Shown here: piece after piece, positions 1 through 64,000 of the stretch
Numbering within the stretch: the stretch's first letter is position 1
Layout of the letters: each line of letters opens with the position of its first letter
Source: Vulcanimicrobiota bacterium
GTDB lineage: Bacteria; Vulcanimicrobiota; Vulcanimicrobiia; Vulcanimicrobiales; Vulcanimicrobiaceae
DNA: 64,000 bases
Direction: 5' to 3'
NCBI GenBank assembly: GCA_027307235.1
Contig: DAHUXH010000020.1
Span: 62,001 to 126,000 of the forward strand
The notes under the pieces: model-generated
Databases searched by the model: none
What the model was told of the DNA's origin: nothing
Seen by the model: the letters and a program-made list of their open reading frames with translations, nothing else
Program-made: the position numbers and the translations under genes

Positions 1-180
1 GGGATGCTTGGGATCGTGATGCAGAATGTGCCCGTAGAGCGCGGTGAAGATGTCCGCCATGTCGAGCGAACCGGCCGAATGACCGGAGCCGGCCGACAAG
101 AGCGAACGGATGATGCCTTGGCGCACCAAATTCGCCTGCTCACGGAGTTCGCGCAGGCGCTGCGGGGAGAGAGAAGCCAT
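1..180 (-). CDS. Transketolase N-terminal subunit (partial, 5' end only)
   Basis: The first 60 codons of a minus-strand gene that runs off the left edge. The product begins MASLSPQRLRELREQANLVR and contains SGSGHSAGSLDMADIFTALY, the thiamine-diphosphate-site start of the transketolase family (in full transketolases GHPG.PLG.A). The pattern with GHSAGSLDMADI is that of the split archaeal/Firmicutes-type enzyme, whose N-terminal half is a separate subunit. It acts in the non-oxidative pentose phosphate pathway. It diverges from pnp with about 140 bp between the starts. The C-terminal subunit would be expected just outside the window. Confidence 0.85.
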   Translation of the reverse strand, partial: MASLSPQRLRELREQANLVRQGIIRSLLSAGSGHSAGSLDMADIFTALYGHILHHDPKHP

Positions 181-323
181 ATGGCCGGTTATACCAGCCT
201 TTGGGGCTTTGGACCTCGGAGAAACGTCACTGGGGCGCGCGGGCAGACCAGGTTCTGGTGCCGCCGGACCCGAACCGGGCACGGTTCACAAAAAAGCAAT
301 ACACAATAGAACTAGGAGAAAAC

Positions 324-2543
324 GTGCCCGAATCCGTGACCTTAGAGGTCGGCGGGCGCACGATGGTCATCGAGACCGGTGAGCTTGCCAAGCAAGCCAA
401 CGGTTCCGCGCTCATTCGCTACGGCGACCAAAATGTCGTGCTCTGCGCCGTCACCGCCTCCGCCAAACCGCGCGAAGGCATCGACTTCTTCCCCCTGACC
501 TGCGACTTCGAAGAGAAGATGTACGCCGCCGGAAAGATTCCGGGCGGCTACCTGAAGCGTGAAGGACGTCCGTCCGAACACGGAACGCTCTCGTCGCGCC
601 AGATCGATCGCCCGATCCGCCCGCTCTTTCCCGATGGTTTCCGCAACGACGTGCAGATCATCGCGACGGTCCTCTCGATCGACCCCGAGCTCGACGCCGA
701 CGTCATCGGCGTCTGCGCCGCCGGAGCGGCGCTGGCCGTCTCCGACATTCCATTCGAGAAGAGCGTCGCCGCCGTCCGCGTCGGCCGCGACGAGAAGGGC
801 AAGTACATCTGCAATCCCACGCTTCCTCAGTATGAGGCCGGCGGCATGGACATCGTCGTCGCCGGCACAGCCGACGGCGTGATGATGGTCGAGGGCGGCG
901 CGCACGAGTGCAGCGAGGAAGACTTCCTCGGCGCCGTCGAGTTCGCGCACGGCGAGATCAAGAAGATCGTTGCCGCGATCGACAAGCTGGCGAAGAAAGC
1001 CGGCAAGGACAAACGCGACTTCCCCGTTCAGAAAGTCCACGCCGACCTTGAGAAGTGGGTGCGCAAGACGTTCGCCAAGGACGTCGCCAAAGCGATGCGC
1101 ATCGTCGAGAAGCAAGCCCGCGAAGAGGCTTTCGCCGAACTCAAGCGGGATGCCGCGATCGAGCGCTGCGGCAAAAAAGACGACGCCATCCGCGCGCTGC
1201 TGGAAGATCCCTCGAACAAAGATTTCGAGAAGATCATCAAGGCAATGGAAGAAGACGAACTGCGCACGATGGTCGTCGAAGAGGGCATGCGCCCCGACGG
1301 ACGCCGTCCCGACGAGATTCGCCCGATCTGGAGCAAGGTGCATTACGTGCCGCGCGTCCACGGTTCCGGCGTCTTCACGCGCGGTCAAACGCAGGCGTTC
1401 ACCGCCGCGACGCTCGGCTCGACCAGCGACGCGCAACGCCTCGACGGCATCGTCGCGCTCGAAGACAAACGCTACATGCACTACTACAACTTCCCGCCGT
1501 ACTCGACCGGCGAGACGCGCCCGATGCGCGCACCCGGACGGCGCGAGATCGGTCACGGTCACTTGGCCGAGCGCGCTCTCGTGCCGGTGCTTCCGAAGAA
1601 GGAAGATTTCCCGTATACGATTCGCGTGATCAGCGAAGTGCTGGAATCGAACGGTTCGTCGTCGATGGCGTCGGTGTGCGGCAGCTCACTTGCGCTCATG
1701 GACGCGGGCGTTCCGATCAAGGAACACGTCGCCGGCGTCGCGATGGGTTTGGTTATCAAAGACCGCAGCTACGCGATCCTCACCGACATTCAAGGCCTTG
1801 AAGATGCGCTCGGCGAGATGGACTTCAAGGTCGCCGGAACGACCAAGGGCATCACCGCCGTGCAGATGGACATCAAGGTGACCGGCATCACCATCGACAT
1901 CATGCGGGAAGCGATGGAAGAGGCGCGCAAGTCGCGTCTGTTCATCATCGGCAAGCTCAAAGAGACGATCGCGCAGCCGCGCACGGAACTTTCGAAGTAC
2001 GCGCCACGCATGATCGTCATTCAGATCCCGGTCGACAAGATCAAAGACGTCATCGGCCCCGGCGGCAAGATGATCAACAAGATCATCGACGAGTCCGGCG
2101 TCGAGAAGATCGACATCGACGATGACGGCAAGGTCTACATTACGTCACTCGACGGCGAGTCCGGCGAAAAGGCAAAAGCCACCATCGTCGCGCTCACCAA
2201 GCCGATTCTGGTCGGCGAAACGTATACCGGCAAGGTCACGCGCGTCATCGCGATTGGCGCATTCGTGCAGATCGCACCGGGCAAGGAAGGCCTGGTGCAC
2301 ATCAGCCAACTCGCTCCGACGCGCACCGAGAAAGTCGAAGACGTCGTCAACGTCGGCGACGAGATCACCGTCAAGGTGATGGAGATCGACGGCCAAGGCC
2401 GCATCAATCTATCGCGCAAGGCGGTGCTCGGCGGCGCTCCGGCGGGCAACGGCGTCATCCATGACGACCACCCTGAACCTGCCTCCGGCGGCGGTCTTCC
2501 GCGCCGCCCGCGTCGCCGTCGTCCCGGCGGGCGCGACGACTGA
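324..2543 (+). CDS. pnp: Polyribonucleotide nucleotidyltransferase (PNPase)
   Basis: Phosphorolytic 3'-5' exoribonuclease of the RNA degradosome; trimeric in the family. The 739-residue product has the two RNase PH-like cores separated by the helical domain, then a KH domain (around residue 575, with VIGPGGKMI as the GxxG loop) and an S1 domain (from about 640, KVTRVIAIGAFVQI). The start is GTG at 324, 5 nt after AGGAG; upstream in-frame codons look non-coding. The tail after S1 is short, basic and Gly/Arg-rich, which suits RNA binding. rpsO, the usual upstream neighbour, is absent here; instead a transketolase gene diverges. A terminator-like hairpin follows directly. Confidence 0.97.
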   Translation: MPESVTLEVGGRTMVIETGELAKQANGSALIRYGDQNVVLCAVTASAKPREGIDFFPLTCDFEEKMYAAGKIPGGYLKREGRPSEHGTLSSRQIDRPIRPLFPDGFRNDVQIIATVLSIDPELDADVIGVCAAGAALAVSDIPFEKSVAAVRVGRDEKGKYICNPTLPQYEAGGMDIVVAGTADGVMMVEGGAHECSEEDFLGAVEFAHGEIKKIVAAIDKLAKKAGKDKRDFPVQKVHADLEKWVRKTFAKDVAKAMRIVEKQAREEAFAELKRDAAIERCGKKDDAIRALLEDPSNKDFEKIIKAMEEDELRTMVVEEGMRPDGRRPDEIRPIWSKVHYVPRVHGSGVFTRGQTQAFTAATLGSTSDAQRLDGIVALEDKRYMHYYNFPPYSTGETRPMRAPGRREIGHGHLAERALVPVLPKKEDFPYTIRVISEVLESNGSSSMASVCGSSLALMDAGVPIKEHVAGVAMGLVIKDRSYAILTDIQGLEDALGEMDFKVAGTTKGITAVQMDIKVTGITIDIMREAMEEARKSRLFIIGKLKETIAQPRTELSKYAPRMIVIQIPVDKIKDVIGPGGKMINKIIDESGVEKIDIDDDGKVYITSLDGESGEKAKATIVALTKPILVGETYTGKVTRVIAIGAFVQIAPGKEGLVHISQLAPTRTEKVEDVVNVGDEITVKVMEIDGQGRINLSRKAVLGGAPAGNGVIHDDHPEPASGGGLPRRPRRRRPGGRDD

Positions 2544-2565
2544 CGCAAGTCACGACGCATACTCA

Positions 2566-2607
2566 AAAGAACGTTCCCCCGGGCCAGAGCCCAGGGGAAC
2601 GTTCTTT
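2566..2607 (+). terminator. Hairpin terminator after pnp
   Basis: Perfect 14-bp inverted repeat (arms 2566-2579 and 2594-2607) with a 14-nt GC-rich loop that can itself pair further, ending in CTTTGTCTC. It sits between pnp and the SDR gene, so it probably ends pnp transcription. The 5' arm starts with AAA, so it could also act in reverse. Confidence 0.75.
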
Positions 2608-2626
2608 GTCTCTCGGGGAGCCAGAC

Positions 2627-3481
2627 ATGAACCAAACAAGGAGCGAACGCGGCGCCGTGCTGATCTCCGGCGCATCGACCGGCATCGGCGAAGCGACTGC
2701 GCTCGCGCTGGCGCGCGACGGTTTCATCGTGTACGCCGGCATTCGCAACGATGCCGACGCGCAGCGCCTGGCGGCGGCGCATCCACATATTCGGCCGCTT
2801 CAACTCGACGTCACCGTGCCCGAGCAGATCGCCGATGCGCTCGCACGCATCGGACGCGACGGCATCGCCTTGCGCGGCGTCGTCTGTAACGCGGGCATCG
2901 CGGTCGCGGGACCGCTGGAGTATCTTCCCCTCGACGACATACGCCGCCAGTACGAGATCAACGTCTTCGGCGCGCTCGCACTGGTGCAGGCCGCGCTTGC
3001 GGCACTGCGCGCGACCAAGGGACGCATCGTGCTGGTCGGGTCGATCGCCGGACGTTTTGCGGTGCCGTTCGTCGGTGCCTACAGTTCGTCCAAGGCAGCA
3101 CTCGCGGCGATGGCCGATGCGCTGCGCGTGGAACTCGCGCCGTTCGGCGTCGGTGTCTCGCTTATCGAACCGGGGAACGTCAAAACACCGATTTGGCAGA
3201 AAGGACGCGATGCACGCGCCGGTTTGGAAGCCCGCATGCCGGCGGCGGCGCGCGAGCACTACGGCCCGGCGATCGGTGCGCTCTCGGCCCGCAGCGAACA
3301 CGAAGAGCGCACCGGTCTGCCTCCGGACGTCGTCGCTCGCGCGATCGAGCACGCGCTCGTCGCCCGAGCGCCGCGCGCAAAGTACGTGCTGGGCACGCCC
3401 GCGCACATACAGGCGCTGCTCGCGCATTTTCCGGCGAACGTGCGCGACCGCGCGATCAAGGCCGCACTCGGCATTCCGTAG
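2627..3481 (+). CDS. Short-chain dehydrogenase/reductase (SDR)
   Basis: NAD(P)-dependent oxidoreductase of the classical SDR family, 284 residues. Visible are the Rossmann motif SGASTGIGEA near the N-terminus, the NAG motif (VVCNAGIAV) and the catalytic Ser-Tyr-Lys set in GSIAGRF...GAYSSSKAAL. A PG motif follows (EPGNVKTPIW). The start is ATG 2627 with GGGAG 8 nt upstream; an earlier in-frame ATG at 2606 lies in the terminator arm and is unlikely. It is first in a plus-strand run with two binding proteins, UbiD and UbiA, 15 bp before the next gene. The substrate cannot be told; an isoprenoid or quinone-side role is possible from context only. Confidence 0.9.
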   Translation: MNQTRSERGAVLISGASTGIGEATALALARDGFIVYAGIRNDADAQRLAAAHPHIRPLQLDVTVPEQIADALARIGRDGIALRGVVCNAGIAVAGPLEYLPLDDIRRQYEINVFGALALVQAALAALRATKGRIVLVGSIAGRFAVPFVGAYSSSKAALAAMADALRVELAPFGVGVSLIEPGNVKTPIWQKGRDARAGLEARMPAAAREHYGPAIGALSARSEHEERTGLPPDVVARAIEHALVARAPRAKYVLGTPAHIQALLAHFPANVRDRAIKAALGIP

Positions 3482-3496
3482 AAGGCTGGTGCACGC

Positions 3497-4648
3497 ATGA
3501 GGTCACGAATCAGCCGCCGCGGCTTCCTTACCGCCACCGGCGGGCTCGCATTGAGTCTCGCCGCACCGGCGCGCGCGCAATTTACCGGAGAGGCGCGCCA
3601 CCTGACGATAGCAGTCTCGGTGACGCAAGCCGATGCCGCGGTCGCGCGTGCGTATGTCAGCGGCGTGAAAGCGGCAGTCGCCAACGCCAATATGGCAAGC
3701 GGCGGCATCGGCACCGAGTTCGACGTCAAGGTCTACGACGACGAGGACAAGATCGGAACGTCGATCCAGGACGAAACCGTCGTGGAATTCGACGATCCGA
3801 CCATCGTCATGATCGGCTATCCCGATGAAGATCTGGTCACCGCGACCATCGCCGAAAACATCCGCTATCAAGTTCCACTGATCGTACCGACGGTGACCGA
3901 AGACGCGGCGCTGCAGGACAATCAGAAGACCGCATGGCGGATGCTTCCAACCGACACCAAACAAGGAACGCTGTTCGCGAACTTCTTACCGAAGCTCGCT
4001 GCGAAGAACGTGGTGTACCTCGACAGCCGTCACATACGCGGACAGGCGCTCGCGCTCTACTTCGGCCAAGCACTGAAGGCAGCCGGCACATCCGGCACAC
4101 TGGTTTCGATTGCGAACGGCCACCTCGACGAACAACAGCTCGCATCCGCGCTCGCGCAAGCCGACACGTTGATGCTCTTCTGTTTGCCGGATGAGATCGA
4201 GTCGCATTTCCACGCCCCGGCTTTCCGGCAGTTTCGCGGGACGATCGTCGCCGGCCACGATTTCTTCGACGACGCGCACCGCGCCCGGCTCGCCGCGTTG
4301 GGTGTGAAAGCATACGTCGGAACACCGATGCCGCCGCTCATTCGAGCGGCCTCGATCGCCCGTCAGGTCTTCGATCTGCAGGCTGCCGTCGGCACCGTGA
4401 CGCCGACGGTGGCGTTCACCTATGCGGCCGCGCAAGTCGCCATTCAGGCACAACAGAACGCCGGTGCCTTCTCGAAGGCCGATGAAATGCGCTCGTTGCG
4501 CTCGCCGGCGACGTACAACACCATCCTGGGTCCGATCTCGTTCGACGACAACGGCGAAGTGCGCGATCCCAATCTCTATCTGTACGCCGTGCAGCCGGAG
4601 CGATTCCGCTACGACAGCGCGGCCGTCTCCACCGACTTCATTTCGTAG
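3497..4648 (+). CDS. Tat-exported periplasmic binding protein, LivJ-like (copy 1)
   Basis: 383-residue type I periplasmic binding fold (Peripla_BP_6/LivJ family). The N-terminus carries a twin-arginine signal (SRRGFLTATGG, cleavage after ARAQ), so it should be exported folded. The mature part begins LTIAVSVTQADAAVARAY, typical of this fold. No permease or ATPase gene is near. A paralogue sharing the C-terminal pattern TYNTILGPISFDDNG / TFQTLVGPFSFDFAG lies two genes downstream, and the two bracket ubiD and ubiA. It may be a stand-alone ligand sensor, a scavenging protein, or a partner of a transporter elsewhere. The ligand is unknown. Confidence 0.85.
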   Translation: MRSRISRRGFLTATGGLALSLAAPARAQFTGEARHLTIAVSVTQADAAVARAYVSGVKAAVANANMASGGIGTEFDVKVYDDEDKIGTSIQDETVVEFDDPTIVMIGYPDEDLVTATIAENIRYQVPLIVPTVTEDAALQDNQKTAWRMLPTDTKQGTLFANFLPKLAAKNVVYLDSRHIRGQALALYFGQALKAAGTSGTLVSIANGHLDEQQLASALAQADTLMLFCLPDEIESHFHAPAFRQFRGTIVAGHDFFDDAHRARLAALGVKAYVGTPMPPLIRAASIARQVFDLQAAVGTVTPTVAFTYAAAQVAIQAQQNAGAFSKADEMRSLRSPATYNTILGPISFDDNGEVRDPNLYLYAVQPERFRYDSAAVSTDFIS

Positions 4649-4658
4649 CAGACGTTTC

Positions 4659-6182
4659 ATGCCGTTTGACTCCCTTCGTGCATTCGTCGACGCCTTGCGC
4701 ACGATGGGTGAGCTCCACGTCATCGACACGCCAGTCGATCCGCACCTCGAGATCGCCGAGATCACCGATCGCGTCGTCAAGGCGGGCGGCCCCGCACTGT
4801 TGTTTTCGCGCGTCAAACAGTCACGCTTCCCGGTTCTGACCAATCAGTTCGGATCGCAGCGGCGCATGGCAGCGGCACTGGACGCCGAGCATCTGGACGA
4901 TGTCGCGGCCCGGATTCGCGCGCTCACCACCATCACGCCGCCGGGCGGCGGGCTGTTCGACAAGATCGGCGCATTGCGGGCACTCGGGCCGCTCGCCAAC
5001 GCAATTCCAAAGGTCGTCAGCGCAGGCAGTTGCCAGGACGTCGTGATCCGCGATCCCGACCTCACGCAACTTCCCGTCTTGACGACGTGGCCGATGGACG
5101 CCGGGCCGTTCATCACGCTGCCGCTGGTCATCACCAACGATCCCAAGACCGGGCGGCCCAACGTCGGCATGTATCGCATGCAGGTCTACGGCAAGCGTGA
5201 AACCGGCATGCACTGGCAGCGCCACAAGCACGGGCGCGCGCACGCGCAGGCCTGGGGCCAGAAGATTCCCGTGGCGGTCGCGATCGGCGCCGACCCCGCG
5301 ATCACGTATGCTGCCACCGCGCCGCTTCCGCCCGTGCTCGACGAATTCGCTTTTGCCGGACTGCTGCGCGGAAAGCCGGTGAAGCTAGTGCGCGCCAAGA
5401 CGATCGACGTGAACGTTCCGGCTGATGCCGAGTTCATCTTGGAAGGGTACGTCGACAACGACGATCTGCGCACGGAAGGCCCCTTCGGCGATCATACCGG
5501 CGTGTACAGTTTGGCCGACCTCTACCCGACGTTCACACTCACCTGTATCACGCACCGCCGCAATCCGATCTACGCGGCGACGGTCGTCGGCAAGCCGCCG
5601 ATGGAAGACGCTTGGATCGGCAAAGCTACCGAACGCATCTTCTTGCCGCTGCTGCAACTGGTCTTGCCCGAAGTCGTCGACATGAATCTCCCGGTCGAAG
5701 GCGGCTTTCACAATCTCGCGATCGTCTCGATTCGCAAGAGCTATCCCGGCCATGCGAAAAAAGTCATGAACGCATTGTGGGGACTGGGCCACATGATGAT
5801 GCTGACGCGTATGCTCGTCATCGTCGACGCCGACATCGACGTTGCCGACACGCGCAGCGTGGCGTGGTTCGTGTTGAACAATCTCGCACCCGAGCGCGAC
5901 GTGGTCATGATGCCGGGTCCGGTCGACGATCTCGATCACGGATCGTACAGTGTCGCATACGGAACCAAGGTCGGAATCGATGCGACGCGCAAGTCGGCGA
6001 GCGAAGGCTATCAGCGCGAATGGCCTCCCGACATGGAGATGGACGCCAAGACGCGCGCGCTCGTCGACAAACGCTGGCGCGAATACGGACTGGACCGCAT
6101 CGCAAAATCGCTCCATCCCGACGACTGGAGCGGCCAGGGACCAAGCGCGCTTGCACGCCTCTACCGCACCCACCGCTCGTAG
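4659..6182 (+). CDS. UbiD-family prenylated-FMN decarboxylase
   Basis: 507 residues, full length for UbiD/MqnL-type (de)carboxylases that use prenylated FMN made by UbiX. The prFMN/metal region is recognisable (GMYRMQVYGKRETGMHWQ) and the acidic catalytic motif is EGPFGDHTGVYS. The start is ATG 4659, 10 nt after the preceding stop. Directly followed by a UbiA-type prenyltransferase (4 nt gap). This pairing is known in ubiquinone synthesis (UbiA/UbiD) and the futalosine menaquinone route (MqnP/MqnL). In a Terrabacteria-like genome the futalosine role seems more likely, but the other mqn genes are not in the window. Confidence 0.92.
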   Translation: MPFDSLRAFVDALRTMGELHVIDTPVDPHLEIAEITDRVVKAGGPALLFSRVKQSRFPVLTNQFGSQRRMAAALDAEHLDDVAARIRALTTITPPGGGLFDKIGALRALGPLANAIPKVVSAGSCQDVVIRDPDLTQLPVLTTWPMDAGPFITLPLVITNDPKTGRPNVGMYRMQVYGKRETGMHWQRHKHGRAHAQAWGQKIPVAVAIGADPAITYAATAPLPPVLDEFAFAGLLRGKPVKLVRAKTIDVNVPADAEFILEGYVDNDDLRTEGPFGDHTGVYSLADLYPTFTLTCITHRRNPIYAATVVGKPPMEDAWIGKATERIFLPLLQLVLPEVVDMNLPVEGGFHNLAIVSIRKSYPGHAKKVMNALWGLGHMMMLTRMLVIVDADIDVADTRSVAWFVLNNLAPERDVVMMPGPVDDLDHGSYSVAYGTKVGIDATRKSASEGYQREWPPDMEMDAKTRALVDKRWREYGLDRIAKSLHPDDWSGQGPSALARLYRTHRS

Positions 6183-6186
6183 AACG

Positions 6187-7044
6187 ATGAACAAGATCGC
6201 GCTCTTCCTCAAGGAAATTCGCATCGAGCACACGCTCTTTGCATTACCGTTCGCCTACGTCGGCGCGGTGATCGCCGCGCACGGACTGCCGTCGTGGCCG
6301 GCGCTGCTGTGGATCACGCTCGCCGTCCTCGGCGCGCGCACGGCGGCGATGGCGGCCAATCGCTACTTCGATCGCGACATCGACGCGCGCAATCCGCGCA
6401 CGGCGCGCCGCGCGCTCGCCAGCGGAGCGCTCGCGCCGCGCACGATGCTGCTCGCCATCGCCTGCGGATTCGTGGTTCTGCTCATCGCGGCGTGGCAGCT
6501 CAATCCGCTCTGCGTCAAGCTCATGCCGATCGCGGCCCTCGGCGTGCTTGCCTATCCGCTGTGCAAACGCTTCACCTGGCTCACGCACTTCGTTCTCGGC
6601 GCGGTCGACGCACTCGCCCCGCTCGGTGCGTACATCGGCATCACAGGCTCGGTCAGCGCGACTGCGGTACTGCTTTTCGTCGCCGTCACAATCTGGGTCG
6701 CCGGTTTCGACATCATCTACGCGCTGATGGACTATCAGGTCGACGTCGAGCAAGGCATTCAATCCCTGCCCGCTCGTTTCGGCATGCGCGCCGCGCACGC
6801 GCTGCCGATTCTGTTGCACGTGCTGATGATGGCTGCGCTGGCGTGGATCGGCGCGCTTGCGCATATGGCGCCCGTCTATTACGCCGGCGTGCTGACGGCA
6901 GGCGCGTTGACCGCGTACGAAGCTCGGCTCTACCGCTCGGCCGCCAACATGTTCGTGCTCAACGAACGTGTCTTCATCGCCAACATGGGATTCTCGGTGG
7001 TGTTTCTCGCCACGACCATCGCGGGCGTCGCGCTCGCGCCGTGA
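6187..7044 (+). CDS. UbiA-family polyprenyltransferase
   Basis: 285-residue integral membrane protein with about eight or nine hydrophobic helices. It has both Mg2+-diphosphate motifs of the family: NRYFDRDIDARN (NxxxDxxxD) near residue 60 and DYQVDVEQGIQS (DxxxD) near 182. It transfers a polyprenyl chain to an aromatic acid: 4-hydroxybenzoate in the UbiA case, 1,4-dihydroxy-6-naphthoate in the MqnP case. The 4-nt gap from ubiD and GTGA overlap with the next gene show tight coupling. UbiA is certain; the exact acceptor is inference. Confidence 0.93.
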   Translation: MNKIALFLKEIRIEHTLFALPFAYVGAVIAAHGLPSWPALLWITLAVLGARTAAMAANRYFDRDIDARNPRTARRALASGALAPRTMLLAIACGFVVLLIAAWQLNPLCVKLMPIAALGVLAYPLCKRFTWLTHFVLGAVDALAPLGAYIGITGSVSATAVLLFVAVTIWVAGFDIIYALMDYQVDVEQGIQSLPARFGMRAAHALPILLHVLMMAALAWIGALAHMAPVYYAGVLTAGALTAYEARLYRSAANMFVLNERVFIANMGFSVVFLATTIAGVALAP

Positions 7045-8210
7045 CGACGCGCCGCCGCGACTTTCTCATCGGTGCGGGCGCCGCCGCTGCCATGAGCGGT
7101 CGCGCGCTCGCGCAAGTTCCGGGCAGCGCGTTCGCGCAGCAACTCACGATCGGCGTCAACGTGACGCTGACCGGCGATCGTGCCGTGTTCGGCGAACAGA
7201 TTGTGCGTGGCGTGCAGGCCGCCGTCGACGAACGCAACCGCACGTCGCCGTCGCTGACGCTCGTCTACGCCGTTCGTCAGTTCGACGATCAGAACGGTGA
7301 TGCGCTCGCCGTTTCCAACGCCCAAGTCGCCGCCTCCGACCCAAATATCGTCGCAATGGTCGGCAATCTCACCCCGGAGATCACGCTTGCGGCATTGCCG
7401 TTCTATGCGAACCTCGGGATGCCGTTGATCGTGCCCGGCATCACCGCAGACTCGCTCACGGCGCGCGGGTATCGCAACATCTACCGCTTGCCGACCAAGG
7501 ACAGCGTGCAGGGACAACTGTTCGCGCGCTCGATCCGAAATCGAAAGATCGTATCCGCGAACGCGGTGGCGGTCGCGCTCGACGGAGCCTACGGCTACGA
7601 TCTCGCGAGCGGCTTCACACGAGCGCGCAAGGCCGACGGCGGACACGCCGATCTGCTGCTCGCGCCCGCAGACGGTCCGGACTTCGCGGGTCTCGCGCGC
7701 CGCATCGCCGGCTCCGGCGTCGACTATGTCTTCTTGGCCGGGACGAGCGCGGCTCTCGGGTCACTCGTCACCGCGCTCGCGCAAGCGGGGTATACGGGCG
7801 CCTTCGGCGCCGGCGATGGATTCTACAATCAAACCACGCTCACGACCTACGCGTCGCCGTTGCGAAATGCGTTGGTCGCAACGCCGATGCCGCCGCTTGA
7901 GCGCGTTGCCGGAAACACGGTCGCGCTCGCCGACTTCGGTTCGCATTTCGGTCCGGTGACGTCGCTGTCGGCGTTCGCCTACGCGGCGACGCAGATCATC
8001 ATCGCAGCGGCGCAGATCACGCCCGGCGTCTCACCGCGGCTTTCCACATTGCAAAGCCTGTCGCGTCACGCGACGTTTCAGACGCTGGTCGGACCGTTCT
8101 CCTTCGATTTCGCTGGCGATCCGATCGATCCGAACATCTACCTCTACCGCGTCGACGGCGATCATTTCACCTACGACGGAGCGGCGCACGCGACGGCTGC
8201 GATCTTCTAG
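7041..8210 (+). CDS. Tat-exported periplasmic binding protein, LivJ-like (copy 2)
   Basis: 389 residues. The start is GTG 7041, inside the UbiA stop (GTGA overlap). It gives at once a twin-arginine signal TRRRDFLIGAGAAAA ending in RALAQ. The mature domain opens LTIGVNVTLTGDRAVFGEQI, the classic start of LivJ-type ligand-binding proteins. It is paralogous to the protein encoded at 3497-4648. The last gene of the SDR-SBP-UbiD-UbiA-SBP run, it converges with the ABC operon with 4 bp overlap. No membrane partner is encoded nearby. Confidence 0.87.
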   Translation: MTTRRRDFLIGAGAAAAMSGRALAQVPGSAFAQQLTIGVNVTLTGDRAVFGEQIVRGVQAAVDERNRTSPSLTLVYAVRQFDDQNGDALAVSNAQVAASDPNIVAMVGNLTPEITLAALPFYANLGMPLIVPGITADSLTARGYRNIYRLPTKDSVQGQLFARSIRNRKIVSANAVAVALDGAYGYDLASGFTRARKADGGHADLLLAPADGPDFAGLARRIAGSGVDYVFLAGTSAALGSLVTALAQAGYTGAFGAGDGFYNQTTLTTYASPLRNALVATPMPPLERVAGNTVALADFGSHFGPVTSLSAFAYAATQIIIAAAQITPGVSPRLSTLQSLSRHATFQTLVGPFSFDFAGDPIDPNIYLYRVDGDHFTYDGAAHATAAIF

Positions 8211-8371
8211 GAGCCTGCCGCGCGGCGCGCCGGCTCGCCTTCGGGAGAGACATAGACGTGGTGCGGCACGCGGCGTGCCGGCTCGTCGTCCGTGACCTCT
8301 TCGAGAGCCAGCGCGAAGCGCAGCCGGACGCCGCCGATGGTGAAACTGAACTTCGTTCCAAGAAATTCCAT
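8207..8371 (-). CDS. Small protein (54 aa), last gene of GntR-ABC operon
   Basis: Short ORF starting MEFLGTKFSFTIGGVRLRF with a strong GGAGG 11 nt before the ATG, 5 nt after the permease stop. It has a short amphipathic or beta-like start, an acidic middle and a basic end (GEPARRAAGS). I do not recognise a family. Good ribosome-binding signal and operon position support translation; the overlap of its stop with the convergent binding-protein gene is ordinary in this compact genome. Confidence 0.55.
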   Translation of the reverse strand: MEFLGTKFSFTIGGVRLRFALALEEVTDDEPARRVPHHVYVSPEGEPARRAAGS

Positions 8372-8376
8372 GAGCT

Positions 8377-9402
8377 TTACGCCTCCACGCGCCGCCATTG
8401 CGCGATGGCGAGTGCGAGGTATGCGATCGCAAGACCGCATAGCCACACGATCGATGCTCCGTAACCGGTCGTGTCGACGATGCCGTTGTCGGTCCTGCCC
8501 AGGTTCATGTGTTCGAGCGGGTTGAGTACGTTGATCGCACCGAAAATCGTTTGGATCGACTGCGCCAGATTTGAAGTGCCGAGATTGACGTGCGCCATGA
8601 CCAGCACGAAGATCGCCACCGGCCATGCCAAACCCACGGCCACGCCGAACCCGCGACGCAGCGAAGCAGTCGCGACCAGCAGCATGGCGTACCAGGCGAT
8701 CGGCCCGAGCAGCGCGACGCCGATCATCAGCAACGATTGCGACGTCCACGCCAGGTGCGGGAACGTCCAGGTCGCCACGGCGAGAACGGCGGCGATGATG
8801 ACGAGCGCGTCGGTTCCAAGAATGCCGAGCAGGTCCATGCCGATCAGACGTAACGCCGTTTCTTCGCGTCGCGCCGGCACGGTAAACGCGATTTCTAGGT
8901 GACCGCTATTCTGAATTCCAAATGCCGTACCAAAAATCGTTGCGGTGATGAGCGCGAAGAGCATCGTGGCAACGAACAGGTACTCGATCGGGGTCTCGAT
9001 CCGCTGCGTCACCACCACATGCTGGGTCGCTCCGTTCGTCGACTGCGAGACGACATGAATGGCGATGATGCTTTCCTGCGGATGCAGCACCTCGCTTTGA
9101 GCGATCACGTTCTTCGGTCCGGTGACATCAATCGAGCGCGACCAGTCGCTCGGGTTGGTGTCGATCACCGCGTGCAGACCGTTGCTCGGGTCGTCGATGA
9201 TCGTTTCGTTGATGCCGTTGGCCAGCTTGTGTTCCGTTTGAGTGGCGCGCTCGCTCAACGGGATATTGGTCGACCAGTTCGTGTTCATGCCGGTCTCATT
9301 CACGCGAATGCGAGCCCACACGTTGAGCGCGAGCAGAACGGCGAGGACGATGCCGACGACGATGAATACTCTGCGAACACGCAGCCATTCAAAGTAATAC
9401 AT
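8377..9402 (-). CDS. ABC-2-type transporter permease
   Basis: 341 residues: an N-terminal helix (RRVFIVVGIVLAVLLALNVW), an extracytoplasmic region of roughly 120 residues, then about five more membrane helices ending in a WLCGLAIAYLALAIAQW segment. This is the layout of ABC-2/YtrC-like permeases. Its ATG overlaps the ATPase stop by one base (TAATG). With the GntR regulator and ATPase it forms a three- or four-gene operon like Bacillus ytr, which in that case answers cell-wall antibiotics. The substrate is unknown here. Confidence 0.85.
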   Translation of the reverse strand: MYYFEWLRVRRVFIVVGIVLAVLLALNVWARIRVNETGMNTNWSTNIPLSERATQTEHKLANGINETIIDDPSNGLHAVIDTNPSDWSRSIDVTGPKNVIAQSEVLHPQESIIAIHVVSQSTNGATQHVVVTQRIETPIEYLFVATMLFALITATIFGTAFGIQNSGHLEIAFTVPARREETALRLIGMDLLGILGTDALVIIAAVLAVATWTFPHLAWTSQSLLMIGVALLGPIAWYAMLLVATASLRRGFGVAVGLAWPVAIFVLVMAHVNLGTSNLAQSIQTIFGAINVLNPLEHMNLGRTDNGIVDTTGYGASIVWLCGLAIAYLALAIAQWRRVEA

Positions 9403-10292
9403 TATGCCTCCGGCCGCGATGCGGCGGTTGAGACGCTTTGGAAGAAAATGTCTTCGAGACCGAGGTCGAGGACACGAACGCCGATCGCACCGCGAGCCGA
9501 GAGCTCGGCGGCCAGATCGTCGGCATTTGAGATCGCGTGAAGACGGATGATCCGTCCGTTGTGCTCCACGTATGCGACGCGCGCATCTCCCGCGAACCCA
9601 TCCACCGAGAAATGCTCGTCAACGACGCCTTCGACGATCTTGCGGCGCGCTTTGAGATCATCGACCGCGCCTTCGAGGATGAGAGTGCCGCGATCGATGA
9701 TCGCGATGCGCTCGGCGGCGCGCTCGACCTGGCCGATCTGGTGCGATGAGAACACGACCGTGGTTCCGTTCGCGGATGCTTCGACGATAAGGTTGAGCAC
9801 GACGCGCTGGTTGATCGGGTCGAGTCCGCTCGTCGGCTCGTCGAGAATCATGATGTCGGGCGTGCGCGCAAACGCAAGCGCCACGGCGGTGGCCGTCTTC
9901 ATACCTTTGGAAAGCACGCGCACGCGTTTGCGCGGATCGATGCCGAAACCGGCGAGCAACTCGGCACAACGCTTGACGTCGAAACGCGCAAACGAACGCC
10001 GCGTCAGCTCCATGTGCTCGGCAACGGTAATCCCTTCGAACAGTACACTTTTCTCGGGCACATAGGCGATGCGCTCGAACGTCTGCGGAACGAGCGACAC
10101 GTTGTCGTAGCGAATGTCGCCGGCATCTCGGCGGGCCAGACCAAGCGCACACTTGAACGTCGTCGTCTTCCCCGAACCGTTGGGCCCAAGCAAACCGAAA
10201 ACACATCCGCTCGGAATGTCGAGCGAGAGATCGTCGACCGCGACGAATTGACCATAGGTCTTGCGTAGATGCGCGATGGAAACTGTGCTCAT
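9402..10292 (-). CDS. ABC transporter ATP-binding protein
   Basis: 296-residue nucleotide-binding subunit. Walker A is GLLGPNGSGKTTT (around residues 33-45), the signature is VLSKGMKTATA (the LSxGM form common in ABC-2 exporters), and Walker B is DIMILDEPTSGLDP. A C-terminal regulatory stretch follows. It overlaps the GntR stop by ATGA and the permease start by one base, so the three are translationally coupled. It powers the adjacent permease. Confidence 0.95.
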   Translation of the reverse strand: MSTVSIAHLRKTYGQFVAVDDLSLDIPSGCVFGLLGPNGSGKTTTFKCALGLARRDAGDIRYDNVSLVPQTFERIAYVPEKSVLFEGITVAEHMELTRRSFARFDVKRCAELLAGFGIDPRKRVRVLSKGMKTATAVALAFARTPDIMILDEPTSGLDPINQRVVLNLIVEASANGTTVVFSSHQIGQVERAAERIAIIDRGTLILEGAVDDLKARRKIVEGVVDEHFSVDGFAGDARVAYVEHNGRIIRLHAISNADDLAAELSARGAIGVRVLDLGLEDIFFQSVSTAASRPEA

Positions 10293-10687
10293 TGTGCCTC
10301 CGGGAACCAGCGATCCAAGGCTCCTTGAAAAATCTCGGTGAGAAGGGCGCGCTGCGCGCCGAGTGACTTCGCCTCGCGCACCGTTTTGTCGACGACGTCG
10401 CGGACGACATCCGCGGCCGCGTGTCCAGTCTGATTGCCCGCACCGTCGGTGCGTATGAACGATCCGCGCCCGGGGGCCGTGTCGATGACCGCTTCGCGTT
10501 CGAGTTCGCGGTAGGCTCGCGCAACGGTGTTCGGGTTGATCGTCAGGTCGAGCGCCAGTTGCTTGACGGTGGGAAGCTGCTCGCCCGAGATGAGCGCGCC
10601 CAGCGCAACCGCACGCTTGACTTGCTCGATGAGTTGCAGGTAGATCGGGACACCGCTGCGCGGGTCGACCGTGAAGGTCATGGGCAT
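10289..10687 (-). CDS. GntR-family (YtrA-like) transcriptional regulator
   Basis: 132-residue repressor with an N-terminal winged helix: PIYLQLIEQVKRAV, then the recognition region LDLTINPNTVARAYRELE. The effector tail is short (about 50 residues), as in the YtrA subfamily that sits upstream of ABC operons. The chosen ATG 10687 has GGAG 10 nt upstream; the longer in-frame start at 10741 gives a low-complexity extension. It is the first gene of the operon behind the promoter at 10883-10911. It most likely represses its own operon through the palindrome at 10867-10884. Confidence 0.9.
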   Translation of the reverse strand: MPMTFTVDPRSGVPIYLQLIEQVKRAVALGALISGEQLPTVKQLALDLTINPNTVARAYRELEREAVIDTAPGRGSFIRTDGAGNQTGHAAADVVRDVVDKTVREAKSLGAQRALLTEIFQGALDRWFPEAQ

Positions 10688-10866
10688 GCTTTCGAATCTC
10701 CGAGGGCTAGAGGCGGGGACCCCAGCCTCCGAAGGTCGCATCGCTCGGCAGGCCCGGAAACGCCGGGTTGCGCAGCTCGCGGCCTACCGTGGGTTCGGGG
10801 TGAAAACGTGGGGTGGTCATAGTCGTGTGCCTCTCTGGTGCTCCGTACTCGTACCAACATTCTGTC

Positions 10867-10884
10867 GTACTAGTACACTAGTAC
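10867..10884. promoter_or_regulatory. Palindromic operator of the GntR-ABC operon
   Basis: GTACTAGT-AC-ACTAGTAC: two perfect 8-bp half-sites around a 2-bp centre. It overlaps the last two bases of the -10 box and the expected transcription start of the regulator gene. Perfect symmetry and position fit autorepression by the GntR protein. The upstream divergent M48 gene starts 46 bp away and might be touched too. Confidence 0.7.
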
Positions 10885-10911
10885 AATAGGACAAGGATTT
10901 CGCCTTGTCAA
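10883..10911 (-). promoter_or_regulatory. Sigma70-type promoter of the GntR-ABC operon
   Basis: On the minus strand TTGACA (10911-10906), a 17-nt spacer, then TATTGT (10888-10883). The -35 is consensus and the -10 is 4/6. The predicted start of transcription falls within the operator, leaving a leader of about 190 nt before the regulator ATG. Confidence 0.7.
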
Positions 10912-10929
10912 CCCCCGATTCCCAAAGTC

Positions 10930-12408
10930 GTGCATCGCCTCTACAGCGGCCCCACCTCCGTTCGATGGAAGTCGGAACGGACGGCCTTCTGGTTCACCCT
11001 CCTGTGGTCGTTCCCGGCCGCCGCCATCGTGGGCTACTTCCTCCACGAGAGCGTGGGCATCTCGCAGGTCGCGCTCTTTGTTGTCGGCGCGATGATCTAC
11101 GTGACGATCGCCCGCGGCCGGTTGATCGGCTCTTCGATTCGCATCCACGACTCGCAGTATCCCGAGCTGTTCGCCATCGTGAAACGCTGCGCGGCGGCGC
11201 TCGAAGTCAGCATGCCGATGGTCTTCGTTCGCGATGACGAGAAGGTGCCAATCGTCGCACTCGGCTTCGGCGAACCGTACTCGCTCATCATCTCGAGCCG
11301 CTGGCTGGAAGTCTTTCGCGAAGACGAACTCGCATTCGTGATCGGTCGAGAACTCGGTCACATCGCCGCCGGGCACACGCGTTTTCTCTCGCTGCTCAGC
11401 GTGAACGGCAATGAAAACCCGATCGTCGCCCTGATCTTCGGTGCATGGCTGCGACGCTGCGATCTCACCTGCGATCGCGTCGGCCTGCTCGCGTGCGGTT
11501 CGATCGACGCGGCGGTGCGCGCGATCGCGATGTCGGCGTTTCACACCTTCGGGCGCTCGATCAATTACGACGAATTCGCCGAGCAGGGCCGCGAGATCGC
11601 ATCCGACCAAGTACTGCGGCTCGGCGAATGGCTCGGCTCCGAGCCGTATGCCACCAAACGCATAGCGGAGTTGCGCACCTTCCTTGCATCGGGTTTGTAC
11701 GAAGTAAACGAAGCGTGGTTCCTACGCGAGCAAGCGCAAGAACCGCCCGCGTTGCCGCTGGGAACGTTGGCCCGCGTGACGCGTGGTGACTGTGCCGGTT
11801 TCTGGCGCCGGCTCGCGGCGGCGTCGATTGACAGCGTCGTCGTTCTCGCGATCATCGGCGCGCTGGTCGGCGGGAACGATCACGTTTCAACTATTCCGAA
11901 TTCCGCCGATCTCCTCAATCAAACGGGAACGACCGCCGTCGATCGCTCAACGACGAACGCGGGCAGAAAGTCGAACAGAACGAGTACCGACACCTCAGAC
12001 TCAACCACGGTCGGCATACTCACATTCTCCGATAGCGGCGTTTCGATCAAGAGAAACGGCGCTCGACGGGACTTGAGCTGGCAGAACTTCTTGCAGCTTG
12101 TCACGGCGCTGGAGTTCCCAATCTGGTTTCCCGTCTACATCGCCCTGCTCGTCGCCGTTGTCGGTCAGACGTTCGGGATGATGATCGTCGGCGTGCGTGT
12201 CGTAACGCTCGACTTCCGCAGACCATCGATGCTGCAATCGATCGGACGCGGCGTATTGATCCTGCTCTTTTGGTGGCTGGTCATGGGTTGGAGCCTGCTC
12301 CGTGGTCGTGTGCTGCTGCACGACAAATTCACGCGCACGCGTGTCATCACCGTCGAACGCGCGCTCGCGCGCGCGTCGAGCGCAAACGCCTCCGCCGCCC
12401 CCGCTTAA
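10930..12408 (+). CDS. M48-type peptidase domain fused to RDD membrane domain; zinc ligand changed
   Basis: 492-residue membrane protein. Two N-terminal helices (about 20-60) lead into an M48 (HtpX-like) domain. The usual HExxH is GRELGHIAAGH at 139-149, so the first zinc-binding His is Arg140. The third-ligand region reads RRCDLTCDRVGLL instead of the usual ExxAD pattern. From about residue 290 comes an RDD domain (FWRRLAAASIDSVVVL; RVVTLDFRRPSMLQSIGR; LHDKFTRTRVI) with a long Ser/Thr-rich insert. Start GTG 10930 lacks a clear SD. It diverges from the GntR operon and converges with the AhpD-like gene. It may be an inactive or non-zinc M48 relative. Confidence 0.8.
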   Translation: MHRLYSGPTSVRWKSERTAFWFTLLWSFPAAAIVGYFLHESVGISQVALFVVGAMIYVTIARGRLIGSSIRIHDSQYPELFAIVKRCAAALEVSMPMVFVRDDEKVPIVALGFGEPYSLIISSRWLEVFREDELAFVIGRELGHIAAGHTRFLSLLSVNGNENPIVALIFGAWLRRCDLTCDRVGLLACGSIDAAVRAIAMSAFHTFGRSINYDEFAEQGREIASDQVLRLGEWLGSEPYATKRIAELRTFLASGLYEVNEAWFLREQAQEPPALPLGTLARVTRGDCAGFWRRLAAASIDSVVVLAIIGALVGGNDHVSTIPNSADLLNQTGTTAVDRSTTNAGRKSNRTSTDTSDSTTVGILTFSDSGVSIKRNGARRDLSWQNFLQLVTALEFPIWFPVYIALLVAVVGQTFGMMIVGVRVVTLDFRRPSMLQSIGRGVLILLFWWLVMGWSLLRGRVLLHDKFTRTRVITVERALARASSANASAAPA

Positions 12409-12839
12409 AGTTGCAGGGCGTTGAGCAAGCGGTTCTGGTAGTTGTAAAAACCGATCGTCGCCACGATCTCCAGGGCTTCGGACTCGGAGAACTGCGCGCG
12501 GATCTCGCGCCATACGGTGTCGGGAAGCGCACGCGCTTCGCGGGTCAGCGCGACCGCTGCCGCGAGCGCCGCACGCTCACGTGCATCGAACTTCGGGCTG
12601 TGCGCATAATCGACGAGTTCGTCCAACGTTTCTTTTTCGACACCAAGGCGCCGCGCGGCGGCTGCGTGAACGTCAACGCATCCGCTGCAGCCGTTCAGCC
12701 AGGAGACCATCAGCGCGACCAGTTCCTTGACACGGGGCGTGAGCACGCCGCCGTTCATAAGCGATACGCGATGCTCTTCGAGCGTGCGCACGATCTCCGG
12801 CGCAAGCTCGTCGAGGGTGCGCTCAGGCAAACGCGGCAT
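12405..12839 (-). CDS. AhpD/carboxymuconolactone decarboxylase-family protein
   Basis: 144-residue all-helical protein with the AhpD-like redox motif CSGCVDVH (Cys51, Cys54, His58), so a thiol-peroxidase-type or alkylhydroperoxidase activity is likely. The rest matches the family (KELVALMVSWLNG; GFYNYQNRLLNALQL). It starts 10 nt after the stop of the CadC-like gene, so the two are probably co-transcribed. Start choice rests on where family similarity begins; no strong SD is seen. Confidence 0.85.
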   Translation of the reverse strand: MPRLPERTLDELAPEIVRTLEEHRVSLMNGGVLTPRVKELVALMVSWLNGCSGCVDVHAAAARRLGVEKETLDELVDYAHSPKFDARERAALAAAVALTREARALPDTVWREIRAQFSESEALEIVATIGFYNYQNRLLNALQL

Positions 12840-12849
12840 CGGTGCGCGG

Positions 12850-14280
12850 CTATGCGGGGTGACGCACGAGATCGCGGAACTCGCGATCGTGGCGGAAGCC
12901 GTCCAAGCGCGGGTCGATAGCGATGAAGGCACGCTCGTCGGGGTCACGCAAGCGATGCAGCCAGCGCACGGCGCTGGTATGGTCGCCCACCGCCGCATAG
13001 GCAAGCGCAATGTCGGACGGCATCACCTTCCCGGATTTTTCGGCGACGCGTAATTGATCGCGCGCTAACGCCTGCTGCCCCATCTTCGCGTAGGCGTAGG
13101 CGAGGAGCGCTGCCGCTTCGCCGCGACATTGTTGACAGTGCTGCGCGTACGCGGTGAACGCCGCGACCGCTTGGCGATAGTCGCCGCGGCCTTCCATCGA
13201 CTCGCCGAGCGTGACCCACACCTTCCTGAATCGCGGTGAAAGATCGAGCGTCTGACGCGCATACGCAATGGCATCGTCGTATCGTCTGGCAAAGTAGGCT
13301 GCGTTACTCAGCCAAAACGTCGCCGGCACCGAAAGCGGATCGAGATTGGCGGCCATCTGAATTTCCGTCAGACCACCTTCGACGTCGCCGTGCGAGAGCA
13401 AGATCGTGCCATACCATTGATGCGCGCTTGCGTTGTGCGGATCGAGCGTCGTCGCGGTGTGCAGTTCCCGCTCCGCGCGCGGGTAGTCGTCGCTGCCGAT
13501 GTCAATTAAACCGAGCGCGGCATAGGCGTCGGCCGAGCGTGGGTCGATGGAAAGCGCTTGATTCGCGTAAGTAGACGCTCGCTTGGTGTACGTGCCTGCG
13601 GGGATCTTGCCGAAGCGGTACTGCCCCATGATCGCGTCGGCTTGCGCAAGCGCGGCATAGCCGCGCGCGTCATGCGGATCGCTGGCGGTGACTCGCTCGA
13701 AGTACGCCATGCTCTTTTCGACGCCCGCCTGCGTGCGCTGATTCCAATAATAGCGACCGATCGCAAAGTTGCGCTGGCCTTGCATCGAGAGCGGCGGCGA
13801 GACATGGGTCACCGGCACGAGAGCGGCACCGGGAAGGACCGCGAGAGCGATGGTTGCGGCGAGCGTCGCGAACACGGCAAAGCCCATGCGGAACGGGGAG
13901 GTGCGCGCGGGAGAGACCTCGGCTGCCGGCGCGACCCGCACAACAGCGGGTTCGGCGGGCAGCGGATTCGCGAGCCGAACGACCTGGGCATCGAAGCGGT
14001 AGCCGCGGCGCGGCACGGTCACGATCGGATCGGCGGCCCACTGCGCGCGCAGGGTCTTGCGCAACACGTAGACATTCTGCGTGAGATTGGCCTCTTCGAC
14101 GTAGCCCTCAGGCCAGATCCGGTCGAGCAGCTCGCTCTTGCCGACCACGTCACCCGGATGCTCAACCAAGGCAAGCAGCGTCGCCACGACTTTTGGACCA
14201 AGCGGCAGCGGTTCTCCCGCGTGGAGGAGCAGCAGACGCTCTGCGTCTAGGCGATAAGGTCCGAATTCGTACAAGCTCAT
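12850..14280 (-). CDS. CadC-like transmembrane regulator: winged helix + TM + TPR
   Basis: 476 residues. N-terminal OmpR/CadC-type winged helix (1-100: LYEFGPYRLDAERLLLL; NLTQNVYVLRKTL; IVTVPRRGYRFDA), a single membrane span near 140-160 (GFAVFATLAATIALAVLPGA) and an extracytoplasmic C-terminal array of TPR-like repeats (for example ARGYAALAQADAIMGQY). The start is ATG 14280 with GGAG 6 nt upstream. It is the type of one-component regulator that binds DNA from the membrane. Palindromes in the divergent region are candidate sites, and the 63-codon gene on the other side is the obvious target. Confidence 0.88.
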   Translation of the reverse strand: MSLYEFGPYRLDAERLLLLHAGEPLPLGPKVVATLLALVEHPGDVVGKSELLDRIWPEGYVEEANLTQNVYVLRKTLRAQWAADPIVTVPRRGYRFDAQVVRLANPLPAEPAVVRVAPAAEVSPARTSPFRMGFAVFATLAATIALAVLPGAALVPVTHVSPPLSMQGQRNFAIGRYYWNQRTQAGVEKSMAYFERVTASDPHDARGYAALAQADAIMGQYRFGKIPAGTYTKRASTYANQALSIDPRSADAYAALGLIDIGSDDYPRAERELHTATTLDPHNASAHQWYGTILLSHGDVEGGLTEIQMAANLDPLSVPATFWLSNAAYFARRYDDAIAYARQTLDLSPRFRKVWVTLGESMEGRGDYRQAVAAFTAYAQHCQQCRGEAAALLAYAYAKMGQQALARDQLRVAEKSGKVMPSDIALAYAAVGDHTSAVRWLHRLRDPDERAFIAIDPRLDGFRHDREFRDLVRHPA

Positions 14281-14421
14281 GGCAGACTCCGCGCAATAAA
14301 ATCCGCGATCGAATGCGGACCAGGAACCTTCGCAAGAGGTGCCCGCTCCGCCTCCGCCGGGCGCCTCGAAGGCCCTTCCAGACACTCTTCGGGTAGGCGA
14401 CGTAAAGCGTCGCATGCGGCG

Positions 14422-14437
14422 TGACACAATTGCGTCA
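14422..14437. promoter_or_regulatory. Palindrome TGACACAATTGCGTCA (possible operator)
   Basis: A 16-bp near-perfect palindrome (one mismatched pair) about 140 bp upstream of the CadC-like gene and 140 bp upstream of the small peptide gene. A second inverted repeat (TTCATGC at 14482-14488 with GCATGAA at 14507-14513) follows. The whole 14281-14576 spacer is AT-richer than its surroundings. Operator function is inference. Confidence 0.4.
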
Positions 14438-14576
14438 TGTTGCGAACTTTGTGTTATGCAATCGCGTGGAGATCGCGACACTTCATGCATGCGACCGACG
14501 TTTCGCGCATGAAACAAAAATCATATATCGCGCGTACTAGCGTGTGTACAGTGATACATGGAAAGCAGAAAACATC

Positions 14577-14768
14577 ATGCGTTCCAAATCAAGAAAGAAA
14601 GTGAACATCGTGAAAACCGCCGTGGAACCCGCGGTCGCAGAACAAGATGACGAACATACGAGCTTGACGTTCTCACGCGTCATCGATATGGTCGGCAGCA
14701 ATCAATCGTTCAGCGGGTGGGGCCCAAAAGTTGCGGCGCCGTCGGCGATCATTCGCATCTTGAACTAG
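14577..14768 (+). CDS. Small orphan peptide (63 aa), unknown
   Basis: A short ORF starting MRSKSRKKVNIVKT: a basic start, an acidic middle (AEQDDEHTS) and a C-terminal part FSRVIDMVGSNQSFSGWG followed by a hydrophobic end RILN. No Cys; no TM segment. It is alone on its strand, divergent from a CadC-like regulator, with a long AT-rich upstream region containing palindromes. The leader/core-like division resembles a ribosomal peptide precursor, but no modifying enzyme is adjacent, so that is speculation. Start choice between 14544 and 14577 is uncertain. Confidence 0.5.
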   Translation: MRSKSRKKVNIVKTAVEPAVAEQDDEHTSLTFSRVIDMVGSNQSFSGWGPKVAAPSAIIRILN

Positions 14769-14805
14769 CCGAAAATTTCATCCGCGGTCGACGTGCGATG
14801 AAACA

Positions 14806-14841
14806 CCGAGGGCGGGCCGACCTCCACCGGCGCGCCCTCGG
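14806..14841 (-). terminator. Hairpin terminator of the aldo/keto reductase gene
   Basis: Perfect 9-bp GC-rich arms (14806-14814 and 14833-14841) with possible further pairing inside; read on the minus strand it is followed by TGTTTCATC. It lies 20 bp past the reductase stop, between convergent genes. Confidence 0.65.
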
Positions 14842-14859
14842 AGACCCCATATTTGCGAA

Positions 14860-15834
14860 CTACGCGAGATATGGTTCGAACGGCGCAACCGGCGCCAAGA
14901 TACGATCGACTTCCGCGAAGATCGACGGATCGACGGACAGCTCGCCGGCGCCCGCATTATCGTCGACGTGCGCGACCTTCGTTGCTCCGACGATGACGCT
15001 CGTGACTGCCGGCTGACGCAAACACCACGCCAACGCGAGCTGTGCAAGTGTGCAATTCGCCTGGTGAGCGAGCGGCTTGAGTTGCTGGACCGCATCCAGC
15101 ACGGCTTGATTGAAATAGTCTTCCATCATGTCTTTGCTCGCGCTCGCGGCACGCGTATCCGACGGCGGACGATTCGCATCGGTGTACTTACCGGTGAGAA
15201 TCCCCATCGCCAGCGGCGACCACACCACGTTGCCCAGGCCGTACTGCTCGCACGCCGGCAAGACGCGCTCTTCGATGCGACGCCACAGCGCGCTGTACTG
15301 CGGCTGATTCGAAACCGGAACCGACCAACTGTTGGCGCGGCAGAGCGTCACCGCCGCGGCAATTTGATCGGCGTTCCATTCGGAGACTCCCCAGTAGAGA
15401 ATTGTCCCGCGGCGCACCAAGTCGTTCATCGTTTCGCAGGTCTCTTCCAGCGGCGTCGTCACATCGTAGCGATGGCACTGGTAGAGATCGATGTAGTCGA
15501 CTTGCAACCGGCGCAGCGAATGATGCACTTGATCGCGAATGTGCTTGCGCGAGAGACCGCGCTCATTGGGTGTCTCACCCATCGGAAAGTACACTTTCGT
15601 GGCGAGCACGAGCGAATCGCGATGGAGTTCCTTGAGAACCGGAGCGAGCACTTCTTCGGCGGCGCCGCGCGCGTAGATGTTGGCGGTGTCGATGAACGTG
15701 ATGCCGCGCTCCCATGCGCGCAGCACACAGGCTCGGGCCACGTCGCGTTCGACCGATGCGCCGTACGTCAACCACGAGCCGAGCCCGACGACTGAGAGTT
15801 TGAGTCCGGAATGACCAAGCGTTCTGTATTGCAT
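14860..15834 (-). CDS. Aldo/keto reductase (potassium-channel beta-subunit type)
   Basis: 324-residue NADPH-dependent reductase. TIM-barrel markers are FIDTANIYARGAAEE (Asp and Tyr of the tetrad), LATKVYFPMG (Lys) and DLYQCHRYD (His position), with the C-terminal cofactor segment VIVGATKVAHVDDN. Best matched by the YajO/YghZ/Kv-beta class. The start is ATG 15834, where family similarity begins; an earlier ATG at 15894 would overlap the divergent PhzF gene. Substrate unknown. Confidence 0.92.
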   Translation of the reverse strand: MQYRTLGHSGLKLSVVGLGSWLTYGASVERDVARACVLRAWERGITFIDTANIYARGAAEEVLAPVLKELHRDSLVLATKVYFPMGETPNERGLSRKHIRDQVHHSLRRLQVDYIDLYQCHRYDVTTPLEETCETMNDLVRRGTILYWGVSEWNADQIAAAVTLCRANSWSVPVSNQPQYSALWRRIEERVLPACEQYGLGNVVWSPLAMGILTGKYTDANRPPSDTRAASASKDMMEDYFNQAVLDAVQQLKPLAHQANCTLAQLALAWCLRQPAVTSVIVGATKVAHVDDNAGAGELSVDPSIFAEVDRILAPVAPFEPYLA

Positions 15835-15887
15835 ACGCTTCGCGTAACGCTCCAGGGCTGCGCCCGGTTGCACCGAAGGCTTCTCCC

Positions 15888-16763
15888 ATGGCACACGAAG
15901 TCGTGGTGGTCGATGCGTTCACGCGCGAGCCGTTCGCGGGGAATCCGTGCGCCGTCGTGCTCGACGCAAACGGCCTCAATGACACGCTGATGCGCCACAT
16001 CGCGCGCGAGATGAACCTCCCCGAGACTGTCTTTGTTTTTCCCTCGCACCAGGCGCAGTTTCGTCTGCGGTTCTTCACACTGATCAACGAATTGCCGATG
16101 GCGGGTCATCCGACCATCGCGGCCACGCACGCGCTGCGCGAAGCCGGTCGCATCGCCGCCGATGCAACGCAGACTTCCTATGAGGTGCGCGCAGGCGTGC
16201 TAAGCGTCGCGATCGACCCGCACCGTCAGCGCTATACGATGACACAGTTCAAACCGGAGTTTCTGCGGAAGTACGATCGCGACGCGATCGCGTCAGCCCT
16301 GGGCATCGAGCCGGCGGCGATCTCCAGCGCGCCGATGCCGCAAACGGTCTCCACCGGAACGCCGATGCTCGTCGTTCCGTTGCGCAGCGCCGCGACGCTC
16401 GATTCCCTCAAACCCGATCATCACGCGCTCTACGATCTTACGGATCGCGACTACTTCGGCGTTCACGTCTTCGCGCCCAATGAGGGCGGCACGCACGCAT
16501 TCATCGCACGGCATTTCGGCCCAGTCGGCGATATTCTCGAGGACCCCGTCACCGGATCGGCCAGCGGCTGCCTCGCCGCATTCGCCTGGCACTACGACAT
16601 GATCGGCGACTCGACGTTCACGATCTCGCAAGGCAGTCACGTCGGCCGCCCCGGCACCGTCTACGCGAGCGTTCTCGGCGATGCCGAGGCCCCCACCGCC
16701 GTCACCATCGGCGGCGACGCCATCACCATCTGGCGCGGAGCCTTCACCGACACCGCGTTCTAG
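15888..16763 (+). CDS. PhzF-family isomerase/epimerase
   Basis: 291 residues, usual family length. The catalytic glutamate is Glu46 in EMNLPETVFV. Other family marks are AFTREPFAGNPCAVV at the N-terminus, LPMAGHPTIAATHAL, and FGPVGDILEDPVTGSASGC in the second half. The dimeric fold resembles diaminopimelate epimerase. Most relatives have no known substrate. It diverges from the aldo/keto reductase by about 50 bp and converges with the lipoprotein gene, with no terminator visible. Confidence 0.93.
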   Translation: MAHEVVVVDAFTREPFAGNPCAVVLDANGLNDTLMRHIAREMNLPETVFVFPSHQAQFRLRFFTLINELPMAGHPTIAATHALREAGRIAADATQTSYEVRAGVLSVAIDPHRQRYTMTQFKPEFLRKYDRDAIASALGIEPAAISSAPMPQTVSTGTPMLVVPLRSAATLDSLKPDHHALYDLTDRDYFGVHVFAPNEGGTHAFIARHFGPVGDILEDPVTGSASGCLAAFAWHYDMIGDSTFTISQGSHVGRPGTVYASVLGDAEAPTAVTIGGDAITIWRGAFTDTAF

Positions 16764-16764
16764 C

Positions 16765-17763
16765 CTAACGTTTCGCGAGACTCATGATACGAAGCACGGG
16801 GCGTCCGGCGACGTCTTGCAGCGGCCAATACGTGAGACCGTTCATGGGATCAACCGAAACGGTATGCGCAGCGGGAGCCAGAAATGCCTGAGCGATCCGG
16901 CTCACCGATGCGGCATCGGTGAAGAGCGAAACGACCCCGCTCTCGGCAGACACGTAAACAATGTGGTTTCGCGCATCCAAAGCGAGAACGTCCGGATTCT
17001 GCCCAATCGTCCAGCTCCCGCCGATGCGCATAGTGCGCAGGTCAAGCCACATGAACGTCGCGTTGTCTTCGCACGCGATGAACACTCTGCGGCGTACGGA
17101 ATCGATTTGCAGACCATGGTTGCCCGCGCAACCCGGCAAGGCCGTGCGGCTCAGAATGCGAGCGCTGCGTGGGTCGATTTCGACCAATTGATTGGCGCCT
17201 TCGGCATTCACGTACATGTGCTGCGACGCGGGATCATATTGCGTGTTTCCGACCTGGCCGCCGAGCGGGATCGTCGTAACGAGTCGTCCTTGTGATGCGT
17301 CGATGACGGTGTCAGTACCGCCACGTTCATCCGACACGAATACACGATTCGTGCCCGGATCGTACGCGATGCCGTCGGGATAGACGCCGGCGCCCGTTCG
17401 CCATTTGACTTTGAAGGTCGATTCGTCGATCGCCAGCAGTTCATTCGTTCCGGTGGCACTGGCGAACACCGTATGGAGTTGCGGCACCGCAAGGACGCCA
17501 TGAACGGCAGCAACATCGGGGATCGTTCCCACAACACGACGCGAGTTCACGTCGACCGCGATCATCGTGCTGTCACCGAGGTGAGCGATAAAGAGGAGCC
17601 GCCGGGCAGCGTCCAGACTTTGATAATCCAACCTCGTTGGATTCCCTGGAAGCGGAATGTCGGCAACGCTCTTCAACGGCAGTGGATCCGTCGCAGCAGC
17701 CTGCTGCGCGCAACCAACGGCGAGCATGCAAGCCAAAAGCCAAATCCGATTTCTGTTTGTCAT
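16765..17763 (-). CDS. YncE/SMP-30-like beta-propeller lipoprotein
   Basis: 332 residues. The N-terminus MTNRNRIWLLACMLAVGCAQQ is a lipoprotein signal with Cys18 as the likely lipidated residue, which decides the start at 17763. The mature part holds propeller repeats of the YncE type (DYQSLDAARRLLFIAHLG; IAYDPGTNRVFVSDE; DPASQHMYVNAEGANQ). Such proteins are usually envelope-located, with no catalytic role known. Isolated between convergent and toxin-like genes. Confidence 0.85.
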   Translation of the reverse strand: MTNRNRIWLLACMLAVGCAQQAAATDPLPLKSVADIPLPGNPTRLDYQSLDAARRLLFIAHLGDSTMIAVDVNSRRVVGTIPDVAAVHGVLAVPQLHTVFASATGTNELLAIDESTFKVKWRTGAGVYPDGIAYDPGTNRVFVSDERGGTDTVIDASQGRLVTTIPLGGQVGNTQYDPASQHMYVNAEGANQLVEIDPRSARILSRTALPGCAGNHGLQIDSVRRRVFIACEDNATFMWLDLRTMRIGGSWTIGQNPDVLALDARNHIVYVSAESGVVSLFTDAASVSRIAQAFLAPAAHTVSVDPMNGLTYWPLQDVAGRPVLRIMSLAKR

Positions 17764-17832
17764 CACTACGCGAACCTTTTTGAGAATGGAGGGATTGCGC
17801 CGTCGGGTCTGGCGCAAGAGCGGCGTGAAAGG

Positions 17833-18297
17833 CTAGGAACGACGGTCCATGTAGGTTGAGGGGTACACCCGGTGGTTCGGGTCCCACCACAACAAGAAAC
17901 AGACACCGTTTTCAATAATGCCCCATACGCGCTTCTTGCCCGTGACGCGCAAGGTTACCACTTCGTCCAAACCGCCTTGCCAATCGTCATCGAGACACTC
18001 TTGTGCGTCTTTGCAAATGTCGGACGTGTCGCAGGGATGATTGTGCTTCCTGCCTGTGTCGAGAATGTCGCCCCAAGTCATCGACTCCAGATTTTTCAAA
18101 CGTTCGATCACTTGCACCATGTCTTGGCGGTCGATGTCGCTCCAGCCGAACGGTTTAGACAAGCGCAAATTGCTGAGCCGCCACGTCGGCTTCAAACGAT
18201 AAAACGAATCCGCGTCAGCCGTGTTTGCACGCGGTTTCTTTTCCAGTTTGACATCGATCGCCATGCGAGGGCTCTTCGTTGGCGAAGGCTCGCGCAT
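17833..18297 (-). CDS. Putative toxin paired with a Panacea antitoxin
   Basis: 154-residue protein, or 143 from the second ATG at 18264. The C-terminus KKRVWGIIENGVCFLLWWDP followed by NHRVYP is a pattern I associate with RelE-like RNase toxins and hypothetical proteins next to DUF4065 genes; the middle part is unrecognised (WRLSNLRLSKPFGWSDIDRQ). It lies 47 nt after the antitoxin stop, same strand. A 9-bp hairpin (18284-18310) holds its AAGAAGG ribosome-binding site in one arm and the ATG in the loop. Toxin assignment comes from position plus the C-terminal pattern. It is less sure than the antitoxin. Confidence 0.6.
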   Translation of the reverse strand: MREPSPTKSPRMAIDVKLEKKPRANTADADSFYRLKPTWRLSNLRLSKPFGWSDIDRQDMVQVIERLKNLESMTWGDILDTGRKHNHPCDTSDICKDAQECLDDDWQGGLDEVVTLRVTGKKRVWGIIENGVCFLLWWDPNHRVYPSTYMDRRS

Positions 18298-18310
18298 CGC
18301 ACGAGCCTTC
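18284..18310. promoter_or_regulatory. Hairpin over the toxin start codon
   Basis: Perfect 9-bp arms (18284-18292, 18302-18310) with a 9-nt loop. In the toxin mRNA the stem takes up part of AAGAAGG and the loop displays the ATG at 18297. On the plus strand the same structure is followed by TTTTTGTCTTT and looks like an intrinsic terminator. It could lower toxin translation or end an antisense transcript. Confidence 0.6.
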
Positions 18311-18344
18311 TTTTTGTCTTTGCCCACCCGAGGTTCAGTGCTCC

Positions 18345-18767
18345 CTAAAGTCCGCCGTAGTACTCCGCCAGTGCGTCCAGTGTGATTTCGCTGCTGCAAC
18401 GGGCGCCCGCAGGAAGCGCGCCACGCGCGTCCTTCCACGGGTTCTCCGAATGCGTCAAGTCGGAGAGCCACTGTGACGCCTTGTCACCGTAGAACTTCAA
18501 AACCGCCTCAATTGTCTCCGCGCCCTTCTCATCAATGGCTTCGGGATTGCCACCAACGGTTTCAACGTTGAACTGGCCGCGGTGGCGTTCGTAGAGTTCG
18601 GGGCACACCGGCCCGTTCGCCCATGCTTCGATGCGGTCTGAGAACAATGGGCGATCATCCCAAACGAGCGACCACGCCTGAGCGTAGTACACGAGCTTCT
18701 GAAGCTTCATCGCGGGCAGGGAACCACGCCTGCGCAGGATATGCTCGGCGACGTCCGTTGAGTGCAC
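18345..18767 (-). CDS. Panacea (DUF4065/SocA-like) antitoxin
   Basis: 140 residues. The Panacea/DUF4065 marks are VAEHILRRRG, MKLQKLVYYAQAWSLVW and EAWANGPVCPELYERHRG. The start is GTG 18767 with a perfect AAGGAGG 6 nt upstream, just where the domain begins; in-frame ATGs at 18935 and 18917 would add an extension without known homology. Family members (for example Caulobacter SocA, and the many pairs described as hyperpromiscuous Panacea antitoxins) neutralise very different toxins, so the domain does not predict the partner. It is first in the pair with the gene at 17833-18297 and lies next to tRNA-Leu. Confidence 0.88.
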   Translation of the reverse strand: MHSTDVAEHILRRRGSLPAMKLQKLVYYAQAWSLVWDDRPLFSDRIEAWANGPVCPELYERHRGQFNVETVGGNPEAIDEKGAETIEAVLKFYGDKASQWLSDLTHSENPWKDARGALPAGARCSSEITLDALAEYYGGL

Positions 18768-18979
18768 GAGCTCCTCCTTCCCTTCGTTTTGATAGGGCGC
18801 AACCAGCGTTTGTCCACGGGGCAAACCCCAGAAGAAACCCTGGAACTGTGCCCAAAGTTCGGCGACGCTGAAATGCCGGCCTTTAGCAAAGCGGCCGTAA
18901 GCTTGGCGGTGGTCCATCAATGGTTGTCCGTCCATTGATCTTCACTCGCTTTGTTCCACTGTCTAGATTCAGAGATTCA

Positions 18980-18997
18980 GCGGTTCGCATGAACCGC
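18980..18997. promoter_or_regulatory. Inverted repeat upstream of the Panacea module
   Basis: GCGGTTC-GCAT-GAACCGC, 7-bp perfect arms around a 4-nt centre. It lies between the tRNA gene and the antitoxin, about 210 bp before the GTG, in an AT-richer leader. It could be an autoregulatory operator or an RNA hairpin. Confidence 0.4.
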
Positions 18998-19078
18998 AGC
19001 GGAACAGTGAAACCTGCTCGTCGGAACATTCGAAAACGTTCTCGGACATCAACGCGAAAAAATCGCGAAACAAAAATC

Positions 19079-19162
19079 TGCCCAGAAAGGGACTCGAACC
19101 CCCACGATGTTGCCACCACTGGTACCTGAAACCAGCGCGTCTACCAATTCCGCCATCTGGGC
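19079..19162 (-). tRNA. tRNA-Leu (anticodon CAG)
   Basis: 84-nt type II tRNA. Acceptor arms GCCCAGA and TCTGGGC pair fully; the D-loop has GGTAGACG, the anticodon stem CTGGT/ACCAG encloses TTCAGGT (anticodon CAG, reads CUG), then a long variable arm and GGTTCGAGTCC in the T arm. Discriminator A; CCA is not encoded. Its 3' end faces the toxin-antitoxin pair. Confidence 0.97.
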
Positions 19163-19267
19163 GCGGCCGAACCCGATTCTCGCACCGCTACGGTGACCCT
19201 GCAAGTACTGATGTTGCTGGCCGTGTGAAACTTGTTTTGGGGGCGGGGCGGTTGATGGCAGCACCCC

Positions 19268-20224
19268 ATGAGTCCTCGTCCCCTGCCGATCGATGATCGT
19301 GCCGAAGATCTTGCCCTTGACCCCTACTCCGCAGCCGTAACCCATGCCGCCGAGCGGGTAAGCCCGGCTGTGGTCGCGATCGAGGTGCGCAACGGACGCG
19401 GCGGAGGGAACGGCTCGGGGTTCGTCTTCACGCCGGACGGTTTCGTCCTGACCAACAGCCACGTCGTTCATGGCGCACAGGAGATCTCGGTCTCGCTCCT
19501 TGATGGGCGCGAACGCAGCGCAACCGTGATCGGCAACGACCCGCACACCGACCTGGCCGTCCTGCGGATTCGTGCCGACGGCCTAAAGGCGGCCGAGCTT
19601 GGGGACTCCGCGCGCCTTCGCCCGGGGCAGCTCGTCGTGGCCGTCGGCAATCCGTTCGGCTTGCAGTACACGGTGACGGCCGGTGTCGTGAGCGCGGTCG
19701 GGCGGACATTGCGCTCGCAGACCGGCCGTTTGATCGACAACGTGATCCAAACCGATGCCGCGCTCAATCCCGGGAACTCCGGCGGTCCGCTGGTCACCGC
19801 CGACGGGCGCGTCGTCGGGGTCAACACGGCGGTTTTCCCGGGTCAAGGTCTGTGCTTCGCGATCGCGGTCAACACCGCAAAGTACGTGGCGGGCCTGCTG
19901 ATACGCGACGGGAAGGTCCGGCGCGGGTACTTCGGCATCGCCGGCGCGGACATCGACCTCCCGGCGCAGGTCATGCGCAGGCACGGCCTGCACGAGCGGC
20001 GAGCGGTCGTCGTGCAAGCGGTCGAACCGGGAAGCCCGGCCGATATCGCCGGGCTGCGCGCCGGCGACGTGCTGACCTCCTTCGAGCGAGAGCCCGTTCG
20101 CAGCGTCGATGACCTCCATCGTTTGCTGACGACCGTTGACTTGCGGCGACCATACAAGCTGAAAATTCTTCGCAAGGCCGAACATCTGGAGCCCATCATT
20201 TTCCCAGTCGAGGCGCCTGCGTGA
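19268..20224 (+). CDS. HtrA/DegP-like S1C serine protease with PDZ domain, no export signal
   Basis: 318 residues. The triad is visible: His65 in LTNSHVV, Asp95 in HTDLAVL and Ser171 in NPGNSGGP. A single PDZ domain follows (about 225-310; [19 protein letters not shown]). Unlike typical HtrA there is no signal peptide or membrane anchor: the protein starts [15 protein letters not shown]. It is probably cytosolic, or leaves by another route. It shares a GTGA overlap with the MFS gene. Confidence 0.92.
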
Positions 20225-21426
20225 TTCGCAAACTTCTTCCCATTCTCGGCATCACGTTCGTCGACATCATCGGGTTCAGTATGTTGCTCCCGGTGCTGCC
20301 GTATTTCGTGACCCACTTCGGCGCCTCGGCATTCGTGGTGGGCTTGCTCACGTCGACGTTTTCACTCTGCGGGCTGATCGCCGGGCCGATCTGGGGAAAT
20401 CTCTCCGACCGCGTCGGCCGCAAATCCATCCTCATCATCAGCCAGGTTGGCGCGACCATCGGCTGGGCGCTGCTCGCGTTCGCTCCGAACATCTTCATCG
20501 TGTTCATCGCCCGCGTCATCGAAGGCGTCTCCGGCGGGAACATCGGCATCACGCAAGCCTACGTCGCCGATCTGGTCGAGCCGAAACAGCGCGCCCGCGC
20601 GTTCGGGTTGATCATGGCAACATTCAGCGCCGCGATGGTCTTCGGTCCGTCGGGCGGCGGATTGCTCTACACGAAGTTCGGATTTGCGGCGCCGTTCCTG
20701 GCGGCAGCGGCGTTGCAGATGCTCACCTTGGTGCTGACGATCGTGCTGCTGCCGGAATCGCGTTCGAAGAGGAGCGCGGACGAACCGTCGGTCGGCATGC
20801 GCGACATTGTCGCGACCTTCTCCAAACCGCATCTGCGCCCGCTGCTCGCACAGCGGCTCGCGCTCTCGCTCGGGCAATACGCGTGGTACGGCGTGATCGC
20901 GCTGTACCTCAACTACCAACTCGGCTATCAGTTGGCGACGAGCACCTATATTTTCTCCGGTTTCGCGATCCTCAACGTCTTGATCAATATCGGCATCGTC
21001 GGCCGCGTCTCGTCACGCTTCGGCAATCGCGCTATGTCCAACGCCGGATTTGTGACCCTGATGGGCGCTTTTGCGCTCGCGCCGTTCGTGCACAACTTCA
21101 CGCTGCTGGCGGTGAGCATGGTCGGCTTCGCCCTCGGCGGCGCGTTCGCGCAGACCGGAGTCACCGCATTGATCAGCACGGCCGCGGGCGAACACGAGCA
21201 GGGAACGGTCCTTAGCGTCGGCTCCTCGCTCGACTCGTTCTCCGGCGTCGTCTCTCCGCTGATCTCGACCGGCATGCTCACGCGCTTCGGCTCGCCGACC
21301 GCAACCGTTGCCTCGTTCTTCTTCGCGGGCGTCGCATCGGTGCTCGGCTTCGCGGCCGCACGCAAGCACAACGACACCTTGCACCAGCCTGCGGTGGTGG
21401 TTGAAGAACATGCCCTCGAAGCGTGA
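20221..21426 (+). CDS. MFS transporter, TetA/DHA1-like
   Basis: 401-residue, 12-helix permease. Helix 1 starts [20 protein letters not shown]; the loop 2-3 signature is [14 protein letters not shown]; motif C-like glycines occur in GPSGGGLL. This resembles drug:H+ antiporters of the Tet/Bcr group. Start GTG overlaps the protease stop, so the two are co-translated. Substrate unknown. Confidence 0.9.
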
Positions 21427-21434
21427 GGGCAGCC

Positions 21435-21539
21435 CTAACCGCGGCGGAAGACGAGCGTGAGGAGCGCGGCGATGAGCACGATGATCGTCATGCCGAGAAA
21501 TGCGGCGAGCCTGCGGCCGCGCGACGACGGTGATTGCAT
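21435..21539 (-). CDS. Possible single-span small membrane protein (34 aa)
   Basis: A short ORF MQSPSSRGRRLAAFLGMT continues into a hydrophobic span (IIVLIAALLTLVF) and ends RRG. Positive residues flank one TM helix, as in real small membrane proteins. It lies between the MFS gene and the DUF255 gene on the opposite strand; GAGAAG is close to the ATG. Support is only compositional. Confidence 0.35.
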   Translation of the reverse strand: MQSPSSRGRRLAAFLGMTIIVLIAALLTLVFRRG

Positions 21540-21560
21540 TCTTCTCGGAGTTCGGTACCG

Positions 21561-23291
21561 ATGAGCGAATTTCACTTCTCCCCGCGCACCAATCGCGCGC
21601 ATGAGATCGCCTGGCAGCCGTGGTCCGGCGCCGCCTTCGAACGCGCCCGGCGTGAAGACAAGCCGATCTTGCTCTCGATCTCGGCGGTATGGTGCCACTG
21701 GTGCCACGTCATGGACGAAACGTCGTACTCCGACGGCGACGTCATCGCGCGCATCAACGAGCAGTTCGTCCCGGTGCGTGTCGACAACGATCTGCGCCCG
21801 GACGTCAACGCCCGCTACAACATGGGCGGCTGGCCCACCACCGCGTTCCTGACGCCCGACGGCACGATCGTCACCGGAGCCACGTACTTGCCGCCCGATA
21901 CGATGCGGCGCGTCCTCGACGACATCGCGCGCTTCTACGCGGAAAACAAGGCGGAGATCGCAGCACGTTCGACCGGAGCCGCCGCGCCACGGGTGTACGA
22001 CCCGGCGGCGCCCGCCGAGCTCACTGCACACGCGATCGCACATATCGTCGAAGAGATCGCCCAGGGATACGATGACCTCTACGGCGGCTTCGGCGACGCA
22101 CCGAAGTTCCCGCAAACGGAAGCCCTCGAATTTCTTCTCTCAGAATGGCGCATCAGCGGAGAGCAGCGTTTATTCGAGATGGTCGCCAAGACGATGCTCG
22201 GCATGTCGCGCGGCGGCATGTACGATCACGTCGAAGGCGGTTTCTTCCGCTACTCGACGACACGCGACTGGTCGGTGCCGCACTTCGAGAAGATGAGCGA
22301 AGATCACGCCGGACTGATTCGCCTCTTGTCATCGCTCGTGACGTCGACGCGCAATCACGCCTTCCGCGACGCGCTGATCTCGACGCTGCACTACGCGCGC
22401 ACGGTGTTGCGCGATCCGAAAACCGGCTTCTTCGCGGGCAGTCAAGACGCCGACGAAGCCTACTATGAACGTCCGCTCGACGAGCGCCGCAAGACCACTG
22501 CACCGTACGTCGACCGTCGTGCGTACTCGAATTGGACGGCGGGACTAGCCAGTGCATGGGCACATGCCGCACGCGCGCTCGACGACGACACGATCGCCGC
22601 GGAAACCGTCGCCACGCTCGATGCCATGCACGAGCGGCTGCGCGACCCCGACGGGCTGCTGTTTCACGTGCTTGCTCCGGGCGAGGCGCCCGCGGTGCGC
22701 GGTTTGCTCACCGATCAGGTTTCCTACAGTCGCGCGCTCATCGACGCACACGAACTCACGGGTGAAGCCCGCTTCTTGGAGCGCGCCTGCGCGCACGCGG
22801 ATGCAACGATCGCGCACCTCGGTGCGCCGGACGGCGGTTTCTTCGACCATGCGCCCGTCGAAGAACAGATCGGCCGGTTGACCGTGCAGGATCGTCCGAT
22901 CATCGACAACGGCGTTTTTGCCGACGCGCTGCTGCGGCTGGCGACGCTCACCGATCGGGCAATCTACCGCGAACACGCGCAGCGCACATTGCTGTTGTAT
23001 GCGCGCACGCACGCCAACGCCGGCTCGTTTGCCGCAACCTACGCGCGCGCGTTGCGGCGCTTCCTTGCGCCGAGCGTCTCGGTCAAGATCAGCGGTGCTC
23101 CGCCGGACACCGGCGAGTTTCGCGAAGCGGCGTCGCGCCTGCCCTCACCGCTCGTCTGCGTTCGCACCGAACCGTCAACCGATTCGCCGGCCGCACAGGT
23201 CTGCGTCGGCATGACCTGCGCCCCACCGGCTCGCGATCCGGCGCTCATCCGCGACCGCTACGACTCGCTGGTGCTGATGACAAGGCACTAA
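21561..23291 (+). CDS. DUF255 thioredoxin-domain protein (YyaL/SPATA20 family)
   Basis: 576 residues. An N-terminal thioredoxin-like domain has WCHWCHVMDETSYSD in place of a plain CxxC and GGWPTTAFLTPDG as the cis-Pro region; the rest is an (alpha/alpha)6 glycan-hydrolase-like domain (GGFGDAPKFPQTEALEFLL; MYDHVEGGFFRYS). Slightly shorter than the usual 650-700 residues. Start ATG 21561 with GGAG 10 nt upstream. The biochemical role of the family is not settled. Confidence 0.92.
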   Translation: MSEFHFSPRTNRAHEIAWQPWSGAAFERARREDKPILLSISAVWCHWCHVMDETSYSDGDVIARINEQFVPVRVDNDLRPDVNARYNMGGWPTTAFLTPDGTIVTGATYLPPDTMRRVLDDIARFYAENKAEIAARSTGAAAPRVYDPAAPAELTAHAIAHIVEEIAQGYDDLYGGFGDAPKFPQTEALEFLLSEWRISGEQRLFEMVAKTMLGMSRGGMYDHVEGGFFRYSTTRDWSVPHFEKMSEDHAGLIRLLSSLVTSTRNHAFRDALISTLHYARTVLRDPKTGFFAGSQDADEAYYERPLDERRKTTAPYVDRRAYSNWTAGLASAWAHAARALDDDTIAAETVATLDAMHERLRDPDGLLFHVLAPGEAPAVRGLLTDQVSYSRALIDAHELTGEARFLERACAHADATIAHLGAPDGGFFDHAPVEEQIGRLTVQDRPIIDNGVFADALLRLATLTDRAIYREHAQRTLLLYARTHANAGSFAATYARALRRFLAPSVSVKISGAPPDTGEFREAASRLPSPLVCVRTEPSTDSPAAQVCVGMTCAPPARDPALIRDRYDSLVLMTRH

Positions 23292-23299
23292 ACGCGCGC

Positions 23300-24478
23300 T
23301 CACGTCGAGGGACGCACGATCGCGTTCCAGTACCACACGCCGTACATGCACGCCATGAACGAGTAGACGATGAACACGCGCATGACCGTCGAGAACTTTT
23401 CACGCGCCGCCAGCGCCATCAGCACCAACAAGAACGGCAGGACGTCCAGGATATGGCGCATCCCGTATTGCGCGTACCCATTGACGTAATAGAGCAACGA
23501 CGGACCGATGGCAAGCGCGGTCGCAAGCCACATCGCGATCACGTCGGCTCGAGGGCGGCGCGCGAAGAGCACGAGCGCAAGTGCCGGACTCGTCCACGTC
23601 AGTGCGACGCCGGAGAAAGACGGGATGACGAACGGCGCTTGCGACGAGAACGCCGGATATTGCACGAAGAACGAGTACAGTTGATTGGGCACGTTGGCAA
23701 GCGCGAACGGCGAACCGCCCGGCGTGCCGAGCGAATCCTGGTGGTAGAAGATCGTGTGCCCGCTATCCCAGGGAACACCCCACCGCGCCAGGTTATACGC
23801 AATCCACAGCGCCGCTGCCGGAACAAGTACCGCCGCTGCCGAGATCAGGTGCGAACGCAGGACATCCCGCGGGGATGACTTTCGATTCTCTGATGCGCGC
23901 ATGAGCGAAAGCGCCACGATGACCGGGAGTGCCATGACCACCGTGAAGCGCGACGCGATCGCGGCCACATACAACAGCAAGACCAGCCACGAGCGGTTCT
24001 TCCCGTACAGTTCGGCGAGCGCGAGCGTCAGAAAACACACGCACGAGGTCTGCGCGATGAACCACACATCGCCGAGCATCGAACACCACAAGAGCGGCGT
24101 TCCAGCCCAGAAGAACAGGCACAGCCACGCGCTGGTCTCGGGCGAACAGTTCAACCGCCGGCACAACACCCACGCCGCCGCGACGGCGATCGCGCAGAGC
24201 ACGACCGCGAGCAGCGTTTGATTGGCCGCCGTGCCAAAGATCGCGACGAACGGCATCAACAGCACGCCGGGAAGCGGGTCGTTGACGATGTAGCGATGGC
24301 TGTTCCACAACACCGCGTCGATGTACGAACCCGGCCAGTTGATCCAGAGGTGACCGTGCAGCAGCGCGTCGGCAAAGAGCACGTAGTTGTTGTACGGCGT
24401 CGAACGTCCGTGCGTGAAGATCCACGTGGCGATCAAGACGACGATCGCAACGACGAACGTGCGGTTGAACGGACGCAC
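23300..24478 (-). CDS. Polytopic membrane protein, GT-C/GT39-like
   Basis: 392 residues with about ten membrane helices. The first loop holds a charged, aromatic region (HGRSTPYNNYVLFADALLHG; SHRYIVNDPLPGVLL), reminiscent of GT-C glycosyltransferases that use polyprenyl-phosphate sugars, but I see no firm DD/DE catalytic signature. The start is GTG 24478, sharing its G with the stop of the preceding gene (TAGTG); an ATG at 24568 would give a 91-nt overlap. Last gene of the long minus-strand train. Confidence 0.65.
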   Translation of the reverse strand: MRPFNRTFVVAIVVLIATWIFTHGRSTPYNNYVLFADALLHGHLWINWPGSYIDAVLWNSHRYIVNDPLPGVLLMPFVAIFGTAANQTLLAVVLCAIAVAAAWVLCRRLNCSPETSAWLCLFFWAGTPLLWCSMLGDVWFIAQTSCVCFLTLALAELYGKNRSWLVLLLYVAAIASRFTVVMALPVIVALSLMRASENRKSSPRDVLRSHLISAAAVLVPAAALWIAYNLARWGVPWDSGHTIFYHQDSLGTPGGSPFALANVPNQLYSFFVQYPAFSSQAPFVIPSFSGVALTWTSPALALVLFARRPRADVIAMWLATALAIGPSLLYYVNGYAQYGMRHILDVLPFLLVLMALAAREKFSTVMRVFIVYSFMACMYGVWYWNAIVRPST

Positions 24479-25176
24479 TAGATCGGCGGAAGCGTTGCCG
24501 CCGGGAGCGGACGCGGGCTCTGGAACGTGGATGGCGGCAAGTTCGGCGGGAAGCGGTAGTCGCTCCACGCGAGGCGCTCGCGCGCCGGTTTTCCTTCAAC
24601 GCTCGCGCTCACGGTCGCCAGCACCGGCATCCAGTAGGGGCCGAAACCGGAATAGGTGATCGTTCCGGTGCCGTGCGCCGACGAACCGATGGAATGAAAC
24701 CGTATTGAGCGCGGAAGAAAAGTCCGCCCGTCGATCGTGATCTCGTCGACGACGAATCTGCCGACGCTCGCCAGCGGCGTCGTCGAAAACACGTAGACGT
24801 AGGTTCCTTCGGCCTTCGCCGCACGTTCGAACCGCACATCGTAGCGCGGCTCGCGCGGCGCGATGCGTTCGACCGCGTAGCGATCGGTACGCTGCTCGAT
24901 GCGCACGATCTTCTGTTTGAGTCCGACGTTGTTGACGGCCAGCGTCTCGTCACGTACCTTCGATCCGCTGCGATAGATGAGATGGCGCTGCTCGATCTGC
25001 ACCGGCCCCGCCTGTGAGACCACGAACGTGAATATCTGCGCCTTCGGTGTGGCGAGCGCGTCGAGCGCCGCGCCGTAGCGCGCGAGGACGGTTTGCGGGT
25101 CGATGGCCTCCGGCGGTTCGGCCGCGCCGAGCCATGCGATCGCCGCGACGCAGAGCATCGCGACGTGGCGTCTCAT
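24478..25176 (-). CDS. Secreted protein of unknown function
   Basis: 232 residues. It has a signal peptide (MRRHVAMLCVAAIAWLGAAE) and then a beta-rich domain beginning IDPQTVLARYGAALDALATP. The opening, with a helix followed by strands that discuss no catalytic motif, resembles LolA/outer-membrane lipoprotein-sorting-like folds, but that is only a hint. It overlaps the alaS stop by ATGA and is coupled to the downstream membrane protein by TAGTG. Confidence 0.7.
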   Translation of the reverse strand: MRRHVAMLCVAAIAWLGAAEPPEAIDPQTVLARYGAALDALATPKAQIFTFVVSQAGPVQIEQRHLIYRSGSKVRDETLAVNNVGLKQKIVRIEQRTDRYAVERIAPREPRYDVRFERAAKAEGTYVYVFSTTPLASVGRFVVDEITIDGRTFLPRSIRFHSIGSSAHGTGTITYSGFGPYWMPVLATVSASVEGKPARERLAWSDYRFPPNLPPSTFQSPRPLPAATLPPI

Positions 25177-27782
25177 GCGAGCACGGCGTCGCGAATCGCG
25201 CGCACGGCGGCATCCGCTCCCCCGGCGTTCTTGCCTCCGCCTTGCGCCTGCGTGGGCGCGCCGCCGCCCTTTCCGTCGACGAGCGGCGCGGCGAGTTTCA
25301 CTAAGTTTCCGGCATGAACGCCGCTCTTGACGTGATCGTCGCTCGCCGAAACGAGCAGACTCACCGTACCATTGTCGATGCCGGCGAACGCAATGACGCC
25401 GCTCGGCAGCCGGTTGCGAATGGCAATGGTGAGATGGCGAAGCGCTTCAGCGTTGGCTTCATGCACCACCGCGCCCACGAACGTGCGCTCACCGTGGCGC
25501 TCGGCGCGTGCGAGATAGGCGTCGGCGTCGGCCGCCGCCAAGCGCGCTTTGAGTTGCCCCACCGCAGTTTGCAGGTCGCGCAACTCGCGTTGCAATTTGT
25601 CGATGCGATCGGTAACTTCGTCGGGTGAGGTCGCGAGCGAACTCGCGATGCCGGCCACCAGTTCTTGCTGTTTCTGAACGAAGTCTTCCGCGGCGCGCGA
25701 GACCGACGATTCAATTCGGCGTATGCCGCTGCCGATCGACGACTCATTCAAGATCACGAACATGCCGAGTTCACCGGTCGAGTGCGCGTGCGTGCCGCCG
25801 CAGAACTCCACGGACGGTCCGGCTTGCACGACCCGCACGCGCTCGCCGTACTTCTCACCAAACATCCAGATCGCGCCAGTCGTCTTGGCCTCGTCGAGCG
25901 GAAGTTCGCGCGTCACCAGCGGCGCGTCGTCGCGAATCATGTCGTTCACGCGATGAGCGACAGCGCGCTTCTGTTCGGGCGAGAGCGCTCCGGCCGCCCA
26001 GCGGAAATCAAACCGCATGCGATCGACACCGACCCACGAGCCGGCCTGCGCCACGTCATCGCCGAGCACGTCGCGCAACGCGCGCTGCAGCAGGTGCGCC
26101 GAAGTATGATGCCGGCGTATCTCACGCCGCCACCAATCGAAGACCGCCGTCGTCGCGCGGTCGCTCGCCCGCACGGCGCCTGCCTTCACCACGCCGTGAT
26201 GCACGATCGCTTCGCCCATGTACTGCGTGTCGTCAACCTCGAACAGGAACCCGTCGGCGGTGATCGTTCCGCGATCGCCGATCTGGCCGCCGCGCTCGGC
26301 ATAGAACGACGTGCGGTCGAGTACGATCGCGCCGCGTTCGCCTTCGTGCAGCGCCGCCACGGATTGTTCGTCTTTGAGCAGCGCGACGACCTCGCCGTCG
26401 GTCTGCAATCCCTCATACCCGGTAAAGATCGACTTGATCGCTGGAAGTTCGGCGAGCGCAACGACCGAACGCTTCGATGCAGCGTCCTTGCGCGCGCGGT
26501 CGCGCTGCGCGTTCATCTCTTCTTCAAACGCGGCCGTGTCGACGGCGATGCCGCGTTCGCTTGCGATCTCGCGCGTCAACTCGACCGGGAAACCGTAGGT
26601 ATCGTGCAGCATGAAGACGTCCCCGCCCGACAGGCGGCGCGTGCCGTCTTCATCGGCTTGCTCGATCAATCGCTCGAGCATCGCCATGCCGCGCTCGAGT
26701 GTGCGATTGAATGTCTGCTCTTCTTGCGCGACTGCCTGCGCGATGCGCGATGCGTTGGCGCGCAGTTCGGGGTACTCCGATTCAAGCGACGCGACGACCG
26801 CGGGGACGAGGTGCGTGAGAAACCCGCCCGGGTACCCGAGCAGCTTTCCGTTACGAACCGCGCGCCGAATCAAGAAGCGCAGCACGTAGCCGCGATCGGT
26901 GTTCGATGGAAAGACGCCGTCGTTGATCAGGAACGTCACGGCGCGCGCGTGATCCGCGATGATGTTGCGCCGTTCCAGCTGTTCCTTCGGATTGAGTGAG
27001 GTCTGCCCGACGGGCGGCTGTGCGGCGATCAGATCGGTGAACAGGTCGGTCTCGTACATCGAGACCTTGCCGTTGGCGACCGCCAGCATGCGCTCCATAC
27101 CGGCGCCGGTATCGATCGCCTTGCGCGGCAATTCCGTCAGATGGCCTTCCGACGTCCGATTGTATTGCTGGAAGACGACGTTCCAAATCTCGACGAAGCG
27201 GTTGCCTTTGTTCGGGCCGTCGTCGTCGGGCCCGAGCGCGTTCTCGACGCCGGTGTCGTAGAAGATCTCCGAACACGGTCCGCACGGTCCGGTTGGTCCC
27301 ATCGTCCAGAAGTTGTCTTCGTCAAAGCGCGAGATGCGCGTCTTCTCAAGGCCGATGTCATTGATCCAGATCGTTTCGGCTTCGTCATCGCCGGTGTGCA
27401 CGGTGACGTACAGACGGTTGCGATCGAGCTTGAGAACCCCGGTGACGAACTCCCATGCGTAGGCGATCGCTTCGCGCTTGTAATAGTCGCCGAACGAGAA
27501 GTTGCCGAGCATCTCCAAGAACGTACCGTGCCGTCCGGTGCGACCGACGTTCTCAATGTCGCTCTTGGCGCCGGCGACGCGCAGACAGCGCTGCACGGTG
27601 ACCGCGCGCGGAGCCGGGGCCGGTTCGTCGCCTAAGAAGACCGGGACGAACTGCTCCATTCCGGCGATCGTGAAGAGCGTGGTCGACATGGCATCGGGGA
27701 TCAAGCTCGCCGAAGGCAGATGCTTGTGACCCTTCGATACGAAAAAGTCGATGAAGGCTTGGCGGAGGTCTTGGCTTCTCAT
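25173..27782 (-). CDS. alaS: Alanyl-tRNA synthetase
   Basis: 869 residues, full length. Class II core at the N-terminus (RQAFIDFFVSKGHKHLPSAS), editing-domain zinc motifs (RRHHTSAHLLQRAL; EFCGGTHAHSTGELG) and a C-terminal domain that ends GGGAPTQAQGGGKNAGG, the usual alaS end. It charges tRNA-Ala and clears mischarged Ser/Gly. It follows the sigma gene by 42 nt in the same train. Confidence 0.98.
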   Translation of the reverse strand: MRSQDLRQAFIDFFVSKGHKHLPSASLIPDAMSTTLFTIAGMEQFVPVFLGDEPAPAPRAVTVQRCLRVAGAKSDIENVGRTGRHGTFLEMLGNFSFGDYYKREAIAYAWEFVTGVLKLDRNRLYVTVHTGDDEAETIWINDIGLEKTRISRFDEDNFWTMGPTGPCGPCSEIFYDTGVENALGPDDDGPNKGNRFVEIWNVVFQQYNRTSEGHLTELPRKAIDTGAGMERMLAVANGKVSMYETDLFTDLIAAQPPVGQTSLNPKEQLERRNIIADHARAVTFLINDGVFPSNTDRGYVLRFLIRRAVRNGKLLGYPGGFLTHLVPAVVASLESEYPELRANASRIAQAVAQEEQTFNRTLERGMAMLERLIEQADEDGTRRLSGGDVFMLHDTYGFPVELTREIASERGIAVDTAAFEEEMNAQRDRARKDAASKRSVVALAELPAIKSIFTGYEGLQTDGEVVALLKDEQSVAALHEGERGAIVLDRTSFYAERGGQIGDRGTITADGFLFEVDDTQYMGEAIVHHGVVKAGAVRASDRATTAVFDWWRREIRRHHTSAHLLQRALRDVLGDDVAQAGSWVGVDRMRFDFRWAAGALSPEQKRAVAHRVNDMIRDDAPLVTRELPLDEAKTTGAIWMFGEKYGERVRVVQAGPSVEFCGGTHAHSTGELGMFVILNESSIGSGIRRIESSVSRAAEDFVQKQQELVAGIASSLATSPDEVTDRIDKLQRELRDLQTAVGQLKARLAAADADAYLARAERHGERTFVGAVVHEANAEALRHLTIAIRNRLPSGVIAFAGIDNGTVSLLVSASDDHVKSGVHAGNLVKLAAPLVDGKGGGAPTQAQGGGKNAGGADAAVRAIRDAVLA

Positions 27783-27824
27783 AGGCTCTAGCGCGAAATG
27801 ATAGCAGAGCGAGCCCGCGATTTC

Positions 27825-28625
27825 CTACTCCTTGAGTACGGTGCGCAGCTTCTCCAGGGCCTTTGCCTGCAGGCGCGAGACGTGCATCTGGGAGCAGTGC
27901 AGGCGCTTGGCGATCTCGGTCTGCGACAGCGACTCGAAGAAGCGCCAATACACCACGGCTCGCTCGCGGCCGTTGAGGGCCAGCATGGCACGTTCGAGAT
28001 TGGCCCGATCCTCCAGCAGTTCGAGTTCGCTGTCGTTGGCTCCGATGCGATCGCTGATCGTGGCGGAGCGGGGGTCGTCGTCGGAACCGATGTCGGCGTC
28101 GAGCGATGCGAGATTGTAGGCGTGGCTGAGCTCCTGTGCCTCGACGATCTCTTCGACCGATGCGCCCAGATGCTCGGCCAGCTCGCCGACCAGCGGGCTG
28201 CGGCCGCGCTCGATCGAGAGCCGCTCGACGGCCCGAACGACCGCGGCGTTGAGTTCTTGCAGGCGGCGCGGCACCTTGAGCGCCCAGCCTTTGTCGCGGA
28301 AATACCGTTTGATCTCACCCACGATCGTCGGCGTCGCGTACGTCGTGAACTCGACGCCGCGATCGAGGTCGTACCGATCGATCGCCTTGATGAGGCCGAC
28401 CGTACCGACTTGGATCAAGTCGTCGAGCGGTTCTCCGCGATTGACGAATTTTGCCGCGAGGAATCGCACCAGCCGCAGGTGACCGACGACCAACTCGTCG
28501 CGCAGGCGTTCGTACTCATGATCGCGCGCATCGGTCGCGCGCTGCTTGCGCGTTTCGGACAACTGCGCCAGCGTTGCGCGCGTCTGGTCGCGTTCTTCGC
28601 CGGCCGTATCCTGCCGCAGACCCAC
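27825..28625 (-). CDS. SigB/SigF-type alternative sigma factor
   Basis: 266 residues with region 2 (HLRLVRFLAAKFVNRG; DDLIQVGTVGLIKAIDRYD; EFTTYATPTIVGEIKRYFRD), region 3 (VPRRLQELNAAVVRAVERLS) and region 4 (LSQTEIAKRLHCSQMHVSRL). This is the group-3 sigma class controlled by partner switching. rsbV and rsbW homologues lie directly upstream (gap 7 nt), so anti-sigma control is near certain. GTG start; no evident SD, consistent with coupling to rsbW. It likely governs general stress or envelope genes. Confidence 0.94.
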   Translation of the reverse strand: MGLRQDTAGEERDQTRATLAQLSETRKQRATDARDHEYERLRDELVVGHLRLVRFLAAKFVNRGEPLDDLIQVGTVGLIKAIDRYDLDRGVEFTTYATPTIVGEIKRYFRDKGWALKVPRRLQELNAAVVRAVERLSIERGRSPLVGELAEHLGASVEEIVEAQELSHAYNLASLDADIGSDDDPRSATISDRIGANDSELELLEDRANLERAMLALNGRERAVVYWRFFESLSQTEIAKRLHCSQMHVSRLQAKALEKLRTVLKE

Positions 28626-28632
28626 GATAACG

Positions 28633-29010
28633 CTACGTCGTGATCCGTTTCGTCATGAGAATTTCGCCACTACGCCCGTAGGTAACGTCGTCCATGAGCG
28701 AACGAATGAGAAAGAGTCCGATGTCGTCAGCGTGGTCGTGCTCGTGTTCGGCGTCATCGGTGCCGATGCGAACGCGCAGCGAATCTTCGAACGGTTCGCA
28801 CTCGACGGTGATCGTTTCGCCCGTCTCGGTGCGAATCGCATGCGTGCACGCTTCTGCAACCGCCAGCTTGAGGTCTTCGATTTCTTCGTAGGAAAAGTGC
28901 AGGCGGATCGCCACGGCGGCGACCGCCAGCCGCGCCACCGCCACCCATTCGGCTTTACGCGGAATGCGAACGACGACGCTGTCGCGCGACTCGCCGTTGC
29001 TCGCGGTCAT
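28633..29010 (-). CDS. RsbW/SpoIIAB-like anti-sigma factor, divergent ATP site
   Basis: 125-residue GHKL-fold protein. The N-box helix is EEIEDLKLAVAEACTHAI, with His where the catalytic Asn is usual. The DxGxG box of kinases is not apparent: the region reads GTDDAEHEHDHADDIGLFLI, rich in Asp/His. The ending SLMDDVTYG is typical. In the family it binds sigma and phosphorylates RsbV on Ser; here kinase activity is doubtful. ATGA overlap with rsbV, 7 nt before the sigma gene. Confidence 0.88.
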   Translation of the reverse strand: MTASNGESRDSVVVRIPRKAEWVAVARLAVAAVAIRLHFSYEEIEDLKLAVAEACTHAIRTETGETITVECEPFEDSLRVRIGTDDAEHEHDHADDIGLFLIRSLMDDVTYGRSGEILMTKRITT

Positions 29011-29351
29011 GCCAGCGCCTTGACCGCCGCCGGTATGGAGTCGTACATGCCGAAAATCTTCACCAACCCGGTAATGTCGAAGATTTTTTTGATCTGCGGA
29101 TTGGTGCAGACCAAGCTCACCGCGCCGCCGTGTTCGCGCACGCGCTTGAGACCTCCGATCAAGACGCCTAAGCCGGTCGAGTCGATGTACTTGACACGTT
29201 CGAGATCGATGACCAGGTTATAGACGCCCTTATCGATCAGAGCGCCGACGGCGTCTTTGACCTTCGGTGACGTGTAGACGTCGATCTCACCGGCGAGTTC
29301 GACGACCGACAATCCTTTGCGCTCCTCGCGCACGTTGATCGTGATGTCCAC
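29007..29351 (-). CDS. Anti-anti-sigma factor (STAS, RsbV/SpoIIAA-like)
   Basis: 114-residue STAS domain. The phosphorylatable serine is Ser58 in KYIDSTGLGVL. The C-terminal helix region LVCTNPQIKKIFDITGLVKI is typical. In its unphosphorylated form the family captures RsbW and frees sigma. Starts with GTG after GAGGAG. First gene of the rsbV-rsbW-sigma cassette; 9 nt after the YtxH-like gene. Confidence 0.95.
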   Translation of the reverse strand: MDITINVREERKGLSVVELAGEIDVYTSPKVKDAVGALIDKGVYNLVIDLERVKYIDSTGLGVLIGGLKRVREHGGAVSLVCTNPQIKKIFDITGLVKIFGMYDSIPAAVKALA

Positions 29352-29360
29352 TCTCTCTCC

Positions 29361-29663
29361 TCAGGCTGACGTATGGCGCGAGAGATGCTCGCGTGTGTGT
29401 TCGGCATTGGCACGGCCTTCGTCGACCGCCGCGTTGATGTTCGAACGGGCTTGGTCAATCAGCGTCTTGCCGCGCTCGTAGATTTCCGCGGCGCGACCGC
29501 GCAGATCGCCGGTCGCGTCCATCGCCCGATTCCCCGCTTCGCGTGCTTTTCCGACGAACACGTCGCGCGTTTCTTCGCGAGTGAAGGCCGCCGCGAGCGC
29601 CGCACCGGCGATCGCTCCGGCGATGAAGCCGGAAAAGAAGCCACCGCGATTGTCATTGTTCAT
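29361..29663 (-). CDS. YtxH-like small envelope protein
   Basis: 100 residues: a short N-terminal Gly/Ala-rich hydrophobic span (GGFFSGFIAGAIAGAALAAA) followed by a long charged amphipathic helix (TREETRDVFVGKAREAGN and on). YtxH family members are general-stress proteins in Bacillus. ATG shares one base with the stop of the DUF948 gene (TGATG). Proximity to the stress sigma cassette supports a stress role. Confidence 0.8.
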   Translation of the reverse strand: MNNDNRGGFFSGFIAGAIAGAALAAAFTREETRDVFVGKAREAGNRAMDATGDLRGRAAEIYERGKTLIDQARSNINAAVDEGRANAEHTREHLSRHTSA

Positions 29664-30082
29664 CAGACGTCTCCCACAGAACCGTCGCCCGAGTTGCGCC
29701 CAGTGAAGAAGTGTCGCAATCCCGCGCTGATGCCCGAAAGCGTTGCGCCGACGTTGACGATCGACGGTGCGATCGCTTCTTGCGCGAGTTTCGCCGTCGA
29801 CGACACCGAGGACGCCGCATCCTCGATCTGCTTTGCCGCGACCGTCAGGCGTGCCACGGCCTTGTCTGCTGAATCGGCCATGCCGTTGACGTGTACGAGC
29901 GCCTGCCCGACGGGCTGGCCGATCTCGGCGATCTGCCGATCGACTTCGTCGAGCGTTCGATTGACGCGAGCGAGCGTGCGCGCCAGCGCGCTGGTGGCGA
30001 TCAAGACGCCGAGACCCAGAATGAAGACACCGACTCCCACGCCGATGTCGAGAACGATCGTCCAATCAAAAGTCGAGCTCAC
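29663..30082 (-). CDS. DUF948-like membrane protein
   Basis: 139 residues. One N-terminal membrane helix (about 10-32) and a predicted long helix (VNRTLDEVDRQIAEIGQPVG) as in DUF948 proteins, which in Firmicutes also neighbour ytxH. Function unknown. Coupled to the YtxH-like gene. Confidence 0.8.
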   Translation of the reverse strand: MSSTFDWTIVLDIGVGVGVFILGLGVLIATSALARTLARVNRTLDEVDRQIAEIGQPVGQALVHVNGMADSADKAVARLTVAAKQIEDAASSVSSTAKLAQEAIAPSIVNVGATLSGISAGLRHFFTGRNSGDGSVGDV

Positions 30083-30142
30083 GCATTACCTCCGCTGCGC
30101 GCTTTCAGGGGCAGGCAGGGTTGTTCCCTTTGTATCCGGTTT

Positions 30143-31291
30143 TTACACCGAAGCGGGCGCGCGCAAGCTCGCGGCAGCGCGGGACACGATGTCCAGCGTG
30201 CGCTCGATCTCGTCCGGCGTCGTCGAGCGCCCGAGCGAAAAGCGAATCACGCCGCGTGCGAGCGGCGGCGCCACGCCGAGCGCGGCGATCACGTGGCTGG
30301 GTTCGAGGATGCCCGAAGTACAGGCGCTCCCGGCCGAAACGGCGAGGCCGTCAAGATCGAGCCGCATCAGCAACGCATCGGCGTCGATGCCGCTGAATGC
30401 GACGCTCGCGATATGCGGAAGTCGCGGGCCGCGCCGCGCGATCCCGATTGTCCCCGGCACGCGCAAGCGCAGTCCGTCTTCGAGTGCGTCGCGCAGCGAC
30501 CGCAGGCGGGCGCCCGATGCTTCGCGCTCGCGTGAGGACAGGTGCAACGCGGTTGCCAGACCCACGATACCGGCCACATCCTCCGTCCCGGGGCGCAGGC
30601 CGAACTCTTGGCTCCCGCCGTGGAGTATCGGTTCGATCGGTGTACCGGTGCGAACGTACAACATCCCCACACCTTTCGGCCCATAGAACTTGTGCGCTGC
30701 GATCGCGAGCAAGTCGACACCCAGCTCGTCGACGGACAACGGCAGGTACGACGGGGCCTGGACGGCGTCGGTGTGGATGAGCACGCCCCGTTCGTGCGCG
30801 ATGCGCGCCAGTTCCGCGATCGGCTGGATCGTGCCGATCTCGTTGTTCGCGTACATGACGCTGGCAAGAATCGTGTCCGGCCGAAGCGCCGCGGCGAATG
30901 CCCGCGGGTCGACCACGCCGTCTTCGTCGACGGCCAAGCGCGTGACTTCGAAGTCCTCAGCGACCAATGCGTCGAGCGTGTGCAAGACGGCGTGGTGTTC
31001 GACTGACGTGGAAAGGATATGCCGTCCGCGCGCGCGCAGCGCGTGCGCCACGCCGACGATCGCCACGTTGTCGGCCTCAGTCCCGCTACCGGTGAAGACG
31101 ATCTCCTTGCGCGCGGCGCCGAGTTCACGCGCGACCGCATCGCGCGCGTCGTCGAGCAACGCCTTCGCACGACGGCCTTCGGCGTGGAGCGAACTTGGAT
31201 TGTAGGGTCCGCCCTCATATACCGCCGCCATCGCCTTGACGACCTCGGGTCGAACCGGCGTGGTCGCGGCATGATCGAGATAGATGCGCAT
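30143..31291 (-). CDS. iscS: Cysteine desulfurase (IscS/NifS family)
   Basis: 382-residue PLP enzyme. YLDHAATTPVRPEV at the start, PLP lysine Lys201 in AAHKFYGPKGVG, active-site cysteine Cys324 in SAGSACTSG. It moves sulfur from cysteine to scaffold proteins for Fe-S clusters and tRNA thiolation. No scaffold gene is adjacent; mnmA often follows iscS in Gram-positives but does not here. 7 nt after rarA. Confidence 0.94.
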   Translation of the reverse strand: MRIYLDHAATTPVRPEVVKAMAAVYEGGPYNPSSLHAEGRRAKALLDDARDAVARELGAARKEIVFTGSGTEADNVAIVGVAHALRARGRHILSTSVEHHAVLHTLDALVAEDFEVTRLAVDEDGVVDPRAFAAALRPDTILASVMYANNEIGTIQPIAELARIAHERGVLIHTDAVQAPSYLPLSVDELGVDLLAIAAHKFYGPKGVGMLYVRTGTPIEPILHGGSQEFGLRPGTEDVAGIVGLATALHLSSREREASGARLRSLRDALEDGLRLRVPGTIGIARRGPRLPHIASVAFSGIDADALLMRLDLDGLAVSAGSACTSGILEPSHVIAALGVAPPLARGVIRFSLGRSTTPDEIERTLDIVSRAAASLRAPASV

Positions 31292-31298
31292 GGCTTTT

Positions 31299-32663
31299 CT
31301 ACGAACGTTCGTCGCCGGGCCGAACGTTGCGGCGCTGCGCGATCCAGCGCTGCAATGCCGGCTCTTCGCCCTGCCCACCGGGCTCGAAGTACCTGCGATC
31401 GCACAGATTTTCGGGCAAATACTGTTGAAGCCGCTCCGACGGCGGACGTCCGGCCTCATGCGCCATCGTCGCATAGTCCTCGTGCGCGTACTTGTAGTCG
31501 CGACCGTATCCGAGTTCACGCATGAGGCCGGTCGGCGCGTTGCGCAAGTGGAGGGGCACCGGATCGTTGCGCGTCTCGCGCACATCGCGCAGCGCGGCCG
31601 AGTAGGCGCGACCGATGCTATTGCTCTTGGGCGCCGTCGCGAGGTAGAGCGTCGCATGCGCGAGCGGGTAGAAGCCTTCCGGCATGCCGATGAAATGCAC
31701 CGCCTGCTGCGCAGCGATCGCGACGGCGAGGCCGCGCGAATCGGCAAGGCCGACGTCTTCCGAGGCGAGGATCACCAATCGCCGCGCAATGAAGAGCGGG
31801 TCTTCGCCGGCGTCAAGCATGCGTGCGAGCCAATAGACGGCGGCATCGGGATCGCTGCCGCGTACGCTCTTGATGAGCGCGCTGATCGTGTCGTAGTGGC
31901 TCTCTCCACTCTTGTCGTAGCCGGTCGCGCGACGCTGCATCGCATCTTCGATCATCGCGGTGGTGACGACGCGCTCGCCATTCTCGGGCGTGGCGATCGA
32001 GGCTGCGAATTCAAGCGCGCCCAACGCAGAGCGCGCGTCGCCATTGGCGAGATTCACGAGCGCCGTTCGTGCCGGCGCTTCCAAACGCACCTGGAGCTTC
32101 CCCAGGCCGCGTTCGCTATCGCTCAGCGCGCGATCCACCAGCCGTTCGATGTCCGTGTCATCGAGCGCGTGCAGGGTGAAGACGCGCGCACGCGAGAGCA
32201 GCGCGGCGTTGACTTCGAACGACGGGTTCTCGGTGGTGGCGCCGATCAGCGTGATCGTGCCGTCCTCGACGAACGGCAGCACCGCGTCTTGCTGCGCTTT
32301 GTTGAAGCGATGAATTTCATCAATGAAGAGCACGGTGCGCTTGCCGATGCGCCGGCTCGCCTGTGCTTCGGCCACGACCTTGCGCAGATCGGCGACACCG
32401 GCATTCACCGCCGAGAGTTGCACGAAGCGGGCGCCGGTCGCATGCGCGACCACGTCCGCAAGTGTGGTCTTCCCGCTCCCCGGCGGCCCCCACAGGATGA
32501 TCGACGGAACGCTGTCGCTCTCAATCGCGCGCCGCAGCGCGCGTCCTTCGCCGACGAGATGCGTCTGCCCGACGAAATCGTCGAGCGAGCGTGGACGCAT
32601 GCGCGCCGCCAGCGGCGCGGAGGGCGCGTCGCCGCTGCTCGACTCAAACAGCGACGGTTCCAT
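31299..32663 (-). CDS. rarA: Replication-associated recombination protein A (AAA+ ATPase)
   Basis: 454 residues. Walker A ILWGPPGSGKTTL, Walker B TVLFIDEIHRFN, sensor region LIGATTENPSFEVN, and the C-terminal tetramerisation domain (PEGFYPLAHATLYLATAPKS). RarA/MgsA acts at stalled replication forks with SSB. The pairing rarA-cysteine desulfurase is common in Gram-positive bacteria. Confidence 0.95.
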   Translation of the reverse strand: MEPSLFESSSGDAPSAPLAARMRPRSLDDFVGQTHLVGEGRALRRAIESDSVPSIILWGPPGSGKTTLADVVAHATGARFVQLSAVNAGVADLRKVVAEAQASRRIGKRTVLFIDEIHRFNKAQQDAVLPFVEDGTITLIGATTENPSFEVNAALLSRARVFTLHALDDTDIERLVDRALSDSERGLGKLQVRLEAPARTALVNLANGDARSALGALEFAASIATPENGERVVTTAMIEDAMQRRATGYDKSGESHYDTISALIKSVRGSDPDAAVYWLARMLDAGEDPLFIARRLVILASEDVGLADSRGLAVAIAAQQAVHFIGMPEGFYPLAHATLYLATAPKSNSIGRAYSAALRDVRETRNDPVPLHLRNAPTGLMRELGYGRDYKYAHEDYATMAHEAGRPPSERLQQYLPENLCDRRYFEPGGQGEEPALQRWIAQRRNVRPGDERS

Positions 32664-32684
32664 CGTCAGTCTCCTTCCGGCATG

Positions 32685-33388
32685 TCAGTGACCGATCGGC
32701 GGGTTCTTGATCACGATGGGTTTGGGTGTCGCGAGATGCGGCGCCGCGGCGGCGGGAAGAACGATCGTGACGTTGTCTTCGGCATGGACGAGTCCGGTGA
32801 CGGTATTGTAGATGACGTGGCCGGCACGCATGTTGCGATTGCCTTGCTTGATGCGTACGTTTCCGCGCAAGTCCAGAATGTGCGTCACGTCGCTCAGCGT
32901 CGCGATGTCGGAGTCCATGACGCTGTCCGCCTGCACGTAATGAACGTTGCCGGTAGCGGTGTACGTCTTGCGTTGCAGATCGATGAAGAGCTGGTCGGCC
33001 GTCAGCGTGGCCGGCCCTCTCGACGTCGTGCTGCCGGCGGAAGCGAGTTTTCCGAGTCCTCCACCGTTATCGTTTGCGACGACGTGTCCGTACAGTGTCA
33101 ACACCTGCTTGTCGTAGTTGCCGCTCGCGCGATCGGCGTTGATGTCGCCGGTCGGCCGCGCGATCGTCACGTGCCCTGGCGCGCTGAAATCGCCGGTTTT
33201 CAGGGTAGCGTCGACCATCTTCGTGTGGAGCTGCATGCCGGCAAACAAGAGCACGGTGCCGCCGCCTGCCGGAGACGCGGCAGGAGCGGGAGAAGGCGAC
33301 GCTGGCGCATGCGGCGCGGGGGACGGCGTCGCTGCAACGGCAACGACCCACAGGGCAGCGGCCCCGGCGAGCATGGCGATCGATCGAT

Positions 33389-33392
<4 letters not shown>
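32685..33392 (-). CDS. OstA/LptA-like exported protein
   Basis: 235 residues. Signal peptide (MNRSIAMLAGAAALWVVAVA), a Pro/Ala linker, then repeated beta strands typical of the LptA/OstA fold (ADRASGNYDKQVLTLYGHV; TADQLFIDLQRKTYTATGNV). LptA proteins form the periplasmic bridge for LPS; the finding supports a diderm envelope. ATGA overlap with the tsaC gene. It could also be an LptC/YhjD-like relative. Confidence 0.75.
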
Positions 33393-35040
<1,648 letters not shown>

Positions 35041-35051
35041 CTAGACGTTCT

Positions 35052-36437
35052 TCAACCCGAAGCCGGGCTGACGCGTGGGTACGCGGTGGTTTCGAAAAGT
35101 CCGCTCGCTTCGACGAGCTGTGTGACGCCGACCGATCGCTGGACTTGGCCGCCGAGGTCGGAAAGCATCTCTTCCAGGCGCTCGTAGCCCCGGTCGATGT
35201 ATTCCAAGCCGATAATCTCGGTTTCGCCATGCGCGGCCAGACCCGCGACCACCAGCGCGGCGCCCGCACGGATGTCCGGTGCCTCGACGGGCGCGCCCGA
35301 GAGCTGCGCGACGCCCTTGACGACGGCGGTGTTGCTCTCCATCGACACGCGCACATCGGCACCCATGCGCGCGAGTTCGTTTACGTACGAGAAGCGAGCG
35401 TTGAAGATCGACTCTTCGACGACGCTGGTTCCGGGCGCCGTGCACAAGAACGCGACCGCCTGCGGTTGAAGGTCGGTCGGGAAACCCGGATAGGGTGCGG
35501 TGAGAATCTCGGTTCCACCGGTGATCGCGCCCGCATTGACGCGAATCCAGTCGGTGCCGGTGGTTACCTCGATGCCGCATTCCGTCAACTTTTCGAGCAC
35601 GGAACGCACGTGCGCCGGAACGCAGCGGCGGATAGTGACGTCGCCGCGCGTGACGACGCCGCAGAACAACAACGTTCCGGTGACGATGCGATCGGGGATG
35701 ATTTCGTATTCGACGCCGTGCAATTCAGCGACACCATCGATGACGATCGTGTCGGTTCCAAGCCCCGCGATCTTCGCGCCCATCGCGGTGAGAAAGTTCG
35801 CCAGATCGATGACCTCGGGTTCCATCGCGACGTTGCGCAGCGTCGTCGTACCGTTCGCAGTCACAGCCGCGAGCATGGCGTTCTTCGTGGCGCCGACGCT
35901 GGGCATGCGGAATTCGATGTCGGCACCGTGCAAGCGCGCATGTTTGCTCTCGGCGATGAGATAGCCGTGCTGATTGCGCACGTCGCAGCCGAGCGCGATG
36001 AATGCCTGTTCGTGCAGGTCGGTGGCGCGCGTCCCGAGCACGCAGCCTCCGGGCAACGCGACTTCGGCGCGACCGAACCGGCCGAGCAATGGACCGACGA
36101 CGTCGAAGGACGCGGCGAGTTTGCGCACGAGCGCATACGGAGCGCGAAACGACGCAACGTTGCTGGAGTCGATCGTCACCGTGTTCTCGCCCTCGTAACG
36201 CAGGCGCGCACCGAGCGATTCGAGCAGCGACCACATCACCGAGACGTCGGTGATGCGTGGAACACGGTGCAGCGTTACCGGGCCTTTGGCCAGCAGCGCC
36301 GCAGCCATGATCGGCAATGCGGCATTCTTGGCGCCGTGCGTGGACGTGCTGCCCTCGAGCCGAACTCCGCCGCGAACGCGAAGCGTGGTATCCAAACGAT
36401 CGAGCATCGGCGCAAGCACTTCTCGCATCATGCGCAC
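35052..36437 (-). CDS. murA: UDP-N-acetylglucosamine 1-carboxyvinyltransferase
   Basis: 461 residues including a short extra N-terminus. The uridine-site motif is HGAKNAALPI (Lys37/Asn38), and the PEP-reactive loop cysteine is Cys132 in ALPGGCVLGTRATD, so it is predicted fosfomycin-sensitive. First committed step of peptidoglycan synthesis. 25 nt after atpC and 23 nt before mreB, an order (atpC-murA-mbl/mreB) also seen in Firmicutes. Confidence 0.96.
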   Translation of the reverse strand: MRMMREVLAPMLDRLDTTLRVRGGVRLEGSTSTHGAKNAALPIMAAALLAKGPVTLHRVPRITDVSVMWSLLESLGARLRYEGENTVTIDSSNVASFRAPYALVRKLAASFDVVGPLLGRFGRAEVALPGGCVLGTRATDLHEQAFIALGCDVRNQHGYLIAESKHARLHGADIEFRMPSVGATKNAMLAAVTANGTTTLRNVAMEPEVIDLANFLTAMGAKIAGLGTDTIVIDGVAELHGVEYEIIPDRIVTGTLLFCGVVTRGDVTIRRCVPAHVRSVLEKLTECGIEVTTGTDWIRVNAGAITGGTEILTAPYPGFPTDLQPQAVAFLCTAPGTSVVEESIFNARFSYVNELARMGADVRVSMESNTAVVKGVAQLSGAPVEAPDIRAGAALVVAGLAAHGETEIIGLEYIDRGYERLEEMLSDLGGQVQRSVGVTQLVEASGLFETTAYPRVSPASG

Positions 36438-36462
36438 GCGCCCCGCTAGGGCGCGTTGCGGA

Positions 36463-36876
36463 TCAGTGTCCGGTCAGACGCAGCTTCGCGTTCGCGAGGT
36501 CGATGACGACTTGCTCGCGCGCCGCCGCAGCGGAATCGGCCGCCGTTTTCTGGCGTTCCGTCGCGGCGTCGAGTTCCTCGCGCGTCTTCGTCACGTCGAT
36601 CTCCTCGAAGGTGAAGGCCGAATCGACCAACGCAGTCACACGATCGGGGAGCGCTTGCAAGAACCCGGCCGCCGTCGCCAACTCCAGGCGCTCGGTCTTC
36701 CCTTCGGTCACGACGTTGGCGCGCAGCACGCCGGGTTTGAGCGCGGCCAGAAATGGGGCGTGGCTGGGAAGAATGCCCTCCTCGCCCTCGGTCGTCACCG
36801 CGATCACCAACTCGGCCACACCGTCGAAGACCACCTTCGTCGGTGTGATGAGTTTGAACGGCATCGTCGTCGCCAT
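36463..36876 (-). CDS. atpC: ATP synthase epsilon subunit
   Basis: 137 residues: N-terminal beta barrel (PFKLITPTKVVFDGVAELV; GILPSHAPFLAALKPG) and C-terminal helical hairpin. Part of the central stalk of F1, with inhibitory helices. 5 nt after atpD. Confidence 0.95.
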   Translation of the reverse strand: MATTMPFKLITPTKVVFDGVAELVIAVTTEGEEGILPSHAPFLAALKPGVLRANVVTEGKTERLELATAAGFLQALPDRVTALVDSAFTFEEIDVTKTREELDAATERQKTAADSAAAAREQVVIDLANAKLRLTGH

Positions 36877-36881
36877 CGTCG

Positions 36882-38369
<1,488 letters not shown>

Positions 38370-38383
38370 CTATCTTCCAGTTC

Positions 38384-39247
38384 TCAAGAAAGCGCTTCGG
38401 CCGCGCCGACGATTTCGAGCAGTTCTTTGGTGATCGCGGCTTGGCGCGCGTTGTTCATCTTGATCGTCAATTCGTCGATCAGCTTCGTCGCGTTGTCGGT
38501 GGCATTGTTCATCGCAAGCAACTGTGCCGCGAAGAAGGCGGCGTCGGTCTCCAGCATCGCGGAGTAGATCGTGAATTCCAGGTACTTCGGCAACAGCTGC
38601 GAGAGCACGAACTCCGGCGAGGGGGCGAATTCGACGGCGCCTTTGGGCGTCTCGCTCGCGTCGGTCCCCACGATCTCCGAGCGGATGATCGGAACGAGCT
38701 TGCGGACTTCGGGGCGTTGCGAGAGCATCGAGACGAACTTCGATGAGATCAGTGTGATGTTGCCGATCTTGCCGGTGACGAAGTCCTCGGTCACGCACCG
38801 TGCGACTTCGCGCGCGACCTCGAGCTTCGAGGGCGCATTGAGCACCCATGTCGGATGGTCGGGCATCCCCAAGCGGCGGACGGCGTTGCGCGCCTTGATG
38901 CCCACCGTATAGAATTGCGCGTTCTTGTGGTCAGCCCGGTACAGTTCACCCGCGCGGATCACGTTGGAGTTGAACGCGCCCGCGAGCCCCTTGTCGGCGG
39001 TCATCAGAATCACGCCCGAAGGCGCGCCGGATGCGCCTTCCTTCATGAACGGATGGTCGACGCTGGTGACGGCGCGCATCAAATCGAGCAGCATCTCACC
39101 GAGCGCGTCCGCATACGGCCGCGACTGCTTCTGCGCAATCTCGGCACGACGAATCTTCGCCGCGGCGACCTGCTTCATCGCCTTGGTGATTTGCTGCGTG
39201 TTCTTCAACGACCGAATCCGGTCGCGCAGATCTTTGACGCTCGGCAT
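38384..39247 (-). CDS. atpG: ATP synthase gamma subunit
   Basis: 287 residues. Typical ends: MPSVKDLRDRIRSLKNTQQI at the N-terminus and RQAAITKELLEIVGAAEAL at the C-terminus; ILMTADKGLAGAFNSNVI in the middle. Rotor shaft of F1. ATG follows the atpA stop with no gap. Confidence 0.97.
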   Translation of the reverse strand: MPSVKDLRDRIRSLKNTQQITKAMKQVAAAKIRRAEIAQKQSRPYADALGEMLLDLMRAVTSVDHPFMKEGASGAPSGVILMTADKGLAGAFNSNVIRAGELYRADHKNAQFYTVGIKARNAVRRLGMPDHPTWVLNAPSKLEVAREVARCVTEDFVTGKIGNITLISSKFVSMLSQRPEVRKLVPIIRSEIVGTDASETPKGAVEFAPSPEFVLSQLLPKYLEFTIYSAMLETDAAFFAAQLLAMNNATDNATKLIDELTIKMNNARQAAITKELLEIVGAAEALS

Positions 39248-40747
39248 CTAGAAGGTTTTATTGAACTCCACGATCGCGTCGTTCAGCTTCTGTTTCGTTT
39301 CGTCGGCGAGCTGCCCCGAATCGGCGATTGCCTTGGGAATCGCCGGATGTTTTCCGTGTAAGAACTCGATGAATCCGCGCGCCCAGTTCTGCAGGCGCGA
39401 GGTCGCGAAGTCGTTCACATACCCGTTGGTCGCGGCGTAGATGAGCGCAACTTGATCCTCGACCGGCTGCGGTTGATATTGCGCTTGCTTGAGCAGCTCC
39501 GTCAGCTTCTCACCGCGCAGCAGTTGCATCTGCGTGGACTTGTCGAGATCGCTCGCGAGCTTGGCGAACGCCGCAAGGTCGCGGTATTGCGCAAGTTCGA
39601 GCTTCAGTTGACCGGCCACGCTCTTCATCGCCTTGGTCTGCGCCGAACCGCCGACGCGCGACACCGAAAGACCGACATCGACGGCCGGACGAATGCCTTG
39701 GAAGAACAAGCTCGGCGTCAAGTAGATCTGACCGTCCGTGATCGAGATCACGTTGGTCGGAATGTACGCGGAGAAGTCACCGGCCTGCGTCTCGATGATC
39801 GGCAGCGCGGTCATCGACCCGGCGCCTTTTTCGTCGGAGAGCTTCGCGGCGCGTTCGAGCAGGCGTGAGTGCAAGAAGAAGACATCGCCCGGATACGCCT
39901 CGCGGCCGGGCGGACGGCGCAGCAAGAGCGCCATCTCGCGATAGGACTGCGCGTGCTTGGTGAGATCGTCGTAGATGATGAGGACGTCTTTGCCCTCGTA
40001 CATCAGCTCTTCGCCCATCGCGCACCCGGCGAACGGCGCCAGCCAGCGCAACGCGGCCGCCTCAGAGGGGCCGGTGGTGACGATGGTGGTGTACTCCATC
40101 GCACCTTTTTGTTCGAGCACTTGCGAGAGCGCGGCGACCGTCGAATTCTTCTGCCCGATGGCGACGTAGATGCAGAAGACGTTGCGACCCTTCTGATTGA
40201 TGATCGTGTCGATGGCGATCGCGGTCTTGCCGGTCGAGCGGTCACCGATGATCAGTTCGCGTTGTCCCTTGCCGATCGGAATCAGCGCGTCGATGGCGCG
40301 AATGCCGGTTTGCAGCGGCTGCTTGACCGGTTGGCGCTCAACCACCGTCGGTGCGGTGTTCTCGATCGTGCGATACTTCTGTGTGTGAATGTCGCCCTTG
40401 CCGTCGACCGGCTGGCCGAGCGGGTTGACGACACGCCCGAGCAGCGCCTCACCGACCGGCACCGACGCAATGCGCCCGGTGCGGCGCACCTTGTCGCCTT
40501 CCCGGATGTTTTTGTCGGAACCCAGAATGACGACGCCGACGTTGTCCTCTTCCAAGTTGAGGGCGACACCTTGCATGCCGTCCGGAAATTCGACGAGTTC
40601 CGAGGCACGCACACCGCGCAGTCCGTAGATGCGCGCGAGATTGGCGCCGACCTCGATGACCGTGCCGACTTCGTCCTGCCGCACGTCGGCCGTGAAGCTC
40701 TGAATCTGTTGCTTGAGTATTCCGGCTATTTCATCAGCATTGATCAT
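39248..40747 (-). CDS. atpA: ATP synthase alpha subunit
   Basis: 499 residues. P-loop [17 protein letters not shown], the arginine finger region [20 protein letters not shown]. Non-catalytic hexamer partner of beta. Confidence 0.98.
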
Positions 40748-40762
40748 GGTTTCGTTCCTGAG

Positions 40763-41305
40763 CTAGTTCCGAGCGAAAAGGGTACGCGAGAGTTCTTCGA
40801 GACGTCCTGCGATCGAGGCATCGATGCGGCGGTCGCCGATCGTGACGCGCACGCCGCCGATCAGCGACGGGTCTATGTGCTGCGTCACCTCAAATTTTTT
40901 TTTGAACACATCCTCCAGGCGACCCACCATCGACGCGACCTGCGCGTCCGACAGCTGCATCGCTGAGGTCACCACCAGCGGCTCGGTGCCACGCGAAGCA
41001 AGCTGAAGATGGCGGTACTGCAAGACGATTTCACGCAGCAGCGCCTCGCGGCGCTTGCGGACGAGCAGCAACACGGCGTGCAGCGCGACGTCGTGCATCT
41101 TTCCTTCAAAGGCGGTGACGAACGTGCGCTCCTTGGCGCTGCGGTCGACGACCGGCGAGAGGAAGAACTCGCGCGTCGTTTCGTCGAGCTCGATCGAGTC
41201 GCGCAGCATCGCCAAGTCCGCGCCGACGCGGTCGATTACATCTTGCTCCTGCGCGAGCATGAACACCGCCGATGCATAGCGGCGCGCCAGCGTCTCATTC
41301 GCCAT
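40763..41305 (-). CDS. atpH: ATP synthase delta subunit
   Basis: 180 residues (OSCP family): MANETLARRYASAVFMLAQE at the start and SLIGGVRVTIGDRRIDASI near the end. Joins the peripheral stalk to alpha. ATG directly follows the stop of the b gene. Confidence 0.94.
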   Translation of the reverse strand: MANETLARRYASAVFMLAQEQDVIDRVGADLAMLRDSIELDETTREFFLSPVVDRSAKERTFVTAFEGKMHDVALHAVLLLVRKRREALLREIVLQYRHLQLASRGTEPLVVTSAMQLSDAQVASMVGRLEDVFKKKFEVTQHIDPSLIGGVRVTIGDRRIDASIAGRLEELSRTLFARN

Positions 41306-41800
41306 CTAGTTGGTCCCTCTGTCATGATCGACGGTGCGAACGAAGCGGTCGACCAAGGCGGCGTTGACCGCTTCGTCGATGCGCGCGCGTGCATCGCTGG
41401 TTGCAAGCGCCAGCGCTTTTTCGAGCAGTTCTCCGCGCACCTGATCGCGAGCCGCCGCACGTGCGCGATCGAGTTCGCCGCGTGCGCTCTGCAACAGACG
41501 TTCGCCTTCCGAGCGGGCTTCGGCAACGATCTCGTCGCGCTCGCGCGCCGCTTGCTCGCCGGCACGCTGCCGGATCGCCTCGGCGTCGCGTCGAGCGCCC
41601 TCGATCTCCTTGTGCAATGTTTCGACCGCTGCTTTGGCTTCGTCACGGTGACGCTGCGCCTCGCGAACGCGAGCGTTGTGCGCTTCCTGCGCCGTCACGA
41701 CGGCTGGTTGAATGAACTTCACCCACATCCAGACCAGGACGGCCAGGAAGAGGACTGACGAGAGAACCTGACTCCAGGTCGCGATCGCTTCGTAGTTCAC
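41306..41800 (-). CDS. atpF: ATP synthase b subunit
   Basis: 164 residues: one N-terminal membrane helix (SQVLSSVLFLAVLVWMWVKF) and a long charged helix for the peripheral stalk. Start GTG 41800 overlaps the stop of the second b gene (GTGA). Clearly different in sequence from the neighbouring b-type subunit, so the stalk is probably a b/b' heterodimer. Confidence 0.9.
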   Translation of the reverse strand: MNYEAIATWSQVLSSVLFLAVLVWMWVKFIQPAVVTAQEAHNARVREAQRHRDEAKAAVETLHKEIEGARRDAEAIRQRAGEQAARERDEIVAEARSEGERLLQSARGELDRARAAARDQVRGELLEKALALATSDARARIDEAVNAALVDRFVRTVDHDRGTN

Positions 41801-42228
41801 CGTTTCACCTCGGCAAGCGTACGATCGAGCATCACGTCGGCGAGTTCGCGCACGCGCGTCGCTTCGGTCGTGCGCACCGATGCGAGTTCCGCCGCAACGG
41901 TCCGTTGTGCTTCCTCGGCGATCCGCTGTCCCTGCTGTCCGCACACCGCCGCGATCTCGGCCGCCGCGTTCGATGCGTCGGCGCGCGCTCGCGTAACGGT
42001 TTGTTCTGCATCGCGGCGCGCCTCGGCCCGGATGCCATCGGCCTGCTCGCGTAACGATTGCCCCTGCGCCTGGTAGGAGTCGTACTCCGTGACGAGCCCG
42101 TTGATGAAGGCGCGCCGTTCGCGGATCGCCCGGCTGACGGGGCGCAAAAACAGCCAGTTCAACAGCGCGAAGAAGATCGCGAAGTTGATGAGCTGGATGA
42201 AGAACGTACCGTCAGGCTGCAGAAACAT
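41797..42228 (-). CDS. ATP synthase b'-type subunit (second b)
   Basis: 143 residues: one N-terminal helix (FFIQLINFAIFFALLNWLFL) followed by RPVSRAIRERRAFINGLV, the canonical start of a b subunit, then coiled coil. Two different b genes are known from cyanobacteria, alphaproteobacteria and some other phyla. Which one is b and which b' cannot be decided by eye. Confidence 0.9.
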   Translation of the reverse strand: MFLQPDGTFFIQLINFAIFFALLNWLFLRPVSRAIRERRAFINGLVTEYDSYQAQGQSLREQADGIRAEARRDAEQTVTRARADASNAAAEIAAVCGQQGQRIAEEAQRTVAAELASVRTTEATRVRELADVMLDRTLAEVKR

Positions 42229-42243
42229 GGGCGGGCGTTCGGC

Positions 42244-42519
42244 CTAGTGCAGATGCGCGAGGAGCGACGGAACGTTTGCCACGACGAGCAGCAAATAGAA
42301 CGCCAACCCTAGCGCGATGATCGGGAATGCTTCCAAGACGCCGACGCCGAGAAACAAGAACGTGAAGATGTTCGGACGCGCTTCCGGCTGGCGGGCGATG
42401 GCTTCGACGGCCTTGCTGGCAACGATACCGTCGCCGACGGCCGAGCCGAACGCAACACCGGCCACGATCAGGCCGAAGGCGATCAGGGTCGCGGCTGCAA
42501 TCAACGCTTCAGAACTCAA
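42244..42519 (-). CDS. atpE: ATP synthase c subunit
   Basis: 91 residues, two-helix hairpin with conserved loop KAVEAIARQPEARPNI. The ion-binding acid is Glu in GVLEAFPIIALG; the Gln and Ser/Thr ligands of Na+-dependent c rings are absent, so a proton is the likely coupling ion. Its helix 1 is Gly/Ala-rich. Confidence 0.95.
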   Translation of the reverse strand: MSSEALIAAATLIAFGLIVAGVAFGSAVGDGIVASKAVEAIARQPEARPNIFTFLFLGVGVLEAFPIIALGLAFYLLLVVANVPSLLAHLH

Positions 42520-42540
42520 GTGAGCACCTTTCGTAACGAG

Positions 42541-43272
42541 TTAGTGGTCTTCAGCGATCGCCAGCGAGAGATAGACGATCGCGAGCAAGGTAAAAACGAA
42601 TGCTTGGACCGTGCCGACGAAAAAGTTGAAGAACTGGATGAGGAACGGCGCAACGGTCACGGCGAGAGACAGGTTGAACGCGCCGATTGAGACCTTCGCG
42701 GTCACGATCGACGCAACGATGATGAATAGCAGTTCGCCGACGAAGATGTTGAAGAACAGGCGTGCCGCGAGCGTTGCCGGACGCGTGAGTTCTTCGAGAA
42801 TATTGATCGGCGTCAGCAAGGCCATCGGCTTGGTCACGTGGGCAAAATAGCCGATGCCCTTCATGCGAACGGCGACAATCTGGATGAGGAAGAACACGAG
42901 GATTGCGAGCGGCAGCGTCGTGTTGATGTCGGCCGTGGGCGAGCCGCCGAAGGGCAGTCCGAGTGCCTTGAACGGGAGCATCCCGAACTGGTTGAGCAGG
43001 AAGATGAAGATGAACAGCGCGATGAAGAGCGGGATGAACGGTTCGCCCTTCTCGCCGAGCGTGCTCGACGCCAGGTCCGCGATGTAATTGATGACCGCCT
43101 CGACGGCAGTCTGGCGCCGCGTCGCGAACGCCGAACGATACGACGCGCCGATCCAAGCGAAAAACACGACCGACACCAGCATGACGAGCCAAGTCGTCAT
43201 GATCGTGTCGGCGTGAACGCTGCCGAGTACCGGCAGGTTCCACGTGAGATGTTCACCGATCTGTTCGTGCAC
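42541..43272 (-). CDS. atpB: ATP synthase a subunit
   Basis: 243 residues with five or six membrane helices. The key arginine is in ELTRPATLAARLFFNIFVGE, opposite the c-ring Glu. The start is taken as GTG 43272, just after the atpI stop; an earlier ATG would overlap atpI by 76 nt. Confidence 0.93.
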   Translation of the reverse strand: MHEQIGEHLTWNLPVLGSVHADTIMTTWLVMLVSVVFFAWIGASYRSAFATRRQTAVEAVINYIADLASSTLGEKGEPFIPLFIALFIFIFLLNQFGMLPFKALGLPFGGSPTADINTTLPLAILVFFLIQIVAVRMKGIGYFAHVTKPMALLTPINILEELTRPATLAARLFFNIFVGELLFIIVASIVTAKVSIGAFNLSLAVTVAPFLIQFFNFFVGTVQAFVFTLLAIVYLSLAIAEDH

Positions 43273-43286
43273 GTGTTGTCGTCCGT

Positions 43287-43664
43287 TTATGTTCTCTGGG
43301 CGCGGAGCGCGTAGATGACCGTCGGTGTAAAAAACGCCGCGTAGTACAGCACCATCGTCCACCAGGGTCCACGAACCCCGAAGGCCACGGGAACTATACC
43401 GAAAAGCACCACGCGGCTGAAACTACTAATGACGAAGGCACCCTTGCGTTGACTGCCGATAAATCGCTCTCCTGCCCGCATCAGGACCAGCGCGTTGAGT
43501 TCCCCGCAGACGCCGCCGGTGAGCGCCGCCAAGGCAGCAAGGCGGTCGAACGGCAGGCTGAGCAACGCCAACGCGCAGGCGATAACGGCCGCGCCGGCAA
43601 GCGCCTCACGGTTGAGCGCGCGGTACCGATCGACGTCCGCCGCGCTCGGCTGCAGGTCGCTCAC
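43287..43664 (-). CDS. atpI: ATP synthase subunit I-like protein
   Basis: 125 residues with four membrane helices (AAVIACALALLSLPF; LAALTGGVCGELNALVL; FSRVVLFGIVPVAFG; TMVLYYAAFFTPTVIYAL), as in AtpI/AtpR proteins that assist c-ring assembly. Start GTG overlaps the atpZ stop (GTGA). Confidence 0.82.
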   Translation of the reverse strand: MSDLQPSAADVDRYRALNREALAGAAVIACALALLSLPFDRLAALAALTGGVCGELNALVLMRAGERFIGSQRKGAFVISSFSRVVLFGIVPVAFGVRGPWWTMVLYYAAFFTPTVIYALRAQRT

Positions 43665-43849
43665 TTGCCTGACCGCAGCAGCAACCGGAGGGCGCCATAC
43701 CCGCCGAAGACCATGCCGCCGAACAGACCCGCCAGCACCCAGAGTTGATTGCCGGTCTGCCGCCCCGCGAGGATCCCGGCAGCCAACCCCAGCAGCACCC
43801 CGCCGGCAAAGGTTCCACCCGCCGCAACCGCCGGAAGCAGTTCCTTCAC
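43661..43849 (-). CDS. atpZ: AtpZ-like small membrane protein
   Basis: 62 residues, two helices (GGTFAGGVLLGLAAGILAG; LWVLAGLFGGMVFGGYGAL) matching the ATPase_gene1/AtpZ family. It works with AtpI in alkaliphilic Bacillus, in Mg2+/Ca2+ handling or c-ring assembly. Start GTG 43849 overlaps the wecB stop (GTGA). Confidence 0.8.
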   Translation of the reverse strand: MKELLPAVAAGGTFAGGVLLGLAAGILAGRQTGNQLWVLAGLFGGMVFGGYGALRLLLRSGK

Positions 43850-45015
43850 GCCCGCTGCCCCTCGAACGTCGAGGAGTCGAACGGTTTGGGGGTGGGGGCG
43901 CCGCGCAGGCGGGAGAGGAGCCATTCGACGATGCGCTGCGAGGCGTGGCCGTCGCCGTAGGGGTTGACCGCGCGGGCCATGCGCGCGTAGGCGGCCGGGT
44001 CCGCGAGCAGCCGTCCGGCAGCTTCGACAATGCGTTCACGGCGGTGGCCGACCAGCTCGAGCGTGCCGGCGTCGAGCCCTTCGGGGCGCTCGGTTTCATC
44101 GCGCATGACCAGGACCGGCTTACCCAGGCAGGGCGCTTCCTCTTGCAGGCCTCCGCTGTCGGTCAGCACCAGGTAGGCGCCGCGAATCGCGCTCACCATC
44201 TGCGCGTAGTCGATCGGCTCGACCAGGACGACACCCTCGACGCCGTCGAGCATGCGGTGCGCGACCGGGGAGACGTGCGGTGAGGGGTGGACCGGCCAAT
44301 AGATCTGCGGCCGCTGCGGCAGCGCGACGATCTCGCGCATGGCGGCGCACATCTCTTCCATATATGGATGGTTTTCGCGGCGGTGCGCGGTGATGACGAT
44401 GACCGGCCGGCTCGAATCGAGGTCGTTCCAGCGCGGCGGCACCGGCAGGTCGTCGCGCCGCGCCGTCGCGAGGAAGGCGTCGATCACCGTGTTGCCGGTG
44501 ACGATGACGTCGGCTTCGCGCACGCCTTCGTGCAGAAGGTTGGCTTTGGCGCGCTCGGTGGGAGCGAAATGGTACGACGCGATGGTGCCGGTCAAACGGC
44601 GGTTCATCTCTTCGGGGAAGGGCAGCCAACGGTCGTTGGTTCGCAAGCCGGCTTCGACGTGCCCGACGGCGACGTGCTGGTAGAATGCCGCCAGTGCCGC
44701 CGACGTCGAGGTCGTCGTGTCTCCGTGCACGAGCACGACGTCGGGCCGCGCATGGATGATAGCGCGTTCCATGCCGGTGAGCACGCGCGTGGTGATCTGC
44801 GTCAGCGTTTGATCCATCGTCATGACGTTGAGATCGTAATGCGGCTCGATCCCGAAAAGCGCGAGCAAGTCGTCGAGCATCTGCCGGTGCTGCGCGGAGA
44901 CGCAGACGACCGACTCGATGCGCGCATCCGATCCGAGCGCCGCCACGACCGGCGCCATCTTGATCGTGTCCGGTCGCGTGCCGAACACGGTCATCACGCG
45001 CAGCGGCTGCGTCAT
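43846..45015 (-). CDS. wecB: UDP-N-acetylglucosamine 2-epimerase (non-hydrolysing)
   Basis: 389 residues. VMTVFGTRPDTIKMAPVV, VHGDTTTSTSAALAAFY, GHVEAGLRTNDRWLPFPEE and the late substrate loop LTDSGGLQEEAPCLGKPVLV are diagnostic. It makes UDP-ManNAc for surface polymers. The GTRPE motif of most enzymes is GTRPD here. ATGA overlap with the upstream GlcNAc-1-P transferase. Confidence 0.95.
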   Translation of the reverse strand: MTQPLRVMTVFGTRPDTIKMAPVVAALGSDARIESVVCVSAQHRQMLDDLLALFGIEPHYDLNVMTMDQTLTQITTRVLTGMERAIIHARPDVVLVHGDTTTSTSAALAAFYQHVAVGHVEAGLRTNDRWLPFPEEMNRRLTGTIASYHFAPTERAKANLLHEGVREADVIVTGNTVIDAFLATARRDDLPVPPRWNDLDSSRPVIVITAHRRENHPYMEEMCAAMREIVALPQRPQIYWPVHPSPHVSPVAHRMLDGVEGVVLVEPIDYAQMVSAIRGAYLVLTDSGGLQEEAPCLGKPVLVMRDETERPEGLDAGTLELVGHRRERIVEAAGRLLADPAAYARMARAVNPYGDGHASQRIVEWLLSRLRGAPTPKPFDSSTFEGQRA

Positions 45016-46085
45016 CCGAGTTTCGCGGCCAGATGCGCCGCCTCGCCGGAGACGACGAGCGCGACCGCGCCAAGCACAAAACACACGGCATAAATCAGGA
45101 GGACCGCTTGGCGCACGTTGAGTCCGAAGCGGAAAATCAATTGATGGTGGAAATGCCCACGATCGGCTTCCGTGATGCGCCGCCCGGCCTTGGCGCGACG
45201 GATGATCGCGGCTGCGGTGTCGATAATCGGCAGCGCCAGCACGACCAACGGCACGAAGAGACTCACCGCGATCGCCGTCTTGCTCTCACCGATGATCGAG
45301 ATCGTCGCGAACACGTATCCGATGAACAGCGATCCCGCATCGCCTAAAAAGATGCGCGCCGGATTGAAATTGTACGGCAAGAACCCGAGCGCCGCGCCCG
45401 CGAGCGCGATCACGACCAGCGCTACCTCGGGGTTGTTGTGCAGGAGCGCGATCGCGAAGAGAAAGATGCCGGAGATCACCGTCAATCCCGAAAGCAGACC
45501 ATCGAGTCCGTCGATGAAATTGATCGCGTTCATCATCCCCAGATACCAGAGCAGCGTGAGCGGAATGCCGACCCATGACGGAAATTCCAGCCAGTGCGTC
45601 GCGGCTTGGTGCGCGAACGGCACGCTCGTTCCAGGGATGACGAACCCGTACAGCATGGAGATGAGCGCAACCAGCACTTGCGCGATGAACTTGTTGCGCG
45701 GGCGCATCTGCATCACGTCGTCCCAGATGCCCACGACCAAAATCAGCATGCTGCCGAACAGGAGACCGACCAGGTTGTGACTGGCTTCGAGCTGATCGCG
45801 CAAGGCCGCGATGTCGCGCGCGAGCGGAACGTTGAGCGGCGCTGAAAACAGCATGTGCGGATGCGTGAGGGCGATGCCGAGCACGGCGAACAGTGCGAAC
45901 GCAAAGCCGAAAAACACGGCGATGCCGCCGATGCGCGGCGTCGGCACGTCGTGCACGCGCCGTTCATCCTCGGTGCCGTCGATCACGCCGAGGTGGGTTG
46001 CCAGGCGCGACACCAGCGGCGTCGTCAGCGCCGTGGTCGCGCACGCCAGCACGAACGCGGCAAGATACAGCATTCCGGCGCTCAC
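45012..46085 (-). CDS. UDP-GlcNAc: undecaprenyl-phosphate GlcNAc-1-phosphate transferase
   Basis: 357-residue membrane enzyme of the MraY/WecA/TagO family. Conserved loops: HDVPTPRIGGIAVFFGF, GIWDDVMQMRPRNKF, NAINFIDGLDGLLSG (catalytic Asp), GDAGSLFIGY, and the GlcNAc-type ending DRGHFHHQLIFRFG. It starts lipid-linked glycan or teichoic-type polymer synthesis. Start GTG 46085 has GGAGGA upstream and overlaps the deaminase stop. Confidence 0.93.
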   Translation of the reverse strand: MSAGMLYLAAFVLACATTALTTPLVSRLATHLGVIDGTEDERRVHDVPTPRIGGIAVFFGFAFALFAVLGIALTHPHMLFSAPLNVPLARDIAALRDQLEASHNLVGLLFGSMLILVVGIWDDVMQMRPRNKFIAQVLVALISMLYGFVIPGTSVPFAHQAATHWLEFPSWVGIPLTLLWYLGMMNAINFIDGLDGLLSGLTVISGIFLFAIALLHNNPEVALVVIALAGAALGFLPYNFNPARIFLGDAGSLFIGYVFATISIIGESKTAIAVSLFVPLVVLALPIIDTAAAIIRRAKAGRRITEADRGHFHHQLIFRFGLNVRQAVLLIYAVCFVLGAVALVVSGEAAHLAAKLG

Positions 46086-46513
46086 TCGCGCTCCTCCGCG
46101 AACCATTCGAGCGCAACGCCGGCCTCGCGCAGCAACTGCACCGCGACATCGTCGATGTACTGATCGGCGTAGACGATGCGCTCGACCCCGGCGCTGATGA
46201 GCAGTTTGGAACAATTGATGCACGGCTGATGCGTGCAGTAGGCGACGCCGTGTTCCAAACTCACACCGTGCAGCGCTCCTTGCACGACAGCGTTTGCTTC
46301 AGCGTGAACCGCGCGCGCGCAATGGTCGTTGACGACGGTGCATCCGACCTCGGTACAATGATCGACGCCGCGCGGCGCACCGTTGTACCCGGTGGTCAAG
46401 ATGCGATGTTCGCGCACGATGACGCAGCCGACGGCGGCGCGTGGGCAAGTTGCGCGCGTCGCGACCGTGCGCGCGATCTGCATGAAGTACGCATCCCAGT
46501 TCGGACGGGTCAT
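46082..46513 (-). CDS. comEB: ComEB-like deoxycytidylate deaminase
   Basis: 143 residues. Zinc/catalytic motif HAEANAVVQ and PCINCSKLLI, substrate signature GYNGAPRGVDHC. Converts dCMP to dUMP for thymidylate synthesis. ATGA overlap with upp; this upp-comEB-tagO order is typical for Firmicutes-like clusters. Confidence 0.94.
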   Translation of the reverse strand: MTRPNWDAYFMQIARTVATRATCPRAAVGCVIVREHRILTTGYNGAPRGVDHCTEVGCTVVNDHCARAVHAEANAVVQGALHGVSLEHGVAYCTHQPCINCSKLLISAGVERIVYADQYIDDVAVQLLREAGVALEWFAEERE

Positions 46514-47178
46514 GGCTTGAACACCGGTCGCGTCGGAACCGAACTGGCGCTGCCGTACATGCGATCGCCGGCATCGCCGAGGCCCGGAACGATGTACCCG
46601 TGATCGTTGAGGCGCTCATCGAGCGCGGCGGTGACGATGCGCACGTGCGGATACGCGCCGTGAATCGCCGCCACGCCGTGCGGTGCGGCGATGACGCAGA
46701 CGAGGGTGACGATCGCGGCGCCGTGACGTGCGAGTTCTTCGAGCGCCGCCAAGCCGGAGTTCCCGGTGGCGAGCATCGGATCGAGCACGAACACGTGGCG
46801 CCCGGCCAGATCCTCGGGCACGTTCGCATAATAGGGAACGGCCGCGAGCGTGCGCGGATCGCGGTAGAAACCCAGGTGCGCGACGACCGCGTCGCCTACC
46901 ACGCGCTGGAAGCCGGAGAGCAGCCCGAGCCCGGCGCGCAGAATCGGGACGGCCACCGGGGGCGCGGCAATGCGTTCGACGGCGGTCTCGACCAGCGGCG
47001 TCGTCACCCGCTCGGTGCGCAGCGGAAGCTCGCGCGTCGCTTCGTAAGCCAAGAACTCCCCGATCTCTTCGAGGAGCACGCGGAAGAGCGGCGTCGGCGT
47101 GTCGCGGTCGCGCAAACGCGCGAGGCGGTCCGCGACGGCGGGGTGCGCGACGATGAGAAGCTCGTTTGAAGGCGGCAT
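46510..47178 (-). CDS. upp: Uracil phosphoribosyltransferase
   Basis: 222 residues. PRPP motif VFVLDPMLATGNSGLAAL; the uracil-binding C-terminal loop YIVPGLGDAGDRMYGS. Salvages uracil to UMP. First gene of the 24-kb minus-strand train; a divergent promoter region of 99 bp separates it from the metalloprotease gene. Confidence 0.96.
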   Translation of the reverse strand: MPPSNELLIVAHPAVADRLARLRDRDTPTPLFRVLLEEIGEFLAYEATRELPLRTERVTTPLVETAVERIAAPPVAVPILRAGLGLLSGFQRVVGDAVVAHLGFYRDPRTLAAVPYYANVPEDLAGRHVFVLDPMLATGNSGLAALEELARHGAAIVTLVCVIAAPHGVAAIHGAYPHVRIVTAALDERLNDHGYIVPGLGDAGDRMYGSASSVPTRPVFKP

Positions 47179-47277
47179 GCGGCGAGGGAAGAGAGTTTGG
47201 GCTTCAAACCATCGAAGCCTTTTCCCTAACTACCGACTAGCGCTCTCATACTGCTTATACATTACGAGGTTGCCTCT

Positions 47278-49791
47278 ATGCGCCATCGTCTCGCACTACT
47301 CGCAGTCGCGCTTCTGTCCGTATGGTTCGCTCCACGAGCGGCCGTCGCGGCCGGGCCCTCGACCGCGCCCGAACCGGACGCCTATGCCAAGTGGACATCC
47401 GGCGCGCAAGCCCAACACGGACTCTTCACCCTGTGGCGAAAAGACGGCGAAGTCTACATCGACGTCACGCCGGACCAACTCAACAAGGACTTCCTCGAAA
47501 CCATCGTGCCCGGAAACGGCATCGGCGGGAACTTCATCGTGTGGGGGAACACCGACCACCTGCCTGCGATGCTCACGCGCTTTGAGCGCGCCGGCGACGG
47601 CGTCGCGATCGTCTGGCCGAACTCATCGTTCATCGCACCCAACAGCGGCTCGGGTCAGTTGGCGGTGCGCAAGAACTTCCCGCAGTCGGTCGTCGGCATC
47701 GGGAAGATCGTCGCCGAGAACGCCCAGCACGTTGTCTTCGACGCGTCGCCGCTGTTCAGCGATGCGCTCGATCTCGATCACATCATCAACGGCTCGCTCG
47801 GCACCAATCCCGGCACAGCCTATCGTCTCGACGGTCAACGCACATATTTCGGTGAGTCCAAGGCGTTTCCCGAAAACGTCGTGATCGACGTCAATCAACT
47901 ATGGTCCACCGGCGCAGCGCACGTCGCGCCCGACACCGCGCCCGATCCGCGCAGCTTGCAGATGCAGGTCGTCTACAATTTCGCGCAGCTCCCGAACGAC
48001 ACGTATCAGCCGCGTTACGCTGACGACCGGGTCGGCATCTATGACGACATCTACATGGATTTCTCGTCGAAGCACGATCTGGGTCCCGACCGCTACCTGC
48101 GCTACATCGTCCGCTGGAATTTCGCGCCGGCCGATCCGACGAAACCGTCGGAAGCGACGCATCCCATGGTCTTCTATCTCAGCAAGACGATTCCGACGGA
48201 ATTTCGCAAACCCATTCGCGACGCGGTCCTGAAATGGAATGACGCATTCACGAAGATCGGTATTCTCAATGCCATCCAAGTGCTCGATCAACCCGATGAC
48301 CCGAATTGGGATCCCGACGACATTCGCTACAACGTGCTGCGCTGGGTGACCGAGCAGCAGCCGAGCTTCGGCGCCGACTCGCAGACGCTCTTCGACCCTC
48401 GCACCGGCGAAGAGTTCCGCACCGGCATCCTGATCTCGGCCGACAGCGCGCTCTTCACCGCCACCGAATGGCGCACGGTGATCGATCCGGTGCGCTACGG
48501 TCGCGACACCGATCCCGTCCCGCAGCAGCTCATCAACGACGGGTTTCTTTCGGAGATCATGCACGAGACCGGACACAATCTCGGCATGCAGCACAACTTC
48601 ATCGGTTCCGAAGCTTACACGCCTAAACAACTCCAAGACCCGTCCTTCACCGCGAAGTACGGCATCGCGTCAACCGTGATGGAGTACGCGCCGGTGAACG
48701 TTTGGCCGAAACCGTACGGCCAGGGCACCTACTACCAAACCGTTCTCGGTCCGTACGACTACTACGCGATGAAATACGCGTATGCGTACATCCCCGGAGC
48801 CAAGACGCCGGAAGACGAACTGCCGACGCTGCGCTCGTGGGCGTCCGCATGGTCGAACCCGTGGTACAGCTACGATTCCGATGAGGACGTGTCGTGGGGG
48901 AACGGGCACGCTGCCGATCCGCGCAGCGAGCAAGGCGATCTCACGAACGATCCGCTCGGCTGGTACCAAGTTCAGATGAACATGAACCGCAACCTGATGA
49001 ACTCGGCGACGAAACGCTGGCCGCGGGCGGGCGCTGCGTATGAAGACGCGACCAAAGTCTTCGGCAACGCGTTCTTCCGTTACCTTGGCAGCGCGGCGGC
49101 GCCCGCGCATTACATCGGCGGCCAGTACATCTCGCGCGCCCACCGCGGCGATCCAGGCGCGCAACCGCCGGTCGTCCCGGTGCCGCTCGACGTGCAACGG
49201 CGCGCGTTCGGTATCCTCGATCAGTACCTGTTCTCCGATCGCAACTTCAACTTTCCGGCGAGCATTCTCGACAAGCTCACCTATTCGGAGTGGGCCGGAT
49301 ATGGGTACGTGGGCTGGCCGGGGTACGGCAATCTTCCGGTTTGGGCGTACAATCCGCCCGAACGCCATGACTTCCCGGTCGTCGAATACATCGGGAGCAC
49401 GCAGCGGCGCGTGTTGGCACAGATCTTCCAACCGCTCGTGCTGCAGCGCATCGACGAAAATCCGGTCGAGGCGACGACGCGCACGATGACGATGGACGAT
49501 TTGTTCAGCTGGATGCACACCAGCATCTATCACGAGCTGACCGATCGCAACGCGCACAGCATCTCGCTGCTCCGGCGCAATCTCCAACTGGCGTACGAAC
49601 AAACGCTGATCGGGCTTGCCACGGCGCCGCAGAGAGGCACGCCGGCGGACGCTCAAGCGATGGCACGGCTGGAACTCTCGCGCATCCGCGACGCCGCAGC
49701 AGCAAAGATCCACGTGTCCGGCGTGGACGCCGAAACGCAAGCGCACCTGATGGACATGGTGCACAAGGCGGATTCGGCGCTGAAACCCTAG
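47278..49791 (+). CDS. Large secreted zinc metalloprotease (DUF5117/DUF4953, EcxA-like)
   Basis: 837 residues with a signal peptide (RLALLAVALLSVWFAPRAAV). A DUF5117-like region (about 80-230: DKD-type strands, WRKDGEVYIDVTPDQL) precedes a metzincin-type catalytic site HETGHNLGMQH (His429, Glu430, His433, His439), then a helical C-terminal part. The Met-turn candidate is STVMEYAPVN. Start ATG with GAGG 9 nt upstream. It is inserted, reversed, between upp and glyA. Family members are widespread in soil Acidobacteria-like and Bacteroidetes genomes; substrates are unknown. Confidence 0.92.
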   Translation: MRHRLALLAVALLSVWFAPRAAVAAGPSTAPEPDAYAKWTSGAQAQHGLFTLWRKDGEVYIDVTPDQLNKDFLETIVPGNGIGGNFIVWGNTDHLPAMLTRFERAGDGVAIVWPNSSFIAPNSGSGQLAVRKNFPQSVVGIGKIVAENAQHVVFDASPLFSDALDLDHIINGSLGTNPGTAYRLDGQRTYFGESKAFPENVVIDVNQLWSTGAAHVAPDTAPDPRSLQMQVVYNFAQLPNDTYQPRYADDRVGIYDDIYMDFSSKHDLGPDRYLRYIVRWNFAPADPTKPSEATHPMVFYLSKTIPTEFRKPIRDAVLKWNDAFTKIGILNAIQVLDQPDDPNWDPDDIRYNVLRWVTEQQPSFGADSQTLFDPRTGEEFRTGILISADSALFTATEWRTVIDPVRYGRDTDPVPQQLINDGFLSEIMHETGHNLGMQHNFIGSEAYTPKQLQDPSFTAKYGIASTVMEYAPVNVWPKPYGQGTYYQTVLGPYDYYAMKYAYAYIPGAKTPEDELPTLRSWASAWSNPWYSYDSDEDVSWGNGHAADPRSEQGDLTNDPLGWYQVQMNMNRNLMNSATKRWPRAGAAYEDATKVFGNAFFRYLGSAAAPAHYIGGQYISRAHRGDPGAQPPVVPVPLDVQRRAFGILDQYLFSDRNFNFPASILDKLTYSEWAGYGYVGWPGYGNLPVWAYNPPERHDFPVVEYIGSTQRRVLAQIFQPLVLQRIDENPVEATTRTMTMDDLFSWMHTSIYHELTDRNAHSISLLRRNLQLAYEQTLIGLATAPQRGTPADAQAMARLELSRIRDAAAAKIHVSGVDAETQAHLMDMVHKADSALKP

Positions 49792-49800
49792 GCCGAAGAG

Positions 49801-49840
49801 GAGGCGAAGAGCACTCGATCGCTCGAGTGCTCTTCGCCTC
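49801..49840. terminator. Bidirectional terminator between metalloprotease and glyA
   Basis: Perfect 18-bp arms (49801-49818, 49823-49840) around a TCGC loop, 10 nt after the protease stop and 28 nt after the glyA stop. No long T-run on either side, but the stem strength and convergent position fit a two-way terminator. Confidence 0.8.
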
Positions 49841-49868
49841 CGTCATGACTCCGCTCTACGTCGACCGG

Positions 49869-51116
49869 CTACGGCACGTCGAAGCGTGAGGTCAGTTCGT
49901 GCACTCGGCCGCGCAGGAGTTCGATCTTCGCGCGTGCAGCGACATCGTCGAGCGCATCGTTGATGATGCGCGCAACCTCACGGCAGTCGTCCACACCGAA
50001 GCCGCGCGACGTGATGGCCGGGGTTCCAATGCGGATGCCGCTGGTCACCATCGGCTTCTGCTGGTCGAACGGAATCGCGTTCTTGTTCACCGTGATCCCG
50101 ATCTCGTCCAGATAGGTCTCGACGGCTTTGCCGGTGAGCCCCTTGACCGACACGTCGACGAGCATCAGGTGCGTGTCGGTCCCGCCCGCCACCAAACGAA
50201 GCCCGGCTTGCGCGAACTCCTGCGCCATCGCCCGCGCGTTGTCGATCACGCGCTGTTGATACGTCTTGAATTCGGGACGCAGCGCCTCCCCGAACGCAAC
50301 CGCCTTGGCGGCGATCACGTGCATGAACGGCCCGCCTTGAATGCCTGGAAACACGCTCTTGTCGATCGCCTGCGCCCACTGCTCCTTGCACAGCACGAGA
50401 CCGCCGCGCGGTCCGCGCAGCGTCTTGTGCGTGGTCGAGGTCACGAAGTCGGCAAAGGGCACCGGCGAGGGATGCAGGCCGACAGCGACCAGCCCCGCGA
50501 TGTGCGCCATGTCGACCAAGAACGTCGCGCCGATCTCATCGGCGATCTCGCGAAACGGCGCGTACTCCATCGTGCGCGGGTACGCGCTCGCACCAGCGAT
50601 GATCATCTTCGGCTTGTGCTCGCGCGCGAGCGCACGCACCTCGTCGAAGTCGATCAACTCGGTGTCTTTGCGAACAGTGTACGCGATGGCATTGTAGAGT
50701 TTTCCGCTGAAGCTGACCTTGGTGCCGTGGGTGAGGTGACCGCCGTGCGCGAGCGACATGCCGAGCACGGTGTCGCCGGGCTGCAGGTGCGCCATAAACA
50801 CCGCCATGTTCGCGGGCGCGCCCGCGTGCGGCTGCACGTTGGCGTGATCGGCCCCGAAGAGTTTCTTGAGGCGTTCGATCGCGAGGTTCTCCGCGACGTC
50901 AACCCATTCGCACCCGCCGTAGTAGCGCTTTCCCGGATATCCTTCGGCGTACTTGTTGGTCATCGCGCACGCCATTGCTTCGCGTACCGCGCGACTCGCG
51001 TAGTTTTCCGACGCGATCAGTTCGAGATTCTCGCGCTGACGTTTTTCCTCACCCGCGATCGCGTCGAAGATTTCTTTGTCTTGTGCGGCGATGGCGCTGC
51101 GGTCCAACACATCCAT
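49869..51116 (-). CDS. glyA: Serine hydroxymethyltransferase
   Basis: 415-residue PLP enzyme; PLP lysine Lys231 in [33 protein letters not shown] and [15 protein letters not shown] are diagnostic. Interconverts Ser and Gly, loading one-carbon units on folate. 27 nt after rpiB, with which it forms a two-gene operon; no glycine or folate riboswitch fits in that gap. Confidence 0.98.
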
Positions 51117-51143
51117 GATCGGTATACTTTCTCTGTCGGGTGG

Positions 51144-51656
51144 CTAAAGAAACTCTTTGGGTGTCTGCGCGCCGGTCACCTGACCGGTTTCGATGCTCTT
51201 GAGCGTGCGCTCGCGCGCCGCGTCGCCGAATTCGAAGAGCATCTCGACGCGGTGCGCGTGCCGGCCGCCTTCGAACGGCGTCGAGAAGAAGACGTCGACC
51301 AAGCGCTCCGTCATCTCCCAACCAGTCAACCGCTCGGAGAGCGCCAGCACGTTTGCATCGTTGTGGCGGCGAGCGAGTTCGGTCATGAGCGGCTCGAAGA
51401 CGGGCGCGCAGCGCACGCCCGGAACCTTGTTGGCCGCCATCGCGATCCCAAGGCTCGAACCGCAGACGACGATGCCGCGCTGCGCGCGGCCGCTGGCGAC
51501 CGCCTCACCGACGGCGTAGCCGTAGATCGGGTAGTCGACCGGGGTCGCGTCGTTCGTACCGTAGTCGATGATCTCGTGACCCTGCTTGCGCAAGAGGTCC
51601 GCGATGCGGTTCTTGTACTCGAATCCGGCGTGATCGGCACCGAGCGCGATCTTCAC
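51144..51656 (-). CDS. rpiB: Ribose-5-phosphate isomerase B
   Basis: 170 residues. KIALGADHAGFEYKNRI, active-site Cys in GIVVCGSSLGIAMAANK (usually CGTGIG), and RRHNDANVLALSERL. Pentose phosphate step. A C-terminal extension of about 20 residues passes the core. Diverges from the TIM-barrel gene by 41 bp. Confidence 0.96.
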   Translation of the reverse strand: MKIALGADHAGFEYKNRIADLLRKQGHEIIDYGTNDATPVDYPIYGYAVGEAVASGRAQRGIVVCGSSLGIAMAANKVPGVRCAPVFEPLMTELARRHNDANVLALSERLTGWEMTERLVDVFFSTPFEGGRHAHRVEMLFEFGDAARERTLKSIETGQVTGAQTPKEFL

Positions 51657-51697
51657 GGCAAAGGGCTCTCCCTCGTGCGGACGAATGATCGGCGCCG

Positions 51698-52414
51698 ATG
51701 AAGCTCTCGTGCGCGAGTAGCGCGTTCGATCGGATGCTGGTGGCCGGCGATCTCACGCAGCTCGAATTCATCGAGAGCTGCGCGCGCGAGCTAGCTTGTG
51801 ACGGCGTCGTTCTTGACGTGCGGCACTTTCCGCGAACCGACGACGACTACCTCGCCCAAATCAAGAAGATGGCCGCGGACCTCGGGCTCGACGTGGCGGC
51901 GATCCGCGACGATGAGTTCTTCTTCGCACCCGACGATGCGATGGCCGCGACCGTGCGCCTCGCGCGCCTGACCGGCGCCCCCCTAGTGACATCGCAGCTC
52001 GCGCGGGAAACGGCGCTGCCGTGGTCCGACCAGCTTGCGCGCATCTCCGCCGCGACGGGACTCGCCAAAGCCGAGAACGTGACGCTCGCGCTGAGAAACG
52101 CGCCGCACACCTTCGCCGCGACCACCGCCGACTGCAAACGCGTGCTCAAAGAAAGCGATTCAGCATGGATGCGTTTGGGTCTGGAACCGCACGCATTCGA
52201 CGCCACGAGCGACCCCGCGAGCCTCGCGCCCAACGTGGTGCTCCTGTGGCAAGCCGCCGAATTGCCGATCGCAGACGTCTGCGACCTCTTCCCCACCTTC
52301 CGCGCCCATCTCACCCTCGACGCCCCCGGCACCCTCACCACGCCAACCGCCAAAGCCAACATCCAAGCGCACCGCAATGCCCTAGCCCACCGCACTATCG
52401 GACTCAAGACGTGA
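51698..52414 (+). CDS. TIM-barrel protein (xylose isomerase/AP-endonuclease-2-like)
   Basis: 238 residues, shorter than most members. MKLSCASSAFDRMLVAGDL and FIESCARELACDGVVLDVRH fit the start of the sugar phosphate isomerase/epimerase fold; several metal-ligand positions seem missing (LALRNAPHT where LxxEN is usual), so activity is doubtful. Its stop codon lies in the first arm of a 108-nt palindrome. Confidence 0.7.
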   Translation: MKLSCASSAFDRMLVAGDLTQLEFIESCARELACDGVVLDVRHFPRTDDDYLAQIKKMAADLGLDVAAIRDDEFFFAPDDAMAATVRLARLTGAPLVTSQLARETALPWSDQLARISAATGLAKAENVTLALRNAPHTFAATTADCKRVLKESDSAWMRLGLEPHAFDATSDPASLAPNVVLLWQAAELPIADVCDLFPTFRAHLTLDAPGTLTTPTAKANIQAHRNALAHRTIGLKT

Positions 52415-52518
52415 AGAAGCGCTGATTTCCGTCAGGCCGAGGCGCGAAGAGGCGAAGTGTACTAAGGTACACGAGCCTCTTCGCAACGAAGGCCTGGCGC
52501 AAATCAGCGCTTCTTCAC
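52411..52518. repeat. 108-nt near-perfect palindrome
   Basis: Outer arms of 18 bp pair perfectly (52411-52428 with 52501-52518); then CGTCAGGCC with GGCCTGGCG (one G.U), then GCGAAGAGGC with GCCTCTTCGC, then TGTAC/GTACA around a short tip. Folded, it is a long rod with small bulges. It could be a terminator, a REP/BIME-like or MITE-like repeat, or an RNA structure. It holds the final codon of the TIM-barrel gene. About 240 nt beyond it to the next gene show no coding or known RNA signal. Confidence 0.85.
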
Positions 52519-52761
52519 ATCAACCGCACGTGGCGTCTGCCGTGCAAGGTTTGCGAACCTGCGATCTGCAGGTGGGTGCGGCCCGGGCGCAGGAGCGGTC
52601 GACGCGAAGTCCACCACGCCGTCGTATCCGGAGCTGATGCTCCCTAGGTAATATCATTGGCTCGACACCATAGCACGGTGCGCGCCATGCGCAGTCGATG
52701 CCCCACCAGAATACCACCCCCGGTCAAGGCGTGTTGCGTGGATGGGTGGAATCGCGGCTGG

Positions 52762-53766
52762 GTGGTCGATGTTTCGTTGTCGGTCGTGCCGCTTGAGTTG
52801 CCGCTGGTTCATCCATTTCGAATCGCGCGCGGCGTGCAGAGCGTTTCGCACACCGCACTCATTCGTCTGCGCGCCGGTGAGATCGAGGCGCTCGGCGAAT
52901 CCGCGCCGATCGCTCGGTACGGGGAATCGGTGGAGAGCGTGATCGCCTTTCTCACCGAACGTCCGCCGCGCATCGTCGATCCGACGCTCTTGCAGACGAT
53001 CCTCGACACCGTGATGCCGCCTGCGGTGCGGTGTGGGATCGACATCGCGCTGCATGACTATCTCGGCAAAATGCTCGATGCGCCGCTCTATCGTGTTCTT
53101 GGACTCGATCCCGCCCGCACGCCGGTCACGTCGTTCACCATCGGCCTCGACGACGAAGCGACGACCGTGCGCAAAGTGCGCGAGATCGGCGATCATCCCG
53201 TCGTCAAAGTGAAACTGGATGCGACGCATCACATCGACACCGTCGCACTGATTCGCTCACTCTACGGCGGCACGTTGCGCATCGATGCCAACGAAGCGTG
53301 GTCACCCGACGATGCCGTGCGCATCCTGCATGAACTCGAACGCTTCGACATCGAATTTTGCGAACAGCCCGTCGCGGCCGGTCATCCCGAACAACTGCGG
53401 TACATTCGCGAGCGCACGTCGATTCCGATCGTCGCCGATGAAGACGCCTGCGATGCCCGCGATCTTCCGAAGCTCATCGGCTGCGTCGACGGCATCAACG
53501 TCAAACTCGTGAAGTGCGGCGGCATCCGCGGCGGTCTCGAGATGATTCACACGGCGCGCGCGCTCGGCATGAAGATCATGCTCGGGTGCATGGTCGAGAG
53601 CGCGGTGCTGTCGACCGCGGCCGCGCACCTCTCACCGCTGGTCGACTGGGCCGATCTCGACGGCCCGTTCTTGATCGCACGCGATCCGTTCTCCGGGTTG
53701 ACGTACGAACGCGGAAAGATCGTCTTGCCCGACGCCCCGGGACTGGGCGTGCGCGAGGCCGCGTGA
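52762..53766 (+). CDS. Enolase-superfamily dipeptide epimerase / DgcA-like
   Basis: 334 residues. Active-site residues of the muconate-lactonising/L-Ala-D/L-Glu epimerase group are present: KVKLD (KxK), RIDANEAW, FCEQPV, VADEDA and NVKLVKCGG. One base shared with the next gene (TGATG), a DUF1611 (DgcN) gene, is a pairing known for D-glutamate catabolism, where the enolase-fold partner is called DgcA. Start GTG 52762 is chosen because family similarity begins there; GTG 52738 is possible. Confidence 0.88.
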   Translation: MVDVSLSVVPLELPLVHPFRIARGVQSVSHTALIRLRAGEIEALGESAPIARYGESVESVIAFLTERPPRIVDPTLLQTILDTVMPPAVRCGIDIALHDYLGKMLDAPLYRVLGLDPARTPVTSFTIGLDDEATTVRKVREIGDHPVVKVKLDATHHIDTVALIRSLYGGTLRIDANEAWSPDDAVRILHELERFDIEFCEQPVAAGHPEQLRYIRERTSIPIVADEDACDARDLPKLIGCVDGINVKLVKCGGIRGGLEMIHTARALGMKIMLGCMVESAVLSTAAAHLSPLVDWADLDGPFLIARDPFSGLTYERGKIVLPDAPGLGVREAA

Positions 53767-54836
53767 TGCGGCGCTATCTCGCCTACGCCCCCCAGCACTT
53801 CGCGCAGGACGCCAAAACCGCGCACGGCGTCATTCGGTATGCAACCGACCCGACGGTAGCCGTCGTCGATCCCTCATGCGCGGGAAAGCGCGTGCGCGAC
53901 GTTGTTTCGAGTTTGGAATGCGACGCACCGATTGTCTCCACGATCGCGCAAGCGTTGAGATTCGAGCCGACCGCGCTGCTGATCGGTACCGCACCGATGG
54001 GCGGCGCGCTGCCGCAGTCTTGGCGTGACGACGTCCTCGCCGCGATGCGCGGCGGACTCGACATCGTGAGCGGATTGCACACGATACTCGGCGACGATCC
54101 GCAGTTGGCATCCGCGGCGCGCGCGAGCGGTGTCGCGATCGTCGATCTCCGCAAACCGCCGGACGTTCCGTTATTTTCGGGCGCCGTGTACGCGACGCGC
54201 CCGCCGATCGTGCTCACCGTCGGCAACGATTGCGCGGTCGGCAAGATGACGGTTTCGCTCGAACTCGTGCGCGCCGCGTCGGGACTCGGTCGGCGCGCGG
54301 TCTTCGTTCCGACCGGTCAGACCGGCATCGCGATCGCGGGATGGGGCATCGCGATCGATCGCGTCATCGCCGACTTCGCCACCGGCGCCGCCGAGCAACT
54401 GGTGCTGCGGGCGGCGCACGACGATCCCGATCTGATCGTCGTCGAAGGTCAGGGCGGCATCAATCATCCGGCGTACGCGCCGGTGACGCTGGCACTGCTG
54501 TTCGGCTGCGCGCCCGACGCGCTCGTGCTGGTCTGCAATCCGGCCAAGCAGCACGTCAGCGGCTTCGACGTTCCGACGCTCGGGTACGACGAGCTGATTC
54601 GCACGTATGAGGGGCTATGCGCGACGGTGAAGCCGGCCACGGTCGTCGGCATCGCACTCAACACCTCGTCGTTGGACGACGCGGCGGCGCGGCGCGAGAT
54701 CGAGCGCGCACGCACGCAGACCGCTCTGCCCGCCGACGACGTCGTGCGCTTCGGGCCACACGCCTTCTACCACGCCATCGCACCCAGGTTGGCAAAGACC
54801 GTCGTCCGGCGCGTTCCCGGCGGCGGAAGTGTTTGA
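53766..54836 (+). CDS. DUF1611 protein, DgcN-like N-acetyltransferase candidate
   Basis: 356 residues. N-terminal Rossmann-like part, then a P-loop domain with TVGNDCAVGKMTVSLEL and DLIVVEGQGGINHPAY, diagnostic of DUF1611. DgcN is described as acetylating D-Glu before DgcA converts it; the adjacent enolase-fold gene fits. Coupled by TGATG. Confidence 0.87.
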   Translation: MRRYLAYAPQHFAQDAKTAHGVIRYATDPTVAVVDPSCAGKRVRDVVSSLECDAPIVSTIAQALRFEPTALLIGTAPMGGALPQSWRDDVLAAMRGGLDIVSGLHTILGDDPQLASAARASGVAIVDLRKPPDVPLFSGAVYATRPPIVLTVGNDCAVGKMTVSLELVRAASGLGRRAVFVPTGQTGIAIAGWGIAIDRVIADFATGAAEQLVLRAAHDDPDLIVVEGQGGINHPAYAPVTLALLFGCAPDALVLVCNPAKQHVSGFDVPTLGYDELIRTYEGLCATVKPATVVGIALNTSSLDDAAARREIERARTQTALPADDVVRFGPHAFYHAIAPRLAKTVVRRVPGGGSV

Positions 54837-54862
54837 GAACCACGGCGGCGTAACCCGGCGAC

Positions 54863-55399
54863 GTGCAGAATCGAGATTCCTCACCGTCCACCGCCGCGAG
54901 CGATGCCGTCGAACTGCGGCGCGCCGGTCGTGATGACGCGCCGGCGATGCTCGACATCCTCAATGCCGCGATCGCATCCCGCATCGCAAATACCGAAGCC
55001 AATCCAAAGGTGCTCGCCGACATGCACCGCTGGCTCGACAGTCACGACGAACGCTACGCCGTGGTGGTCGCGTGCAACCCAGCCGGCATCCTGGGATATG
55101 CATCGCTCAATCCGTACTACGCGGAACGAGCATCGTACCGGGGCGTTGCCGACGTGTCGTACTATCTGGCGCCCAACGCGCAAGGCCGCGGCATCGGAAC
55201 GCGGCTCATGGCCGAGCTTGAAGCAATCGCCCGGAACAACGGTTTTCATAAGCTCGTCGTTCGGACGTTTCCAACCAATATTCCAAGCCAAAAACTGCTC
55301 AAGAAATTCGGCTATCGCATCGTCGGAACATACGAGCGCGAAGCCATCCTGGACGGCACGTTCCGCGACGTCATGGCGCTCGAAAAGCTGCTGTCGTAG
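54863..55399 (+). CDS. GNAT acetyltransferase (phosphinothricin-acetyltransferase-like)
   Basis: 178 residues. Motif A is NAQGRGIGTRLMAEL; preceding strand ADVSYYLA and the late segment NIPSQKLLKKFGYRIVG are typical of PAT/bar-like GNATs. GTG start. Substrate may be an amino acid or dipeptide. Its stop shares a base with the start of the binding protein (TAGTG). Confidence 0.9.
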   Translation: MQNRDSSPSTAASDAVELRRAGRDDAPAMLDILNAAIASRIANTEANPKVLADMHRWLDSHDERYAVVVACNPAGILGYASLNPYYAERASYRGVADVSYYLAPNAQGRGIGTRLMAELEAIARNNGFHKLVVRTFPTNIPSQKLLKKFGYRIVGTYEREAILDGTFRDVMALEKLLS

Positions 55400-57000
55400 T
55401 GCGCGCGATCGTCGGGACACTGCTGCTCGCGTTCGTGTGCGCTTCCTGCGCGCCGGTTCATCCGGGCGCGTCCGGCGGGGCAGGCAACGCGTGGACGGTT
55501 CCCGGCGTGGTTCGACTAGGCGAGCCGGACGAACCCGATAATCTCAACCCGCTCTTCGGACACACTTCGGCGACCGATCAAATCAGCGGACTGCTCTTCG
55601 CCTTTTTGTTGCGCTACGACGACCGCGGGAACTACATTCCCGACCTGGCGCTCACCGTGCCATCGGCGGCCAACGGCGGCATTTCACGCGACGGAAAGAC
55701 ACTCGTCTTTCACCTGCGCCGCGGCGCGACATGGTCGGACGGGGCGCCGCTCGACGCACGCGATTGGCTCTTCACCTATCATGCGATTCTCAACACAGCC
55801 AACAACGTGAAGAACACCTTCGGTTGGGACGACATCGCATCGGCATCCGCGCCCGACCCATACACCCTCGTCGTCCATCTGAAGAACGTCAACGCCTCCG
55901 TTCTCGGCATCTTTGCGATGGGCGGCACCGGCTATCCGCCGCTCCCGGCGCATCTGCTCGCCGCGCTCCCCGACATCAACCACGCTGATTTCAACCAACA
56001 TCCGATTTCGAGCGGTCCGTACGTGCTGCGCGAGTGGGATCACGGCTCGTCGCTGCGCTTCGCGCCGAATCCGCGCTATTTCCGCGGAGCACCCAAGGTC
56101 GAGGTGCTCTGGAAGGTGATCCCCGACTCCAACACGATGCTCGCACAGCTACGTACACACGAGATCGACGTCTATCCCTACGTCGACGAAACCTCGATCG
56201 CGCGGCTTGCGTCGATCGACGGCATCGCGGTCACGAAGAAGCTGACCGCGAACTGGCGCCACCTCGGCATCAACTGCGCGAGACCCGCGCTGCGCGACGT
56301 GCGCGTGCGCCGCGCCATCGCCGAAGCGATCGATTGGAAGCGCCTCAACGACACGATCTATCATGGCTACAACACCCTTGCGACCAGCGACGTCTTCCCC
56401 GAGTCCTGGGCAGCACCGAAGATCGCGCCCTACCGCTACGATCCCGCCGGCGCTCGACGCTTGCTGCGCGACGCCGGCGTTTCGCATCTGGACCTCACGA
56501 TCATCAGCGGAAACAACAAGCAAGAGAATGCGGACGCCGAGATCGCGATGCAGGCGATGTTGCACAACGTCGGGATCAAGCTCTCGATTCGCAATTATCC
56601 GGTGAGCTTATTGTTCGCGCAGGACGGCCCGATCTACAGCGGTTCCTACGATCTGGAGTGGTCGGTGGACACCAACGCCCCCGATCCCGACAACACCGGT
56701 CTGTGGAGCAGCGCGTACATTCCGCCGCATGGCGGCAATACGTCGTGGCTGCGTGATGCGATCGTCGATCGCACCTCGAACGCGGCGCTGCGCACATTCG
56801 ACATCGCCGCGCGCGCGGCGCTCTACCAACGCGAGGAAGAACGCTTGCACGATCTTGTTCCCGCGGTGTTCTTCTACTGGGAGAACGGCTACTTCGCGAC
56901 CAATCGCGACCTGCGCAACTTCAAGCCGGCCGCGTTCATCGCGGACACGTGGAACTCGTGGGAATGGGAGATAGGGCCATCGGCTTCGCCTACGCCCTAA
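55399..57000 (+). CDS. Oligopeptide/nickel-type binding lipoprotein (SBP_bac_5)
   Basis: 533 residues. Lipoprotein signal MRAIVGTLLLAFVCASCAP with the second Cys probably lipidated. The SBP_bac_5 fold is shown by DGKTLVFHLRRGATWSDGAP, ISSGPYVLREWDHG and RRAIAEAIDWKRL. No permease or ATPase genes are near. Next to epimerase and peptidase genes, a peptide ligand, perhaps murein-derived, is plausible. Confidence 0.9.
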   Translation: MRAIVGTLLLAFVCASCAPVHPGASGGAGNAWTVPGVVRLGEPDEPDNLNPLFGHTSATDQISGLLFAFLLRYDDRGNYIPDLALTVPSAANGGISRDGKTLVFHLRRGATWSDGAPLDARDWLFTYHAILNTANNVKNTFGWDDIASASAPDPYTLVVHLKNVNASVLGIFAMGGTGYPPLPAHLLAALPDINHADFNQHPISSGPYVLREWDHGSSLRFAPNPRYFRGAPKVEVLWKVIPDSNTMLAQLRTHEIDVYPYVDETSIARLASIDGIAVTKKLTANWRHLGINCARPALRDVRVRRAIAEAIDWKRLNDTIYHGYNTLATSDVFPESWAAPKIAPYRYDPAGARRLLRDAGVSHLDLTIISGNNKQENADAEIAMQAMLHNVGIKLSIRNYPVSLLFAQDGPIYSGSYDLEWSVDTNAPDPDNTGLWSSAYIPPHGGNTSWLRDAIVDRTSNAALRTFDIAARAALYQREEERLHDLVPAVFFYWENGYFATNRDLRNFKPAAFIADTWNSWEWEIGPSASPTP

Positions 57001-57008
57001 GCCCGCCG

Positions 57009-57845
57009 ATGCCGGCACGGCTGCATGTCGCGCCGGCCACCGCCGGCGTGGTGAGCTGGAACAGCTTTTCTCCAAGCGGAGCGCTTGCAATCCGCCTGAT
57101 CGCCGATGGCGCGCCGTGCACGCCGTGGCTCGACTACGCGCGGTGGGATACGAACGGACGCACGTCCTTCGCGGCACGCGCGCTCAACGTCCGCATCGAG
57201 ACCGACCGCATCCTTGCCGACGTGCCGTTCGATGGCATCGACGTGCGCGCCGACGGCGTTGACTGCACGCTCGTCGCGCTTGCAACACCGGTGACGATGC
57301 GACCGTCGATGCCCTACGCTCGCGACGCCATGATCCTCGACGTTCCGGCGCGCTCGCAATACGTCGACGCCGCTGAACGCGGATGGTGCAGCGCGGCCAG
57401 CACGTCGATGGTATGCGCGTTCTTCGGCATTGACATCCCGGTCGCCGACGTCGCACGCGGCGTCTTCGACGCAGCGTATGGCGGAACCGGAAACTGGGCA
57501 TTCAACACGGCATTCGCCGGGAACGCGGGGTTACGCAGCGTCGTCGCCTATCTCGAAAACCTCGATCATGCGCAGCGCTTCATCGAAATCGGCGTTCCGC
57601 TCGTGCTATCGTACGCATGGGAACCCGGCGAGCTGCCGGGCGCGCCGATCGATCGGTCAGACGGTCATCTGGCCGTGCTCACCGGCTTCAACCGCGCGGG
57701 CGACTGCGCCATGAACGACCCTGCGCATCCGAACGTGCGCGTGGTGTACGCGCGCAGCGCGCTCGAAGGATTGTGGCAGCGCGCCGGCGGCGTTGCCTAC
57801 GTGAGCGCACCCGCCGGTGTGCCGATCTTCGACGTGTTGCGATGA
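57009..57845 (+). CDS. C39-like papain-fold peptidase
   Basis: 278 residues. An N-terminal beta-rich half (about 100 residues) leads to a peptidase_C39_2-like domain: Cys127 in ERGWCSAASTSM, His220 in RSDGHLAVLTGF and Asp237 in AMNDPAHPN form a credible triad. No signal peptide seen. The start at ATG 57009 avoids overlap; ATG 56964 within the preceding gene is an alternative. ATGA overlap with trmL. Confidence 0.82.
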   Translation: MPARLHVAPATAGVVSWNSFSPSGALAIRLIADGAPCTPWLDYARWDTNGRTSFAARALNVRIETDRILADVPFDGIDVRADGVDCTLVALATPVTMRPSMPYARDAMILDVPARSQYVDAAERGWCSAASTSMVCAFFGIDIPVADVARGVFDAAYGGTGNWAFNTAFAGNAGLRSVVAYLENLDHAQRFIEIGVPLVLSYAWEPGELPGAPIDRSDGHLAVLTGFNRAGDCAMNDPAHPNVRVVYARSALEGLWQRAGGVAYVSAPAGVPIFDVLR

Positions 57846-58369
57846 CGCGCCGCATCGAACAACCGCACGAGCGTATCGCCGCACTCGACGCGCTGCATGA
57901 TGCGCCGCTGCACATCGTCCTCGTCGAACCCGAAATTCCGCCCAACACGGGCAACGTCGCGCGCTTGTGCGCAGCGACCGGATGCGCGCTACACCTCGTC
58001 GAGCCGCTCGGCTTTTCCATCGAAGACCGCGAGCTGAAGCGAGCCGGGTTGGACTACTGGGAACACGTGCGTCTGGCCGTGCATCCATCGCTTGCCGCAT
58101 TCCTCGAAACCACCGCTACGATGCGCCGCTGGTTCTTCTCGACGCGCGCCGCGCGCCGCTACACCGACATCGAGATCGCCTACGGCGACATGCTCGTCTT
58201 CGGCAAGGAGACCAAAGGTCTGCCCGCCGAGCTGATCGCGCGCTTCGCCTCACACACCGTCCGCATCCCGATGCGCGAAGGCACCGTGCGCAGCATCAAC
58301 CTCTCAACCTGCGCCGGCATCGCCGCCTACAGCGCCTTAGCACAACTAGGATTTCCAAACTTGGAGTAG
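57842..58369 (+). CDS. trmL: tRNA (cytidine/uridine-34-2'-O)-methyltransferase
   Basis: 175-residue SPOUT enzyme. LVEPEIPPNTGNVARLCAAT, VFGKETKGLP and IPMREGTVRSINLSTCAGI are the three SpoU motifs in the TrmL pattern. It methylates the wobble base of tRNA-Leu isoacceptors in known cases. Last gene before the AT-richer island. Confidence 0.94.
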   Translation: MTRRIEQPHERIAALDALHDAPLHIVLVEPEIPPNTGNVARLCAATGCALHLVEPLGFSIEDRELKRAGLDYWEHVRLAVHPSLAAFLETTATMRRWFFSTRAARRYTDIEIAYGDMLVFGKETKGLPAELIARFASHTVRIPMREGTVRSINLSTCAGIAAYSALAQLGFPNLE

Positions 58370-58666
58370 CGCTAGCCGCGCTAGCCATCGCAAACGGTGC
58401 GTGGCCGCGACACTTTGATCAAGCGGCCCCACACGAATACGGCCCTGCACGCCAGACACCCATTGACCACGAATCAACGGGTTTGACTTTCATTGCTTCC
58501 AGTCGCGGGAAGGATGCGGATTCATCGGTGCAAACGATCGCGAAGCGCGCTAGAAATAGGTGAACGTAAAACGCAAGACCGTCACCTTCTGGGATTAGGG
58601 ATAGGTATAAGCTTTCAAACAGAGGTCGTCAGCAGGCACGTGAACGGCAGAACCGCGCCTCCGTTT
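58370..58666. other. Spacer at the left edge of the AT-rich island
   Basis: About 300 bp without a credible gene. It begins with GCGCTAGCCGCGCTAGC, a small repeat/palindrome. Base composition falls from the GC-rich trmL side to the AT-richer side within it, so a junction of transferred DNA probably lies here. I see no integrase, tRNA or matching repeat at the right edge. Confidence 0.5.
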
Positions 58667-59569
58667 CTAAGGTTGCGGCGTCGTATCGTCGATGAGATCC
58701 GCGAGTGCGTCCTCGACATCATCTGCGTACGAAATGCAATCGGGATGACGTTCCACGAGCTCACGCATGTAGTTGCGGAGGCCTTGGATGCCTTTTACGG
58801 ATAGCTTTCGGGCGGTCTTCTCCGCAATAGTCCTTACTCGCTGCGGTGTCACACCATAACTCTGGGCAATAACTGAAATTGACTTTCCGCGCGCTAACTC
58901 ACGCGCGATATAAATCTCGCGCTCTACTAGACTACTAAGTTCCTCCGGCCGGTATAGTGACAGGCTCAATGAATCGAGAGGTTGCGTTTGCAATAGGCGT
59001 TCGAGCTGGTTTGCTGAGCTCTGCCGCGCAAGCGCAAGAAGCTCGTCGACTTTATCTTCTAGGGAACGCTGCGAGGGTTTTGAAACGTCATACGTTGATA
59101 TCGCTTCTATTTTCGATAGATCATCTGAGAGCGATGCCCAATGAACTGAAAATGCCTTATTAAAGCGATCATCTGAAAGGGGTCTTTCGAGTTTACTATT
59201 TAGATCAGACATGAGGCGCCGCACGTCTTGCTCGGTTGTGTCAGTCAACGTGTAGTTCGAAAGCGGGGGCGGAATATCACCCTTGCTAAGACCCAAAATA
59301 ATGGGGCTCATGCGTCTGCTAAGAATACTCGCCACAGCGCCTGCCTCGAAATTTAACCAAGGTTCGTTAAAGCTTTCGGGCGTGACGCAAATGATCCCAA
59401 AAACGGATTCTTCTAGGGCTTTGGCGATTTCATGCGCCCATTGGGTACCCTTTTCGATATCAGGAGAGAAAAATGGAGCAACGTCCTGCAGCACGTTTGG
59501 TATGAACTCATTAAGTGCTTGTGCAAGAGCAAGACCACGCGTTTTTGACCAAGAAATAAAAATTCGCAC
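58667..59569 (-). CDS. TIR-domain protein with C-terminal sigma-region-4-like HTH
   Basis: 300 residues. N-terminal TIR domain (1 to about 130): RIFISWSKTRGLALAQAL, FFSPDIEKGTQWAHEIAKAL, GIICVTPESFNEPWLNFEAG, with Glu75 at the NADase glutamate position. After a linker, residues 211-256 (EREIYIARELARGKSISVIA; QSYGVTPQRVRTIAEKTARK) match the helix-turn-helix of sigma region 4/LuxR type. Start GTG 59569 with GAGG 7 nt upstream. It follows a membrane-protein gene, connected by a 17-codon ORF. TIR proteins in bacteria commonly deplete or convert NAD in phage defence; a DNA-binding tail is unusual. Confidence 0.85.
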   Translation of the reverse strand: MRIFISWSKTRGLALAQALNEFIPNVLQDVAPFFSPDIEKGTQWAHEIAKALEESVFGIICVTPESFNEPWLNFEAGAVASILSRRMSPIILGLSKGDIPPPLSNYTLTDTTEQDVRRLMSDLNSKLERPLSDDRFNKAFSVHWASLSDDLSKIEAISTYDVSKPSQRSLEDKVDELLALARQSSANQLERLLQTQPLDSLSLSLYRPEELSSLVEREIYIARELARGKSISVIAQSYGVTPQRVRTIAEKTARKLSVKGIQGLRNYMRELVERHPDCISYADDVEDALADLIDDTTPQP

Positions 59570-59571
59570 CT

Positions 59572-59625
59572 TTATGCCTCTAACTCGTCAAATGCTTGCT
59601 CGCAGTAACGGGCGTTCTCGCTCAT
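59572..59625 (-). CDS. 17-codon bridging ORF between membrane and TIR genes
   Basis: MSENARYCEQAFDELEA: its ATG overlaps the membrane-protein stop (ATGA) and its stop lies 2 nt before the TIR GTG. This gives a chain of coupled translation. Whether the peptide matters or only the coupling is unknown. Confidence 0.45.
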   Translation of the reverse strand: MSENARYCEQAFDELEA

Positions 59626-60233
59626 CGAAACAAATCAAGTTTTAAGGAGCCCGAAATTGGAAGCACTGCAATCGCAAACATGAACGCGCAGAGACCCAGC
59701 CCAACCACACTGAGCCGAGCCCACATCAACATCCCCTGCTTCTGTTCGTTGAGGACTGAAAGACGCCATATCTCCTGTGCTTTGGCTTCCCGAACGGCGG
59801 TTTCGTCAAGGGACGTTATTTCGGAAACGAAGGTTGCAGCTGTCTGATGATCTGCAGCGTTGCGCGTCCACATGAATGATGTGCAGTTGACGGCCTTCCT
59901 ACTCTTGCGGCTCCAGGGACTGAACGATACTGACATTCCAACTGCCGCCTGCATCAGGGAAAGCAGAAAGAATCCCGACCCAAAGAGTACGGCGATGATG
60001 TACTCCCAAAAGGGGCCGTTATGTGAGCCGAAGCGCACGGGAGAAACCGCGTTGACCGACATGAAGTACACGAGGAAAAGCGACGCTGCTGTTGACCACG
60101 CGAATCGCGAATCAAGCCATTTGTACTGATCGCGGGTATACCGAAGCTGCTCGTCCAGCGCGTTGTCGAGATCGCTATGGCTCTGCGTTACTTGTGCGCG
60201 ATCATATCGCGCGATATCTCGGGTCAAGCTCAT
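59622..60233 (-). CDS. Three-TM membrane protein, putative effector partner of the TIR protein
   Basis: 203 residues from ATG 60233 (AGGAG 8 nt upstream; ATG 60239 possible). A charged N-terminal helix (LDNALDEQLRYTRDQYKWLD) precedes two membrane spans (about 47-65 and 78-102 counted from 60239), a cytosolic helical segment of 70 residues and a last span (about 172-195). The layout resembles SLATT/Pycsar-TM-type membrane effectors, but I cannot name a family. First gene of the two-gene module; the promoter side (60240-60300) is AT-rich. AT-rich codon use compared with neighbours. Confidence 0.75.
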   Translation of the reverse strand: MSLTRDIARYDRAQVTQSHSDLDNALDEQLRYTRDQYKWLDSRFAWSTAASLFLVYFMSVNAVSPVRFGSHNGPFWEYIIAVLFGSGFFLLSLMQAAVGMSVSFSPWSRKSRKAVNCTSFMWTRNAADHQTAATFVSEITSLDETAVREAKAQEIWRLSVLNEQKQGMLMWARLSVVGLGLCAFMFAIAVLPISGSLKLDLFR

Positions 60234-60239
60234 CGGCAT

Positions 60240-60871
60240 TTCTCCTACTTATTTTGGCTCGATCCTAGCAATAACATGAAGCGTTACTTATAATAAAAAT
60301 GAAAAGGCCCGCCGCGTGAGTGGGGCCCCTTAAGCGTTCTCTCACTGACTAGGACTAGCAATCCTGACATTGACGATAGCCATTGGTGCCGGAGCGGCGC
60401 TCACTTTGAGGGATATCACGTCCGGCGCGGCGGTCGCTGCTGTCGCGATACACGCGCTGAGCCTGGGGCTTTTTCTCTTCGTTGTATGGAATAGTAACGC
60501 GCAACGGTTTGCCATCAGAATAGCCTCGTTTACAATCGAAGGTTCGGCTCGAAGAAAAATTTAGCGGCGCACGAACCGAAAACCTGTTACTCGGCCTCTA
60601 TTGCCCTAAGCATCATCCTGCTCGACTAGCCTCGGCTGAAGGGTATGACCTCAGCCTTCTGGCCGGCTCTACGGCCTTCGGAAAGAAGTCGAGATGGTAG
60701 CCGTACCATATTCGAACCGTAATCATCGGATAAAAATCCGTCATTCAAGCCACATACGGCAAGGCGGCTCGAATTTGCTCGCCCGAAACAAAGCGCTCAT
60801 TGAGAAGCAACTCAGAAGATTCCAAAGAAAAAAGTTAATAGGAAGATTCAGGCTTTCAGCGATCCGCTGCA
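60240..60871. other. AT-rich stretch without a convincing gene
   Basis: About 630 bp upstream of the TIR module. The first 60 bp likely hold its promoter. A GC-rich imperfect hairpin around 60313-60346 may be a terminator. One plus-strand ORF (60370-60564, TTG start, one hydrophobic segment) is too weak to call a gene. Towards 60740-60870 the minus strand holds shifted-frame remains of the XRE gene. Confidence 0.5.
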
Positions 60872-61072
60872 TCACCTCAGGGCACGGCGTTTGATGTTCT
60901 TTTCGTACTGGGTTATGGCTCCGCGTGTCACGCCGACGAGGTCGGCTAGGGCAATTCCAGTTATGCCGCGTGCCTCGCGCGCCTCGATTAACAACTCACC
61001 TTTGAATCCAAGAGTTCCCGGTTTCATGCCTTTTTCTTTTCTCGGATATTTCGAAGATGTTCTTTGAGTCAT
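60826..61072 (-). pseudogene. Frameshifted, truncated XRE-HTH (ImmA/IrrE-type) gene
   Basis: The intact part (61072-60872) encodes LGFKGELLIEAREARGITGI and ADLVGVTRGAITQYEKNIKR, the XRE helix-turn-helix that opens HTH-ImmA/IrrE fusion proteins. Translation then stops after RRALR. In another frame the expected continuation PEVMQRIAESLNLPINFFL is readable from 60882 to 60826. The metallopeptidase domain that should follow is missing. Hence a frameshift and a 3' deletion. Its ATG overlaps the stop of the upstream fragment (ATGA). Confidence 0.75.
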
Positions 61073-61377
61073 GGGATGCCGCCGTCGTCAGGAATGATCC
61101 GGGGCAACTCTTCGGCCATCTCGAGCTGTGCTTCGAACAGATCGTAGGTCCAGACAACGAAGCCGCGCTGGTCGAGAGCCTGGAACATCGCGAACTGCGG
61201 TATCGAGGAATCGATGCGCTGCTTTCCGTGCTTGAACGCAGCCCACACGACGGAATCTAGTTGTGGCTCCAGGATACTCTCCTGGACAAACCGGAAGTCG
61301 ATGTCAGCTTTGGGGATGCGTCCCGTTACAAATACTGAAACAGAGGGCTGGGTGATCCAAGAAGAACCACTTCTATT
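61069..61377 (-). pseudogene. 3' remnant of the gene preceding the XRE gene
   Basis: An open frame of about 100 codons without a start codon near its 5' end, entering after a stop at 61380. Readable: SVSVFVTGRIPKADIDFRFV, LDSVVWAAFKHGKQRIDSSI, GFVVWTYDLFEAQLEMAEEL, ending ATGA-coupled to the XRE remnant. Such ORFs precede ImmA/IrrE-type regulators in toxin-antitoxin or mobile-element modules. The 5' half is lost. Confidence 0.6.
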
Positions 61378-61767
61378 TTAGAGACAAGCTGGATCGGGAC
61401 TTGCTGATTCAATGGTCTGCATGTTTTGAACTAATTGTGTTGCGCTAGCAGCAGGTACACCAAGTACCTCCAATTCCTGTGCATCGAATACTCCGCCCCC
61501 TCCTGTGCGTATGACGCTCCAGGAGCCAGTATTCACGAACAAAGCTTGACCACCGGTATCTCCAGCGATCCAATCGGCGAGTGCGTACTTTTGGACGACC
61601 GCGAAGCGCGTGATGCCCAAGTTCATTGTGTAGCCGTGACTTGAAGTGTAAGCATGAAGCGCACGTTGTAAGTCGCTGCCAGTACTGGCCGAGCCGCGCA
61701 AAAAGAGAAGAACGGACAACATTACGGCGCTGACGACGATGACGATGGCGAGTTTAAAATATCTCAT
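61378..61767 (-). CDS. Membrane-anchored protein of unknown function
   Basis: 129 residues from ATG 61767 (GTG 61782 possible). One N-terminal span (AIVIVVSAVMLSVLLFL), then a small extracytoplasmic domain beginning GSDLQRALHAYTSSHGYTMN, with WIAGDTGGQALFVNTGSWSV. It ends with a Cys in PDPACL. Not recognised. At the right edge of the AT-richer island, before the MFS gene. Confidence 0.65.
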   Translation of the reverse strand: MRYFKLAIVIVVSAVMLSVLLFLRGSASTGSDLQRALHAYTSSHGYTMNLGITRFAVVQKYALADWIAGDTGGQALFVNTGSWSVIRTGGGGVFDAQELEVLGVPAASATQLVQNMQTIESASPDPACL

Positions 61768-61828
61768 CAAGTACAACCTCACTTCATCACACAGTACTAT
61801 GCAGGCACCTGCGGCGGATAAGGAGATC

Positions 61829-63070
61829 CTAAATCGAGGATTCCACGGTGGAGAGTTCGATGGCTTGCGCTGGGCGCAGGAGGGCGCAGCTGATGAAACC
61901 GGCGATTGCGAAGATGCAGATACTGCCGAAGACGGCGACCAAACCGTAGCGGTCGCCGATCGCGCCGAACACGGGCGCGAGCAGACCGCCGATCGTCACC
62001 GCGAGACCGAGCGTGACGCCCGATGCGGTGCCGATGCGCTGCGGAAGATACTCTTGGCCGAGTACGACCACGACGCTCGACGAAAGTCCGAGCGCGAAGC
62101 CGAACACGATGCCGACCGTTACGATCAGGGAGAAGAACGGAGCGAACGTGCCGACCGCGACAAACGCAGCGGCGGCGCACGCGGTGAGCCCGAGCGACAC
62201 GGTGATCGCGCTGCGGCGACCGAACCGGTCGGCGACTCGTCCGCCGACGATCGTTCCGAATGCGCCCGCGATCAGCAATGCGCTGAGTGCGATGCTTCCG
62301 CCGACACTGGTTTTCGAGAGGTGCGCTTGCGCGATTGCGAAGAGCGGCATGAACGTCACCGCCGCAAGAAATGTCGCCGAGCGCAGTGCAACGACGACGG
62401 AGAGAGCCGCGAATCCGCGCCAATCGTCGGCGCCGCCGCGCGCGAGACGGCTGCCGTGCGCGCGTGTGCGCACCGATTCAAAGCGTGGCAGGTCGAGCAG
62501 CATGAGCAACGCCAGCACAACGGCCGGAACCAACAAGAACGCGGTGCCGTGCAAGCCGAAGATCAACAGCAGCGGCGTCACGAAAATCGGACCGGCGGCG
62601 AATCCCAAGTATCCGCCAAGCGTGAACCAGCCCATGCTCGTTGCCCGTCTGGAACCGCCGAAGTAATTGGCGAAGCGCGAGCCTTCCGGGTGGAACGCGG
62701 CGACGCCGACGCCCGCCACCAGCGCCCCGAGAAACATGAGCGGCAACGACGGCGCGAAGCCGATGCAGGCCGTTCCGATACCGCCGAGCACGAGCGCCGC
62801 CGGAAGCACCCACGCAAGCGACCTCCGGTCGGAAAGGTAGCCGAAGAGCGGCTGCACGACCGACGACGAGAGGTTCATCGCGAGCACCAGCGTCGCCGCC
62901 GACGCGAGCGACATCCCGCGCTCCGCGATGAGGAACGGCAGAATCACCGGAATCGCGCTCTGTTGCGAGTCGTTGACGATGTGCGCGACAGCCAGCAGCG
63001 TGATGCCGCGGCGATCCGATCGGGCCGCATCAGGTGCGGCCGACGGAGGGCGAGAAACGGCTACCGACAT
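61829..63070 (-). CDS. MFS transporter, fosmidomycin-resistance (Fsr)-like
   Basis: 413 residues, 12 helices. AVAHIVNDSQQSAIPVILPF and VGVAAFHPEGSRFANYFGG are typical for the Fsr group; GGRVADRFGRRSAI is the second-half loop. Exports fosmidomycin-like or other drugs in known relatives. The ATG (63070-63068) overlaps the ATG of the divergent glycosylase in a CATG. Confidence 0.92.
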   Translation of the reverse strand: MSVAVSRPPSAAPDAARSDRRGITLLAVAHIVNDSQQSAIPVILPFLIAERGMSLASAATLVLAMNLSSSVVQPLFGYLSDRRSLAWVLPAALVLGGIGTACIGFAPSLPLMFLGALVAGVGVAAFHPEGSRFANYFGGSRRATSMGWFTLGGYLGFAAGPIFVTPLLLIFGLHGTAFLLVPAVVLALLMLLDLPRFESVRTRAHGSRLARGGADDWRGFAALSVVVALRSATFLAAVTFMPLFAIAQAHLSKTSVGGSIALSALLIAGAFGTIVGGRVADRFGRRSAITVSLGLTACAAAAFVAVGTFAPFFSLIVTVGIVFGFALGLSSSVVVVLGQEYLPQRIGTASGVTLGLAVTIGGLLAPVFGAIGDRYGLVAVFGSICIFAIAGFISCALLRPAQAIELSTVESSI

Positions 63071-63800
63071 GACAGTACGTTCTCACGATCCCGGCGGCGA
63101 AGCTACGAGTTGGGTCATAGCCGGGATCGAACGGCGTATCGTCGCCTGCGAACGATGCCCCGAACTGCGAGCGTATTGCGCCCAGGTCGCGCGGGAGAAG
63201 CGCCGCGCCTATCGCGATCGCGAGTACTGGGGCAAGCCGGTTCCGGCCTTCGGCGATCCGCACGCGCGCGTGATGTTGGTCGGGCTCGCACCCGGCGCTC
63301 ACGGCAGCAACCGCACCGGCCGTGCCTTCACCGGCGATGCATCAGGCGATTTTCTGTATCCGGCGCTCCATCGCGCTGGATTCGCGTCACAAGCGGCCGC
63401 GACCGGCCGTGACGACGGGATGCGTCTGATCGACTGCGTCATCACCGCTGCCGGGCGCTGCGCGCCACCGGACAATAAACCGACGCCGCAGCAACTGCGC
63501 AACTGTTTTCCGTTCTTGCTCGAAGAATTCGACGCATTCGCGTCGCTGCGCGTGCTGATTGGCCTGGGTGCGATCGGTTTCGACGCGATCGTGAAGGTGC
63601 TGCGCGAGCGCGACGCCGTGCTCAATCCCGCCAAACCGGCATTCGGACACGGCGTGGAGGTGCAGGCTCGCATCGGTTCGCGCCGCATCACCGCGATCGC
63701 GTCATACCATCCGAGCCGCCAAAACACGAACACCGGCAAGCTCACGCAGCCGATGTTCGATGCCGTCTTTGCGCGTGCTCGTGAACTTATTGCGGAGTGA
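63069..63800 (+). CDS. Family 5 uracil-DNA glycosylase (UDGb, Fe-S)
   Basis: 243 residues. Active-site motif GLAPGAHGSNRTGRAFTGDA (family 5 has Ala/His where family 4 has Glu), second motif SYHPSRQNTNTGKLT, and four cysteines that fit a 4Fe-4S cluster: Cys27, Cys30, Cys131, Cys146. It removes uracil, hypoxanthine or xanthine from DNA. Start ATG 63069 shares bases with the divergent MFS start; no later start fits before the Cys motif. Confidence 0.93.
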   Translation: MTVRSHDPGGEATSWVIAGIERRIVACERCPELRAYCAQVAREKRRAYRDREYWGKPVPAFGDPHARVMLVGLAPGAHGSNRTGRAFTGDASGDFLYPALHRAGFASQAAATGRDDGMRLIDCVITAAGRCAPPDNKPTPQQLRNCFPFLLEEFDAFASLRVLIGLGAIGFDAIVKVLRERDAVLNPAKPAFGHGVEVQARIGSRRITAIASYHPSRQNTNTGKLTQPMFDAVFARARELIAE

Positions 63801-64000
63801 AGCTGATCTCGCGACCGCACGAATCGATCGCCTTGTCCGGGAGCATCATGCCGCCGCCCGGCGCCGGCTTGAAGCTCTTGATCGACAGCGGCGGCGCGTC
63901 GATGCCTTCTTTGCCATAGCGCGCCTCGAGTTTCAAGCGCGCGTCATGATCCTGTTCGGTGTTCTCGCTGTGCATGATGACGTATTGCTGCACCGCGCCG
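63787..64000 (-). CDS. Hypothetical protein, C-terminal part (runs off the window)
   Basis: The last 70 or so codons of a minus-strand frame open to the window edge. It ends KLEARYGKEGIDAPPLSIKS and DKAIDSCGREISFTPQ; charged and soluble. A GTG at 63993 could be a start but has no SD visible in the seven bases left. Not recognised. Its end overlaps the glycosylase end by 14 bp. Confidence 0.5.
   Translation of the reverse strand, partial: GAVQQYVIMHSENTEQDHDARLKLEARYGKEGIDAPPLSIKSFKPAPGGGMMLPDKAIDSCGREISFTPQ

Follow-up and report, generated by a model that had tools for sequence, protein, structure and literature searches.

A REP-like family of long hairpins at gene 3' ends in the genome of a Vulcanimicrobiota bacterium

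Is a nearly perfect palindrome of 108 nt at the end of a bacterial gene an oversized terminator, or does it belong to a repeat family? In the window (the whole 64,000-nt stretch of DNA analysed here), such a palindrome lies at 52411-52518 on the + strand, which is also the orientation of the element. The sequence-only reading had described it as a near-continuous hairpin with an 18-bp perfect outer stem at the end of a TIM-barrel gene, and our analysis confirmed this hairpin and its coordinates. The arms 52411-52428 and 52501-52518 paired with no mismatch, and pairing up to the 4-nt tip was broken only by one C/C mismatch and two internal loops. The minimum free energy was -83.8 kcal/mol, compared to a mean of -33.9 (sd 3.8) for shuffled sequences (z -13; 0 of 200 shuffles as low).

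Based on the fold, the alignments and covariation, the hairpin was divided into its parts, all on the + strand. The left (5') outer arm of 28 nt (52411-52438), the outer part of which differs among copies, is followed by the 5' side of internal loop A (GAGGC, 52439-52443; AGG is present in 50 of the 50 rows of alignment A3), the 5' side of the covarying 10-bp stem 2 (52444-52453), the 5' side of internal loop B (GAA, 52454-52456) and the 6-bp apical stem GTGTAC/GTACAC with its 4-nt tip (52457-52472). On the way back lie the 3' side of loop B (GA, 52473-52474), the 3' side of stem 2 (52475-52484), the 3' side of loop A (AACGAA, 52485-52490) and the right (3') outer arm (52491-52518), which in other copies is the end most often abutting gene 3' ends. 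The TGA stop of the TIM-barrel-like gene (51698-52414, + strand; Pfam AP_endonuc_2 at 26 bits, below the cut-off of 31.1) is located inside the left arm. On the other side, a candidate 6S RNA gene (RF00013; 52517-52700, - strand; 33.2 bits, below the gathering threshold of 46.4) overlaps the 3' end of the element by 2 nt with its own 3' end and sits between the element and a mandelate-racemase-like gene. The element separates the 3' end of the TIM-barrel gene from that of the candidate 6S RNA gene. Inspection of the flanks showed no T-run on either side.

Employing BLAST, we found 61 matches in the genome from which the window comes (the own genome), reverse-strand and partial copies counted. 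From 38 stretches we obtained 47 copies with a match of at least 70 nt; two copies without a right arm were left out, and the remaining 45 were aligned (A1) and used to build a covariance model (R1). R1 scored at least 90 bits at no fewer than 69 places in the 2.41-Mb genome, a figure that may be a lower bound, with 150 of the 1780 candidates scored. Clearly, the palindrome is not single-copy, which was the condition set to refute the sequence-only reading. It belongs to a family of dispersed hairpins, and the suggestion of a REP-like or MITE-like repeat was right in kind. The element is about 98-110 bp long, and its flanks vary from copy to copy. Some copies occur in pairs or in tandem arrays (three units in L050), and L026, L027 and L030 each have an additional right half-copy that starts at the hairpin tip. 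Scans of stretches with the element gave no Rfam family above its threshold on it; examples of weaker matches are mir-254 (33.7 of 70 bits, in the window) and HPnc0260 (46.1 of 59 bits, in Providencia). Among the listed titles and abstract openings of the literature searched, we found no description of the element.

In A1, 93.3% of the cells in paired columns could pair. Changes on both sides were seen at 26 of 45 pairs (shuffled mean 12.9) and in 182 cells (shuffled mean 59.6), and on each of five covariation measures 0 of 500 shuffles, which disregard the relatedness of the copies, scored as high. As a control, shifting the partners by 1-3 columns lowered pairing to 35-44%. The stems change but remain paired, and the two internal loops are nearly constant; outside GGAAG...CTTCC, the A1 consensus has no conserved letters. 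In several copies (L027, L037, L053, L256, L258 and L273) the whole outer arm has been replaced, yet pairing is kept almost throughout. Because whole arms change in blocks and still pair, this exchange is most likely due to template switching, which fits better than many separate compensating changes; selection on the stem may also contribute. Template switching makes and mends hairpins according to an excerpt of PMC8794818, in which, as in our element, multi-base complementary changes of a stem occur in one step; the hairpins described in that excerpt are in RNA genes, whereas ours is a dispersed repeat.

The non-Watson-Crick cells point to one strand. On the + strand, A3 contained 120 G.T versus 24 A.C, or 54 versus 22 after removal of three fixed wobble pairs (p 0.0003). 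Without the fixed pairs, the ratio was 33 to 10 in the relatives from the Eremiobacterota order and 19 to 11 in the other phyla alone (p 0.2, not significant); in the own copies (A1 minus two fixed pairs) it was 43 to 31. Since G.T exceeds A.C on the + strand, it is this strand, the template for the abutting gene, that appears to fold; the signal is clear in the relatives and weak elsewhere. The excess is antisense to the abutting gene and is the main fact that a simple role at the mRNA 3' end leaves unexplained; explanations by single-stranded DNA or by a + strand RNA therefore stay alive.

We then compared the two ends of the element with respect to neighbouring genes. In the own genome, where genes were called by a simple codon model (so that single cases may be wrong) and clustered copies are not independent, the 3' end of the element lay within 15 nt of a facing stop codon in 44 of 71 copies and the 5' end in 11 of 71. 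The first set gave 27/47 for the 3' end and 7/47 for the 5' end; a check set, fetched afterwards and without part in the first count, gave 17/24 and 4/24. The median distance from the 3' end to the stop was 1 nt (first set; 33 copies with a facing stop within 400 nt), and the facing stop was inside the arm (-11 nt) in 5/47 and 2/24 copies. Of 14 single copies between convergent genes, 13 were within 5 nt at the 3' end, compared to 5.0 expected under uniform placement, and 3 at the 5' end.

For other genomes, we used open frames of at least 100 codons, and some of the loci are orthologous. Thirty-five loci of the same order showed a gene end at the 3' end only in 16 cases, at the 5' end only in 3, at both in 11 and at neither in 5 (p 0.004). 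The corresponding numbers were 6, 1, 2 and 3 (p 0.12) for 12 of the 22 loci of a GTDB set, ten being excluded because they duplicated other loci, were orthologues from Cupriavidus, were truncated or lay in an rRNA operon, and 8, 4, 1 and 13 (p 0.39) for 26 loci of a betaproteobacterial order. The preference for the 3' end can thus be taken as firm for the own genome and its order; outside that order it is no more than suggested. Genes ahead of the element included groEL, groES, nusG, hisA, iscS, cysD and a sulfite-oxidase-like gene (names read from C-termini). One might suppose that the far arm is a copy of the coding end of the gene. This was rejected: over 26 own copies, pairing fell from 0.58 in the 3'UTR to 0.42 at the stop and to 0.26-0.33 past it. 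As the last value is about chance, the palindrome generally does not extend into the gene.

The family extends beyond the own genome. Of the 103 genomes of the order, the own one counted, 69 had R1 matches at E 0.001 or better. Since a model with as many pairs as R1 might also score unrelated long hairpins, 35 loci were read out. The loop-A motif (AGG / RACR[AC]) was detected by script in 34 of them and by eye in L075, which has a duplicated tip; CGNNG was present ahead of the apical stem in 31 of the 35, and the stems differed. Over one genome each of 84,980 species, the exact core pattern occurred in 22 stretches, and 22/22 fold into the same core hairpin. Eight are in records titled Eremiobacterota, one of which (bog_1492, G015/G125) is of the window's own family; three are from Cupriavidus, one from Burkholderiaceae, one from a Burkholderiales MAG and four from Betaproteobacteria MAGs; two are in one Providencia rettgeri genome, and one each in an Arenicella MAG, a Nanoarchaeota MAG and a record titled Rhodospirillales. 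The last (L100) does not count as a further phylum: the same element, letter for letter, is found as L076 in G014, a genome of the own family, and the title is probably wrong. Contigs of MAGs may have been assigned wrongly; neither the Cupriavidus nor the Providencia records carry MAG in their titles. For 11 of the core-pattern genomes, a model of 50 diverse cores gave between 1 and 14 matches per genome; at E 1e-6 or better, it matched 27 of 150 genomes in the order of one Betaproteobacteria MAG, where the weak matches may be other hairpins. Carriage by phages or plasmids was rejected: the exact core pattern was present in 0 stretches of viral_contigs, and the window copy had no BLAST match in plasmids or phages.

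In Providencia, the element is located between tRNA-Ile and tRNA-Ala of the rRNA operon, in antisense orientation. Of 24 spacers from 9 genomes, 23 could be aligned. They comprised 13 distinct sequences, all of which contain the core motif and differ in their arms. In P. rettgeri (L173, L192), the arms of the 16S-23S spacer hairpin differ among the rRNA operons of one genome. With the Providencia element as query, 0 of 5,426 E. coli genomes were covered to 80% or more, and 5,357 of the 5,426 matched the tRNA-Ile end.

Occupied and empty sites were found at two loci. Among 30 Cupriavidus genomes, the element is present between cysD and cysN in 7, a short spacer is found there in 22, and the remaining one yielded no match. 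The near arm contains CCGGACGCA, which is also present in the short spacers of L153 and L154, and similar words are found in 13 of the 22 short spacers. Its inverted partner, TGCGCCGG, is absent from all 22 short spacers; where the element is present, the partner lies on its far side, in some cases with one change. At this one locus, the comparison of spacers supports a near arm that would be host-derived, with an inverted copy of it on the far side. The second site is the 3' side of hisA in another genus of the own family (18 genomes searched, 17 with a match): three loci are occupied (L224, L225 and L226), six are short (L229, L230, L232, L234, L235 and L241), and others are partial or contain a 1.2-kb insert. 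At the short site L241 the last nucleotides of a far arm persist, and this site may have arisen by deletion instead of never having been occupied. In L226 and L227, from two species of this genus, an insert of about 1.2 kb separates hisA from the convergent gene.

Which enzyme could move such an element? The REP-associated transposase that had been proposed as a check was not found: a search of the own genome (one genome, 96.6% complete) for PF01797 (Y1_Tnp/RAYT) gave 0 matches, and a RAYT/Y1 transposase was rejected as the mobiliser. A reverse transcriptase acting in trans had been considered because target-primed copying would explain the fixed 3' end; it was also rejected, with RVT_1 found in 2 of 41 genomes (G009 and G016, carrying 9 and 15 copies of the element) and not in the own genome. 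One partial match to DDE_Tnp_1 (PF01609) was detected there. Many copies read TA|GGAAG...CTTCC|TA. As this TA belongs to the palindrome and to the stop codon as well, a general target-site duplication was not established.

Compared to known systems, the element is closest to REPs. According to PMC3733652, these are interspersed imperfect palindromes, mostly intergenic, which adjoin ORF 3' ends (<20 bp), often supply the stop codon with their ends and form dimers. The element shares with REPs (GTAG/CGTC superfamilies, REPIN/BIME) the dispersed imperfect palindrome, the many intergenic copies near ORF 3' ends, ends that often provide a stop codon, and dimers. It differs from them in length (about 100 bp versus 20-40 bp), in its two near-constant internal loops with changing stems, in the unpaired end tag (GTAG at the ends of 3/45 copies and CGTC at 0/45) and in the missing RAYT. 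The best reading is a new, long, REP-like family that has the habit of REPs but not their length, tag or RAYT.

ERIC, NEMIS, RPE and RIME are palindromic, MITE-like, non-coding repeats of about 100 bp with many, mostly intergenic copies, and by this description the element resembles them. We know of no member of these four families with its core motif. As a MITE, the element would have its arms as terminal inverted repeats, and a duplication would be indistinguishable from palindrome plus stop codon. The integron attC site is a hairpin on the gene-template strand just behind the stop, with RYYYAAC...GTTRRRY boxes at its ends. None of the 45 own copies has these boxes, whichever way it is read, and our element is dispersed behind housekeeping genes, whereas attC sites stand in an array.

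Four other explanations were weighed against these results. That the palindrome is an intrinsic terminator of a single locus, merely oversized, is very unlikely. It is positioned between two 3' ends, and other gene ends in the window also bear long hairpins without a T-run: 9 of 52 have a strong hairpin, and a 10-nt tail with at least five T follows 0 of these 9 (two hairpins counted from both sides, two tails incomplete). But the same core and loops recur at 69 or more places, which already refutes a single-locus feature; the window copy lacks a T-run; and copies lie between cysD and cysN and apparently between groES and groEL (identities by eye), where full termination would be harmful. One of the other hairpins, at 49800-49841, had been taken for a terminator whose arms (49801-49840) the core of the element partly resembles. 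It is a separate structure, a perfect 19-bp stem closed by a loop of 4 nt, and is located 8 nt after the stop codon of a Met-zincin-like gene (DUF4953). No T-run follows it, so it is not a terminator of the classic type; it shares 18 nt at 83% with the element, has no internal loops and no R1 match, and is not a copy of the element. Because none of the nine strong gene-end hairpins has a T-rich tail, the own genome may use hairpins without U-tracts at gene ends. A transposon of the MITE type moved by a DDE transposase (IS5- or IS630-like) is not probable either. At least 7 loci of a betaproteobacterial order hold the hairpin inside larger units with inverted ends of the type TAGGGCCTGTTAAC (ends by eye), and the flanking TA of many own copies would fit; against this, such ends were not seen in the Cupriavidus or Providencia loci, TA is confounded with stop codon and palindrome, and DDE_Tnp_1 has a single, partial match in the own genome.

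The remaining two explanations start from the folded strand. In one, the element is a recombination site of single-stranded DNA (attC-like or IS200/REP-like): the bottom, gene-template strand would fold, and an enzyme that reads both loops would attach the hairpin behind genes. The near-constant, purine-rich loops and the G.T excess on one strand, the fixed side at gene ends, presence and absence at orthologous sites and the half-copies from the tip would all agree with this, but no Y1_Tnp is encoded in the own genome, attC-like R-box pairs are lacking, and without the fixed pairs the G.T excess is small in the own copies and non-significant in other phyla alone; we regard it as unlikely. The other, a small structured + strand RNA antisense to the abutted gene, with the loops as a protein-binding motif, would account for wobble of the G.U type kept on that strand and for GA-rich loops in several phyla. 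It is doubtful indeed, in that the flanks vary from copy to copy and the Providencia copy is antisense inside an rRNA operon, where antisense transcription is presumably improbable.

We favour, with a probability of roughly 60%, a non-autonomous REP-like hairpin family that has been retained behind gene 3' ends as a stop-codon-proximal 3'-end hairpin, its arms kept complementary by template switching. A dispersed element with a conserved core hairpin and two near-constant internal loops would be mobilised by an enzyme acting in trans; its outer arms would vary and be held complementary, most likely by DNA template switching plus selection; and it would become fixed where it is harmless or useful, right behind gene 3' ends and in one preferred orientation. 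In the transcript, a very stable hairpin close to the stop could shield the upstream RNA from 3' exonucleases. The same hairpin may slow terminating ribosomes, as others have reported for REPs of E. coli: those within 15 nt of the stop are said to stall ribosomes or lower translation, according to an earlier study cited in the excerpt of PMC12306157. Several observations count against the REP-like reading, among them the strand of the G.T excess and the lack of a clear target-site duplication. No transposase partner was identified among the families searched in the own genome. The window copy meets the stop of the protein gene with its 5' end, not its 3' end. Some lineages have a single copy at one place (cysD-cysN of Cupriavidus) or, as in Providencia, copies in those rRNA spacers that were read, a pattern closer to that of a fixed functional component than to that of a repeat on the move.

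A broader view is tentative: the hairpins may represent a very widespread, undescribed class, defined by two near-constant non-Watson-Crick internal loops and replaceable stems. An enzyme would recognise the gene-template strand in its folded, single-stranded form and place the hairpin, in one preferred orientation, at gene 3' ends (mRNA stops, tRNA-Ile and 6S) in Eremiobacterota, Proteobacteria and a DPANN archaeon. Because the core is recognisable across phyla and the stems are replaced as whole paired units, the family provides a clean test bed for the spread of palindromic repeats without a dedicated transposase, and for the effect of a hairpin just behind the stop on translation and mRNA life outside E. 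coli. Both the core pattern and the model have the specificity needed for annotation.

In the betaproteobacterial order, units with inverted ends such as AGGGCCTGTTAACC surround the hairpin at L201, L203, L204, L206, L207, L209, L211, L214 and L215. A second, opposite hairpin was detected by the model in five of these nine units (L201, L203, L206, L209 and L215) and by eye in others. The unit of L207 is 269 bp long, and 5 nt lie between its end and the 3' end of a 6S RNA (73.6 bits).
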